In this document: positions 1 through 64,000 of the stretch, piece by piece
Numbering within the stretch: position 1 is the stretch's first letter
Layout of the letters: each line of letters begins with the position of its first letter
Assembly (NCBI GenBank): GCA_018350325.1
Contig: JAEVLN010000024.1
Span: 403,248 to 467,247 of the forward strand
From: Globodera rostochiensis
Taxonomy: Eukaryota; Nematoda; Chromadorea; Rhabditida; Heteroderidae
Direction: 5' to 3'
DNA length: 64,000 nt
Program-made: the position numbers and the translations under genes
Notes under the pieces: generated by a model
Told to the model about the DNA's origin: nothing
The model's input: the letters and a program-made list of their open reading frames with translations, nothing else
The model's database searches: none

Positions 1-1140
1 AAAAGATCGGAAAATATCTTACTTATAACTATAAAAATAAAATAAATAATGATAATAAAACTTATAAAATAATTAAAGTCAGGAGTTTATTTCGACACAT
101 TCACATTGAAAATAAAATTTTATATCCAAACAACATTTTGTTTGTATTGCATCTTTTGTAAACAGTACCGCATTTCTACGAGTGACATTAGAATGTATGG
201 AATATTAAACAATAAAAAATGAAGTGTTTTTAATAAATGAATTCGTTATGTTACAAATATTTTACACAATTGAAAATTACAATGCAAATCCAATTGAAAG
301 TTGATCCCCTTGAAAAACGTTGTAAAAAATAAACAATTATAAAAATATTTTAAAAATAATTTTAATATTAAAAGTCCAATCAAAAAATTAATTACTGTGC
401 ACTGACCTTTCTCCGCACAACCGCACCCATTCATCATTGGCGTCCATCCCAAAAGGAACCAAAAAATGGTTTTCGGCAAATGGCATTTTCCGGTAACGGT
501 AAAAACCGGTAATTCTATTACCGGTTTTTTAATGTTTGTTTCCCAAAACGACTGTAACGGCAAACCGGTAAATTTACCGGAGTTCAGATGTTTGCTGAGA
601 AATCGTCGTTCTTCCTAATGCAGTTTTGCCAGAAAAGAATGCCAGCATGTTTTATATTAAATTGCTTTAACATTATTATTAAAATTAAATTAATTTGTCA
701 TGAATTTTTAATGGGGACGGCAACTGCCAATTTTAAAAGTTTTTTGGCGGCGCCTCGGCATCCAATAAAATATTATTTAAAAAAACTGATGCTTAAAAAG
801 AAAGGTGCTTTTATTGAATTTTTTAAGATTGCGCAACCACATATTTTTATCAAATTTTATAGTTAATGTACTTTTTAGACCCCAAAAATCTTGGCGTTGA
901 TGTACTTTTTTCTGAATTTTGTTGCCATCCTGTAGTAATCGCACTAAAAAAAATATTTTTGTCACTTATGACCAAAAGCGCTGCCGAGAAAAAGGCGCAA
1001 ACAGCGCGTATGCAATTATCGGTAATTGCATCGACAATTCTACAAAAAATATTTTCTCGTAGACGCAGCCGGGCCGGGCCCTCTAAGCGAGCGCAAAACA
1101 CGTTTTTTTAATTTTGTTTTTAGATAATTTTTATCACATA
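1..1140. other. AT-rich non-coding DNA with CCGGTAA low-complexity patch
   Basis: I see no convincing gene. At about 485-575 there is a cluster of ACCGGT/CCGGTAA words in both orientations, so this patch can fold back on itself; it resembles the low-complexity cores of the MITEs elsewhere in the window, but I found no terminal repeats. A GC-richer patch lies at about 965-1105. The open frames here overlap on both strands and look like chance. Confidence 0.5.
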
Positions 1141-4100
1141 ATACTCAAAATGTATTCACAAAAATCATATTTTTAGTTCCATAATAAAATAAAGAACGAA
1201 AGTTAATCCAAAAATTATTTAGATTTTCATGAAAAATATAATAAATTTGGAAGTATAAAAATGACAAATGTTTTGCGTTGACCAACAAAACAAAAACCAC
1301 AAATGTGGCTAGTGTTCCCCTCAGCCCACCGATTCATTCATCGATTTCACTAACCCCCCTCCCCCAACGCAAAACGACGCCATCCCCAACACAACCCAAA
1401 ATCATTTGACCTTCCCTCCCCTCTCAGTTGAATACCTATCTTTATTTCTGGTAATTGAACAAAATTCCACAAAAAGAAAATTTTTTTAAATTTAAATACG
1501 CTATGTTATATAAGGAAAATAATACACGATGCTACCAAATTAGTTCAAACAAATTAAACTGCTAAAATAAAATTTCCTAAATTAAATGAATTTTTCTAAT
1601 GTCATGTAAAACAATTAAATCCGCAGTTAATAATTACATTGCTGATAATTAACGATAAAGTAAAGCAATAATATTAAAAAACAGCAACAGCTGATTCAAA
1701 CATATCATGACTTCTCATCGACTTAATATTAAATTAAAAAAATCCTTGAGAAATCGAATCAAATTTTTAAAGCTGAAAAAAGCTAAATTTACTACTACTA
1801 ACGTAGTATTGCTAACTTTATTAAAAAAGTTTAAAATTACAAAAAAGATTATTTCAACAATAAACGATATCGATTTTAGGACTAACGATTGAATTCGTAC
1901 ATAGCGATAAAATCTGAGAAATGCAGTGAGTCAGAGATGCCGATAAGTCATTCAATAAATGCAATTATAAATATATATTATGAAACTAATTATTTTAGCA
2001 AGCAATACTATGATGTTAACAATTGATATGTATTTCAATAATTTATTTGAAAGAAGTTAATCTTTTAAACGAACTCACTGAAAATTTTAAACAATTTGCA
2101 AGGTGTTGATTAATTTAAAAATGTTTACTGTTTAAAATGTATGCAATATTTATTTTAAAAAATTGTAATTTAAAATATTAGGATTGAAATTTTTGATGTG
2201 TTAAAAACTGTAATTAACCCATAAATACACCCCTAAAAATCGACTTAATTTTTAAAAAAAAACAATTTTGTTAATTAAATAAATAAATTCAACTGATCAA
2301 CTAAGAAAATGAGTACTTTGAAGAGAAGCCCGTCGGTTTCATTACCTGCATTTTAATAAAATAATCGACCAATTAAGAAAATATAGTTCCTTGTAAAGTA
2401 ATTAATATGATAAAAAGAAATAGACGAATTTTTGATAAAAATTGGTATGAGAAAATATTAAAAAAAACATAATCGGATTGCGCTCCAAAAGCAATTCTTA
2501 TAAATATTATCCAAAAAGCAAAATATCGAATCACACACTAACGAATTTGGAAAATCCAGAACGTGGTAAAACAAACATTAAATTTCTAACTTTAAGCGCT
2601 CAATAATCAATAAATTTATTGTTTAAATTATCGTACCTAAAACAAATAAGTGTATTTAAAATTTGTAATGATTAATTTTAAAAACATTTACAATACCAAG
2701 TGAAAATGTAAAAAAAGACGTTTCTCGAAAAGCTAATTCAATTGCAAAAAAATGCATTCCATTAAGCCAATGAATGCAGGCAGACACGTCTTTATGTAAA
2801 ATTGTTCTGTTCTTTGCAAAAAAAATCAACGATAATGAAAGCCTTGATATTTATAAAAGCTGGGTAACTTAAAGTAAATTAAGTCTTTTACCAATAAATT
2901 AGCATGACAAAGCGATTAATTGATATTAATAAAAAACTTTAGTTTAAAATTTAATATAAAATGGTTTTCATCCGAGAAAGGAAATTTGCTCGATTGAAAA
3001 GAAGAATAATATTTTTACATAAATCCGCCACATTCTTTAGATAGATTCCAGACTAGGATGGAAGGGCCAACGTATTACACGCTATTGCTAATTCGTTAAA
3101 AGCACAATACAAAAGACAAAACCAATTCCTGCCCGTTCAAGGACCATAAAAGAAAAAAGCAAACAAACCCAAAATAAATGGAAAGATAAAGCTAACTGGC
3201 AGAAAAATTCTGGAATAAACAGCTTATTATTCGCGAGTGTCGGAACGAAAGGTTTGAATGTATACGCACGATGCCATTGCACACGTCAGCGTCCTCTCTT
3301 TTACTTGTTGATTTTCGTCAATTAACTGCGCCCCTCTTCTTCGCCCTTTCACTTTTATTACATTCAACTTTTTATTGCTCTTCACAAATTTTACAAAAAA
3401 ATTTCTTTAAATTTCTGTTTCTTCAACTCTTATAATGGCTCGACATGGAACTGATGGAGCTGGTGTGAAATAGATAATAATTTTATTTTTATTCAAAATA
3501 TTTGTAATGTATAAAATCAACGCAAAATAACTACTAATATTGTTTTTATCTTATTTAAATAATTAATAAATTTTGATGTCAAACTGTGAAACACACTTTT
3601 GTAAAAATTACATAAAAATATTAAAAATTATAATTAAAAATAAGAGAATCAAGACCAAAAGGAATTGTATTTAAAAGAACAAAAAAATAATGCATGCACG
3701 GTCTTACAATCATTACCAGAACAAAAATTATACTATACAATTTATGGCGATTTATTAAAAAGATTAATCAAAAATGATATATATTTAATCATTATACAGT
3801 ATCAGTATTTAAGTAAATTAGTTTTTAATAATTAACAAAACATTCAAGTTATAAAGAAAAAAATTAAACTATAATTTTCGAACTTCATGTTATTTCTAAA
3901 GACAAAGTATCGTTAACAAAAAGCTTACTTAATAGATACAATAATTAATTGATTTTGTTTTTTTTTTATACCATTCGAGCAACCTCAATGGAAGATATGA
4001 AAAATAATAAATAAATATCAATTTTTAAAAATTTTTTAATTCAAAAAAAACATTACGTAAAGTAAAAATCATTACTAAATTAAAAAATACTTAATAGGAA

Positions 4101-4360
4101 TACTAAGCACACTTGCCACAAGTTATGCAAATACCAGACTTAATTTGATGAATCTTTTGCTAAAATTTTCATAAATAAATAAAATATTAATTTAATAAAA
4201 AAACAGAATTAATAATTAATAAATTGGATACGTACAACACGAGACTAAACCTTTAAAGATTAACTTTAATAACTATTTAAAAAAATAGTTCAAAATTTTA
4301 ATAAAAATTAAAATAGTCGATAAAAAAACTGAATTAATTAATGCAACTGAAGACCGACAA
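1141..4360. other. A-rich intergenic DNA, no gene seen
   Basis: The stretch is A-rich on the + strand with short GC-richer patches at about 1265-1440 (C-rich) and 3225-3360. A small open frame of 61 codons at 1707-1892 is lysine-rich, as expected from random A-rich DNA, and is not called. The part from about 3500 to 3660 belongs to a dispersed repeat also seen near 5560, 9520 and 15480. Confidence 0.5.
3500..3660 (+). repeat. Dispersed AT-rich repeat, copy 1 of 4
   Basis: This block shares words such as CTACTAATATTG and TTTTGATGTCAAACTGTG with copies at about 5555-5770, 9510-9620 and 15475-15620, all in the same orientation. The copy near 5560 carries an extra GC-rich segment of about 48 bp at 5619-5667 that the other copies lack, so that segment is an insertion. 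No terminal inverted repeats or coding capacity seen. Confidence 0.7.
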
Positions 4361-4741
4361 AAATACGAACTTTACGGTATAATACACTTAATATAAATAA
4401 TAAAACCATAATCTATTAATTACCATAATTTAATACAACTACTTCAGAAGAATAAAATGGTCGTTGGGTGTTTGACAAGTATGAATTAAATTAAAAATAA
4501 CAGAGAAATTTTTTTTAAACTTGATAATCAACTAACAATGGCGAGCTCAAATACTATTATTTTGATTTAAATAAATTAAATTGCTAAAGAGGGATTTTGA
4601 ACTGTAAAAAATAATGAATAACATATATAAAGATAAATATTGAAATATTAAAAAAAATTTAAACAATGACAATATTGAATTAGACAATGCAACTGAAGAC
4701 CGACAAAACACGAATTTTACGGTATAATACACTTAATATAA

Positions 4742-5148
4742 ATAAATACCATAATCTATTAAATACCATAATTTAATACAACTACATCAGAAGAATGAGA
4801 TGGTCGTTGTGTGGTTTGGACAAGTATGTCTTAAACTAAAAATAACAGAAATTTTAAAACTTGTCTTGATTTACATAAATTAAATTGCTAAAGAGGGAGT
4901 TTGAACTATATAATGAATAACATATTAGACCATAAAAGGAATTGCATTTAGAGGAACAAAAAAATTAAAGCGAAAATAGAAATTTGCAATCTTAAAAAAA
5001 GAATTCATTGAAATTAAACTTGCAATAATTATTGCAATTAAAAAAACACTTAATTGTGGCCGGTAAAGCATTAACTTTAAAAGGTGTTTTTCTCTTTATA
5101 AATTTTTAAAATTCAGATACTAAAATAAAACATTTGAAACTAGTAAGC
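4742..5148 (+). repeat. Segmental duplicate, partner at 12847-13253
   Basis: About 400 bp nearly identical to 12847-13253, same orientation, starting at TAAATACCATAATC. The left end is informative: here the block follows AATATAAA directly, whereas in the second copy the same junction is broken by the 2.26-kb satellite-bearing insertion at 10584-12846. That makes this copy the empty-site reference for that insertion. Confidence 0.85.
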
Positions 5149-7049
5149 AGATATAAAAAAAATCGCTATAAACAAAAGTCGAACTAAAATAAATGTTGTG
5201 TACCAATTAGACTCTTTTATAAATACAAGAAAAAAGACAGAATAAAAAAAATTGAACGAAATATTATAAAAGTACGTAAAGGCGGATTCTAGAACCACAA
5301 TGGCAAGTGACACGAAAATTGACTGAGTCAGTTTTAGCACACTTTTTTTGTTACCATTGCCACTTTTTGTGTTTAGTCCTTATTTTGGGGGGTTTTAGTC
5401 CCTATTATATGTTCCTATTTCACGTTTTTTAGCCCCTAAAAATCCGTTTTTTTTCTAGTAATTATAGAAATTATAAATATTTTAAATTAAAACAAATACC
5501 CAAAACAAAGATCAATTTTTAACAAAATAAATATTTTATTTATGCAAATATCTTTAACATATAAAACAAAGCAAAATAGCTACTAATGTTGTTGTTATCT
5601 TATGTAAATAATTAATAAAACGACGCACCAGAGGCACTTCGGCACCGACTAAATCTGCTCGTGGACGAATTTGATGTCAAACTATGAAATACACTTTTTT
5701 TTATTTTTAAATTACATAAAAACATTAAAATTTATGATTAAAAATAAGAAAATCAAGACCATAAAAGGAATTGCATTTTAAAAGAACAAAAAAATTAAAG
5801 CAAAAATAGAAAGTTGCAATCAAAAATAAATTAAAAAGAGCATTCATTGAAATTAAATCTGCAATAAATTATTTGTATTAAACAATTAATTAGGACGGTA
5901 AAGCATTAACTTTATTGTATGGACTTAGGTGTTATTCTCGTTAAAAATTTCTTTAAAATTTAGATAAATCATTTAAACATAAAGTAAGCAGATACAAAAA
6001 ATTACTATATACCAAAGTCTAACTAAAATAAATGTTTAATAACACTAATAAAATATGTAAATAAAATAAAATAAAAATAATGGGTTAAGGGACGCTACCT
6101 TCACAACGTAAATAATCTTACGCTATGCTGCATAAACACCTGGCGAAAAGTAGGTGTTTCACGGCTAATCCCATTCTAATTATAATCCCAATATATTTTT
6201 TAAAAAAACAAATAATATAAAAACCCAAGTCTAGTCTTAATCATTATTTGCCAACGTCGGTAGTCCCCTTTTTATGAAATAACAATGCTCTGTTAAAGTG
6301 ACTTGCAACGCCTAATGTTAAAAGTTTATAGAAAAAAGTTGAATAAAAAATCCAAATAAATCATATAATTTAATATTTCTGTGAATTAAATTTAAACTAG
6401 ATTTAAGCTTCGCAAACAAAAATTTATTAGCAATTTAAAGAATAGATAAAATCTTGGCGCACGTTTCGAAAGGTGGAACACGCGAACAAATCTTATATAT
6501 TTAGCAAACAGAGAAAAAACAAAAAAGCAGAATAAAACTTCTTTGTATCAAAGTATTAATTAAATTAAATATAAAAAATATTCAACAGCTTGGCACATTT
6601 AAATAAATAAATAACAAAAAAAACAATAACAGCAAAAATAAACTTAATCATTATAGCAGTTATTAGAAATAAGTTACGAAATCTAATAACTAAAAAAATT
6701 TTATAAATGTACAGACAATATAAAATAAAATCTTTAAATTATAATAATTGTAACGACGAAAGTAATTTGATTAATAGAAATAATAATAACAAAGTTTTGT
6801 GTTGAAATATTAAAAGATCAAAACCTATTTAAAAAATCAAGCCAACTGAGACAGGCAATGCTGAGCAACGGTAACATCCGCGTTGGTGGAGGCAAGCTCC
6901 ACCATTTTTAGCCAGCGTATTTTTTAACGGGGATTTATTTGACTAAATAACAAAAAAAAACAATAACAGCATTTAATCAGAATCGCAGTTATTATAAGTT
7001 GAAAATAAATTTAAACCAAAAATAAATTAAATTACGTTAAAACGAAAGC

Positions 7050-7200
7050 TGTAAACTAAAAATAAAATTGTATAAATTATAATAGTTGTTGCTTATAATA
7101 ATCAAAAATCAATTACGGTATACCAATGTCTCAATTAAAAAATTAAAAATAATAAAGTGCTCTATCTTTTAACCAGCTGAAAAAGTGTTTAATAAAAAAA
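7050..7200 (+). repeat. Dispersed repeat with partners near 13750 and 14100
   Basis: Shared words include ACGTTAAAACGAAA, GTTGCTTATAATAA and ACCAATGTCTCAA with 13745-13935 and 14095-14330, all in the same orientation. No coding capacity. Confidence 0.7.
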
Positions 7201-7562
7201 AGAAGAAAAAAATTAATAAATACCAGTTTTATTAATGTTTTGATCGAGCAAACGTGAGTGACGATTTAGGACTTTTTAGAAAAATTCCTTAAAAAATTCA
7301 ATAAAACCGAAAAATGCTCCCCAAAAAATGGACTTTTTTCGAGACTAAAAATTCTGCCCACCACTATTTTGCTTTTTTAAGGGATTATTTGGCTGACTTT
7401 TTTTGAAGTTTTTAGTGACTAAAAATCCCATCCCTATCAGAGAATTTGTTAGTTCTTTAACTAGGGGCATTATATCCGAGGGTAAGCTTTAATTTTAGTT
7501 CATTCAATTAGTACAGGTTAGCTTTGTACATAATAACAAATTAAACTCTTTTTTTTTCAACG

Positions 7563-7690
7563 GCGCTAACACTTGCATGCATATTGACTGACGGTCTGCT
7601 CATAACAATTTGAACAAAGTAAATATATTAATATAAATGGCTGGACTCTCAATTTGTTGTATTCTGTTGAGATTGATATATAAGCATTAA
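7563..7690 (+). repeat. Dispersed repeat with partner at 16632-16740
   Basis: The block starting GCGCTAACACTTGCATGC recurs almost unchanged at about 16632, where it sits between units of the 342-bp tandem array. It appears to be host repeat DNA carried into that array. Confidence 0.75.
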
Positions 7691-8142
7691 TATACTAAAC
7701 CAATACAAAAAATAAGCATAAATCAACAATTACAAAAATATTCGATGATGATTTAAGGAACGGTGGACAATTTATGGATGTCGATTATATTTTTAGAAAC
7801 TCAACATTTAATACGGTTTATAATCTTGAATAAATATAAATTTTAATGAAGACATTTTTTATAATTGCTTTTGTTGAAAATTTATAGTGCAAATAATCTA
7901 GAGTTATTCCGCAAAAGCTTAATCAAAAATTACAATCATTACCAGAACAAAAATCATATTAATATAATTTATGGCAATTTATTAAAAAAAGATGATCTTG
8001 AATTTGATAACGAGTTTGCGACGATGAATATAAGAGAGCGAAGGATAACTGGAATAAAACAAAAGGGGTGTTACAAAAAAAATATAATTTTTTTACAATA
8101 AAAAGTAAATTGTTTTTACATAAAAATTGAGAGGGCGGCGGC

Positions 8143-8398
8143 CAGAGCTGGGCGAAACCCAAATTTTTTTTCCGACGAAACGAAACGAAAAATTTTTTTT
8201 TTCAATTAACGAAACGCGAAACGAAACGAAACAAAAAAAATTCCATTTAACGAAACACGAAACGAAACGAAACGGCTAAAATTCTACGAAACGAAACGAA
8301 ACGGCTAAAATTCTACGAAACGAAACGAAACACGAAACGCCCAAAAAGTAACGAAACACGAAATAAAACGAAACGAAACGAAATTTCGCCCAGCTCTG
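8143..8398. mobile_element. hAT-type MITE (256 bp) with GAAAC-repeat core
   Basis: The element starts CAGAGCTGGGCGAAA and ends with the exact reverse complement (15-bp terminal inverted repeats). It is flanked by a perfect 8-bp direct repeat, GCGGCGGC, at 8135-8142 and 8399-8406. An 8-bp target duplication and CAGRG-type ends are hallmarks of hAT transposons. There is no transposase; the inside is a degenerate array of ACGAAACGAAAC words. It is therefore a non-autonomous, trans-mobilised element. Confidence 0.85.
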
Positions 8399-8884
8399 GC
8401 GGCGGCAGCGAAAAATCTTAAGCGTCTGTTCAAATCAAAACCAAATAAACAAATTTAGTGAAACGAAACCCACGAAGAAGTTAAAACGTCGGGCACTTAA
8501 CCTTCACCAACAGATAAAAACTAATCTCACCTGGTCAATTAAATTGCTTGAAACCTTGTAATAGAGGGGCAAACGCAAGCCAACAATTGAAAAAAATCCT
8601 CAAAGCTGGAAAAACATAAAGAAAAACAAATAATCCTTTCTCCATTGATACAAAAACGAATAAAGGTATCAAATATATTTTATAAATTGTAAAAATTGAA
8701 GGGTATGTTTTACAAAAGAATTTTTTGATTGTACGAGCATTCTTGATATCAATGGAAGATATGAAAAATAATAATTAAATATCATTTTTTTTTTAAATTT
8801 TTTAATCCTAAAATTTAATTAAATCAAAAATCATTATATTATAAGCACACTTGTCACAAGTTATGCTAAATGCCAGCTTAATTT

Positions 8885-8955
8885 AGAAGAATCATAGTAG
8901 AAACACTTCTATCCACATGAATTTAAGTAGAAACACTTCTATCCACTTGAATTTA
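8885..8955 (+). repeat. Two-copy 32-bp direct repeat with small hairpin
   Basis: The segment GTAGAAACACTTCTATCCAC plus a GAATTTA tail occurs twice in tandem. Each copy can form a small TAGAA/TTCTA hairpin. Confidence 0.7.
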
Positions 8956-10583
8956 AAAAGTAAAGAAAATTAATCCTTCAGCAAATAAAAAAAATAAAAA
9001 ATTTAACGATAAAATATCTGAAAAAGATACTACACATGCAATATTACAATCTTATAAACATAAAATACAAACAATACAACTCGTGTCCACGGATTTATCT
9101 TTTGTAAGTTTTTTTAAAAATGAGAAGCGAATTTGTTAAAGAATTACAAATTAAAATTTTTTCGGATAAATCAATTAGATTTGGCCTTTTTATCCATTTG
9201 ACCCTTTTTGGTTTTTAGCCTTAAACGTTGGAGGTTTAGTCAATATAATCCAGAACCTATAATTACTTAAATAATATTATTATTTTCAGCAGGATAAAAC
9301 AATCATTTAAATAATCATAATTTAAATGGTTGACTTTTAAAAAATAATTGATCAACAAAATGAAGAAAGTTCTTTTCCGGTCATGGTCACGTTAGAGGGA
9401 TGAAAATGATAAAATAAAGGACAATTAGATAATAATTAACAAACTTAATCTAATTTAATATTTAAAATTTGAGCTATTCTTGAGGAATAGACAGTAATTT
9501 ATTTATGCATAATCTGTAATATATAAAATCAAAGCAAAATAGCTGCTAATATTGTTGTTATCTTGTCTAATTAATTAATAAATTTTGAAATCAAACTGTG
9601 AAACAAACTTTTGTAAAAATTTTAGTATCAAAGCAATTCAATAAAAACCTATTGCGTTTTAAATTGTTTAAAAAAAGTGCACATTATATTTTTTTATTTA
9701 AAAAATTGTATTATTTGCACGCTGAGAATAATTATTACAATAATCATATGTAGATTAATCAAAATATTCCAATGCAAATAATTATATACGCGGGACTTAA
9801 AAAATTGCAATATAAGTAAAGACATTTGAATAATAATCATTTTTATTTTAATAAGATAAATTGGTTAATAGTAATTTCTTATAAAAAAATGCAATAATTA
9901 TTTTTTTGTTATTTTATAAAAAAAAATACTTCTGAAAAAAATGGCTCGTGGTTGACGGAGGCGGACAAGCATCATTCGAGCAGCTCCTATCGCCACTGAC
10001 AAATTCCCGGAATTGAACAAACCCCTAATAACAGGGGACCGTTAGCAGTTAAGGGTGCATCTCGAGGACATGGAATTTAAACAAAAAAATTTTAAAAAAA
10101 TGTTTTTAAAATATTTAATAGCAAAAAAACATTGATAATTGTGAAAAGTAAAACTTTTCGAGAACAAAACTTTGTTCTAAAATAACTAGTAGTAGCTTTA
10201 CCGACAGATGCGAACTTGCGGTATAATACACTTAATATAAATAATAAAGACCATAATCTATTAAATACCATAAATTTAATAAAACTACATCAGACGAAGA
10301 AATTTGTCGTTGTGTGGGTTTGAACAAGTATAAATTAAACTAATAATAACAGAGAAATTTTAAAAATTGATAATCAACTAACTATGCGAGCTCATACTAT
10401 TATTTTGGTTTAAATAAATTAAATTGCTAAAGAGGGTTGAACTGTAAAAAATAATGAATAACATATATAAAGATAAATATTGAAATATTAAAAAAAATTT
10501 AAACAATGACAATACTGAATTAGACAATGCAACTGAAGACCGACAAAAACACGAACTTTACGGTATAATACACTTAATATAAA

Positions 10584-12846
10584 CCAGTGCCCGGTGGGCA
10601 CTGGTTTTTAAAATTTCTTGGTATTGAAATCGCCAAGGCGATTTTAACACTGAGCCTAGGCGCGCTTCGCGCGGCACGTTTCCCTTTGGCGGCCTTCTGA
10701 CATATTCCCCGTTTACATTTTCTCTTTTGGCATTTTCCCCTTTTGACACTTCCCTTTTAGGTTTTTTCAATAGAATTTTGTTTAAATTTTTAAAAATAAA
10801 AATTGTAATTAAAAACATTTTTAATATTTTGTTTTAAAAAATTTTCCGTTGTTCCTTTCCGTTCAACTCTTCCTTCCATCCGTTCTTCTCTACTTTCTCT
10901 TTCTTCCAATTCCTTCCGTTCTTCTCTTCCATGCCTCTCTTCTCATCCGTTCGTCTCTTTCTTTCATCGCCTCACCTTTTTCCTCTCTTCCTTTCCTCCC
11001 TTTCTCACTTCCTTTCTTCTCTTCTTTTCTTCCTTCGTTCAGCTGTTCTTTCCTTCCGTTCATCTCTTCCATTCCCCTCTTCTCTCCGTTCATCTTTTTC
11101 TTTCATCGCCTCACCTTTTTTCCTCTCTTCCTTTCCTACTTTCCTCACCTCCCTTCTTCTCTTTCTTTCTCCTTCCGTTCATCTCTTCATTCCCTCTCTC
11201 ACGTCCCTCTCTTTTGTTCCGTTTGTCTCTTCCTTTCCTCCCCTCCCCTCCTTTCCTCTATTCCTTTCCTCCACCTCCCCTCCCTCTTTCTTTTACTTTC
11301 CTCCCGAGTCCCCCCTCCCTTCCTCTCTCCCGTTCCTCTCTCTCCTTCCGTTCATCCCTTCTTTCCATCCGTTCCTCTCTTCCGTCCTTCTCTTCCGTTA
11401 CTCTCTTTTTCCGTTCACCTCTTCCATTCCTCCACCTTCCCTTCTTTCCTCTCTTCCTTTCCTATCTTCCTTTCCTCTACCGCACCTTCTTTTCTCTCTT
11501 GATGTTTTCTCTTCTCTTCCGTTCATCTTTTCCTTTCCTCCACCTCACCTCCCCTCCCTTTCTCACAACATTTTTTCTTCCATTCATCTTTACCTCTCTT
11601 CCGTCCCTCTTCCCTTCAGTTCATCTCTTCCTCCCTTCCCTCCCTCTTCCCTTCAGTTCATCTCTTCCTCCCTTCCCACCCTCTTCCCTTCAGTTCATCT
11701 CTTCCTTCCTTTCCTCACCTCACCTTCCTTTCTATCTTCCTTTCTTCCCCCCCCCCCTTCCTTCCTCTCTTCCGTTCCTCTCTTCCCATCCGTTCATCTC
11801 TTCCTTTTCTCCACCTCTCCCTTTTCCTCTCTAACCCCTTCCGTGCATCTCTTCCTTTCCTCCCCTCACCTTTTTCCTGGCTTCCCTTCCTTCCTTCCTC
11901 ACCTTTTTTTCTTCTCTTCCTTCCCTCCCTTCCTCACCTCCCTTCTTCTCTTCCTTCCGTTCAGCTCTTTCTTCCGTTCATCTCTTCCTTTCTCCCCGCT
12001 CACCTTTTTTCCTGGCTTCCCTCCCTTCCTTCCTTCCTCACCTTTTTTTCCTCTCTTCCTTCCTTCCCTTCCTCACCTCCCTTCTTCTCTTCCTTTCTTC
12101 CTTCCGTTCATCTCGTTCGTTCCTTCACGTGCATCTCTTCCTTTCCTCCCCTCACCTTTTTCCTGGCTTCCCTTCCTTCCTTCCTTCCTCACCTTTTTTT
12201 CTTCTCTTCCTTCCCTCCCTTCCTCACCTCCCTTCTTCTCTTCCTTCCGTTCAGCTCTTTCTTCCGTTCATCTCTTCCTTTCTCCCCGCTCACCTTTTTT
12301 CCTGGCTTCCCTTCCTTCCTTCCTCACCTTTTTTTCCTCTCTTCCTTCCCTCCCTTCCTCACCTTTTTTTCCTCGGCCTTTCCTCTCTTCCTCACCTCCT
12401 TTCTTCCTTCCGTTCATCTCGTTCCTTCCTTCACGTGCATCTCTTCCTTTCCTCCACTCACCTTTTTTCCTCGCTTCCTTTCCTTCCTTCCTCACCTCCC
12501 TTCTTTTCTTCCTTTCTTCGTTCCTTTCTTCAATTCCTTTCTTCTCTTCCGTTCATTTCTTCCTTTCCTCCGCTCACCTTTTTTCTTCTCTTCTTTCCCT
12601 CTCTTCCTCACCTCCCTTCTTTTCTTCCCTTCCGTTCTCCTCTTGCGTTCTTCCCCCTAACTTCTCTTCCTCCCTCCTCCCCTCCTTTCCTCTCATTTTT
12701 ACCTTCCCTCAATTTTATTCCTTCTTCCCCCCCCCTTGCCTCCCTTATTCTCTTTCTTTCTTTTAATGTTTTTTTCTTAAAATTTTATTCAAAAAAATTT
12801 TTTATTTTTAAATAAAAAACTTGCTAGAATCTTATTATATAGGGAA
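10584..12846. mobile_element. Satellite-bearing insertion with GC hairpin end, copy A
   Basis: Comparison with the empty site at 4735-4745 (AATATAAA joined to TAAATACC) shows that 10584-12846 was inserted with at most a 2-bp duplication. The left end is a perfect hairpin, CCAGTGCCC/GGGCACTGG with a 3-nt loop (10584-10604); the core is a long pyrimidine satellite. A terminal hairpin, a minisatellite core and no target duplication recall short Helentron (Helitron-like) elements inserted on the minus strand, but I see no conserved end motif, so the class is inference. The inner words CTTTTGGCATTTTCCCC are shared with the insertion at 29.7-30.8 kb. Confidence 0.6.
10849..12770 (+). repeat. 1.9-kb polypyrimidine tract with higher-order repeats
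   Basis: The + strand is almost only C and T, made of degenerate TTCCTTCC/CTTCCGTTCATCTC units. A larger unit is visible: CGTGCATCTCTTCC occurs at 11842, 12128 and 12434, giving spacings of 286 and 306 bp. Such homopurine-homopyrimidine DNA can form triplexes. Very long open frames run through it on both strands (Ser/Phe/Leu/Pro one way, Glu/Lys/Arg the other); these follow from the composition and are not called as genes. Confidence 0.9.
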
Positions 12847-14547
12847 TAAATACCATAATCTATTAAATACCATAATTTAATACAACTACATCAGAAGAAT
12901 GAGATGGTCGTTGTGTGGTTTGGACAAGTATGTCTTAAACTAAAAATAACAGAAATTTTAAAACTTGTCTTGATTTACATAAATTAAATTGCTAAAGAGG
13001 GAGTTTGAACTATATAATGAATAACATATTAGACCATAAAAGGAATTGCATTTAAAGGAACAAAAAAATTAAAGCGAAAATAGAAATTTGCAATCTTAAA
13101 AAAAGAATTCATTGAAATTAAACTTGCAATAATTATTGCAATTAAAAAAACAATTAATTGTGGCCGGTAAAGCATTAACTTTAAAAGGTGTTTTTCTCTT
13201 TATAAATTTTTTTAAAATTCAGATACTAAAAATAAAACATTTGAAACTACACTTGGCGAAAAGTAGGTGTTTCCCGCCTGATTCCATTCTAATCTACTCA
13301 GGATATATTTAAAAAACAAATAAATAGAAACCCAAGTCAAGTCTTAATCATTATTTACCATTTTTGTTGGCCTAAATCGCGCCGAGACTCAGTGAAGATG
13401 GTACAGGAATGGATCATAAATTTTTTTTTAATATAAAATGCATTGTGTCTAAAAGTGATTAACTCTTAAACTTACAAGATGTAAACTAATTTCATTTAAA
13501 TAAATTTTATAAAATTAAAAAATTAAATTAATTTTTATTTAAATCTACAAATGTCCCTTTTAAAAAAAATAAAAAAACAAAAAAATATATTTTATCCTTT
13601 TTGATTTAAAAATAAAAATGAGACGTATATCTTAACAAAATAATATAACTTCAAACTTAATTTAATGGAAACGTATTATGGGTTAATAAGTGTCACTTAT
13701 TGTTAGTTGAGTTTAAAAAAAAGTAAAAATGGATAAAAATATAAATTTTATCAAATAACGTTAAAACGAAATCTGATAAAATAAAAAAATAAATGTAAGA
13801 CAATATAAAGAAAATCTTTTAAATTATAATAATTGTTGCTTATAATAATCAAAAAATTAATTACGGTAACCCAATGTCTCAACTAAAAAAAATAGTGTGC
13901 CTAAAAATAATCAAGTGCTACTGTTTTTTGACCAGCTGAAAAAATCATGTTTTAGCTTACTTAATAGTTAGTTTTAATGCATAGCGGCAGCTGCAAACAA
14001 TTGGGACGATTACCGGAACGCGGTCAATGCGGTTCGATATGGCATAAACTCAATATTATAAATAAGTTGAAATAAAAAAGAATTTTAATTATAAAATAAA
14101 TCAAATAACGTTAAAACAAAATCTGATAAACTAAAAATAAAATGTACAGTTAAATTACTATCGCTGTTGCTTATAATAAGCAAAAAATTAGATACGGTAT
14201 ACCAATGTCTCAATTAAAAAATTAAAAATAATAAAGTGCTACTGTCTTTTGACCAGCTGAAAAAAAATTGTTTAATTAAAAAATAGAAAAAAGTTAATAA
14301 ATACCAGTTTTATTAATGTTTCATTTCGAAGAAAAAATGTTAAATTAGAATTAGAAAGTCCTCGTCTGATTCCTCGTTAGAGAAAATTCAATTAAATATC
14401 AATAAGGTATATAACAGCAAAAAAAATAAACTTAACATTATAGCAGTTATTAAAATAAGTCAAATGCCAGACTTAGTTTAGATGAATCTAATTTGTTGCT
14501 AAAATTTTCATAAATAAATAAAATATTAATTTAATAAAAAACAGGAT
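12847..14547. other. Repeat mosaic, no gene
   Basis: 12847-13253 is the partner of 4742-5148. About 13255-13350 resembles 6130-6260, both around the words TGGCGAAAAGTAGGTGTTTC. 13745-13935 and 14095-14330 are copies of the 7050-7200 block. GC-rich islands lie at about 13372-13420 and 13986-14058; the latter has an open frame of about 33 codons starting at ATG, too short to call. Confidence 0.5.
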
Positions 14548-15476
14548 AAGTCTCGAATCCCCCCCCAAGCCAAAAATGGTCCGAATCCCCCCGGTTCGAA
14601 TCCCCCCCCCCACCAAGCCAAAAGTGTCTCGAATCCCCCATAATCCAAAATGTCTCGAATCCCCCAAATTTTTTAAAAAGCTAATTTTTTTTTTTGCTAA
14701 CTTTTTCCAATGTTAACTAAATCAAACATTACCGAATCCCACCAAGCCAAAAAATTTCCGAATCCCACCACTATTAAAATCAACCAAAAAAGCACATTAT
14801 CCAAAAATGAAAACGATGCGGTGAAATTTTATGGAGGTTTTTTCATCGAACAAGATTATTTGGCCACCCTTCCGCAAGATCAAAACATTTAAGTTTGTTA
14901 AAATTATTAATTTCTCGAACTTTTTTCCTACACTATTTTCTCAAAGCCAAACTCGCAAATTTTTGATACGATTCAAAAGCTTACATTGGGTAGAAGTTAT
15001 CATCAAGCAAAGGCTAAGCGTTCTGACAAACTACAAAAGAGTTGTGGCCCGAAAAGCTGGAATTTTTTGAAAGCCATAACTTCTTTGGGTGGTTTTCAAT
15101 CGCTTAGCCTTTGCTTGTTTCTCCTTATTATAAGCTTTCGAGTGGTATCAAAAAATGCTGGATTTAATTGGTTTTGCAAAAAAGTTAGAGTCGAAGTGGG
15201 TCCTGCGTTTGGGGGATTCGTGACACTTTTTGCTGTGGGGGAATTCGAACCTGGGGGATTCGGGCGTGAGGGATTCGAACCGGGGGGATTCGGACGGGGG
15301 ATATTCGAGACATTTTTGGCTTGGGGGGATTCGAGACACTTTTTGCTTGGGGGGATTCGAACCGGGGGGATTCGGACGGGGGGATTCGGGTTGTTTTTGG
15401 CTTGGGAGGGATTCGAGACACTTTTTGCTGTGGGGGGATTCGGACGGGGGGGGGGATTCGGACCGGTAGCCATAAA
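14548..15476. mobile_element. Foldback element with CGAATCCCCC arrays in inverted orientation
   Basis: The left arm (14548-14670) is a tandem array of units such as GTCTCGAATCCCCCC and AAGCCAAAAA; the right arm (about 15205-15476) is the same array reverse-complemented (GGGGGGATTCGAGAC, TTTTTGGCTT). Nested inside is another inverted repeat, AAGCAAAGGCTAAGCG at 15005-15020 against its complement near 15100-15116, with further imperfect pairing (TTTTGATAC, AAAGCTTA) between about 14960 and 15160. The whole 0.93 kb can fold into one stem. The open frames inside are repeats, not genes. I found no clear target duplication. Confidence 0.7.
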
Positions 15477-15624
15477 ATCAACGCAAAATGACTACTAATA
15501 TTGTTAAATAAATTAATAAATTTTGATGTCAATCTGTGAAACATACTTTTGCTAAAATTTAACTTACAAATATTAAAAATTATGATTAAAAATAAGAAAA
15601 TCAAGACCATAAAAGGAATTGCAT

Positions 15625-16986
15625 ACACTTAATATAAATAATAAAGACCATAATCTATTAAATACCATAAATTTAATAAAACTACATCAGACGAAGGAAT
15701 TGGTCGTTGTGTGGGTTTGAACAAGTATAAATTAAACTAATAATAACAGAGAAATTTTAAAATGAGAAAGATTATTAAAATCCATAATATAATACAATCT
15801 AATATAAAAAAGACGATAATGCAATGAAGGATGATATTTCAGAGCTAAAAGTCGATTTTTAAGAATTACAATTCATTTATTTTCCGTTAAAAGCTTCTAA
15901 TATACTTCATAATAATAAACAAATCATGTTTTAAGACCGACAAAAATACGAACTTTAACGTAAAATACACTTAATATAAATAATAAAGACCATAATCTAT
16001 TAAATACCATAAATTTAATAAAACTACATCAGACGAAGGAATTGGTCGTTGTGTGGGTTTGAACAAGTATAAATTAAACTAATAATAACAGAGAAATTTT
16101 AAAATCAGAAAGATTATTAAAATCCATAATATAATACAATCTAATATAAAAAAGACGATAATGCAATGAAGGATGATATTTCAGAGCTAAAAGTCGATTT
16201 TTAAGAATTACAATTCATTTATTTTCCGTTAAAAGCTTCTAATATACTTCATAATAATAAACAAATCATGTTTTAAGACCGACAAAAATACGAACTTTAA
16301 CGTAAAATACACTTAATATAAATAATAAAGACCATAATCTATTAAATACCATAAATTTAATAAAACTACATCAGACGAAGGAATTGGTCGTTGTGTGGGT
16401 TTGAACAAGTATAAATTAAACTAATAATAACAGAGAAATTTTAAAATCAGAAAGATTATTAAAATCCATAATATAATACAATCTAATATAAAAAAGACGA
16501 TAATGCAATGAAGGATGATATTTCAGAGCTAAAAGTCGATTTTTAAGAATTACAATTCATTTATTTTCCGTTAAAAGCTTCTAATATACTTCATAATAAT
16601 AAACAAATCATGTTATAAATATTTTGAAGCTTCAAAGGCGCTAACACTTGCATGCATATTGACTGACGGGCTGCTCATAACAATTTGAACAAAGTAAATA
16701 TATTAATATAAATGGCTGTCGGCTCTCAATTTTTACATAAAAATTGAGGTAAACCTAAGACCGACAAAAATACGAACTTTAACGTAAAATACACTTAATA
16801 TAAATAATAAAGACCATAATCTATTAAATACCATAAATTTAATAAAACTACATCAGACGAAGGAATTGGTCGTTGTGTGGGTTTGAACAAGTATAAATTA
16901 AACTAATAATAACAGAGAAATTTTAAAATGAGAAAGATTATTAAAATCCATAATATAATACAATCTAATATAAAAAAGACGATAAT
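15625..16986 (+). repeat. 342-bp tandem repeat array, three full-length spaced copies plus a partial
   Basis: Units start ACACTTAATATAAATAATAAAG at 15625, 15967 and 16309 (exact 342-bp spacing) and again at 16791 after an interruption. The first three copies are nearly identical. The interruption (16613-16754) contains a shortened copy of the 7563-7690 repeat. The unit is a member of the dispersed family at 4370, 4720 and 10230. Near-identity suggests recent amplification. Confidence 0.9.
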
Positions 16987-17822
16987 TTTACAACGAGATA
17001 TTGTATTGCAAAATTCGATAAAAATGTTCTTTATAAATGATTGAAATTGAAAAATTATTTTACTTAAATACAACTAGCTGTTTTCTTATCGAAGTACAAT
17101 ATCTAAATTGCTAATAGTAAACATAATATACGAGAATTTATCACAAATACACTAACAAGGCACAACAATCGAAGAAACACAAATATTAAAATCTATTCAT
17201 ATAAGAAAAAGTCAAATAATAAAGTAAAAAGTGCAAATTATCGTTATTTAAAATAATTAAAACAAAACTTAAAAGCTAGCTATAACGGTAATGGGGATTT
17301 GGAATTCCCATTTCCATGCCTACAATAACAAAAAACCGCGACGATTTTTTATCTCACCGCGAGTGTCTTAGCGATTTTATAGTTCTTTATTTTAATATTA
17401 AAAAATTTGTAAAAAGTATTTCTGCCTTTCATTAAAAAATTCCTTAAGAAAAATGCAATAAACCCAAAAATGAACCTCTTAGTATCATCGACTTTCTAGT
17501 GCTCTGAATCAGATAAAATTTGGGAGCTAAAAGGATCGGAAAAATCACCCTTTTGCATGTTAAATACCCTAAAAAATTTTGGTACCGAAAACCGAAAAAG
17601 TATCGACAATTTTTTTTCGGTACTTTTCGGTACTGGTACTTTTTCGGTACTTTACCGAAAAGTACCGACCGAAACATTTTGGACATAATTGTATCAAATA
17701 TCCTACGCATACAATCATTGAAATAATTATTTATTTAATTATAGCTAGTGTATAGGACTTTTCTTTCCAAGTAAACTTAATATTATAATGGGTTATCAAA
17801 TTAAAGAAAAACATAGCTTAGA

Positions 17823-18005
17823 ATGCAGAGAATAGATGCAAAAAAACGGCTCGAACCGTCAGGCCAGCATCTTTCTGCACATGCTCTGAATCAGATAAAA
17901 ACAAATAAAAATATAAAATATATCCAGCACGCTTTGGGAGCCGAAAGGACAGCAAAACTTAATATTTTGCCGACCCACCATTGTAAAATTATAATTGTGA
18001 AATAG
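17823..18005 (+). CDS. Possible small ORF, 60 aa, function unknown
   Basis: An ATG-started frame of 60 codons ending in TAG at 18003-18005. The first half has mixed codon use (Lys, Arg, Glu, Gly, His) unlike the surrounding AT-rich DNA. I do not recognise the product. Part of the sequence is duplicated near 17502-17560 with a deletion, so it may be a fragment of a duplicated gene rather than a gene. No signal peptide, membrane segment or splice site is evident. Confidence 0.2.
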   Translation: MQRIDAKKRLEPSGQHLSAHALNQIKTNKNIKYIQHALGAERTAKLNILPTHHCKIIIVK

Positions 18006-19264
18006 CAGCGGTTAAGATGGCTGATAAAGGTTTATTTGAATAAATAAAAAATGAGAAAGTTTAATAAATCTATAATATATGTCTCGGATTATTCAATAAA
18101 AATTAAAACAAAATTTGATAGAAATGTTCTTTATAAATGATTGAAATTGAAAAATTATTTTTTAAACTAAAACTTGCTGTTTTCTTACCGAAGTAACGTT
18201 TTAAAGTCACTCATTAAATATCTAAATTGCTTTAATTTAAAAGTTTTTTAAAATAACGTTTTAGAAAGTCACTAACTAATAAATATGTTATTTATGATCA
18301 GATTATAGAAATAAAAGCCAATAAAATTCGTTTATTTAAAATCATTTTGTAAACTAATCTTCGTCAATGCTGTTGCCATAATTGCACATGCACAACAGGG
18401 CCCATATACTTAACCGAGTACACAGTTGCGGCTGTAGAGATGCTTATCAAACTCGTCACAGAAAACCCAATTCGTGTTACTACAAGCTTAAAACTTTAAA
18501 CTAAAAAGTAGTAGAAAAAGCTTTCTTTATCTGGTAAAAACATATAAGCAAGCAATTTGGCATTATCTACTTTAAATTAAGGAGCACACTTAACCAATCT
18601 ATAAGCAAAAGAAATAAATGTAAATCGCGCTTCATTATAAAAAATTGGCTGAAAACAAAATGACTTAGCATCGAAATACTTACCTGTTATTCACATTTTT
18701 TTTAGAAGTTAGCCTTTCTTCTGGCGGCCGATGTTTGATATTTTCTAAAATTAAAAATTATATTGATAAAGAAGTGGTGGTATCTAAAAAAATTTTATAT
18801 CGATAAAGAGTGGTTGACATTACAAAATAATTATTTAACCGGAAATACTTAATATTTCTAGTTAAAATAAATATTTGACAATAAATTCCTTGGCAAAAGG
18901 AGTTTTTGACATAAAATAATTAATTTCAGAAACAAATTAGTTTACAATTTAAAAGCTGCCACGTTGCAATTAGCCGCGATCAAACATGCGATGCGGCAAG
19001 AAGATGCAAAATAATAAATAAGTACTCTTCAAATGTTCAACTGAAAACCTATAAATTAGATTAATAATAAAATGGCTTTAAAAAAATAAAATAAAATTTG
19101 CTTACTAAGCAATAAACTATTAAAAAATACGATACAAAACTAAATAAACTAAATAAACTTTTAAATAAAAATTATGTCAAAATAGTTAAAACAAGTATGA
19201 AACGAATATTCGATAAAAAAGCCGTTGATATTTAAAAAATTTTTTATAAGAATGGTTGATATTT

Positions 19265-19397
19265 GGCAAGGGACTTGCTTCCGTTTGCCAACGCAGCGAG
19301 TAGTTGTCAAGAGCATACATGCTAATCTGGATTATAATTGGCTCGGTTTTGCCTTCAAGGACTTCTCTTGGCAGTGCAGCACTGAAGAAGATTGCCC
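19265..19397. mobile_element. 133-bp GC-rich insertion with 13-bp target duplication
   Basis: The direct repeat ATGGTTGATATTT lies at 19252-19264 and 19398-19410, exactly flanking a 133-bp segment whose composition is unlike the AT-rich surroundings. Both strands carry an open frame through the whole insert; on the minus strand it starts after TCTTCTTCAG, which looks like a nematode splice acceptor. A 13-bp duplication fits target-primed retrotransposition of an RNA fragment. I do not recognise the source. Confidence 0.6.
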
Positions 19398-20039
19398 ATG
19401 GTTGATATTTAAAAAATTGTATATTTGATGAAAAAGGTGATGATATTTAAAAAACGTATGAAGAAATTGCTTGTAAATAAAAAAATATACATGAAACGAC
19501 AGATATTTTTATATAAAAAACCGTTATATTTAAAAACAATTATAAAACCAAGAAGCGGCTTGTTATTTTGATAAATACTAGGAAGAAGACTTGATATGGT
19601 TTCATATTTTCAATAAATAAAAATAATAAATAAAGAAGTGGCGGTATTTTATAAATAATTTTATCAAGCAAAAAATTGAATCAACGCAAATTTATGTGTG
19701 AAATTATTTAAAAATATGTTGTGTTAATACACAATGTCTTCTTTTTTAAATACAAAATCATTTGAAAAAAATATATTAATTAAAAAATCAATGCGATTTA
19801 AAAAATCAAAGGATAATATTTTACGAACTGAATTATAAAAAAATAATAAAGTTATTTAGATAACCAATCAAAAAAGCTAAAAAGTTTTAATAAGCAATAT
19901 TGCATTATTGCTTTAATTTAATTTATTCTTTAAAAAGATGCATGATGGAACACCATATTTAGTTAATTACGTGTAAATATAAAAAAGTTGTAACAAATAA
20001 TTTATTAAAAATAATCACCAATTTTATAATTAATTAAAT

Positions 20040-20290
20040 TCTGTTAAATTGAGAATAACCTAAATTAACACAAACAAAATAACAAGAATAATGTAAGATT
20101 AGTAAATCGTTTAAAAAATAGTGCAAAAAAAAATTAAATTCGGTGAAACCGATTTAAACACCCCACCTGCGCGTAAATCTTCTCTATAAATTATGATTTG
20201 TATCATTATGTGAATTAGAAATACATTGATAAAAGATATTAATAATAACAAATCTTCTTCGCATTTATTATATTCTATTAAGAAAGGCTT
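20040..20290 (+). repeat. Segmental duplicate, partner at 29217-29440
   Basis: Both copies carry ATAACCTAAATTAACACAA, then GATTAGTAAATCGTTTA, then CACCCCACCTGCGCGTAAAT in the same order and orientation, with small indels. The partner has a few extra bases after ATTCGGTGAAACCGA. No coding capacity. Confidence 0.85.
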
Positions 20291-20799
20291 TTAAAAAATC
20301 AACTAATTTATTTAAATTACCCTTATTGAAATATTATTTTTCAAAAGATTGGGATTATCACTCATTTTGACTGCTGTGCGCTCGACGTGTGGTGAGTTAA
20401 AATTTAAAAATTAATTTAACTTTTTGGAAAACAAAACAATACTAACCTAAGCTTTTTAATTATTTTATGATTTTTAAACATACTTCGGTATGTTTTTGGC
20501 AACGATATATATGGAAATGAAAATATTTAAATGTTGAATAAAAATATAAATATAATAAAACTTATTTATACTAGCATTTTTTATTTAATACATTTTTTAA
20601 AATTGAATCAATAAATTTTGGCAACGTTTGCTCAAAATGGATTTAGCAATTAGTTGCGAAATATACCTATAGCAAAATTCATTAAGTGAAACGCTAAATA
20701 TTAACAAATTTAATCACAGAACCCATTCATTTGATAAATATTATAAAACTTTCATTAAAATTTTAAAAATAATACACAAAATTAAATTGGAAATTATAA

Positions 20800-21790
20800 A
20801 ATTGACTAATTTTAAAGCTAATATAATCGAAATCACCTTTATTTATTTATAAATGGGAAAACATTTGCATATGTTGAAGAAAGATAAAGCAGATAAATTA
20901 TTCGCTTGCTAAAAAAATAATTTAGACTCGCTGCAGACCAACTTTCACGATCTATGAGATAAGAAGGCATTGGAAAATAAAATAATATAATTAAAGAAAA
21001 TTCCAGAATTAAGATTTTAAAACAAAATAAATAATAGTATATCAATAATACAACACAAGCCCTATTATTAGTAACTTAAATTTGTGGATTGAATAAATAA
21101 CAAATAAAAACCCCGAATTGATCTGCCCAAAAAAATAAACTTTTACAAAAATATATTTTACCTTTACAAATTAATCAAAAATGAGCTTATGTTGAGTTCA
21201 TTTCTAAAATAAGTATCTTTCAACATGAAATATCAGATTAAATGCCTGGCTATAAATTAAATGCTTGCTCTTGCGATTTTGTATTCAATAAAATTAATTG
21301 AAATAAATAGGGCTCGGATTATATGCATTTTGCATATTTTTAGTCCAATTAAGTTTCGATGTAATTAGCTCAAAAAAGATGTTGTTACGTTGGTCTTTTT
21401 CTTTTTTGACCATTTTGAAATTGCATGTTTTGCATATTTTGGCACTTTTTTGACTCAAAATTCTTTAACAAAAATGCAATAAAAAACGAAATTTTGCATA
21501 TTTTGAGGATTTTTGTAGCATATTTTGCATATTTTGGCAAAAAAATGTTAAAAATGCATGTTTTGGCCATTTTTGGTGCATATAAATCCGAGCCCTAGTA
21601 ATAAACAAAAGTTGTTAATTTGGGTTTTTTTAACGGATGAAACAATAAAGTAAATATAATAAATACAGAATAACATATATGATGTTATTTTAATTAAAAA
21701 ACATTTAATGATTCTGATAAATTTTTGGGGAAGAAGGAAAATGAAAGGCCGAAATGACGAAGTTTTGAGGGAAAAAAATAAATTTGTCAA
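20800..21790 (+). repeat. Segmental duplicate block, partner at 23819-24545
   Basis: 20800-21125 matches 23819-24140 (TTTAAAGCTAATATAATCG, ATGGGAAAACATTTGCATAT) and 21640-21770 matches 24425-24530 (TTTAATGATTCTGAT, GGCCGAAATGACGAAGTT), in the same order, so these are two halves of one duplicated block. The first copy has a MITE inserted at 21308-21597. The second copy begins exactly where the bacterial mnmG fragment ends. Confidence 0.85.
21308..21597. mobile_element. hAT-type MITE (290 bp) with TTTTGCATAT core
   Basis: The left end TAGGGCTCGGATTATATGCA and the right end are complementary over about 20 bases with one 1-base gap. The 8 bp outside each end are GAAATAAA (21300-21307) and GTAATAAA (21598-21605), identical at 7 of 8 positions, as expected for an aged hAT target duplication. 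The core is a low-complexity array of TTTTGCATATTTTG words. No transposase is present. Confidence 0.75.
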
Positions 21791-21799
21791 CACCAAAAT

Positions 21800-23470
21800 T
21801 TTAAATTAAAGATTAAGCGAAAAGGGCGGAATAAAGTCTTAACTATTATATTTGATAATCATTAAGGATAGCAAAATTTTTTCAAACAGTCTAATAATGT
21901 CAGGACAAAACCACGCTTAGCACAAGAATAAATATCATTACGGACTTTAATTCGAATAAAATTAAGGAATGCCTTATCAATATTTTTATATGTCAAATGC
22001 ATAAACTAATCTTAAAAATATTAAAAATATTAACTTGCTACGCATTTCATGCAAATTTGAAATAAATTTTTATACTAATTCTGATTGATTTAAACTAAAT
22101 TTCTGAAACTATTATAAAAACATATTTAAAATTAATCTAATGAAGCATGTTACAACAAAAAAGTGCAAGTTTCCGGACCCCTGCACAAATTCACATCCTT
22201 TTACAATATAATCATTTATAAGCAATAAATGTAAGAAAATTAAAATTCTCAGAAGTTTTATGTAACAAAATATAAAAAAACCATTCTGATATATAAAAAT
22301 AAAAATTTTACGATTTTAAAAGAATAAAGTTCAATATAAAGAATTACTTGAAACCAATCAAAAGTGGGGAGAAAAAGCAACGGAAAACCAAAGTAAAAAA
22401 TTTGTAATAAGTAAAGCAATAAAATGATGCGCAAAAGGCAAATAATTCGCCCAACGTTCAAATCAGAAATTTATTTACCCAAAAACCATAAAGTAAAATA
22501 TGTAAATAAATAATGAATACTTCGTAAATTTACTCGAATAAACATAAAAAACATAAGCTTATTAGGTGAAAATAAATGTAAAACTATGTAACTAGGGCAA
22601 ATTAATATATATCGGTTAATGCACAAATATATGTAAGATATAAAAATAGATTTTAGAAAGGAATTGGAGGAAGTTATTAAAAAAGACCCGGTTTCATGCC
22701 AAACAATCGCAAATCAATTTGGTAACTAACTACATTTGTCCGGTACGAATAAAAAACCGTGCCTAACTGGAAAAAGTAAATTAGAAAGAAACAAAACGTA
22801 TTAATAATAGTTGCTTTAAATTGTTGTTTTTAAAAGTTCTTTTTTGACATTACAATATTGATTATCTAAATATAAACGACAAATTAAAAAATAATATTTA
22901 AATTATTGAAAAATAAATGAAATCAAAACTGCCGGCAATAAACAGAGCAGTTGGTGACTGGCAGCAAAACGAAATATATAAATTAATTTATTATTAGAAA
23001 CTAAAACACCAAATTAATAATGAAAATTTAATATCATATCGGACCATTAAAAATTAGTTACTTAAATATTAATGAATTAATTACAAAAGCATTTTGTATT
23101 TGTTCATGAAGTTATAGGTTTCATACAAAACATTCTGCCGCGGCCAATCCTGCCACATCGTCTCAAATGCATTTATTTGTCAGAAGAAAAACTTAATAGA
23201 AAATGTTTTCCAATTTGAAAATAAATAAAAAATTAACAAATTTAAACATAATGAAAAATATTTGAATAATTTGCAAAATATATAATATTCACAAATAACG
23301 GCAGCTGAAACAAAAACAATGCGAAGTTCAAAGAAAAAAGTATTTTATTGATTTTCTTTAAAACATTACTTCTTAACTAAAAACTAAATATGTACTTAAT
23401 TTCCTAAATTAATTGTCGGCTGTAGAAATCCACGGGAAATCAAGAAAACCACAAGCCAATATAATATAAT
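21800..23470. other. A-rich intergenic DNA, no gene seen
   Basis: Three short GC-richer islands stand out: about 22660-22775 (an open frame with a Lys/Glu-rich, helix-turn-helix-like run before a stop at about 22727), 22929-22972, and 23127-23170. On the minus strand the last has a 25-codon frame starting at ATG. None has splice signals good enough to join into a gene. Confidence 0.4.
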
Positions 23471-23479
23471 TTTACATTT

Positions 23480-23708
23480 TTTTTGTTCCAAAAGGGGAAA
23501 TCTTGTAAATTGGCATCAATTGGTTCTCTTTTGTATAGAGAGAAATTATGGAGGGGTAGAGAATTTAGATAGACCATTTGTCTTCACGAAAATTTTGAGG
23601 ATTGTAGGGATTTAAAAGGGTTAGATCGCTTACTTGGTCTTCGGGTGAAACAATGGCGTTGATTAAAGAAATTAGCAAATCTTTATTCTCCACGTGAAAC
23701 ATTCAACC
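23480..23708 (+). other. Probable bacterial DNA upstream of mnmG, with a parS-like half site
   Basis: This stretch is less AT-rich than its surroundings. A frame open from about 23498 to the TAA at 23611-23613 has a protein-like composition and would be the tail of a neighbouring bacterial gene that I do not recognise. Just before the mnmG start is CCACGTGAAAC (23690-23700), which matches one half of the parS/ParB consensus TTTCACGTGAAA often found near gidA in bacteria. The left edge of the transferred segment is uncertain. Confidence 0.45.
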
Positions 23709-23817
23709 ATGTCCTGGCAGTATGATATTATTGTAGTAGGTGCCGGTCATGCTGGCTGTGAAGCTGCTGCAGCAGCTTCTAAAATGGGGTTAAAGTGCTT
23801 CTATCTATTGCAGGTTT
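23709..23817 (+). pseudogene. mnmG: 5' fragment of bacterial mnmG (gidA)
   Basis: From the ATG at 23709 the frame encodes the start of MnmG, the FAD-dependent enzyme that, with MnmE, makes the 5-carboxymethylaminomethyl modification on tRNA wobble uridines in bacteria and organelles. The diagnostic N-terminus is present: [16 protein letters not shown], the glycine-rich FAD-binding loop (GAGHAGxE). About 30 codons later the frame breaks: one base appears to be missing near 23791, after which the expected Lys-Val-Leu-Leu run continues in the next frame, and similarity ends at about 23810-23817, where a nematode repeat block begins. The full protein is about 620 residues, so nearly all is missing. 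The preceding parS-like site and lack of a Shine-Dalgarno box would suit a Bacteroidota symbiont such as Cardinium, but that source is inference. Confidence 0.82.
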
Positions 23818-24529
23818 AATTGACTAACTTTAAAGCTAATATAATCGAAATCACCATTATTTATTTATAAATGGGAAAACATTTGCATATGTTGAAGAAA
23901 GATAAAGCAGATAAATTATTCGCAAGCTTATAAAAAATAATTTAGACTCGCTGCAGACCAAATTTCCCGCTCAATGCGATTCGAAGGCATTGGAAAATAA
24001 ATAATATAATTAAAGAAAATTCCAGAATTAAGATTTTAAACAAAATAAATAATAGTATATCAAAAAGAATACAGCACAAGCCCTATTATAGTAACTTTAA
24101 TTCGTGGATTGAATAAATATCAAATAAAAACCCGAATAATTAAGAGATGTGATTTAATTTCAATATTTTATGAATAAAGATATTTCCTGGTAAAAGATAA
24201 AAAGAGTTACGTAAAGTAATTATAATTAGAATTTATGATATCAAATTAAATGTAGCATCTTTTGTAATAATCAGCATAACCCAAATAATGTATTAAAATA
24301 ACTGGTTAATAAAACAATTAAAATGGTAAACTTGCAAACAGCTTTGCTGAGCAATTTTCTTGGGGTTCCTTTCATTTTTAAGTAATAGATTATTTTCTTT
24401 TATATTAATACGTTCATAACACGTGTACAGAATAAACAATATATGATGTTATTTTTAATTTAAAAAAAACATTTAATGATTCTGATGATTGGGGAAGAAG
24501 GCAAATTAAAGGCCGAAATGACGAAGTTG

Positions 24530-24617
24530 AAGTGCAAAGAAGGAAATAATGGAGAGGGCCGATGTTCAACAAAGGCAGAGGATCACCGACAAATTGAAGC
24601 CATTCAAAGCAGATGGC
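24530..24617 (-). CDS. Possible exon on the minus strand, unidentified
   Basis: On the minus strand a GC-richer segment follows TTATTCTTGTTTCAG, a near-ideal nematode splice acceptor (intron side ending at 24618). The next 29 codons are open and hydrophobic in part. The segment is absent from the paralogous repeat copy at about 21755, so it was gained by or lost from one copy. A matching donor could not be fixed; GTGATC within the segment (about 24584) would give a 31-bp exon. I do not recognise the product. Confidence 0.3.
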
Positions 24618-24689
24618 CTGAAACAAGAATAAAAAATAACAATAAAAGATAAACAGAACAATCAACATAAAAGTATTAAACAATTTAAC

Positions 24690-27600
24690 AATGTTTTTTA
24701 TTTAAAGTAAAAAATGATATTTCCATTTCATACAATGAATCTTTTCAATGCTATTTATAGAGAGTGCTAAATAACAAAAAAAAAATGGGTAACGCATCAC
24801 AAAAGTGAACTACGCTGATGAGATGATGGCGAATAATTACGGCTTTGGATAAGTTCGTATTTAATATATTCTTTTTGGCAAACCCCAAAAAATATTGCAT
24901 TAAAAGGACGTGTATGCGGATTTTGACAAACGAGATTTTAAGCTTAGTTGAAAATATATTAATTAGCAAAATTTTTTTTATTCAAAAACCTAACCAAGAT
25001 ATAAATAAAATATGACCTTTATTGAAAGATTGATCTATAAGACTGCACACAGACTTACGCCAGACTTAATGTAAAAGACAGTTACAATACGTGAGATCGA
25101 CGCAGTTCAATTAAAATAAAAAATTTTGAAATTTGTGATCAAATATAAAAATATAAACAATAAACCCACATTGAAACATTTTGTTTGGTTCAATACATCA
25201 AGCTTGAATAATGATTTAGTCGTAAAGCAGACCGTACTTTTGTTTTTTTAATAAAATAAAACTAATACACTTTCAATCAGCCAAAGACACCGTTTCGGTA
25301 ATTTAAAGTGACTCTTCATCACTTTTATTAAGGCCTTAATGAATTCTAAATTAACTAAAAGTAATTATTGCTTAGCAAAATATTAAATGAGCAATATAAT
25401 AGAAAACAAACAGAAAAACAAACCTAAGTTTGGGTAATGCCATCCATATTAATAAATTATTCAAGCTATAAAAATGTGAGCTTGAAAACTTATACATTAT
25501 TATTAAAGAATACAAAATAGCTATTTATACTTAATGAAATTCCTGTAATTTGTTTCGTGGCGTAATTATCAAAAACATTTTAATCTATCTGATTCATAAG
25601 TGAATTAAAAGTGTGCTTATAAAATTTTAAAACTGGTTTTTTCTATAAATTAAAAAATCATCCCCATGAATTATTTTTTCCAAATTATAGGTGAACTGGA
25701 AATGCCAGTTAAAAATTGAGAAAATAAAGTAATTTTAGAATAAGCTTTAAAATATGAAACTTAAAAGCCGTAGAAATTCTTGGTGTTCCGCGGAGATTCC
25801 AAACTAAATGAATTGAATACAATAAAAATATTATCTAACAAAAAATATTCAAAGATTAATTTATTATTATTACTTTAAAAAAGTTCAAAATTATGCGCAA
25901 AAAATCAATAGCATTCAATTTATAAAATCAATTATTAATAAATTTAATTTTTTTACGAGAGACGTGAGTAATGGACAATAAAACAACCAATTTTTCAAAC
26001 ACGTTAATTCATAATGTAAATCATATTATTAGAACTCTCTCAAAGACCATAAAAAAACATTATTGCTTATATTGTAACAAAAAGTTTATTAAGATAAAGA
26101 TATTAATAACTGAAGTCAATTTTATAATTTGTTTCATTTTTAAATGCGTTCAAGATTCTTATTGTTTACATAAAATATTATTGGAATCCTTTTAAACGCA
26201 CTTCGCTCTTCTAGAAAATGGGCTGCTCCATGAAGTGAACATTTTACAATGCTTAGAACTGATCCTTTTCATAATTGTTTTTAAAATAATCAAACAATCT
26301 TTAAAATCAACTCAAAATACGAAAAAATTAAACATTAAAAACGTATAAAAAACGCCTGTTTTAAAAATTAAATTTATGATCAAATATTATAAAAAAGAAA
26401 CTCCAAAAAGACAGTAATCCAACGACGGAAACATTTTTTAAAAATCTTGGATTTGATAAATATTTAAAAAAATTATGTATAAATGAATTTCTAAAAATTT
26501 AAATATAATTAATGAAACTTAATTTATACAATAATTAATAAAAAAATAAAAATGTCAAGATAAATGAAAACTTTATAAAGACAAAATATTTAGTCCAATA
26601 CACCTTACTTACTATATATAAAATATACATTCATTCGTTGGAGGCAGTTAAAGATGACTTCAAACATTGAAGCTTTCATTTAAACAAAAATGAAGTTATA
26701 AAAATGAAATATAGACCTTTAGATAATAACAGTTCTTTTAATTATAATTTATTCTACTTAACGACTTAAAATAAAAAATAAATAGTAAATTATTAATTTT
26801 ATTATCTATAAAAATCATTGACTTATACGTCTTAGATTGGATTGTCGTAGCAAGAATAATATACTGCATTTAAAAAAAAAGAAGCCTAAAACCGATTTTC
26901 CATTAGCTGTATGATAATTTGAACAAAAATATATGCTCATTTAGATGCTACAATTTTCTAAAAAATCTCACCAAAAGCCTAATATTTATTTTTTTATATT
27001 AAATAAATAATTTTAAAAGATGATCGTAATCATTCTCAGATGACACTTCAGGACCATGACTCCATATATTATAGGGTCATTCAAACGAGCGATATTACCA
27101 CTTGTGTAAGACAAATAAAATTATATATTGCGTGGAATCATTTTTGAAATAAATCTATTAATTGATGAAAGTAAAAAGAAAAATCAAAACGTATAAAAAG
27201 CAAAAAATTAATTAATATTAATTTAAAACCAGGATTCGATATTTATATACCTAACTTCATAATTGACACGAATTGGTTTGTTTTTTTTGAGAAAATATTA
27301 GACTATCATGACCAGCTTGTTCCGGCCAACGGCGTTCTTCTACCCGGTTGTCACTTTGTGCTCAACGTTTCCGTTTCATCATTTAATGATGTAAAAATTA
27401 TAGATATGAAACAAAAATTACCAAGTAAAAAACATGTTGAATTCTTAACTCAGTTCTACTGGAAAAAAAGAACTAAAATAAAATTTAAGTGAAACAAAAG
27501 TTTAATTAAAATAAAACCTATAAAATTTATACAATAATTTAAAAAACTAAACAAAAAATAAAAATGTGCGAGCCAAAAGGGACGGAAACACCGCCAAAAA

Positions 27601-29700
27601 TGGATAACAAATTAACCAACCAATAAAAATGGGGCATTAAAAGTACCAATAAAATATAAAACAAAAAGGCAAAGAATCAGACTATTCCTTCTAATTCTTG
27701 AAAGAAAAAGACGGCTATTCAATTTTTTCTAAAATTAGTTTTTTAATCAATGCTGTTAAATTAGATATTTAATATAATACCGCGAAAAAGAAAAAATTAA
27801 AAATTTTACTTAAAATTGAATTATCTAAAATTAAAATAGGTAGTTAATTTAAAATGCTAAACAAAAATTGAAAAGTTGTACAATGGATGTATCATCAACA
27901 CAAGGATGTTTCATGGAATAATCTCTTTGCTTATTCGGAATAACAATTTAAAAATCAAAATTACAAAAATATAAGGAAATGGCAAAAGAAGCAAGAGGTT
28001 AATGCAGAAATAAAAACAGAATTAAAAAAAGTATTCATAAATAATATCAGATTTAATTGTACGTATTTTGTCAGCAGATGCGAAATTAAAATTTTAGAAA
28101 ATTGTTTGATAAATTTATAATTTAAATGTAAAAGCATAAGAAATAAAATTTTTTATAAAATTGATATTTTGAAGGTGGAAAAATGTGAAACAATTGAAAA
28201 ATAACGTTGGAGGAAGAATTTCCTTTGTCATTTGCCGCGATGACCGCGAAAATAAAATTATTAACCAAAAAGTTAAAAAGTTAAAATAAATAAAATGCTA
28301 AAACATTAAAACTAACAAAAAGAAATGAATAAAATAATGAATAAATCTTTTTTCAAAAATGGTAAAAATAAACAAATAAAAATGCCCCTGAAATGAAATA
28401 AGCGGAAAGAGCAATTTGTACCCATTCAACATATTAACACATAAAGAATACATTATCTTAATATCAGATAAAGTTTCAACTACAAAAACGGTATTTATAC
28501 TTAATTAAAAATGATTTAATTTTGTCCTGATTAAACTTTAAAAAACATTAATAGGCTGGTGACCCACAATGCTGTGCACGTTTATATGTGCAAAGCGTGT
28601 GCTGTGAACTGTGACACGATATTCAGAAAAATATATTAATTAGATATCATTTAAAACTTAAATTTTATATCTGCTGCCGCCGAGTTTTCTTTAGATAGCA
28701 CATAGAATACCAAAAATTGTAAGAATCAAAAAAAAAGTTTTAAAAGTATATGCTAAATTTAAATAATGAAATCAGAGCAACTGCGCACGTCGGAAGGCAC
28801 AGAAACACAGGAAAAAGCCAGATTGAGACGTGACAAATTGAAAACAAAATCCATTTAAATTTATGGCCAAATCATAATTTAAAACATTATAAGTTTAAAT
28901 AACGGAACTCTCGTGGGCGTACTATTAACAAATTATTTTAACTTTGAGCTCCAATATTAAAAAAAAATTAATTTTTCACATGCACACTGAATTATTCACC
29001 TCTGATACATCATTTACTTAGCAAAGTGCTTTGAAGCGAACAAATAAATATCGTTAAGTGATTTTAAAAAATAAAAATTAAATGTAATACAACATTTTTA
29101 AGAACAAATTCAAAAAAAAAGTCATTGGAAATTATTTATAAATCAATAATAATTAAATGTTAAATTTAAAATAATTAAGGTAAATTTAAAATGTAAAATC
29201 ATTGGGACTTTGCTAATAACCTAAATTAACACAACCAAAACAACAAGAATAATGTACGATTAGTAAATCGTTTAGAAAAATAGTGCACAAAAAAAAATTA
29301 AATTCGGTGAAACCGAAATCAGATTTTAAACACCCCACCTGCGCGTAAATCTTCTCTGAAAATTATGATTTGTATCATTATGTGAATTAGAAATACATTG
29401 ATAAAAGATATTAATAATAAATCATCTTCGCATTTTATCTTCATTACAACACTTTTAGTTCTGCTCAACAACTGATGTAGACAATTTCGACGTTTGGACT
29501 ATTCTTTATAACATATTGTAAAAACTAAAAAATAAACAATTATAAAATCTAATATAATAAGAGATTTATCAATGAAACTTAATAAGTTAATAAGCAATAG
29601 TCATAACGTTTGCACTCTGTATAAAAATGTTATATTTTGGTATTGAAGCCATTTTATATCTAATCAACTTGCTTAATTACTTGAGTGGATATCAAATTAT
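24690..29700. other. A-rich intergenic DNA with scattered GC islands
   Basis: No gene model holds. GC-richer islands with locally open frames occur at about 27305-27385 (inside a stop-free + frame running roughly 27178-27492), 28557-28625, 28200-28255 and 28784-28855. The last resembles a second island at 35570-35640: both read Glu-Gln-Leu-Arg-x-Ser-Glu in frame. A 74-codon frame at 25971-26195 contains one CxxC pair but nothing else recognisable. 29217-29440 is the partner of 20040-20290. Confidence 0.4.
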
Positions 29701-29708
29701 TAATACTA

Positions 29709-30825
29709 GCGGGTTAGGTGCGCCTAACGGCGCACCAACCGCTAGAAGTACGGATATGTTATGAACAGATTTGATTGAAATACTTCAAAGCTTTTTACTT
29801 TGGCACTTTTTCTCATGGCGTTTTAACCTTTTGATCTTTTCCAACTTTTGGCTTTACCCACTTTTGGCACATTCCCCCATCTCACATTTCCCTTTTGGCA
29901 CTTTTTCCGTTTGGCACTTTTCCCCGCTTTTGGCTTTTCCCCGGTGGCATTTCACCTTTTGGCACTTTTCCCTTTGATTTTCCCTTTTGAAACTTCTTCC
30001 TCTTTTGCTTTTCCCTTTTTCCCTTCTGGCACTGTTGCCTCTTAGCATTTGCCCTCTTTTTACCTTTTCCCCTTTGGTCATTTTTCCTTTTTGGCTTTTC
30101 CTTTTGTAACTTTGCCGCTTGGCACTTTTCCTTCTTGGCACTATTCCTCTTTGCATCTTTTGGCACTTTTCCCTCTCGGCACTCGTTTCTTCTTGGCATT
30201 TTCTCTCTTTTTCCCTTTTGACATTTTTTTTGGCACTTTCCCCGCTTTGGCTTTCCCTAATTTGCCCCCTTTTTACCTTTTCCCCTTTGGTCACTTTTCC
30301 TTTTTGGCTTTTTCCTTTTGGAACTTTGCCGCTTGGCACTTTTCCCACTTGGCACTATTCCTCTTTGCATTTTCTCTCCTTTTCCCTTTTGGCACTTTTC
30401 CCTCTCGGCACTCGTTTCTTCTTGGCATTTTCTCTCTTTTCCCCTTTTGACATTTTTTTTTGGCACTTTCCCCGCTTTGGCTTTTCCTAGGCATTTCACC
30501 TTTTGGCACTTTTTCCTTTTGGCATTTTCATCTTATGGCACTTTTCGTTTTTGGCATTTTCACTCTTTTTCCCTTTTGACATATTTTTGGCACTTTCCCC
30601 GCTTTGGCTTTCCCTAGGCATTTCACCTTTTGGCACATTTTCCTTTTGGCATCCTCATCATGCACGTTTCCCCGCTTTTGGCTTTTCCCCGGTGGCATTT
30701 CACCTTTTGGCACTTTTTATTTTTGGCATCTTCATCTTATGGCACTTTTCCTTTTTGGCATTTTCTCTCTTTTCCCTTTTGGCACTTTCTCGCTTGGCTC
30801 TTTTCCCGCTTTTGGCGCGGGCAGC
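29709..30825. mobile_element. Satellite-bearing insertion with GC hairpin end, copy B
   Basis: The left end is a long GC-rich hairpin: AGCGGGTTAGGTGCGCC pairs imperfectly with GGCGCACCAACCGCT (29709-29745). It is followed by about 1 kb of tandem CTTTTGGCACTTTTCCC-type units. A higher-order period of 213 bp is visible: TACCTTTTCCCCTTTGGTCA at 30061 recurs at 30274. The design (hairpin, then pyrimidine-rich satellite with TTTTGGCATTTTCCCC words) matches the insertion at 10.6-12.8 kb. Long Lys/Gly-rich frames on the minus strand are products of the repeat. The right border and target are not defined. Confidence 0.6.
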
Positions 30826-30882
30826 GTAGTCATTGCTCAATATCTCTACCCCACCTTATCACTCATTTTTTCCTCTCTTTCT

Positions 30883-31041
30883 ATGTCAAAAGTCTCTTCA
30901 CTTGCAACACTATTTCTTACATTTCTCGCGTCTAACCTTCTTCATCCTCAACCCTCTTGGCGCAACGTCTCACAAAACTCAAAAAACGTTACAGACATTC
31001 AACTTTATAATATAGGATGGAACTTTTCAAAAATTCGCTAA
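30883..31041 (+). CDS. Possible small secreted peptide, 52 aa
   Basis: An ATG-started frame of 52 codons just after the pyrimidine satellite. Residues 1-17 are Met-Ser-Lys followed by a Leu/Phe/Ala-rich run, resembling a signal peptide; the remainder is polar and Asn/Ser-rich. The region is still pyrimidine-biased, which by itself favours hydrophobic residues, so this may be chance. No homologue is recognised. Confidence 0.2.
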   Translation: MSKVSSLATLFLTFLASNLLHPQPSWRNVSQNSKNVTDIQLYNIGWNFSKIR

Positions 31042-31844
31042 TTTAAACTCAAAAATAAATCAATAAACTTGAGCTCAAGACTAGAAGAAAACAATGTTAA
31101 TTAAGATAATAAAATATATATTATATTTAAAATATAATTGTCTAAAATCTTAGAAACAGTTATGATACATATTCGCATAACTTAACCAATAAATAATAAA
31201 TGTTACGCGATTGGGCAAAGTTCAAACTTACGAATAAACGATTATAGCATTGAATATATGTTCGATAAAAAATAAATAAAATACAACTAAATAAAAGTCC
31301 ATAAAAAGAATAATTATTCTAACAAATTATTTTAATAAAATAAATAGAAAAATTCTCATAAAAAACAACGAGTATCTAAGCTAAATAACAGAGAGCACAA
31401 CATTGAGGTTTTGTTGGTGCGGTTATTCTTCAAAAAGAACATAAATATTTAAATAAAACAAATACAAATGTTATGTTAATATAAAATATTCCGACATTTT
31501 ATAATAAGCAATACCCTGACGAGGTATTAAAAATTTAATAAATACATTTAAATAAATAAATAAGAATGTAAATGTAATCAACTAAAAAATTTTGAATCGT
31601 TAAATATACAAATCGGGGGTATGGAAGGACTTCGACAAAAAGGGTGGACACTTATCATTTTAAAAAATTAACTATTCAGTTAGTAATACAATTGGCAAAA
31701 GATAAAGAAATATTATTATAAAATAAATATTAATTTAAAAATACTCAATACAAGTATTTTTTGCTTAAAACATCTTATCCACATTTTTAAACTGAATTGG
31801 GAAGTGGTGAAACTATGGTTTCAACCATCTAGCAGTTTGTGATT

Positions 31845-31990
31845 AAATAAAATTTAAAAAGTATAATAACGCGCTCAAAAAAATAATGTTAACTAAATAA
31901 AATTAATTTCAAAATTCTATAAATGAAAAAAGATAATAATACCCCAGTTTATCATCGAAGGAAGAATGCATCGAGGTCAACATTAATTTT
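31845..31990 (+). repeat. Dispersed repeat, copies near 34045 and 36597
   Basis: The word series AAAATTTAAAAAG, CTCAAAAAAATAATG, CAGTTTATCATCGAA recurs at 34045-34205 and, split by a 1.07-kb insertion, at 35470-35525 plus 36592-36690. The unbroken copies define the insertion at 35526-36591. Confidence 0.8.
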
Positions 31991-31999
31991 GAGGGATGG

Positions 32000-34900
32000 A
32001 AATTGATAAACACCCTTTTTCGAATGATTAATAAAACAATCGGCAACCTGGAGGTTTTTACAAAATGAAATGCCATTCACTTCAAATAGATAAAGCATAA
32101 ACTCAAAGTTTGCTTACAAAATCAACGGAATAAAATAAAAAAATCTTACAGAGATAATGTCAATCATCAAGTGAGGTAAAAGTTATATTTTAGGAAAAAA
32201 TTATTTCGTATTTAACACTCTAAAGAAATTTATCGCAAAGATTATATTCTCGACAATTAAAAAAACACAAATTTAAATAATATTTAAAGCAAAATCAAAA
32301 TACAAAACCCCTCTTGTATTTTATCAAAAATCGGTGAAGTATGGAAGATGCCGAATCTCGACGAGATTTGCTTTATTGGTTATTAAAAATAGCGGTAATT
32401 TAATTTATAAGTATCTCATAGATCATCAGCACAATTATATTTGAATAAATAAGCCTAAAAAATGAGTTTAGGTGCCTAAAATACAGGCATTGTATTCAAT
32501 GAAGCGAAGCATACAACAAGCCACTCTAAAGAATATAATTTAAATAAGATGCAACCAAATAAGTATTTACTTTAAATAATTATGGAGCTGCGCTAACGCT
32601 CGTTCTGATGGGCATTTAGATGCAACCTTAAAGCTAATTTTTTTACTTATTATCGAAGATAATAAATTTAAATAATGAAAAAGGAAAGACGGATTCTCAG
32701 CACCTTGGGCCAAAATGGATAATTACCAATTGTACAAGTGGCAGAATGCCTTTCGTAAATGAAAAAATTTTCATATAAAAATAAATGAGTGATTCTACAA
32801 ACATTTTACTAATAAATTTGGATTTAACTCAATATTTGACAGACTAAAATAGAACTAAACCTCAAAAATAAAAATACATTCAATTAATGATAAAACATAA
32901 ATCAGATAAATCCAAACATGAATTTAACAAAAGTTTCATCATAAAAAGGAAATTTAATTAATGAAATTAAGATCTGAAATATTAATTTAATACCTACAGA
33001 GTCGAGATAAATCTGAATATTAAAGTAATCAAAAACAACTTGTAAAAATAAAAAATTTGATATTGTTGATAATCCTCGAACTAAAAATGAAACATTTAAA
33101 TTAACAATTTATTTAACTATCAAGGACTTGCGCCCGTGCAATAGCACTTCGATTTCAGCAATTAAAGTGACCTTTAAAATAAAAAAAAATGTTTTACATT
33201 TATCAAAGCATAATATTAAGTTTAATTGAATCTAAAAAACACCAATTTCAAAAAATTAACAATTTTCAGTAAATTAGAAAACATTATAAATGTTTTTAGG
33301 TGAATTTATCTTATTGTTAAATATTTACTATATAACTTTTACAATATAAGTAAACATAAAAATCTAACATAAAATTTAAAATGCTAATAAAAACAAAATG
33401 GATAGGTGCAAAATATTTCGTGATATACTTGATGTTTCATGTGAGCACTGGGGCCCTTGGGCAGACACTTCGCGATGCGTGCGTGTGATTGAGTACCTGC
33501 TTTGACTAGGAATTAAACATCAAAATAATGATAGATCTCAACTTGACGGAATTCAATTGATGTTTTAGAAACTTTGAAGGAATTTAATTAATCTGAATTC
33601 CAGGAATAAAACCGCCAATTTACAGACTTCGCAAAAACCTGGGTCATTAACATTGCGTATTTATTACCATAGTGTAAAAATAATGCCGCAAAAACGCGTA
33701 AAATTATAAAAATTAAAAAGTAAAACACCAAAATGTAAAATAAACAAAGGCTAAAAAGAAACAAATAAAAAAAATTTCGGTCCTAAAAGCTAAAATCAAA
33801 AAAATGTAGAAATAAAAATTAAAAATTTTTTTTATTGTAGTATATGTTTTTAAATTTAACAAATCATTTATTATTTTATGTCAAATTCAAAAATTTGGAT
33901 TTTAAATCATGAATAATAAATTAATATCAAATTATAACAAAGAAAAAATCAAATCTAATAAATTGATAATATAAATGAACGATTCGAACTGAGCTGAACA
34001 AACTGTTTTACGGAATCAGAATCAAAGTATTTTTTTTTAAAAAATTGTGATAAAATAAAATTTAAAAAGAATAATATTCAAAGCTCAAAAAAATAATGAT
34101 TAACTAAATAAAATTAATTTCAAAATTCTATAAATGAAAAAAGACAATACCCAGTTTATCATCGAATGAGAAGACTGTATTGAGGTTAACTTTAATTTTT
34201 CTATCGCAAATATAAATAAAAAATAATCATTAACAATTAAACCGATAATAAAATAAATATAAGTATAATATAAAGATTATATTCAAAAATAATAATCTAA
34301 TGCAAAACAATAAAATTCAAAATTGTGTAATAAAACCTTAAATGCCTTTCAAATAAAAAAAACGAAGAAGCAGTATGACAAATGGAATATTAAAATATAG
34401 GTATGTAAAATTATACCTTAGAAGCACAGTCCCGTTTAAAAAAAGTTAGTTGTTCAAGTATCAGCAAAAAAAAAAAAGAATTAATTTAGATAAATTAGAT
34501 TCTACAGTCTAATACTGAATAAACCTGTATGAGAAAAAAATGATTAAAATCAAAAAATAAGCCGTATTCGGGTTAGAATTCTTTTAATTACCTGAGAAAT
34601 TTAAAAAAATAATAAAACAATTCCACTAATCATTGTTGAAAATTAAATAAATGGCCGAAATAAAAATGAAGGAAAATTATTTATTATTTTCTTTTTATTG
34701 TAAAATAAAAATATCTTAACTCAATTGCTGTCGGTAAACAGATAATGGCAATATTTATTACCCACGATATATTGTTAAAAATATTATATGTTAAATATAA
34801 TTGTCACAACAAACGAATAAGTAATCGAACGCGCAAATTCAATAGAGAAAATTTTATATTTATCTAAAATATAATAAAGAAGAATTAAGAACATATAATC

Positions 34901-35460
34901 TAAATATTATAAGGTTCGTGCGGTATTGTGGCCCTCTTTACCGGGTTCATAGTCGGAGTAGGCCTGTTGTTGTGGTGCTTTTATTTTTAAAAAAACAGGA
35001 CGCAACACTAATACTTTGTTTGCATAAAATTAATATAAACCATTATAAAAATAATCAAACGAATATTGAGCAAATTAGCCACAAAGCGGCAAATTAAAGT
35101 AACAATCCGTTCCAAGGATAAACCAACGAAGGCGCGTTAAAGCAAATTCATTTTTAAAATAATCTAAATAAGCAAATAAGAATATTTAATCCCCGAAGAA
35201 AACAATTTGTTTTTTTCGGATCTTGAAAACATATAAATAGCAACACAAATATATAAATTTGCAGTAATTAAAGTTTTGCACAACCGCAAGTACTTTTTTA
35301 ACACCTAAAATGTGCAATCAATTACTAATAATATATTAAAGAGAATTTTACAAAAATATATTATAGAGTAAATAAAATTCGAATAAATTAAAAATGAAAA
35401 ACAATTAAGTGAAAATCTTAAGAAATAATTAAACAATGCTGAATAAATTGTTTCACGAAA
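32000..35460. other. A-rich intergenic DNA, no gene seen
   Basis: Mostly featureless. GC-rich islands at about 33425-33505 and 34913-34985 are exon-sized. The first has a 35-codon frame from an ATG at 33398 with a Cys-x3-Trp-Gly-x-Trp...Cys pattern; the second reads as a possible membrane helix in one frame. Neither has convincing splice sites on both sides. Confidence 0.4.
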
Positions 35461-36365
35461 TTAGCATCAAAGTATTTTTTTATAAAAGTTTGGGATGAAA
35501 TAAATTTAAAAAAAAAATAACCGCGGAATTTTTGACAAAGATTTCAGCCAAATTCTTTATAAAATGCAAAAAACAGAGCAATTGCGTGTGTCGGAATTTG
35601 AGGATTCCGGTCGATCAAAATTTGATCGACTGATGGGGAAGTGATAAGGGAAGGGCAAGTTCACCCCCCCCCCCTCACACATGCACATGTTTACCCCCCT
35701 CCCCCCTGCAAATGTCACTCATCGTTTGCCAACCCCCCCCCCTCAGCGGGGCGGCATCAAAGAACACTCCAATGTCCCTCTTCTGTGGGCAGGGCTCTTA
35801 TCAACCCCAACGTACTTTGATTCCGTTCATCAACAAATGGCTTCCATAAATACACTCGCCCAAGCAATCCACCAATCAGTTCTCTTCCAATTGTACAACC
35901 ATTGTCCCCACAATGTCGAGCAGTTCAACTGCAACTCCCATCCCAAACATTTGCTTGGTCCCGCCCCGTTGTTCTCCCAGCACTGCTTGAGGCCCGCCCC
36001 TTCCAATTTCCTTCCTTTTGGCAAACCCCTTCAACTCACCTTTGCCCAATTGCCCCTGCGAGGCATTCATAAACTTGCGGTCCTTTGAGGCCAAAAGTTG
36101 GAGACCTTTTACTGTATCAATTTCCCTCCAATTCATTTGCTGGCATCCGTGACAATCCAACATGCCACAATTCAATGTACCATTTGCCCCTTGGTCCGGG
36201 CCCAATTGTCCAACCACATTCAATTGCCCCCGGCTTTGGCCTTCCACTCACTCACATCACTCAATTGTCCCGTTCCCGGGCCTTCACCAATTGTCCGGGG
36301 ATTTACCCATTTCAACCCCAAAGTGATCAATTCAATTCATTTGGGGTTCATTTCATTGTAAATAG

Positions 36366-36387
36366 GGTTTAATTACCCAAGTTTGAG
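36366..36387 (+). other. Genomic copy of the SL1 spliced-leader sequence
   Basis: All 22 bases of the canonical nematode SL1 (GGTTTAATTACCC then AAGTTTGAG) are present. It is followed by TTTGAGTGAG rather than the GT donor of an SL RNA gene, and no Sm-site/third-stem structure follows, so it is not an SL RNA gene. The natural explanation is DNA copied from a trans-spliced mRNA. Confidence 0.85.
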
Positions 36388-36412
36388 TTTGAGTGAGAGA
36401 ATAAAAACACAC

Positions 36413-36583
36413 ATTGAATTCATTTTCTTCGTCTTATTGCTTTTGGCGACCGTGTTCGCCACCGTCCCCCACGCTCCTCCACCCAACCAGCCCGGCCCCA
36501 ATTCCGACAGCGTGTTCCTCTGGTCGATTTTGTCAACGTGGTCAAGGTTGGCAATCATATTTATGGTAAATTCAATAATTTGA
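36413..36583 (+). pseudogene. Signal-peptide-like reading frame downstream of SL1, no start codon
   Basis: Immediately after the SL1 copy and a short leader, the frame reads a hydrophobic run (Phe-Ile-Phe-Phe-Val-Leu-Leu-Leu-Leu-Ala) ending in an Ala-x-Val-Phe-Ala cleavage-like site, then a Pro/Asn-rich segment and a second hydrophobic stretch, to a TGA at 36581-36583. Where a start would be expected the codon is ATT (36413). GTAAAT at 36566 could be a splice donor. It looks like the first exon of a secreted-protein gene that was copied together with its trans-spliced leader and has lost its start. I do not recognise the family. Confidence 0.4.
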
Positions 36584-36689
36584 AATTACTTCCGCGCTCA
36601 TGAAAAATAATGCTTAACTAACAATACACCAGTTTATCATCGAATGAGAGGACTGCATCGAGGTAGCTTTAATTTTTTTAATGGCAAAT

Positions 36690-39600
36690 GGATTTAACAA
36701 AAATATTTTAGAATAAAGGCTGATATTAAGTGAATAAAGTTATCATTTTTTTGAAAAATGAATAACAACTACACATTCAACCATTTTAATTTTTTAAAGT
36801 TTATCCTCGACACGAAGCATTATGGGGCTTTAATAAAATTTATATCATTAGGTTTAAATATCTTTGAATATAAACAAATGCCCAATTTAAAATAACCGCT
36901 GAAAGAAATATTTAGACAAAAAAGCCTATTATCAAATAAAAACTACAAACGAAACCATACTAAAATATAAAGCGAAAGCAGCTTATTTCAAAAAAGCAAG
37001 TGATAATCAAAAATTAAAATCATCATAACCAAAGATTGACTGAAAAACTAAAAAGGTTTTAATAAATACAAAAACCCATTTTTATTTATTGAAAAATATC
37101 AAGAAACAACCAAATAAATAAAAGGTCAAGAAATGCCATAAAAGCGGCTAAACCGAAGAGTAATAGAGGTTATTAAGGCACTAAGCGACATATTTAAAAA
37201 AATACCAAACAATGATTATAAAGTAATATAAAAAATATATAATTGATAACATGCGCATAAAAAAGGATGAATAATAAGGAAATGCGAAAACAACAATTTT
37301 GGTAATTGTATTTTGAGAAAATACTTTAATACCGCATAAAAACTGTATAAAACTTAATAAAAGCTATAAAAATCAAAGTTTTTAGTGACATTAAGAAAAG
37401 TCTTTAATAAGTAATGTTAAATAATAAAAAAAATTTATTTAACGACATTCTAATAAATATTACCAAAATACCTTAAAAAAACATTAATAATTGAAAAAAA
37501 AATTGCTCGGCCCAACCGGATTGGCAAGAAACTCTGTATTGGGACAAAGAGTTCATAATTTTTAGGACTCCCATTTTAAAATGAGTTTAAATACTCAAAA
37601 TTTAAAAAATTAATAAAACATTGTCGACAAAAACACCTAGTTCGAGCAATAGAATTGAGAGCGAATTATATTACAAATGGTCAACATATATAATCGTGTT
37701 AGACAAAAAGCTTAAAAATATGCATAATATGTAAATAAAATTTTATAACCAATTACGACATTGTTACATTGAATTTAAAGCAAAAATTTGAATTTTTAGA
37801 ATCAGCGACTTTTTTCAAATAATCTTGAAATTCAAAAATAAAAAAATTAAAACACAATTTTATTTGTATTTTAAAAAAATAATGTGACAAACAGAAACCC
37901 ATTTTCTAAAATATTTTTGTAAATATTAACAAAAACTTTCAAATCAGACAAAGCATGAGAGAAATTATATTTAATTGGACTAAATTAACTCTCTTTAATT
38001 TGATTGTAAAATTCAACGATGAAAAATAGATATTGCGAAATAAAGAACTAATTAGCATAAAAACATATATTAATCATTCACATTTATTTGCTTGCACCAA
38101 ATTGTGCCCAAATTGACAAAGAACTAAAAAATAAAATTAATATATTGGGCAAATATAACATTCTTTTCAAAACACATTCCTAATAATCTTCTCAAAAATA
38201 TAAAATCAATTACATTATATTAAATTCATTTTGTAATTATAAAAAATTGTTGATAACAATTTTAAATTTTTTTAAATTTGTATATAAAAATCAAAAATTA
38301 AATGCAAAATAAATATCAGAGGAGGTGTATGCAGAAAACTACTTAAATTTTTCAATATGATTTTTGAGTCTTTTAATTTTTGACATAAGCTGCATTGTAT
38401 TACTGGCCGTGGCGACGTTACGGAGACCGTCCCATTCGAGAGACATTTGGCAAGCGTCGGCCGACAACTATCGTAAGTTGCCAAGGTTTTCTACAAAAGA
38501 AATAATAAAGGAAAGCACACAATATTCAAATATAAACTCAATTATAATTCAATATTGAAACATTCTCAATTTAAATTCAATTATCAAACATAATCTCAAT
38601 ATAAAATAATGTCATTCTTTCAATATTTAAATTAAATACAACATTTAAAAATGAAAAAAAGTCTATTATACACAATTGAAATATTTAACAAGAAAAGAAC
38701 TATCCGATAAATTTTGTTATTTATATCGTAAATACCACATCTAAAGAAAAGATAAAATAATGTCATTTGAAAAAAAGGGCGCGATAATAACTCTGGTGAC
38801 TACCGACCTATTCTAGCATTATTAAAAAAGCTTAAATAATATTACTGAAGGTTTTAAATCCGGACGAATCTAAGTCTAATGCCATGCGACATAATTCAAA
38901 CATATATACAATATAATGTTAAATTTAAAAAAACTATTTTAATATCGGTTTCTAAAAGAATAACAAATAACAAAGATTATACAAAATCAAAAAATATGAA
39001 TTAAAAAATAACTCTAACTAAATGGCTACAAATAAAAATTGTTAAAACAATTCACAATAAGTAATAAAAGAAGGAAATTGTTCAGTACCGCAAAACAAAA
39101 ATTGATTATAACTATATGTTAGCATTGGCTGATGTGTTAAAAAAAGTTTACATTTAAATGATAAAAAAAGTCGAATGGATAAAAGCGGTAACAAAATCTA
39201 AAATATATATAACAATTAAATTAAACTAATTTATGATCTTTGCAAATTCTGTTCTTATGGAAAATGTAAAGTTTTTAAAACAAAGATTTACATTGTTGGT
39301 TTATAGTTTTTTAGGTCCCTTGAAAAATTAATTTTAAAACAGAATACAACTGTATAAATTTCATTCTCTTCGTTATAGATTTGACCTTTACATTTAACAA
39401 AATCATCGTCTAGATAGACATTTTATTGTAAATGCGAGTTTTAAAAGTTAGGGTGGCTGTCAAACACGATTAATGGATGGCTGATGCGAATTTTTTTTGT
39501 TTGTTTATGCTTGGTTAAATTGGGTGGCGGTCAAATCAACTCATTTTTATTAATTGACACGGGCAGCAAAAAAGCCAAATATAAGTTATTAATTATTTTA

Positions 39601-39880
39601 CAATGCTTATAAAACAGTTTTTTTATATCATTGAGGTGTATAAAACATTTTTAATAAATGTATTGAATGTCTTTATTTTGATTTAGTCGGTTAATTATTA
39701 AAATAACTCAATTGTTTATGTTAAATTTGAGTATAAAGTTGATTTTTAAACGTTTATTTTTTATTTAACACAATTAGGTGCCTAGTTCTTTTTTATTATG
39801 AGTTTTTATTAAATTATTTTTATTTAACTAGCACTAAAATAAAAAGTATTATATTATCTTATAAGCATTTAATTTTTTTT
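36690..39880. other. A-rich intergenic DNA leading to the skew switch
   Basis: No gene. A GC island at 38385-38480 is open on both strands; on the + strand it ends in ATC followed by GTAAGT (38472-38477), a strong donor, but no clear acceptor precedes it. From about 39350 the + strand changes from A-rich to T-rich. Confidence 0.4.
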
Positions 39881-40345
39881 TTCATAAATTCTTCGATTAA
39901 TTGTCGGACTTGGCGATGCTTGCCCCGTGTTTAAACAGTGGGTTGGCTTTCTTTCGTTATAAATATTTTGTTATGCTGAAAATGAAGCGATCACTGCTCG
40001 CACTTCATATTCATCGTCCTTTTAACCGAGCGTTTTACATATTCAATAAGAATATAGTAATTAGTTGCAATGTTTTTTTAGGTTTTGCTAGCTTTATTAT
40101 TTTGTGTAACTCTGCAATTGTTTTGGCATCTAGCAGGAAGTAGTCCTGAAGAAATATATAATTTTATTTATGAATGAACATACTAATTTAAATTATTTTT
40201 CAATTATTTAAATTAGCATTATGATGTGTTGTTAGTTTAAAATTTATAATTTAATTTTTTAAGATCTATTAAGAACAAATTTGTTTTGTGCTATACTCAT
40301 AATTAGTCAAACATAAGTGATAATATATTTTTACATTTTTAATAT
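39880..40345 (+). repeat. Tandem duplicate unit 1, partner 40365-40866 plus 45786-45890
   Basis: Shared words in the same order include CATCGTCCTTTTAA, CAATAAGAAT, TGCAATGTTTTTTTAG, CATCTAGCAGGA, AGTAGTCCTGAA and ATTTATGAATGAACA. The second unit carries an extra 120 bp (about 40470-40590) and is interrupted by the BEL/Pao element. After the element the match resumes with TTTATAATTTAATTTTTTAAG at 45788 (compare 40250). This gives the element's empty site. Confidence 0.85.
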
Positions 40346-40866
40346 TGTATGGAAATTCTTTCATTTGAAATTCTTTGATTAATTAGCCTTTCGCGATGAT
40401 TGCACTTTTTTTGACGACAGGTTGTCTTTTTTTCTGGCGATTGTTATAAATATTTTGTTATACTCCAATAATGTTTTTTGCCATTTTACTTCTAATTATC
40501 ATGGCTGTTTTTTTGTGCTTAAATTATTTTTGTATTGATGCAGTCATTGGGCAACAATATTTTAAATACATATTATTCTCTTGTTTCATAAAATCTTTAT
40601 TTCCTTGCCCTTCATACTCATCGTCCTTTTAAAAAACTCGACGACGGTGACAAAATTCGCGCGCGTTTTACGTATTCAATAAGAATTTAGTAATTATTTG
40701 CAATGTTTTTTTAGTTTTTGTTAATTTTATTATATTAGGTGTAATTCTGCAATTGTTTTGTCATCTAGCAGGAGTAGTCCTGAAATAATTTAATTTATGA
40801 ATGAACACTAATTTAATTTTTTTTCTCAAATTATTGAAATTAGCATTATTACCTATTGTAAGATTT

Positions 40867-41092
40867 TGTCACGGCCAAAGACCGAGACTTTGCAACGATC
40901 GCCCCCACAAATAAATTTGTCTTGTCATTTTCCAATCCACAAACTGAACCCTGTGATCGATGACTAATAACCTTTGGCTCCACACCCACACCAAAAAAGG
41001 GGTATAAAATAACCCCAGTAAAGCGTTGTAATTGTCTTCAGTTATCCAATAAACATTATTATATTCTTGTTGATCCCAAAAGAGGGGCAACA
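40867..41092 (+). repeat. 5' LTR, 226 bp
   Basis: The left limit TGTC follows the GATTT target duplication; the right limit ends CAACA, three bases before the primer-binding site. A TATA-like GTATAAAATA lies at 40998-41007 and AATAAA at 41049-41054. The last 113 bp (40980-41092) are identical to 45673-45785. Confidence 0.8.
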
Positions 41093-41095
41093 AAG

Positions 41096-41108
41096 TGGTG
41101 CCACGACC
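41096..41108 (+). promoter_or_regulatory. tRNA primer-binding site of the retroelement
   Basis: TGGTGCCACGACC begins with TGG three bases after the LTR and is complementary to a tRNA 3' end terminating in CCA. I cannot say which tRNA without the host tRNA set. Confidence 0.6.
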
Positions 41109-41112
41109 AAAC

Positions 41113-43416
41113 ATGTCAGGACCGATCCGAATGCGCATTCACCCATCATTGGCAAAGTTGCGAGAAAAATTGGTGGAAGTGAGACCAATAGTTGAAGCAC
41201 AAGAGAGGACGCCGGAGGGCATTGAAGTATTGAGAAAATCGCTAGTCAAAATAAAAAGAGCGGTAAATTTCATTGAAGAGCGAATTGAGCAATGGAGGCT
41301 TTATATGGCCGGATTGGAAGTCGCACAAAGAGCCGTCGAAGAAGGCATTTTTGAAATTATGTTAAATAACGGGCGGCATATGACCGAATGGTTGGAAGAC
41401 GCAAGAGAATTGATTGAAGAAATCGAAATAATCTTAGTAAATGAAGCCGACGATGGCTCAGACACATTATCAGTGGAACTGGGAGTTCGAAGAGTGAATC
41501 GAAATGAAATTGAAAGAAATGAATCAAGAGTCGAAAATAGAGAAAGAAATGAAGCACCTCCGGTATATTACCCAAAGCTCCCCTGGCCACACTTTTTCGG
41601 GGACACGCTATCTTGGCCAACGTTTTGGCAAGCATTTCAAGCAAATTTAGGGGAAAAACCAATTTCAAACGCACAAAAATGCACTTATTTATTATTGAGC
41701 CTAAAAGGAAAGGCGGCTCGAGCTATGAGAGGATATCAACCGACAGCAGAAAACTACGATTTAGTAGTAAATGCACTAAAAAGACTTTTTGGCAATGAAA
41801 AAGTCATCAAAGAAGCACTTCAAAATGAATTATTAAACTTACCACAGGCGAATGAAGCAGCAGCTTCACTCAGATCGTGCTTAGAAGACGTAGAAAGAAT
41901 TGTAAGACAACTAAACAATTTAGGATTCGTAGGAGACAAAGACTTTGTCATGATGACAATTAAGAACAAATTTCCGAGAATGATCATACATGAAGCATTC
42001 GTTCTAAAGATTACCAAAGTATGGTTAAAAAAGATCAAGAGATCTCCGGAGACGCCACATATCAGAAAGATTTCGGAAGAAGAATTTGTAAACCCACAAG
42101 ACTTTGAAATCGCAGAAATGGAAGTCCTAAGACAAGGACAAACCGGATGGGACAAATATGCAGAAAAACAGCAAACGGTCAAAACAATCAAGGAAAAAGA
42201 TGGAATCATTAGATCAGACTCAAGAATTAAAAATAGCGAAATGCCATATTCATTCAAATTCCCGATTGTATTCCCAAAAGGAGCCTCAATTATAGAAAAT
42301 TTGGTTTGGAAAGCACACGAAAAAGTCAGGCATGGGAAAGTCGATGCCACATTGAATGAATTTCTCACAGAGTTCTGGGCTCCGAACGTAAGAGCAATTG
42401 TAAAAAGAGTGGTTAAAACGTGTACTAAATGCAAAAAAATGAATGGCCCAGCATTTGCCCTACCACCAATGCCACCACATCCGGAAGAGAGAGTCAGGAT
42501 ATCACGCCCATTTGAATCAGTGGCGATCGACTATTTAGGTCCTTCTCTGGCAAAAAAGGAAGGCAAAACGGTAAAGTTTTGGATCGCTCTAATCACATGT
42601 CTGATAACGAGAGCAGTTTATCTCGAACCGGTACTGGACTTATCCGCGTTCTCCTTCTTACAAGTTCTGAGGAGATTCGCGAGTAGAAGAGGAACACCGA
42701 AAAGAATAATATCAGATAATGCACAGACATTCAGACTAGCGGCAAGAGTAGCAGGAGCGTATGAAGCAAGAGGAGGAAAATGGAGAGACGAATTGGAAAA
42801 ATACTTGGTCAAGAATAAAATAATTTGGCGATTTATCCCAGCACTTACCCCGTGGGCAAATTCATTAGCCGAGAGATTAATTAAAGTATGCAAAGACGCA
42901 TTCAAATCATCCTTGGGAAGAATGGTCCTACAAATAGAAGAATTACGCACCTTTACAGCCGAAGTCGAATGGACAATGAATTGCAGACCAATCACACACG
43001 TATCGAGTGAACCAGAAGGAGAGAGAGCCCTAAGACCAATTGACTTCATAAACCCAGGATTGGAATTGGGAATAAACCCACCAAACTTTGGAGACGAAAC
43101 AGAAGACGATTTGGAATTCAATTTGAAGCCAGAAAAGTTGAAGGATCAATTACAAACTCGATGGAAAAAGACAAATAAAGTATTAGAATGGTTCTGGAAA
43201 AGATGGCATACTGAGTACTTAACCATTCTTAGGGACAGAACACAGTGGCTACACAAAGGCCCAAAAACTCAAGAGAAAAGGGAGCCGGAAGAAGGCGAGA
43301 TTGTTTTGATCGAAGACGCCCAGAAACACATGGAAAGTAGGCAAAATAATAAAGCTGGGCGGCAGAAAAGGCGCAATCCGCAGCGCACAAGTAAAAATAG
43401 CACCAAAAGGAAATGA
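41113..43416 (+). CDS. Gag-integrase fusion polyprotein of BEL/Pao element (lacks RT)
   Basis: One open frame of 767 codons from the first ATG (41113). Residues 1-120 are a charged coiled-coil-like Gag start. About 150-300 match the DUF1759 Gag core (Leu-Pro-x-Phe/His-Phe-Gly-Asp then Trp-x-x-Phe). The frame then passes directly to integrase: a zinc-binding HHCC motif with His402, His407, Cys437 and Cys440, and a catalytic core with Asp473 (in AIDYLGP), Asp535 (in ISDNAQ) and Glu587 (in SLAERL). About 670-740 begin DUF5641. Protease, RT and RNase H, roughly 900 residues in complete relatives, are absent. The C-terminal end is off-frame: the conserved Trp-x-x-Gly-Lys region of DUF5641 lies in the next frame from about 43331 to a stop at 43586, so a single-base shift has occurred near 43320-43330. 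The catalytic residues remain, so integrase could have been functional before the shift. Confidence 0.9.
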   Translation: MSGPIRMRIHPSLAKLREKLVEVRPIVEAQERTPEGIEVLRKSLVKIKRAVNFIEERIEQWRLYMAGLEVAQRAVEEGIFEIMLNNGRHMTEWLEDARELIEEIEIILVNEADDGSDTLSVELGVRRVNRNEIERNESRVENRERNEAPPVYYPKLPWPHFFGDTLSWPTFWQAFQANLGEKPISNAQKCTYLLLSLKGKAARAMRGYQPTAENYDLVVNALKRLFGNEKVIKEALQNELLNLPQANEAAASLRSCLEDVERIVRQLNNLGFVGDKDFVMMTIKNKFPRMIIHEAFVLKITKVWLKKIKRSPETPHIRKISEEEFVNPQDFEIAEMEVLRQGQTGWDKYAEKQQTVKTIKEKDGIIRSDSRIKNSEMPYSFKFPIVFPKGASIIENLVWKAHEKVRHGKVDATLNEFLTEFWAPNVRAIVKRVVKTCTKCKKMNGPAFALPPMPPHPEERVRISRPFESVAIDYLGPSLAKKEGKTVKFWIALITCLITRAVYLEPVLDLSAFSFLQVLRRFASRRGTPKRIISDNAQTFRLAARVAGAYEARGGKWRDELEKYLVKNKIIWRFIPALTPWANSLAERLIKVCKDAFKSSLGRMVLQIEELRTFTAEVEWTMNCRPITHVSSEPEGERALRPIDFINPGLELGINPPNFGDETEDDLEFNLKPEKLKDQLQTRWKKTNKVLEWFWKRWHTEYLTILRDRTQWLHKGPKTQEKREPEEGEIVLIEDAQKHMESRQNNKAGRQKRRNPQRTSKNSTKRK

Positions 43417-43588
43417 GACGAAAGGGAGAATAATCGAAAGACCAATAAATAAATTATACTCACTTGAAATAAATGGTATAAAAAACGAAAAGAATAATGA
43501 AAATAACCTTAAAAAAGACGAAGTACACCCAAAAAGGGAGAAACAGGCAAATACCGATAAAAAGGAAATCGATGAAATAAATAAATAG
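43331..43588 (+). pseudogene. Off-frame C-terminal tail of the DUF5641 domain
   Basis: This frame (+1 relative to the main ORF) carries the typical end of BEL/Pao Pol: a Trp-Lys-Val-Gly-Lys start and a Pro-x-x-Lys-Leu-Tyr-x-Leu-Glu end, then a Lys/Glu-rich tail to the TAG at 43586-43588. It is separated from the main frame by one indel. Confidence 0.75.
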
Positions 43589-43639
43589 GCACCCAATGAT
43601 CACGCGAGCCAAAAACAGCAAAACAGACTTTCGACCATA

Positions 43640-44170
43640 ATGATGGTGATTGGATTAAGCCTTTTTTCTATAAGGAAGACAGTCACCAGTAACGAAACAA
43701 AAAATAATGAAAGAAGCGAACCAATATGCACCGATTGCAAATTAAAATGCGGAATAAAAGGAGTAGAATTAACCACACCAGCAAGCATCGAAAAATTCGA
43801 AATCTGCTGTATGGGAGAGTGCCTCGCCCAATCATCAGCAACCAACTATATCTTTAGAATGGAAAAAGTCAGATTAATGACCAACCATTATTGTACAGTG
43901 ACTTATTGGACCAAAGACAAGAAAACATATCAAAATAATATTTTTTGCCCACCAATTAACGAATGCGAATTAATTACGTGTTGGGTGTGTTTAGAGAAAT
44001 TGGCAAATCCAGAATGTATGATGACAGAAACACTAATTGTAATGGGAATCAGTCTAACTTGCATTTTATCAATCACTGTTTGTACGATTACGTCATTGGC
44101 CAAAATAATCATCCATCTTTGGTGGATTATCAAAATCTGTTTTTTTGGCCCATATTGGACAATAAAATGA
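43640..44170 (+). pseudogene. Envelope remnant, Gn-like part with membrane segment
   Basis: An ATG-started frame of 176 codons downstream of pol, where nematode BEL elements keep env. It is cysteine-rich (two early Cys-x-x-Cys pairs, several Cys-Cys and Cys-x-x-Cys later) and ends with a hydrophobic run of about 45 residues (about 130-175), like the membrane anchor at the end of the first glycoprotein of a bunyavirus-type precursor. The assignment rests mainly on position and on the clearly Gc-like segment that follows. It is short for a whole Gn, and a frame change separates it from the next part. Confidence 0.55.
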
Positions 44171-44215
44171 CTGTGGAAATTTAAAGAAGAAAGAACAAAT
44201 GTTGAGGAAATAGAA

Positions 44216-44407
44216 ATGAGCTTACTGAAAGAAATCGATAAAAGAGACAGAGAAAAATCACAGAAAAGAAGAAATAGGAGACTATACAAATTGGGAAGCA
44301 TTACACTAGTCGCACTAGCAATCATAATGAACTTAAATTATTCAAATAGTACCCGTGAGAGGGGGCGCAGAGACAGTATCAGTACAAGCAAATTCGGAAG
44401 ATTGTGA
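44216..44407 (+). pseudogene. Envelope remnant, Gn tail and Gc signal-anchor part
   Basis: About 25 charged residues (Lys/Arg/Glu) are followed by a hydrophobic helix (residues about 28-42) that would act as the internal signal for the second glycoprotein. The frame is lost at about 44350, just before the Gc-like segment, which continues in another frame. Confidence 0.55.
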
Positions 44408-44885
44408 GAGAAAATCAAACGGATCAATATGTAGAATAAGAGGCGCTACAGAATTGACTATTCTGCCAGCAGGACAAAAAGTCTCATTAGCACTAAAAGA
44501 TGATAAAGGAAAAATAGCAGGTTCGTTGGAGTTAAAATTACAATTTTTACGGTTGCATTGCAACCAAAACACAGTTAAATGGTTAAGATCGTACAAAGTA
44601 GAGGTGGTGTCAAAAAGAAGGTGTCCAACCATGGGATCCTGCAAAAAGGGAAAATGTAAACATATTCGAATGAGTGATCCAATCCCGGAGATGAAAGAAT
44701 ACGAAAATTTTCCAGGAAATAATTTTTGTAAAGATGGAGAAGCAATTTGGGGGCATAAATGTGCATTACCCTCAACAGAATGTTTCTTTTACAGAACATA
44801 TGCGAAACCAACTTCGGACAAAATAATGCCCAGGGGGCAAGTCAAAATTCTCTCTAAAAGGAAAATTAGGATATGTACCTGTTAA
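44355..44885 (+). pseudogene. Envelope remnant, phlebovirus G2 (Gc)-like N-terminal half, truncated
   Basis: The frame shows the Phlebovirus_G2 pattern known from nematode BEL elements: early cysteines, a Leu-Pro-x-Gly-Gln region, an Arg-Cys-Pro...Gly-Ser-Cys-x5-Cys segment, then Pro-Gly-x-x-x-Cys...Trp-Gly-x-x-Cys...Glu-Cys-x-Phe-Tyr-Arg. This is the disulfide-rich part around the class II fusion loop. The similarity stops at about 44825 and the frame ends at 44883-44885. A complete Gc has about 500 residues; about 170 remain. It is a broken fossil. Confidence 0.75.
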
Positions 44886-45705
44886 TGAAAAAGAATTTAA
44901 AATAAGAAATACGGAAAAACTCAAAGAAGATAAATCGGACTGGAGTTGGGAGAACATAAAAATAATCGACTGGAGATACTTATTAAAAGTCACATTCAAT
45001 TGGAAAAACCTTTTAATGATTCTGATAGTTGCGGCCATTTCATTAATTATCTTATTAATAATGAAAAATCTATTCCTCAAATTTTCACCAATGTCAAAGG
45101 GCTTTAAACTGATTAGCAGAAGCATAATCACCATGGGCGTCCTTATTTTAATTTGTAAAGCGGAATCTTTGCCCGTGGGAGGGTCGCAGGAGAGCGACGG
45201 AATAAAAATGAGCAACATGACCAACGTAAACAGCAAAGATTATGAATTTTGCAGAAACAAAAGACCAAAAAATCAGTCCATTAAAAAGATTGACTCAGAA
45301 CCGCCAGTAAATTCGGATGAAGAGAATAAAGAATGGTTTAAAGGAAATGCCAAAAGACAAAGGACCCTGTTTAGTGCTCGTAGTGAGAGCAAAGGTCAAA
45401 GCTTACACACAAATTTGCAGTATAAAAGAAGAATGAAAATCATGAAGGGGCACAACCCCAACCAAAGATTTGCCCCAACACCCCCCACAAAAATGGCCGA
45501 AAGAAAGACTCCCCTGATTTCATTTGCGGCAGAATTAATGCAAATCGACACCAAAGAGATCCCGAGAACTCTAAGTCTCTGGGCAAAAAGAGTCCGACAA
45601 CTTGAGGCAGAAATGAAAGACATTGAAGAACGGGGAGGCCAAATTTGGAGCGCAATGAACTCAAAAGAAGCCCCACACCCACACCAAAAAAGGGGTATAA
45701 AATAA
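44870..45705 (+). pseudogene. Envelope remnant, stem, membrane anchor and long tail, running into the LTR
   Basis: This frame is open from about 44840 to 45705. It has a Trp-containing stem, a hydrophobic helix at 45010-45075, a second hydrophobic run at 45118-45165, and a long basic tail ending with a Glu/Arg-rich helix. The last residues are encoded by the 3' LTR remnant. A tail this long is unusual for an envelope protein, and part may derive from another accessory frame. Sequence between this and the Gc-like part has been lost. Confidence 0.5.
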
Positions 45706-45785
45706 CCCCAGTAAAGCGTTGTAATTGTCTTCAGTTATCCAATAAACATTATTATATTCTTGTTGATCCCAAAAGAGGGGCAACA
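45673..45785 (+). repeat. 3' LTR remnant, 113 bp (first half deleted)
   Basis: Identical at all 113 positions to 40980-41092. The preceding 113 bp of the 226-bp 5' LTR have no counterpart: internal coding sequence abuts the LTR at GCCCCACACCC, where CCACACCC is at the start of the shared part. The polypurine tract expected before a 3' LTR is also absent. Confidence 0.85.
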
Positions 45786-45889
45786 GATTTATAATTTAAT
45801 TTTTTAAGATCTATCAAGAACAAATTTGTTTCGTGCTAAACTCTTAATTGGTCAAACATAAGTGATAATATATTTTTACATTTTTAATA

Positions 45890-48800
45890 ATTCTTTCCTT
45901 TGATTTAGTAGGTTAATTATCGAATTAAGAAAAAAGTCGGTAAATTATATTTTTATCACTTTTTTGGCGTTGCGCCATGTGGTTTTCCATAGATGGGTCC
46001 TTATTTATGCCGTAATTTTGTTAGATTCTCTATTCCTTTGGTTTTATTATATACTGAGCAATTAATTATAAATTTATTTAAATATTAATTAAAAGGTTTT
46101 ATTTCAACTTTTGTTTTGTTCTTTTGCCATTACTTATCATTTGAATTTTATTTAGCTCTTCTTTGTATTATTCTTGTCAAAAATGTATTAAAATCGAAAT
46201 CAATAATTAGTTTACTGTGAAATTTTAAATATTAATGCCTTAATTGCTTTTTCATGTCCCATCCATCCAAATTCTTAAATGAATCAAATTTTAAAAGAGC
46301 ACTTAATTATTCAATTTATTTTTTATTTTAAATCATCTATTTTTTTGAATTTAGCGAAATTGTTTTTTAGTGCTTTTATTAAAATTTTTTGACTATTTAA
46401 GGTTTTATATTGATGTCAAACCTTGTTTCTAGGCTTAGCCGGCTACCGACTTTAATTGATTTATTGTAAAGTTTAAATATTTTTGTTTATTCATTATTAA
46501 AAATTGCTTATTATTTGTTCATAATTTGAACATTTTTATTAGCAGTTATTTTGTACAGCTATCACACTTAACCAATTTAGTACGGCGTCTTATTAATTTT
46601 TATGCATTTTATTTTCTTTTAATTTTTCGTTTGTTTATTGCAATTAATACTTTTATTCTTGAAATATATCGTGTATTATTATTTTTAAAAATTTTTGAAT
46701 TTAATGAAAACGTTTTTTTTGGGTAGGATATTAATTTTTTTTCAAATTTTGCACGATATTTAATTAATGCATTCGCAAATCTGTGATTATTTTGGTTGTT
46801 GATTAGGTTTAAAGTTTAAAAACATAGCCTTGGTATTTTAAATTAAATTTATTTTAATACAAGTGTTTGTTTTCAATTTAATTAATGTAAATTGTTTTTT
46901 TAAAACAACGAACCCAATACCAGAGGTTTTAACTAATCAGCTGTTCAAAAAATTTGGCTTTTCTAAAAAATTAAGTTATTTTATTATGGTATTGTTTTCA
47001 GTTTTGAAGTTTTATTTTCTTAACATTAATTATTATTAAGTGCTAATCTAATATATTTTGGTTCAAAAAATGAATCCTAGCAAATTAAAACAAATAAAAA
47101 GTAATAATAACTTATGGAAGAAAAAAATTTGTTTTGGTTGTCTTAAATTTTTCTTAAAAAAATATTTGTCGAGTAAGTGATTGCTAAATAATGTATTTAT
47201 ATATATTTCTATTATTGTATTACAATTATAATTAATTTAATGTAGCAAATAGTTTAGTCTAATTAATTGCTTTTGTAAATTTTTTTGAAAATAGTAATTA
47301 ATTTAACCAAAATGTTGAATTTAATTCATTAAATACTTTGTGTCTTTTGCTTTAGTATTTTGTTATTATTTTTATTACAATAATAAATTTGTTACTTTAC
47401 AAGGTTCCAAAAACACCAAGTAAATTATATTATTAATTTTGTTGTTTATATTTATTTAAATCATAGTGATCAATTTCTCGAAAAATGCTGAACATAATGT
47501 CTGATCATAGCCAATATGCTAATCGAATATTTAATGAGTACTGTTTGATAGATATGATTTAAAAATTTTTTTTCGTTGCTCCAATTTCAAATCCTTGCTC
47601 TTTTGTTGCGCGGACTCTGGCTTTTAAGGACGTTAAAACCTGTGTCTCCGATCGCCAAGATTTTTTGTTAGCATAAACATGTAACATGTTTGGTAGAGTC
47701 GAAAAAGAGCTGAACATGCATTTTTACAGAAAAATCTAATTTTTTTACTGTGTGAATTCAAGCATTTTTATAGCTTCCATATTGTGAGAAAAATAGCTTT
47801 TTTTTAATTATTAAGATTTTTATAATTGTGTTTTTACATATAATAAAGGTTTAGTTGCCCTAAAATTTCCGTAAATATTGGAATATTATTAAGTTCCGAA
47901 TATGATTAAATAGATTTTATATAATTAGGAATGATTGTTTTCTTATTTGTTTCTTATATTTTGATTTTAAAAAGAACATTAAACTTCAATAATTTATTTA
48001 ATCTAAAACTTATTTTTAATTTTTAAAAATTATATGTAATTAAATTCGTAATGTTATTTCGTTTTTTACGATTTTTATGGCCAGCGACGAAACTTTCTTA
48101 TGCTCTCGTTTTGTATTATTAGATGCGTAATCGCCGATGATCAATTACAAATGTGGGCAAGACGAAGAAAAAATAAAAAAAGGAATTAAGAAGTTAAAAT
48201 TTGCAACTTGTTAAAATTTTCATTGTTTTAAAATTTATTTATTTAAAAGTTTGTTGAATTTTGCAAAAGATCATAATTGAATATAAAACCATAAAGGTGT
48301 TTGATTCTATCTGGTGGCAAAAAGCCAGCTTACCTAAAGCTAGTCTCTAATTAACGTTTTCTTGAAATTAATCCAAAAATTGTTATGAATCTTTTTTGTG
48401 AAAAATTAATTTAAAAAAAAAAAATTGACTATAGCTTTTTGAATTTTCAACATTGCATAACAGTATTGAAGTTGAAAAATTGTGCCGATTTCTCTGCATT
48501 TTATCACAAAATCACTTGACTTTGTGTGTATTTTGAGAATGCAAAAAAACAGAAAAAATTTTAAAAAGTCGAGTACGATGATTCCACTCGCGGAGGTGCC
48601 GGACAGTTTGAAATAGGCACCGAAACACCTTTTGTGCCAACCATTTATTGGTACGTATAGTCCAGTCCTTAATTAAATAATTAACTAAAATATACAAATA
48701 GTTAGAGCAATTAAAGTGGATTCAGAATAAACAAACAAACAAAAAATTTGTCTCATAAATGGTGACCGGTTGCGCCAGTGGAAACCTTATCGAAACATTG

Positions 48801-48960
48801 AAATCAAAACCATAATTCAACAGCGCATTTTATCACACTTTAAAACACAAGAATAAAAGCGATAAGGAATGAATAAAGAACAATCTTTAAAAAAACATAT
48901 ATGATAAAAAGTTGAAGAAAAATAGACAGCCCCACGCCCCATAAGTTTGACACCCAATTG
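45890..48960. other. T-rich intergenic DNA, no gene model
   Basis: The + strand is strongly T-rich. Islands with open frames are at 47585-47680 (frame of about 33 codons, Cys-containing, ends TAA), 48077-48130 (17-codon frame from ATG) and 48290-48345. None has paired splice sites. No repeats of note. Confidence 0.4.
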
Positions 48961-48965
48961 GGTGA

Positions 48966-49513
48966 TCAATTCCAACACTGTACACGATACAAAACGACAA
49001 ATGCAATACACATTACACCACAAAAGATGACCGCCCAAACGAAAGGAGCACTATTCATCTTGTGGACGAAGAATAGTTCAATGCCCGACCCCACCACGAT
49101 TCCAATAAACGAAATGAGCATGGAAACCACGTAAAATGTGCAGATTTTTGGTGGAGAAGTCGCCGAGGACGATGGCTCTTCAATTTCAAAGACACTCTGA
49201 ATAGTGTCTCTAACAGTTTGCATGCGCTTATGTCGTCTAAGCTGTGCCACCGATCGGACGGGACGACCATTGTGATGGCGATGCTCGGAGAATACTTGGG
49301 TTGCTACTGAAAAAATTAACGGAAATTTACAACAACAATTAAAGCAATAAAGAAAATTGGGTTGTTACTGTTGAGCGCGTCAGAAAAAGAATTGAATTTG
49401 AAATGTTCCAAAAATTTTTGCATTTTCTCTTTGACCAATTCATTTTGCAAAAGGTTTTCAGCAATTGTTTTAATGTTTCGTTGCGTATCAGAGTCTTTAT
49501 TCAATTGGGTCAT
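48966..49513 (-). CDS. Two-exon gene, 161-aa protein with two membrane segments, unidentified
   Basis: Exon 1 is 49513-49369 (145 nt, ATG at 49513), the intron is 49368-49307 (62 bp, GTAACA...TTTTTTCAG), and exon 2 is 49306-48966 (341 nt, TGA stop). The spliced length, 486 nt, is exactly 162 codons. The short intron with a T-run plus CAG acceptor is typical of nematodes. The protein has a polar, helical N-terminal half (Glu/Lys/Arg rich), a Ser/Pro linker at about residues 92-100, membrane helix 1 at about 103-129 and helix 2 at about 137-157, ending four residues later. It is likely a small integral membrane protein with both helices near the C-terminus and the long N-terminal part on one side. 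I do not recognise a family. The start has no in-frame upstream extension; trans-splicing is possible but no acceptor is obvious. This is the best-supported host gene in the window. Confidence 0.75.
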
Positions 49514-50294
49514 CAAAAAATGTATGTGAATGATAATAAAAAATAATATAAAAATTTATATTTCCTTAAGAATTTGCAAATAAATTATTTGTCATTATCG
49601 AAATTCAATAATCGATTGGCAATTCGATTTTGGTGCAAATAAAAAATAGTGATGCAATTATAATACAATTCCAAATCATATTTTCAGATTTTTGATTTAT
49701 GCGTTAGGGGTAGGTCGAATTCTTCGAAATTTGTCGAAAGAAAATTGTATCAAATGTTTGAAACGTCTAAGATTTTTCCAATGTTTGCGTTAATACCTTT
49801 CAACATTAGTTTCTATAAATTAAAGAATGTTCATTTGCAACTGATTTTTTGTTAACTAAATTTTTAAAAATTTTACATTATTATGAGAGTCAACCTTGTT
49901 GATTTAAAATAAAGTTTTAAGATAATGAAAAGTATTACAAAAATAAATCTGATTTAGTAACATCTAAAAATGCAAAATATATTCCTTCGAACGTCAAATA
50001 TAAAATGTTCCCACTTTGGTTTAAATAATAATTTTAATGTAAAAACTTTAATTTTGAGTTGAAATTTTAAAAAATCAAATGCGTGGTTGGAAAATTAAAT
50101 TATTTATATTGTAAATATTTACAACATTGTGTTGGTTTAACAAAATCTTTTATCCATTCTATACAAAACAAAGTATAAAAAAATCCCGCCCTTTAAAAAG
50201 ATTTTTGGGTAGTCAGCAGTGGTTTCCTGTTCAAGCTTGGCCTGTTCTGTTCTCGAGGTCGGAACAGAACAGGAACAAAACAGTTACCGTAAAT

Positions 50295-50383
50295 ACTCTA
50301 ATTATTACCCTGGGTAATTAATTTTCGACCCTCCTCTAGGGTGGGTAATTATTAATTATTAGAGACTGGGTAATAATTAGAGT
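50295..50383. mobile_element. Palindromic 89-bp element (MITE-like)
   Basis: ACTCTAATTATTACCC at 50295-50310 is the exact reverse complement of 50368-50383 (16-bp terminal inverted repeats), with further complementary GGGTAATTA/TAATTATTA words inside. No target duplication is obvious. Confidence 0.65.
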
Positions 50384-51271
50384 TTTTTCAGTCATTTTTC
50401 AGTAATTAAGGACTGGCAACAACATATTTAGGTATTTATAAAATATTATTCTACAAACAACGCTGGTTATACACACATGAGAAGACCAGGAAATTCATCA
50501 AAGTAAAAAAACTATAAAAAAATTACAATTATAAATTTATTAGGTTATTCGTTGGCGATTGCCAAAGAATTTCGCCTGGAGCAAAACGTTTTCATTCACG
50601 CATACATGGAGATAAAAATATTTTTATACTCATTAAGGCTGTTTCGATAATCATAAGACTACCCAGTTTAAAAAAATAATTTATTGAATGGAATGATAAC
50701 ATAAATAAATACTACTACAGAAATGCCAATAATAAAATATTAAACAATCATTTTACTTATGACAAAAAATAATTCCAAACGAACAAACTTTTTAAGCAAT
50801 TGGAATAAATGTGTGCGCTTTGCAAGAAAACCGCTGTGCATGACCACAGTGCACTTTTTAGAATTATGGTCTGAAAAATATTTAATAAACCATCCAATAG
50901 CTTAAACTATTATAACTATTGCATAGCATAAAACTTTATGTATATGAAGTTATACTATTAAGTTAATATTTATAAACTATTAATAAAAGCAAGCATTAAT
51001 TTTAACCTAATTTTAACTGTTTTATTCATTTTAACATTCTGGGAAAGAAAATTTTTTATATGTCCTAGAGTTTGGCATGATGAATTTTATAAATGCAAAA
51101 GGTAATAGTAATGTTTTTAAAATCTTTGTTTATTAATATGATTTTATATTTATTTATTTTTGTGATTATTTCAGACATAGAATGAATAATAATGTATTTT
51201 TTTCAAATTTCCTTTAAAGAAGCAAAGCCAATAAGGCTTATTATATATATCTATCTTTATTGTTTTTACAG

Positions 51272-51316
51272 TTTTTAAGCCAAAAGCAAGTTCTCCACAA
51301 GCACGAGGTCTAATAA
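51272..51316 (+). CDS. Possible 45-nt mini-exon, unidentified
   Basis: Preceded by TTATTGTTTTTACAG (strong nematode acceptor) and followed by GTATGC (donor-like). One phase is open across all 45 nt with Lys/Pro/Ser/Ala/Arg content unlike random T-rich DNA. It cannot be joined to neighbours by eye. Confidence 0.25.
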
Positions 51317-52075
51317 GTATGCCAATCAAAAAATGTCTAAATATTTACAATTAGATAACAATTTACTCATTTATATTTTATTTTGTTCTCCCCGGACGTA
51401 GTAATGACTTTTATTGCATTACCTTTTTAATAACAGACTAATTTCAATTTTGTGGCTAATGTATTTTTTAATTTTAGAATTAAAATTTGGTCGCCTGTGT
51501 ATCTTTTGTTGGGATTAACCACTTTTTAATGAAAAAGCTCCTTATGTTAACATTTTAATGCAATAAATAAAATATGCCTAAAACTGAGCTCGCTCTTCTT
51601 TTTCCAAAAGCGTTTAGGTTGCTACTCCATTTTGATTTGTGTTGACATTTTTTGGTGTTTCATAGTGAATTTTTTGTTTTTTTAAATTTGGTTTTGTTTT
51701 AAATTATCCTCAGATGGTAGCAATTTTTTAAGTTTATGAAATTATACGTATGTAGAAGTAATCAATTTCATGTATAAGTTGTTTTATTTTTTAGGTGTTT
51801 CTGAAACTAACCATTGAACCAATGTGGTAAGGTAATTGCATCATTTAAGAAAGCTTTTTGAGCATAAATCAGTTTGGTCTTTTTTGTATATATTTAATAT
51901 ATTTTAATTATTACTTTTTTTAGTTCAGCAAAAATAAGGATTTTATCTAATTATGACATTATGAATATTTTGTCAAAATATTATGAGAAAAATGATTTTG
52001 ATATTTTTTGTTTAATTCCGAAACTAGCTTAGAAGATTTTTTGAAAAAAATTCGCCCCATCTTCTGAATTTTTGC

Positions 52076-52230
52076 AGCAATTTTCATAACAAAGATTGCC
52101 AATTTTGATTGCAAATCTCTCAACAAATTGAGTAAAAAAATCAAAATTTTTCTCGGCGGTGCCTATAGCACCGCCGACCCACCCTCCTTTATTCAAAAAA
52201 AAACAAAAATTGACCTCTAAAATTTTGAAA
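52076..52230. repeat. GC-palindrome repeat family, copy 1
   Basis: GCAAATCTCTCAACAAATTG, then AAAATTTTTCTC, then the palindrome CGGCGGTGCCTATAGCACCGCCG (written here as CGGCGGTGCC/TATAG/CACCGCCG, 52154-52176), then ACCCACCC and GAAAATTTTAAA. Related copies lie at about 59040-59135, 59136-59245 and, without the palindrome, 62930-63005; the palindrome alone also occurs at 59509-59529. Confidence 0.75.
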
Positions 52231-52235
52231 ATTTT

Positions 52236-52395
52236 AAAAAACCCCGCAACCCCGACCCCGACCCTGACCGATTTGGGTAACCCCGAACCCGACCCCGACC
52301 GATTTGGGTACCCCCGACCCCGACCGATTTGAGTACCCCCGACCCCGACAGTCCCGCCCCCGAAAACCCGACCCCGCAATTCTCCCCCGCACGCC
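52236..52395 (+). repeat. GACCCCGACC minisatellite
   Basis: About four degenerate copies of a 27-29-bp unit around CCCCGACCGATTTGGGTAC. It is GC-rich and confined to 160 bp. The reading frames through it are Gly/Arg-rich repeats, not genes. Confidence 0.85.
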
Positions 52396-52399
52396 GGGT

Positions 52400-55300
52400 G
52401 ACATTTATATTAATAGTATTTATTTTTATTGTATATAAAGACGCATATATCCGTTTAGAGTTAATTAATATTATATTGTTGCTTTTATTTCCACTTTTAT
52501 TCTATAATTTATATGGTATTGTTTTATGTTTAGCATTTTTAATAATTTTTATAAGATATTTATTAGAATTCTATATTAACTCTAATATTAAATTTTTAAT
52601 TGTCTTTCAGAAATTTACCGCATAGTGCGTAATTATTTGTTATATTTATTTTCAAAAGTTGTTTCCGGACATTTTTTTTGCACCATCGAGCAATACTTTG
52701 CGTCATCATAGCGTTCTGATCTACAGGACGGCTTCTAAGTTTTTTAATATTTCTGCTCTTTCTACATTAAATAATATATTACATATTTTTATTATTGCCC
52801 TGTAAATTTGGCATATTGATAAATATCATTTATATAAATTCTAAAAATCCAAATTACTTTGTAAACACAAAAGTTTATTTGCTAATTTAAAATTGTATTT
52901 TTACAATAATTGTTAGCTTATAATTGTATATTTATATAAAAGTATACTATACTAAAGCATTTTAATAGTTATTTTTTTAAATATTAAATCCTGCTGAATT
53001 CTTTTTTTCGCTAGACTTTATAAAATTGCATTTTTATCAATATATCATTATATTTATTTTTAACTTTTCGTGCTTCAATACTAACCGAGCAAAAGTAGCC
53101 GCATCTTATTTAATATTTTTACTTTGTTATAAGTAAAACTTTATATTCTATTTTGTTGGTAGTTTTTGTATTGCAAGGAGTTATTTTTGCTTTAAAATTT
53201 TCTCAGAACTTTCGAACTCAATGTCATCCATATCCATTAAATATTTTTATTTATGTCTTAATTATTGAAAAATAAATGTTTTCATTATTCTTTGCAAAAA
53301 AGCAAGAAATCAGTGGAATCTGTAATCGTTCCAGATTTTAAATTAAGAATCTTCTTGTTATTTTTCGTCATTTAATTATTAATTGTTTGTTGTAATTAAA
53401 TTATTTTAAGAAATGTAGTTGGTATTGTAATATATTCATAAGAGAAATTTTGTAATAATTTTTCTAAAATAAGATGAATTTGTCTAAAGCCAAGTTTTTT
53501 TAATTAATTTTCTATTCTTGATGCTTTTGCAACAAGCGACCCGACCGGGATGCCAATTTTAGCATTGCATATGCTTGGTGATTTTGAAGTTTATAAAGTT
53601 TTTAAGATAGAGGTATTTCCTATTAATGGAGGGTTCACAAACTATGAAAGTATTTCCACTCTTTTCCAAGCATAAAACTTATTTTACAAGTATGGACTTC
53701 ATTCGTAGTTTACAAAGTTCTGTCAAATTTTGATATTATGCAAATTAACAATTGATTTTATTTCTTAAAAGAAATAAGCACTTTTACTTTATATAATATA
53801 TTCTTTACTTTTTAAAATTTTATTGATAGATAAATTAAATTTTTTAGCCTTATTTATTTTATAGTTTTTAAATTATGTTCCTCTGAAGGGATTTTGTTGA
53901 ATGATGGGGTAGTTCTCATATTTATACTGACGGGACGAATTGCACTTATTTAATCTTAATATAATAAGGTTTCCGGGAAGCGCCGACGGAGCTTCTTCCT
54001 GTTTGCTATTATTGATTAATGCCAAGTTATTTTATAATTATCGTAATTTTTAATTTATTTGTACTGCTTCTAAACATGTTTTTTAAATAAAACGTTGAGT
54101 TATGCGATATTTTGGACTTCCTTTCAGCTTTCAATACTTAAAAATGATCATTTTTTGAATTATTTTTTATTTTATAGCAATAAAATAATTTCATTTATAT
54201 TTAGACAGCTTTTCCCTCGAGATGTGATGACAAAATGAAAATTTATTGACGGCCGTATTAAAATTGTTGGTGCACGATGATTATTTATTTTAAAATAATT
54301 GACGGGAAATTTGACGAAAAGCAGATTTTCCGGTCTTCAACACCTCGTGTATTATTTTAATGTCGAAAAATGAATATTAATTTGGTGCTTTCAGACATTT
54401 ACTCTTAACAATTTTCTGCTTTTTGCGGCCACGCATAAATCCATTTGCAGTTAAATGAATTAATGTTTTAGATGTTTTAAACTCAATTTAAGTTTGTCAC
54501 TATCCATGGCTTTGCTAATTTAATTGTTTGGGTTTTCATTTGTTTTTAATTAATTCGTCCGGATTAATTGCAGTTACAAAAATAAAGTGTAGTAATAGAT
54601 CACAGTGTTTTTGATCACAAAATTTGAATGAATTAGTATGTTTGCTAAGTTCTAAATGAGTTGGTTTAATTTTCATTTTATTCCCTTAAGGTTTTTGTTT
54701 TTAATTTTTTTTTGTTTAAAAATAAGTTTTATTTAGATCATCTGCGGCGCTCGGCCAACTTTTTTATTTGTTATTATTTTATAAGTTTTGTTTATATAAA
54801 GTGCAATATAGAAGCACCAATTAAACTTTATGTAAACTCCAAAGGCGTTTTTTATCACATATGATTTAAAAACATAATATTTTTTATTGGATTAAAATTT
54901 ATTTTTTTAAGTTTTAAATTCAATTTTTTTTCATAATCGCTAAATGTTTATTTTCAGATGTTTTGATTTTGATTGCACAAATATTTTGAAAGTTATATAA
55001 AATTCGATAAGATATTCTAAATGATTTTAAAAGAATGGACTATCCAATGTTATCGTTGAAGCAAATTTCTCGATTTTTTATTTTAGAAATGGCTTTTATA
55101 CGTTTTCTCTTCTTTGCGCTTACAAATTATTTTTATTATGTTTGGCGTGGGGCACAAGCTTGGCGGAATTTATAAAAAAATTTTCTGTTCACTGTTTTTA
55201 CACCAATGATTATCATTATTTTTTTTATTGATAAATATTTATCTTTTAGATAAAAAATAATTTATTGTTTACTTAAACTTTAAGTGTAAATCTTTTGGTA

Positions 55301-56640
55301 CTAAATATAGTAGTATGGTTGATGAATACTTTTTATTTTTTATTACTAGTTTCTTTTATTATGATTTTTTTATATCTTTGTTTTAATTAATTATGTAAGC
55401 ATTTAGTATATTATTTATTGCATTTAATAACTGGTTAACGAGTTTTTTAAACTAAATAAATTTCATCGTATTCTGAAGAAGTTAATGATCACATAATTTG
55501 AAGTTAATTGCGAGCCTCAACTCCAGCGGCGTTGTAGCGATAGGCGCACGTCGTCTATCCCCACGAGCGTTATGTTTAAAAATTTTAGTCGCGCGGCAAC
55601 GATTAGGTTATAAATCAAATAATTAATGTTTTGAATATTTGAAAGCTTTATACTAACTATGCAATACTTTTTTTTCTTAAACAACATGTACGACTAACTT
55701 TTCTTGTTGTTTACTCGGACAGTCCGTAATTAAGTTAAAATTAGATATTATAGTTCAGCCTTCTGATATATATAAATTCTCAAATATATAAATTTGTTAA
55801 AGTTATTAAATTGTTTTTTGCCCTTTTTATTTTATTAAAATTTCGATTTCTCCCAGGTGAGTTTCGCTTCTTTAATTTAAATTATATATTATTTGTTTAT
55901 TCATTTTTGCTTTATTCAAAGTTTATTTTACTAGTTGTGTTCATGAATTTAGCTTTGTACTTAATACATATGATCCAGGGTGAACACCTGTAAAAATCAA
56001 AAATCAGATTGCCAGCTTACTATATAAATTTACTACCAAAACATTTATTTGTGGGAAAGACCCCTGGGAAAATTTCTTGAAAATTTTAATGAGATTTTGT
56101 TAATCTAAAATTTAGCCAAAATTAGACAATAATGGAAAATCAGGAAAACACCAAAAAAATTTGGAAAAACCTGACGAATCAGGTATTATGGTCACCCTGA
56201 TCTGATAGTCAAATTTTTTTTATATTTGATTGCCTCGTGGCTTACATATTTTGATGTGTTTATTTGCAATTTGGGTTCTTGACCGCGTTGTCAAAACTAA
56301 AAACTTTAATTTTCTTTTAATACAAAATCAACAATAATATTTCAACTTTGTTTTATTTAAAGATTGTATGCAAATGTTGCTTTGTTTTTTTAGTTATATA
56401 AAATGTGTTTTTTTGACTAATTTTACCTGACATTTCAAAATAATGTATTCTTTATAGTTTAATATTTTGAATAGGTACAAATAACTCTATATCTAATTTT
56501 TTCAAATTGACAGTGCGTTCTTGCCGGGGTTATCAAATGTACTTTTCATTAGTTGTAAAATTTGATGCATACTTTGGCAGCAAAAGTTTTAAAAGAATAT
56601 TTTAGCACATGAATTTAAATAAGCCAAATTTAAAAACCAA
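52400..56640. other. T-rich intergenic DNA with exon-like islands
   Basis: GC-rich islands occur at 53525-53560, 53980-54000, 54290-54355 and 55505-55605. The last has a 45-codon open + frame. No gene can be assembled and no repeats stand out. Confidence 0.4.
53508..53675 (+). CDS. Possible exon or gene fragment, about 55 codons, unidentified
   Basis: A + frame open from 53508 to a TAA at 53673-53675 has protein-like composition (Asp, Pro, Gly, Met, His early; Glu, Val, Lys later) and lower AT content in its first third. A stop lies just upstream and there is no good start, so it would be a terminal exon. No family is recognised. Confidence 0.25.
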   Translation, partial: FSILDAFATSDPTGMPILALHMLGDFEVYKVFKIEVFPINGGFTNYESISTLFQA

Positions 56641-56680
56641 AATTTCGACTAAACAAAAGGAAAAGGCTTAAAAAATTCAA

Positions 56681-56925
56681 ATGGTAGCAAATTTATTGAT
56701 TTTGGTATATGAGAAGAGTTTTGTGCACAAAATTTTGTGGTGGGGACGAGCGAAGAATGGGCGCATTGGGCGGAGAATGAGGTCAATGCCATCGCGTCAA
56801 TTTTTGTGGACGTCAGAGAACCATAGGGCAGCAAGAGAAATGAGGAAAGGATTGCTATTTGAGACGGTGGGTAGAGAAAGAGACAATGCGTCAATTCTTC
56901 AATCTTTCGGTCCCATTTTATCACA
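56681..56925. pseudogene. GC-richer block with overlapping open frames, possible gene relic
   Basis: This 245-bp block is clearly less AT-rich than its flanks. The + strand has an ATG-started frame of 94 codons (56681-56965) and, in another frame, 37 open codons with a Trp/Glu-rich, protein-like run; the minus strand is also open for 91 codons. Openness in several frames follows from the composition, so I cannot decide strand or product. Confidence 0.25.
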
Positions 56926-56969
56926 TTTTGAATTGAATATTTTTATATATCTTCAATTTCTATAAATTT

Positions 56970-58820
56970 TTTGTTCGACATAAAAATTACTATCTTGAAA
57001 AAATTAAATTTTATAAATTTTCTTTCTTCTGCTTATTGTGTTTAAAAATAAAAGAGGAATTAAATGTACCCTTTTTGAGAATCAAAATTTAAAATAATTA
57101 AATCAAGATAGTTGAGGTCTTATATTCATTCTAATCGCATTTTGAAATTTTCGCATTTTTAATTGATAATTTTTTGTTCCATTATAATTGTTTTCATTTC
57201 GTAGAACAATTATAGGATTTAATTTTGCAAAAAATAGTCCGAATTTTTTTATATACCTATTATAATCATTTATAAAGTTTAGAATAGAAACGTAGGGCTC
57301 TTATTTATTACAGTAATAAATTTTTTTTTGTTGTTGTTTAAAGTCATTGGGTACTTTTTTTAATTTATTTAAATACTGAACAAATTCTGCTTTTTACTTT
57401 TTATTTTTTGATTAATCCTGATAAATGTTTTAAAATACGCCATTAAATATTTGAAATTTTTAATTATTTTTAAATTTACCTATATAAACAAAGACACATT
57501 GATTTCAATGCCGACATTACCCGCAGCAGATTGCCCTTCCTAGTGGATTTTCAAACAGTTCTCTTCGCCATTTAATTTTTTAGCCATAGTGGAGAAATAT
57601 AGATACAATTAGCTTTTATAATATGACTTAACATTTTTTGACATTGTTATAGATAAAATTCATATTTATTTCAATTTTATTTTATGAAGTCGTGAACATA
57701 TGATATTAAAAAAACAAGCACCTGAAGTCAACGCAATTGTTAGAACATTATGTGTTCAACCAATGTCAAGGATGTGTAATTAAAATTTCTGGACCATGGA
57801 CCAGCTTATGTTTTTCGTTGTTTTTTAGGTACACATCTTGATGATCGACTCATTCAACAATGTCAGAGCAAGAAGTTTCCAATTAAATTAATTGAGATTA
57901 AATGAATAATTTTATTATGCGTACCTTTTAACGTTTTCAAATATTAAAATTTAAACTCGTTTGGTCTTAAACCCAAACATTGGTAATTAAACAAAAACCA
58001 AAAAGATTTTATTTTTGTCACATTCTTTCAGAATTTTATTTTAAAATACAATTTGTTTTTGGTTGTTTATAATTTAACAAAGATTTAAATGTTAAAAGCT
58101 TGTAACCATTTTCTTTAGGTGGCGCATTTTCAAATGCATATTAACAAATAAAAGTTTAATCAGTTTATTTTCTGACCAATGAAACAAAGTCGTTTTTTTA
58201 AACAAAGTAGCTTTTTATTTTCTGGAGAAAAATGCTTTGCATCTTTTGTTTTGAACTCCGCAATGTGTTTTTTGATACCATTTTGATGCCCTGTCTAGAA
58301 AAGGTGGTTCTTCAAATACAGGTGCCTTCTGTTGGCCAAACAATTTTTTAATTTAATTTTTCTTTTTCTTAAAAATTCAGAAAAAAAATTAATCTCTAGA
58401 GTTTTGGTTAATGATATTTTGGTTCCTTTCCATAGGTTAATTATATTATACCTTTTATATGGCAAAAAAATTTTTTATAGTTTTTGGTTTTATTTTCCAC
58501 GTGAAAATATGGTCATAAGTAATTTAAATGTGGACATTTGCTCAAAATTTCTTCTGAAATTGATCAAATAATTATTTAAGAGACGATAAAGTTGCAAAAG
58601 ATTCAATGTCATAAGAGCACTTTGAAGTAGAAAATCTGGTTGAATTGTGAAGAATGTGGGAGACACAACCGATTCCGTAAAATGTTCCTGAAAGTTCTTA
58701 AAACATGGCTCAATTGATTTTAGCAATTATTGTCACAATTAGCATTTTTAGCCGGTTTAAATGTAACTATTTTTTTTGCGCTGATTTTTCTAAAATTTCG
58801 GGGAAAGTAAGGTGGCCAGC
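56970..58820. other. T-rich intergenic DNA, no gene seen
   Basis: A small GC island at 57505-57545 is the only departure from uniform T-rich DNA. Nothing else is recognised. Confidence 0.5.
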
Positions 58821-58822
58821 GG

Positions 58823-59502
58823 CAGGGATGGGCGGAATTCCGTTTTCCGTTTTTCCGTTGTTTTTGGGCCTTTTTTCCGTTTTCCGTTAAAATGCACTTT
58901 TTAACGGAAAAAAACGGAAAAAGTATACATTTTTCCAATTACAAACAAACATTTTAGATGACAATTCACAAGCTTTTCATTCATTTTTGTTGGACGAAAT
59001 CAAAAAACATTTGGGGGATTTTGTTTTGCATTTTCATTTTTGGAGCGATTTTCTTAACAAATCTTGTTAAGTTTTTTTTAAAAATTCTTCCGGCGGCGCC
59101 TATCGGCGCCGCCGCGTACCATTTTTAAAAAATTCAAAAAAAGTGCCGATTTTTAAAATTTTTGTTGAAAATCTCTTAGCAATTTAAGTCAAAATTTCAA
59201 AATTTTCTCCGGCGGCGCCTATCGGCACCGCCGACCCCCCCCCCCCACCCAAAAGCCTAAAATAGATTTAGAAGGCCGCTGAAAAAAAGACATCCTTCAA
59301 AATTTTTAAAATTACTGTTAATATTTCAAAAATTATTTATTAAATAAATTATTTTTAAAAAAAAATAATTTTCTTATTTTATTTGAAAATTTTTCCGTTT
59401 TCCGTTGTTTTTGGCCCTTTTTTCCGTTTTCGTTTTCCGTTAAAAAAATATTTCCGTTTTACCGTTTTCCGTTTTTTGAAAATAAATTTCCGCCCATCCC
59501 TG
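58823..59502. mobile_element. hAT-type MITE (680 bp) with TTCCGTTTTCCG core
   Basis: It begins CAGGGATGGGCGGAA and ends with the exact reverse complement (15 bp). The 8 bp outside are GCCAGCGG (58815-58822) and GTCAGCGG (59503-59510), 7 of 8 identical. Both ends are lined with CCGTTTTCCG repeats. The middle (59040-59245) holds two copies of the GC-palindrome repeat family, which look like later insertions or captured DNA. No transposase is present. Confidence 0.82.
59040..59245. repeat. GC-palindrome repeat family, two copies in tandem
   Basis: The palindromes CGGCGGCGCC/TATC/GGCGCCGCCG (59091-59114) and a near copy at 59210-59233 are each preceded by an AAAATTT-type flank and, in the second copy, by AAATCTCTTAGCAATTTAAG. 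Same family as 52076-52230. Confidence 0.75.
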
Positions 59503-59529
59503 GTCAGCGGTGGCGATAGGCGCCGCCGT

Positions 59530-62500
59530 TGAAAATTTTGAATTTTTTAAATTTGCACAAAATTGGAAGGAATGTAATGTATTTTTACAAAAACGTAATC
59601 GACAGAAAAAGTTATATACAAAATTCAATTTTTATTGTTTTTTGTTGAACAATTCTGTCGAAAGATCACATTTTATGTTCATTATCAAGTAACCTTATGC
59701 AAAATATCAAAAATTGTAAAAGGCAGCAAAGCAAATTCAAACAAAGCATCATTGGTCTTTCAAAAAACCACAAATAAAAATGTAAATACATACATATTTG
59801 GGTATAAATGGATGTAGATTAGTATATTTTGACAAATTTTGTTTGTTTAGTTTCTTTAAAAAAAATTAATCCTTCATTTCACTTTTAACAATTATTATAT
59901 TTATTGAAAGCCCCCTTATCTTATGGCGTTCTCTGGGCATGCTTCTCTTTTTTATTTATTTTTTAAATATAACTTTTTCATAAATCTTCACAAGGTTTAA
60001 TTCCTTTATTGATTTTTGAAGATACAATTAAATGATGGATAACTTTTATTTTTACATTACAACCCGTTTTTAACGGGCACATTCATCACAGATCAAATTT
60101 TACTTTCCATTCAACCTTTAAAGAAAATTTTTTTTTTAATATTGATCCTTGTTGTATTTATAAAGATTTTACATTGATTTACTTCTTTTACTAGTTTATC
60201 TTTTGTCAACAAAGTTTATTTCACATTTTTAAATAATACATTTTGTAATTTGTATTTTTTAGTGTTATTTTTTTAAATTAAATATTTTCTTAAAATAAAT
60301 TAATATATACTAAATTTAATGATTATGCTTAATTTATTTTTTGATATCAATTTAATTATTATAACAAAAACTTTACTGAATTGAAAAGTTTTTGATCAAT
60401 TTTTCTGCTTTGTAAATTATAACTAACTTTATTTGGATTTTTATTTGCTTTTTTGTATAATTTAGATGTGAAATGTGATCTTTTTGTTTAGCATATTTAA
60501 AGTTTTATCATATACACTCATATTAGGCACAGTAAATATCTTTACTTATATTTACAGAAATAAGTATTGTTTTTCGTCTTATTTTCTATTATTGGTTTTT
60601 ATTTTGGGCTAAAACTTTGATTCACATTTCGATTAATTATAAATATTTTTACCTGTAATTCATTTTATTTATTGGACATATTTCAATGAGTACAATTATT
60701 AAAATTTAATGCATGTAAATTATTTGTTTTGTATTTTTTAATTTAGTTGAATTTGTTTTAGTGATGTTATCCATTTACTCTTGTACACAGCGATCCATGT
60801 GAAGCCTTTGTTGTCCCATGACTTGCCATTTCAATTTTTCTTATGTTTTGTTATCGGTTTTTATCAAAATTTTTATTATTGAATTTAACATTTTGTTTAT
60901 CAATTTTATTACATATAATATTCATTCTAAACAAAAAGTTGAAGGTTTTTCACCTATTTTATTTATTTGCGGTTGAAACAATTTTTATTTTTGCGTATTT
61001 AAAATATAATTTACAACGTTGTTCTAATATATATTTTAAATCAACCTTATTTTTAGATTTATCTTCAATTGAGTTATTTATTGCATAAGTATGTTCCGAA
61101 TCTGGTAATAAATATTTTAATAAATCATTTACAGGTCTCATGTGTCGCCTATTATTTTATATGCACGGCTAAGCAATTGTTTGGAGCTTTGCCCAGCGAT
61201 AAATACTTTTTGTTTTTTGAATGCAAAAGCGGAAGAGCCAACACCGTTTTGGCACAATAAGCGTCATATTAGTGTCATTTAATATAATACTTTATTTTTA
61301 GACCTTCCATACCCATGATTAATGATAATTTATATTTGTTGAAACATTCATATTTCATTTCGTATTTAATTTAATGCCAACTTGAGACATTTTCAAATTG
61401 TCTATTTAAAGCGTTTTTTGAGATAGAATTATCTCATATAAAAGATGTAGTTAATTATTAGTTTAAAAATTACGCAAAAATAACGCACTTCACTTGTGAC
61501 GGACGTCATTTTTTCTTATTTTATGGATTTTTTTTATAGATCACTAAACGTTTAAAGTTTGTAGTAATAATACCCTATCAAATTTGAGAATATTCATTTG
61601 ATCTGTTAAAAAGTAATTGCAATAAAGCTAAGATGTGTCAGGTTTTTCTTAAAATAATGATTTTCTTTTAGAGAATAGTTAACACGCTACCTTAGAGCTG
61701 TTTGAAGCTTAATTATTTTTTTTAGAAACAAAATATTAATAAAAAATTTCAAAAATGAAGAAGTTGGTTTGTAAATTTGAATTGTTAGATATTTTTTGAT
61801 TTTATTACTGTTTTCTTTTATTGTATACATTTTTGACGAAAAACGCGTTACAACTCTTCTTATTTATTCTTTTTTATAAAATGTTTACTTTTAATTCTTC
61901 GATGTTGAATCAGATTTTGTCATAATCACAGCATGGGGCATCAAAGCCTCGACGTTTTCTGATTGTCTTTGTTTGAGCTCATATTTTATTTACTGTTTTT
62001 TATTCTATACTTGAAAAGTGGTCTCTTTTAGTTTTAAATTTACCATTTGAAATTGAAATGGTAGTTTTTAATATTTATAGTTGGATTTTTTTAGAATTTA
62101 TTTATTTTTATTTTTGCATTTTTGTTTGATTGTATCTGTTTTTTAAAATGCCAATTAATTTATTTTTTTAAAACGATAACCACGGCCTGAGACAAAACTG
62201 CAATGCTCTCATAATTTTTAATAATCGTATTTAAATTTATAATTACGATAATTTAGCAATTGCAATGCCATGATTGTTATTATTTTTGTGTTGTTTTATC
62301 AAATAAGAAATACTGTTTGCAACTTAAATGATTTATCGGTGCCGTTTAGAGTAGAATTAAATTCGAATAAGAGACTTTTATATTTAAGTTTTAATTAACA
62401 GACAAAAATATTCTTACTGGTTTTCTTTTTTTCAGTTTATTTTTGTAAACGTTGGATTGTTTATCTACTGTGCTTGAATATTTTAATTTTTTGGCAAGAT

Positions 62501-62600
62501 ATTTTATTTTATCAAGGCTTAATGGATTTAATGAAGTGTGATTTGTTTTAAACTTTTTATTTTTGGTTATCCGATTAATAAAATTTTAATGTTGTGCTGA
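59530..62600. other. T-rich intergenic DNA with one candidate exon
   Basis: Uniformly T-rich apart from the exon-like stretch at 61135-61260. No repeats of note. Confidence 0.45.
61135..61260 (+). CDS. Possible terminal exon, unidentified
   Basis: Follows AAATCATTTACAG, a good acceptor; a GTATGT donor at 61089 would give a 46-bp intron, a normal nematode size. The frame starting at 61135 is open for 41 codons to TAA with Cys, Lys, Gly and Phe-rich content; a second phase is open too (49 codons). Because the upstream exon cannot be fixed, the frame is undecided. Confidence 0.3.
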   Translation, partial: VSCVAYYFICTAKQLFGALPSDKYFLFFECKSGRANTVLAQ

Positions 62601-62627
62601 CATTCTTTCATTCCCAGCTGCGAAAGT

Positions 62628-62703
62628 GGCTGTGTGGCTAATAGTGAATTGCGTTGCGCTTTCCGATGTAGAAGCGGTGTTTGGGCTCGGGAATGGCACG
62701 ACC
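62628..62703 (+). tRNA. tRNA-like sequence, probably a pseudogene or tRNA-derived SINE head
   Basis: The 76-nt segment has tRNA length. Its ends, GGCTGTG and CACGACC, pair at most positions of an acceptor stem; TGGCTAATAGTG resembles the A box and GGGCTCGGGAATGG a decayed B box (GGTTCGANTCC). A CGCTT/AAGCG stem lies where the anticodon arm should be, but the loop is too long. A GC hairpin (CCGGGCC/GGTCCGG, about 62702-62720) follows. Decay makes a working tRNA unlikely. Confidence 0.35.
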
Positions 62704-62719
62704 GGGCCCTCAGGTCCGG

Positions 62720-64000
62720 GCGCTTCCTTGTTTTCAGTTCCCATGTAGAATCTTAACGTTCGTACCAGAAGCCGTTAGTTGAGTATTTTTTAAGAAACGG
62801 CCGATCGTTTTTTCAGGCGAGCGTTGAAACATTTTACCAAAAAATGATTCTTTAATTTATAATTCAGAATTTTCTTAACAAAAACAGATTAAATTTTAAA
62901 ACATTTCTCCGCACCTCCCATTCCTAAAAAGTTTCAAAAAATTACCATATTTTAATTTTGGTTGTAAATCTCTTAACAAATTGAGTAAAAAGCAAATTAT
63001 CTTCAGAGAGCGTCAATTTGTCTTAAGTGGACTTTTGCTAAGTTAAGAATTCGGGAAGGGACAATTGATTTTATGGTTACCCTTTTTTATTTCAAATATT
63101 TTTTGTGTAAACAACCTTTAGTCCCTCTCGGCTTTCATATTTTAATATAAACATTTTTAATTGGTAAAGAGATTTTATTTATTATTTATAATTTTATTCT
63201 CTCGATGTTTGGTATTTACTTCACGATTGTTTTCATTTTTGAAGCAATACAAGTATAAATGCTTTATTGAGCTTTTACATTATTTATTAACACTTTGTTT
63301 CGTTTGAAGTTTTGTGTCGAAATACAAATTGTGCCGTGGGCAACATAAATTCTGCAAATTATCAAAAAACTCGTCATTGGCCGTGTTGACACGATAATCT
63401 AGTCGAAATGCGCTTCTTTGCTTGCAAGTAGATTTCGGCAACTTTTTCCAGCAATCTAGAAAATGCGATGGAAGCGCAAGAAGCAATACACATTCCTTTT
63501 TTTAAGAAAGTTTTTAAAATTTTTGTATTACAATTTCACCCGATTTATATAGTTCAAAAAGTTGTTTTTTTTTATTTTCAAAATTTTTAATTTAATTAAA
63601 AAATATTGTTATACATTTTACAATTTACATACTTATATTGTTTTTTTAATTCGAATTTTAATAAATTTAAATTTTGGATTATTTAGATATTTGTTTCTTA
63701 AAATATAACCTTTCAAAAAAAATATTAACATTCCAATATCCATAAGATTCTTGAATTAAAGCATAGGGAAAGAAATTTCCATAAATTATTGGTAGCGTAT
63801 TGGATCATTTAATTATATTAACAAATATTCTATAATTGCTGCGCCTTTATTACTTGAGTTACTTGGCCGATAATGTTTCATCTTTAAAACCGCGTAATCA
63901 AACAAGTTTTCATTAAATATTCTATTCTATTTATGATATAGATTAAATTTAATAAATAGTATATGTTTTTTGTACGATATATTTTGACAGTTAATATCTA
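62720..64000. other. T-rich intergenic DNA
   Basis: About 62930-63005 is a copy of the GC-palindrome family lacking its palindrome. A GC-richer block at 63310-63500 is open on the minus strand in two frames (68 codons in one; 36 codons from an ATG near 63492 in the other) and may be a frameshifted gene relic. Otherwise nothing is seen. Confidence 0.4.

Follow-up and report, generated by a model that had tools for sequence, protein, structure and literature searches.

The locus lies on contig C17 of the Globodera rostochiensis assembly (92,606,168 bases in 80 contigs), within a 64,000-nt stretch of DNA analysed as a whole and referred to here as the window. Among the four rDNA loci of the assembly, L014, L015 and L016 match a primer specific for G. 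rostochiensis exactly, the part of L013 compared shows no such match, and the primer for G. pallida has three mismatches at every locus. About 300 bp of this stretch, positions 23504-23803, are composed of three broken bacterial gene pieces, murB, rpn and mnmG, whose observed order and strands are given in Table 1 together with the neighbouring features. Host DNA is present on both sides of the insert in the same contig. The bacterial genes are damaged: mnmG is truncated and one base short, and murB and rpn are present as fragments only.

A previous reading, made from the sequence alone (the sequence-only reading), had described positions 23480-23817 as an mnmG fragment with a lost base, preceded by probable bacterial upstream sequence and a half-site, and cut off by a nematode repeat. 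The mnmG fragment, its truncation and its missing base (by comparison with cHgTN10) were all recovered, and the repeat that cuts it is continuous in five other copies. The supposed upstream sequence corresponds to two more gene fragments, rpn and murB; the mnmG piece is real, and that the insert is a three-gene mosaic had been missed. The bacterial core does lie within the proposed extent but is better bounded by 23504 and 23803, and the half-site exists but is in fact most of a parS site.

Table 1. Features of the bacterial insert and its flanks (window coordinates)
Feature	Position	Strand	Observation
Left flank	23357..23429	.	Matches a second nematode locus (C12:6087550) at 84% identity, E 5.9e-13
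Segment left of the murB piece	23430..23503	.	Further murB poorly supported (500 shuffles each)
murB fragment (VNWHQLVLFCIERNYGGVENL)	23504..23567	+	Matches G026 with 79% identity across 63 bp (E 2.6e-9)
Rpn-family PD-(D/E)XK nuclease/transposase gene fragment	23568..23690	-	41 open codons; 85% over 41 aa to cHgTN10 copy
parS-like site	23686..23701	+	Outermost bases replaced where it meets rpn; TCC common to both partners
mnmG 5' end	23709..23803	+	88% identity to cHgTN10 across 83 bp; lacks one base near 23790
14 bases, possible filler	23804..23817	.	Cardinium match stops at 23802-23803, nematode repeat match starts at 23818
Nematode repeat interrupted by the insert	23818..24427	+	Copies at window 20800, C30, C45 (two) and C8 extend upstream

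A profile search of the whole assembly with TIGR00136 recovered the mnmG piece (E 1.0e-5) and eight matches of the worm's own MTO1 on contig C56, and nothing else. At the DNA level, the piece matched genome G042 with an E-value of 5.2e-23. G042 was identical to P0188, the MnmG of Cardinium hertigii, and is taken to be cHgTN10, whose host is the soybean cyst nematode. When P0188 was compared with the window by tblastn without composition adjustment, 24 of 25 residues were matched (E 4.8e-9), while the reversed window gave no match. In its own frame the piece was absent under the default composition adjustment of tblastn and in a six-frame translated scan. Among the best 120 proteins listed, P0188 showed the top identity (96% over 25 aa) and ranked 69th by E-value, the window fragment alone being scored. 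Among 390 genomes of the order, seven relatives were found at E <= 1e-290, and no match named Cardinium was among those listed (at least 80 loci) in a contig scan with P0188. A plasmid search returned no match, and a phage search returned MnmG loci of bacterial appearance. Two of the entries filed as phage (MT836603.1 and MT836448.1) carry full-length MnmG frames among seemingly ordinary bacterial genes.

The sequence-only reading had named a eukaryotic MTO1 gene as a competing source of the mnmG piece. The MTO1 of the worm is interrupted within the compared segment by an apparent intron; once spliced, it shares 45/69 bases with the piece, as against 62/69 for cHgTN10. The host gene, or a copy of it, is ruled out as the origin by these counts, the piece being nearer to cHgTN10 than to worm MTO1.

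Upstream of mnmG, the parS-like site (TTCTCCACGTGAAACA) differs by three mismatches from TGTTTCACGTGAAACA and by two from the form TGTTCCACGTGAAACA, as judged by direct comparison. A like site is located at most 60 bp upstream of mnmG in 9/16 family loci and in 27/56 loci of other Bacteroidota. Its presence beside mnmG was accordingly rejected as a mark of Cardinium alone.

The assignment of the rpn piece rests on its cHgTN10 relative (translated match, E 6e-17), which PF12784 and TIGR01784 place in the Rpn family. In a PF12784 search of the assembly, of low sensitivity, the rpn piece was the sole place found (E 4.8e-4). In cHgTN10 (G042:C1) the Rpn family is represented at 17 matching places, several of them clustered, and six other family genomes have one or few matches each. 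Among the best 120 relatives listed, Cardinium comes 15th (85%), behind proteins of named Alphaproteobacteria (88%) and Rhabdochlamydiaceae (85%). The family is common among intracellular bacteria and the piece was rejected as proof of Cardinium. Between the rpn genes of cHgTN10 and G223, 11/27 changes are nonsynonymous, a count from which the rpn of the insert resembles a living bacterial gene.

For the murB piece, G026 was the sole strong match among 19 family genomes, with 49/63 identical bases compared to 44/63 for cHgTN10; 8 of the 14 changes against G026 are nonsynonymous. The translated match to cHgTN10 murB (E 1.2e-5) and the gene context agree with the assignment to murB. This translated alignment nominally starts at 23436, with 48% identity over 44 aa. 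Left of 23504, however, the murB DNA score was reached by 425, 286 and 58 of 500 shuffles (L156, L157 and L158, respectively) and the protein score by 308, 191 and 6 of 500, and the L158 protein match, at 23403-23420, falls inside the nematode repeat of the left flank. A leftward extension of murB past 23504 was rejected on these shuffle counts.

No comparable signal was found elsewhere in the window. In a translated six-frame comparison of the 64 kb with 1,767 cHgTN10 open frames, matches at E <= 0.01 were confined to 23436-23786 and comprised murB, 17 rpn copies and an antisense shadow of mnmG; the reversed window gave zero matches with the same frames and threshold. Untranslated matches outside the insert, with E between 1e-5 and 1e-3, numbered 7 for the window and 11 rows for the reversed window. 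The window contains no tRNA detected by ARAGORN with the bacterial code and no Rfam family at gathering scores. Elsewhere in the window, frames at 41095-45705 resemble by eye a BEL/Pao-type retrotransposon (gag-like and integrase-like, then env-like frames), strongly strand-skewed, pyrimidine-rich repeats of TTCC type extend over about 2 kb at 10849-12815, and a 342-bp unit is repeated in tandem (2.9 copies, 99%) at 15623-16618.

An assembly-wide search for further fragments of the bacterium, as the sequence-only reading had proposed, did yield one: a 36-bp rpn snippet on another contig (C3:2305513-2305548; L002:1501-1536), upstream of a collagen-like gene. It is identical at 35/36 positions to window 23570-23605 in the rpn piece, and no translated Cardinium match was found in the 3 kb around it. 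It could have been captured separately or copied from the first insert. When three 20-kb pieces of cHgTN10 were searched against the assembly, the mnmG piece already known was recovered, and every other match was of low complexity. The piece carrying murB gave zero matches, and the seven matches of the piece carrying rpn copies were dismissed as chance, all seven falling in low-complexity Ala/Lys-rich or EGKAEGK-type coding sequence. Since these searches overlooked the known murB and rpn pieces, further inserts may be present.

All three genes occur in cHgTN10, but taken piece by piece, the nearest relative was cHgTN10 for mnmG, the only one among 73 loci to match 23/23 residues (96 loci were supplied, of which 73 gave the 69-base segment), and G026 for murB, while rpn was non-diagnostic. 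Over the three pieces, pooled identity to cHgTN10 is 195/255 (76.5%). This is close to the genome-wide identity of 77.47% between cGros, the Cardinium of G. rostochiensis, and cHgTN10 (CP029619) printed in PMC12842512, and would fit a donor strain like cGros. Another intracellular donor, whether a different member of the Cardinium family or one mixed with Rickettsiales where rpn is concerned, could be argued from the Rpn relatives in Alphaproteobacteria and Rhabdochlamydiaceae, from the murB match to G026 and from the closeness of other family genomes on mnmG bases (60/69 for G223, 59/69 for both G151 and G186). The unique residue match, the presence of all three genes in one genome and the agreement of the pooled identity with the printed strain distance make it distinctly improbable.

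Against cHgTN10, nonsynonymous changes numbered 0/7, 11/34 and 8/19, where simple neutral fractions would be 0.75-0.81. Changes being mostly synonymous, much of the divergence accrued while the genes still worked in bacteria, and these sequence comparisons thus suggest a transfer that was probably recent when set against the divergence between the strains. The missing mnmG base would represent later decay.

At the insertion site, the five repeat copies compared, less diverged than others in the assembly, run leftward from the position equivalent to 23818 with related AT-rich sequence, where bacterial DNA is present here instead. The portion of the repeat upstream of 23818 was not found left of the insert, so host DNA was probably also lost or rearranged in the event. 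The TCC carried by both partners at the rpn/parS join is compatible with microhomology joining. The cHgTN10 coordinates are 588.6 kb for murB, 733 kb for mnmG, and 495-502 and 1036-1040 kb for the rpn copies closest at the DNA level. With the three loci at least 87 kb apart, joining probably happened in the worm. We infer that the junctions were formed in the nematode nucleus, because truncation affects both murB and mnmG and the loci are distant from each other in cHgTN10.

Taken together, these results favour the reading first proposed: bacterial DNA, possibly from Cardinium, that was inserted into nematode DNA and has decayed there. We hold with considerable confidence that a 300-bp mosaic, likely derived from Cardinium, sits in a nematode contig, and that it likely represents symbiont DNA end-joined at a chromosome break in an ancestor of G. 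rostochiensis. The symbiont genome would degrade in a dying Cardinium and yield fragments, and fragments of three loci would then be end-joined during repair of the host break, presumably with little or no homology, such as the shared TCC. We predict that the insert has no function and is drifting.

Two other routes to the same structure have to be weighed. The three pieces could already have been adjacent in the donor and have entered as one fragment of a symbiont locus that had been rearranged or pseudogenised. The 17 rpn places of cHgTN10 show that copies are numerous and could move, but mnmG and murB are both cut within 300 bp, and neither rpn nor murB was detected when nine mnmG neighbourhoods of eight genomes (seven loci of 4.7-4.9 kb, G223 and G178) were searched with positive controls; we therefore regard this route as unlikely. 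Less probable still, and very much so, is a chimera of assembly or library in which contaminating Cardinium DNA was joined to nematode reads. The symbiont was detected in 1/10 G. rostochiensis populations, according to PMC9918034, and contamination is conceivable on that ground. A single chimeric read would nevertheless not be expected to hold three unlinked, truncated fragments (63-123 bp) within 300 bp and an mnmG short of one base, and a full mnmG is absent from the assembly as judged by TIGR00136. In addition, RF00177, with 5/1144 candidates scored, found SSU rRNA four times at full length and twice in pieces on C17; the full-length places are 58.6% identical to cHgTN10 over 676 bp, as would be expected of host 18S.

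End-joined symbiont DNA thus being the preferred reading, a broader interpretation seems to us somewhat better than even: that the insert is the first nuclear Cardinium fossil in a nematode, with three unlinked loci captured at one break in an infected ancestor, in an assembly without sign of live Cardinium, and with the C3 snippet suggesting repeated capture. A review (PMC12342168) gives no Cardinium-host transfer as reported by 2025, and a 2023 survey of plant-parasitic nematodes treats such transfer as a possible, unexcluded source of false PCR positives (PMC9918034). Within the limited literature covered, a search on Cardinium and transfer found no nematode case. The kind of event is already known, and the Cardinium-nematode pair of donor and host is new as far as this literature was searched. 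Should it be confirmed, the insert would document that potato cyst nematodes were infected in the past and would call for caution in PCR surveys.

In mosaic nuclear insertions of mitochondrial DNA, unlinked organelle fragments are joined end to end with little homology; the source here is a bacterium and not a mitochondrion. A 2026 ant study likewise gives Cardinium as the inferred donor, for 9/497 loci (PMC13320244); the hosts there are insects, and the likeness drawn here is one of description. Nuclear insertions of Wolbachia in arthropods and nematodes (PMC9918034; see also PMC12693587) are similar in consisting of truncated, frame-damaged endosymbiont genes in a host genome. They differ from the present case, where the likely donor belongs to the Bacteroidota, the host is a plant-parasitic nematode and the insert is a three-gene mosaic of about 300 bp.
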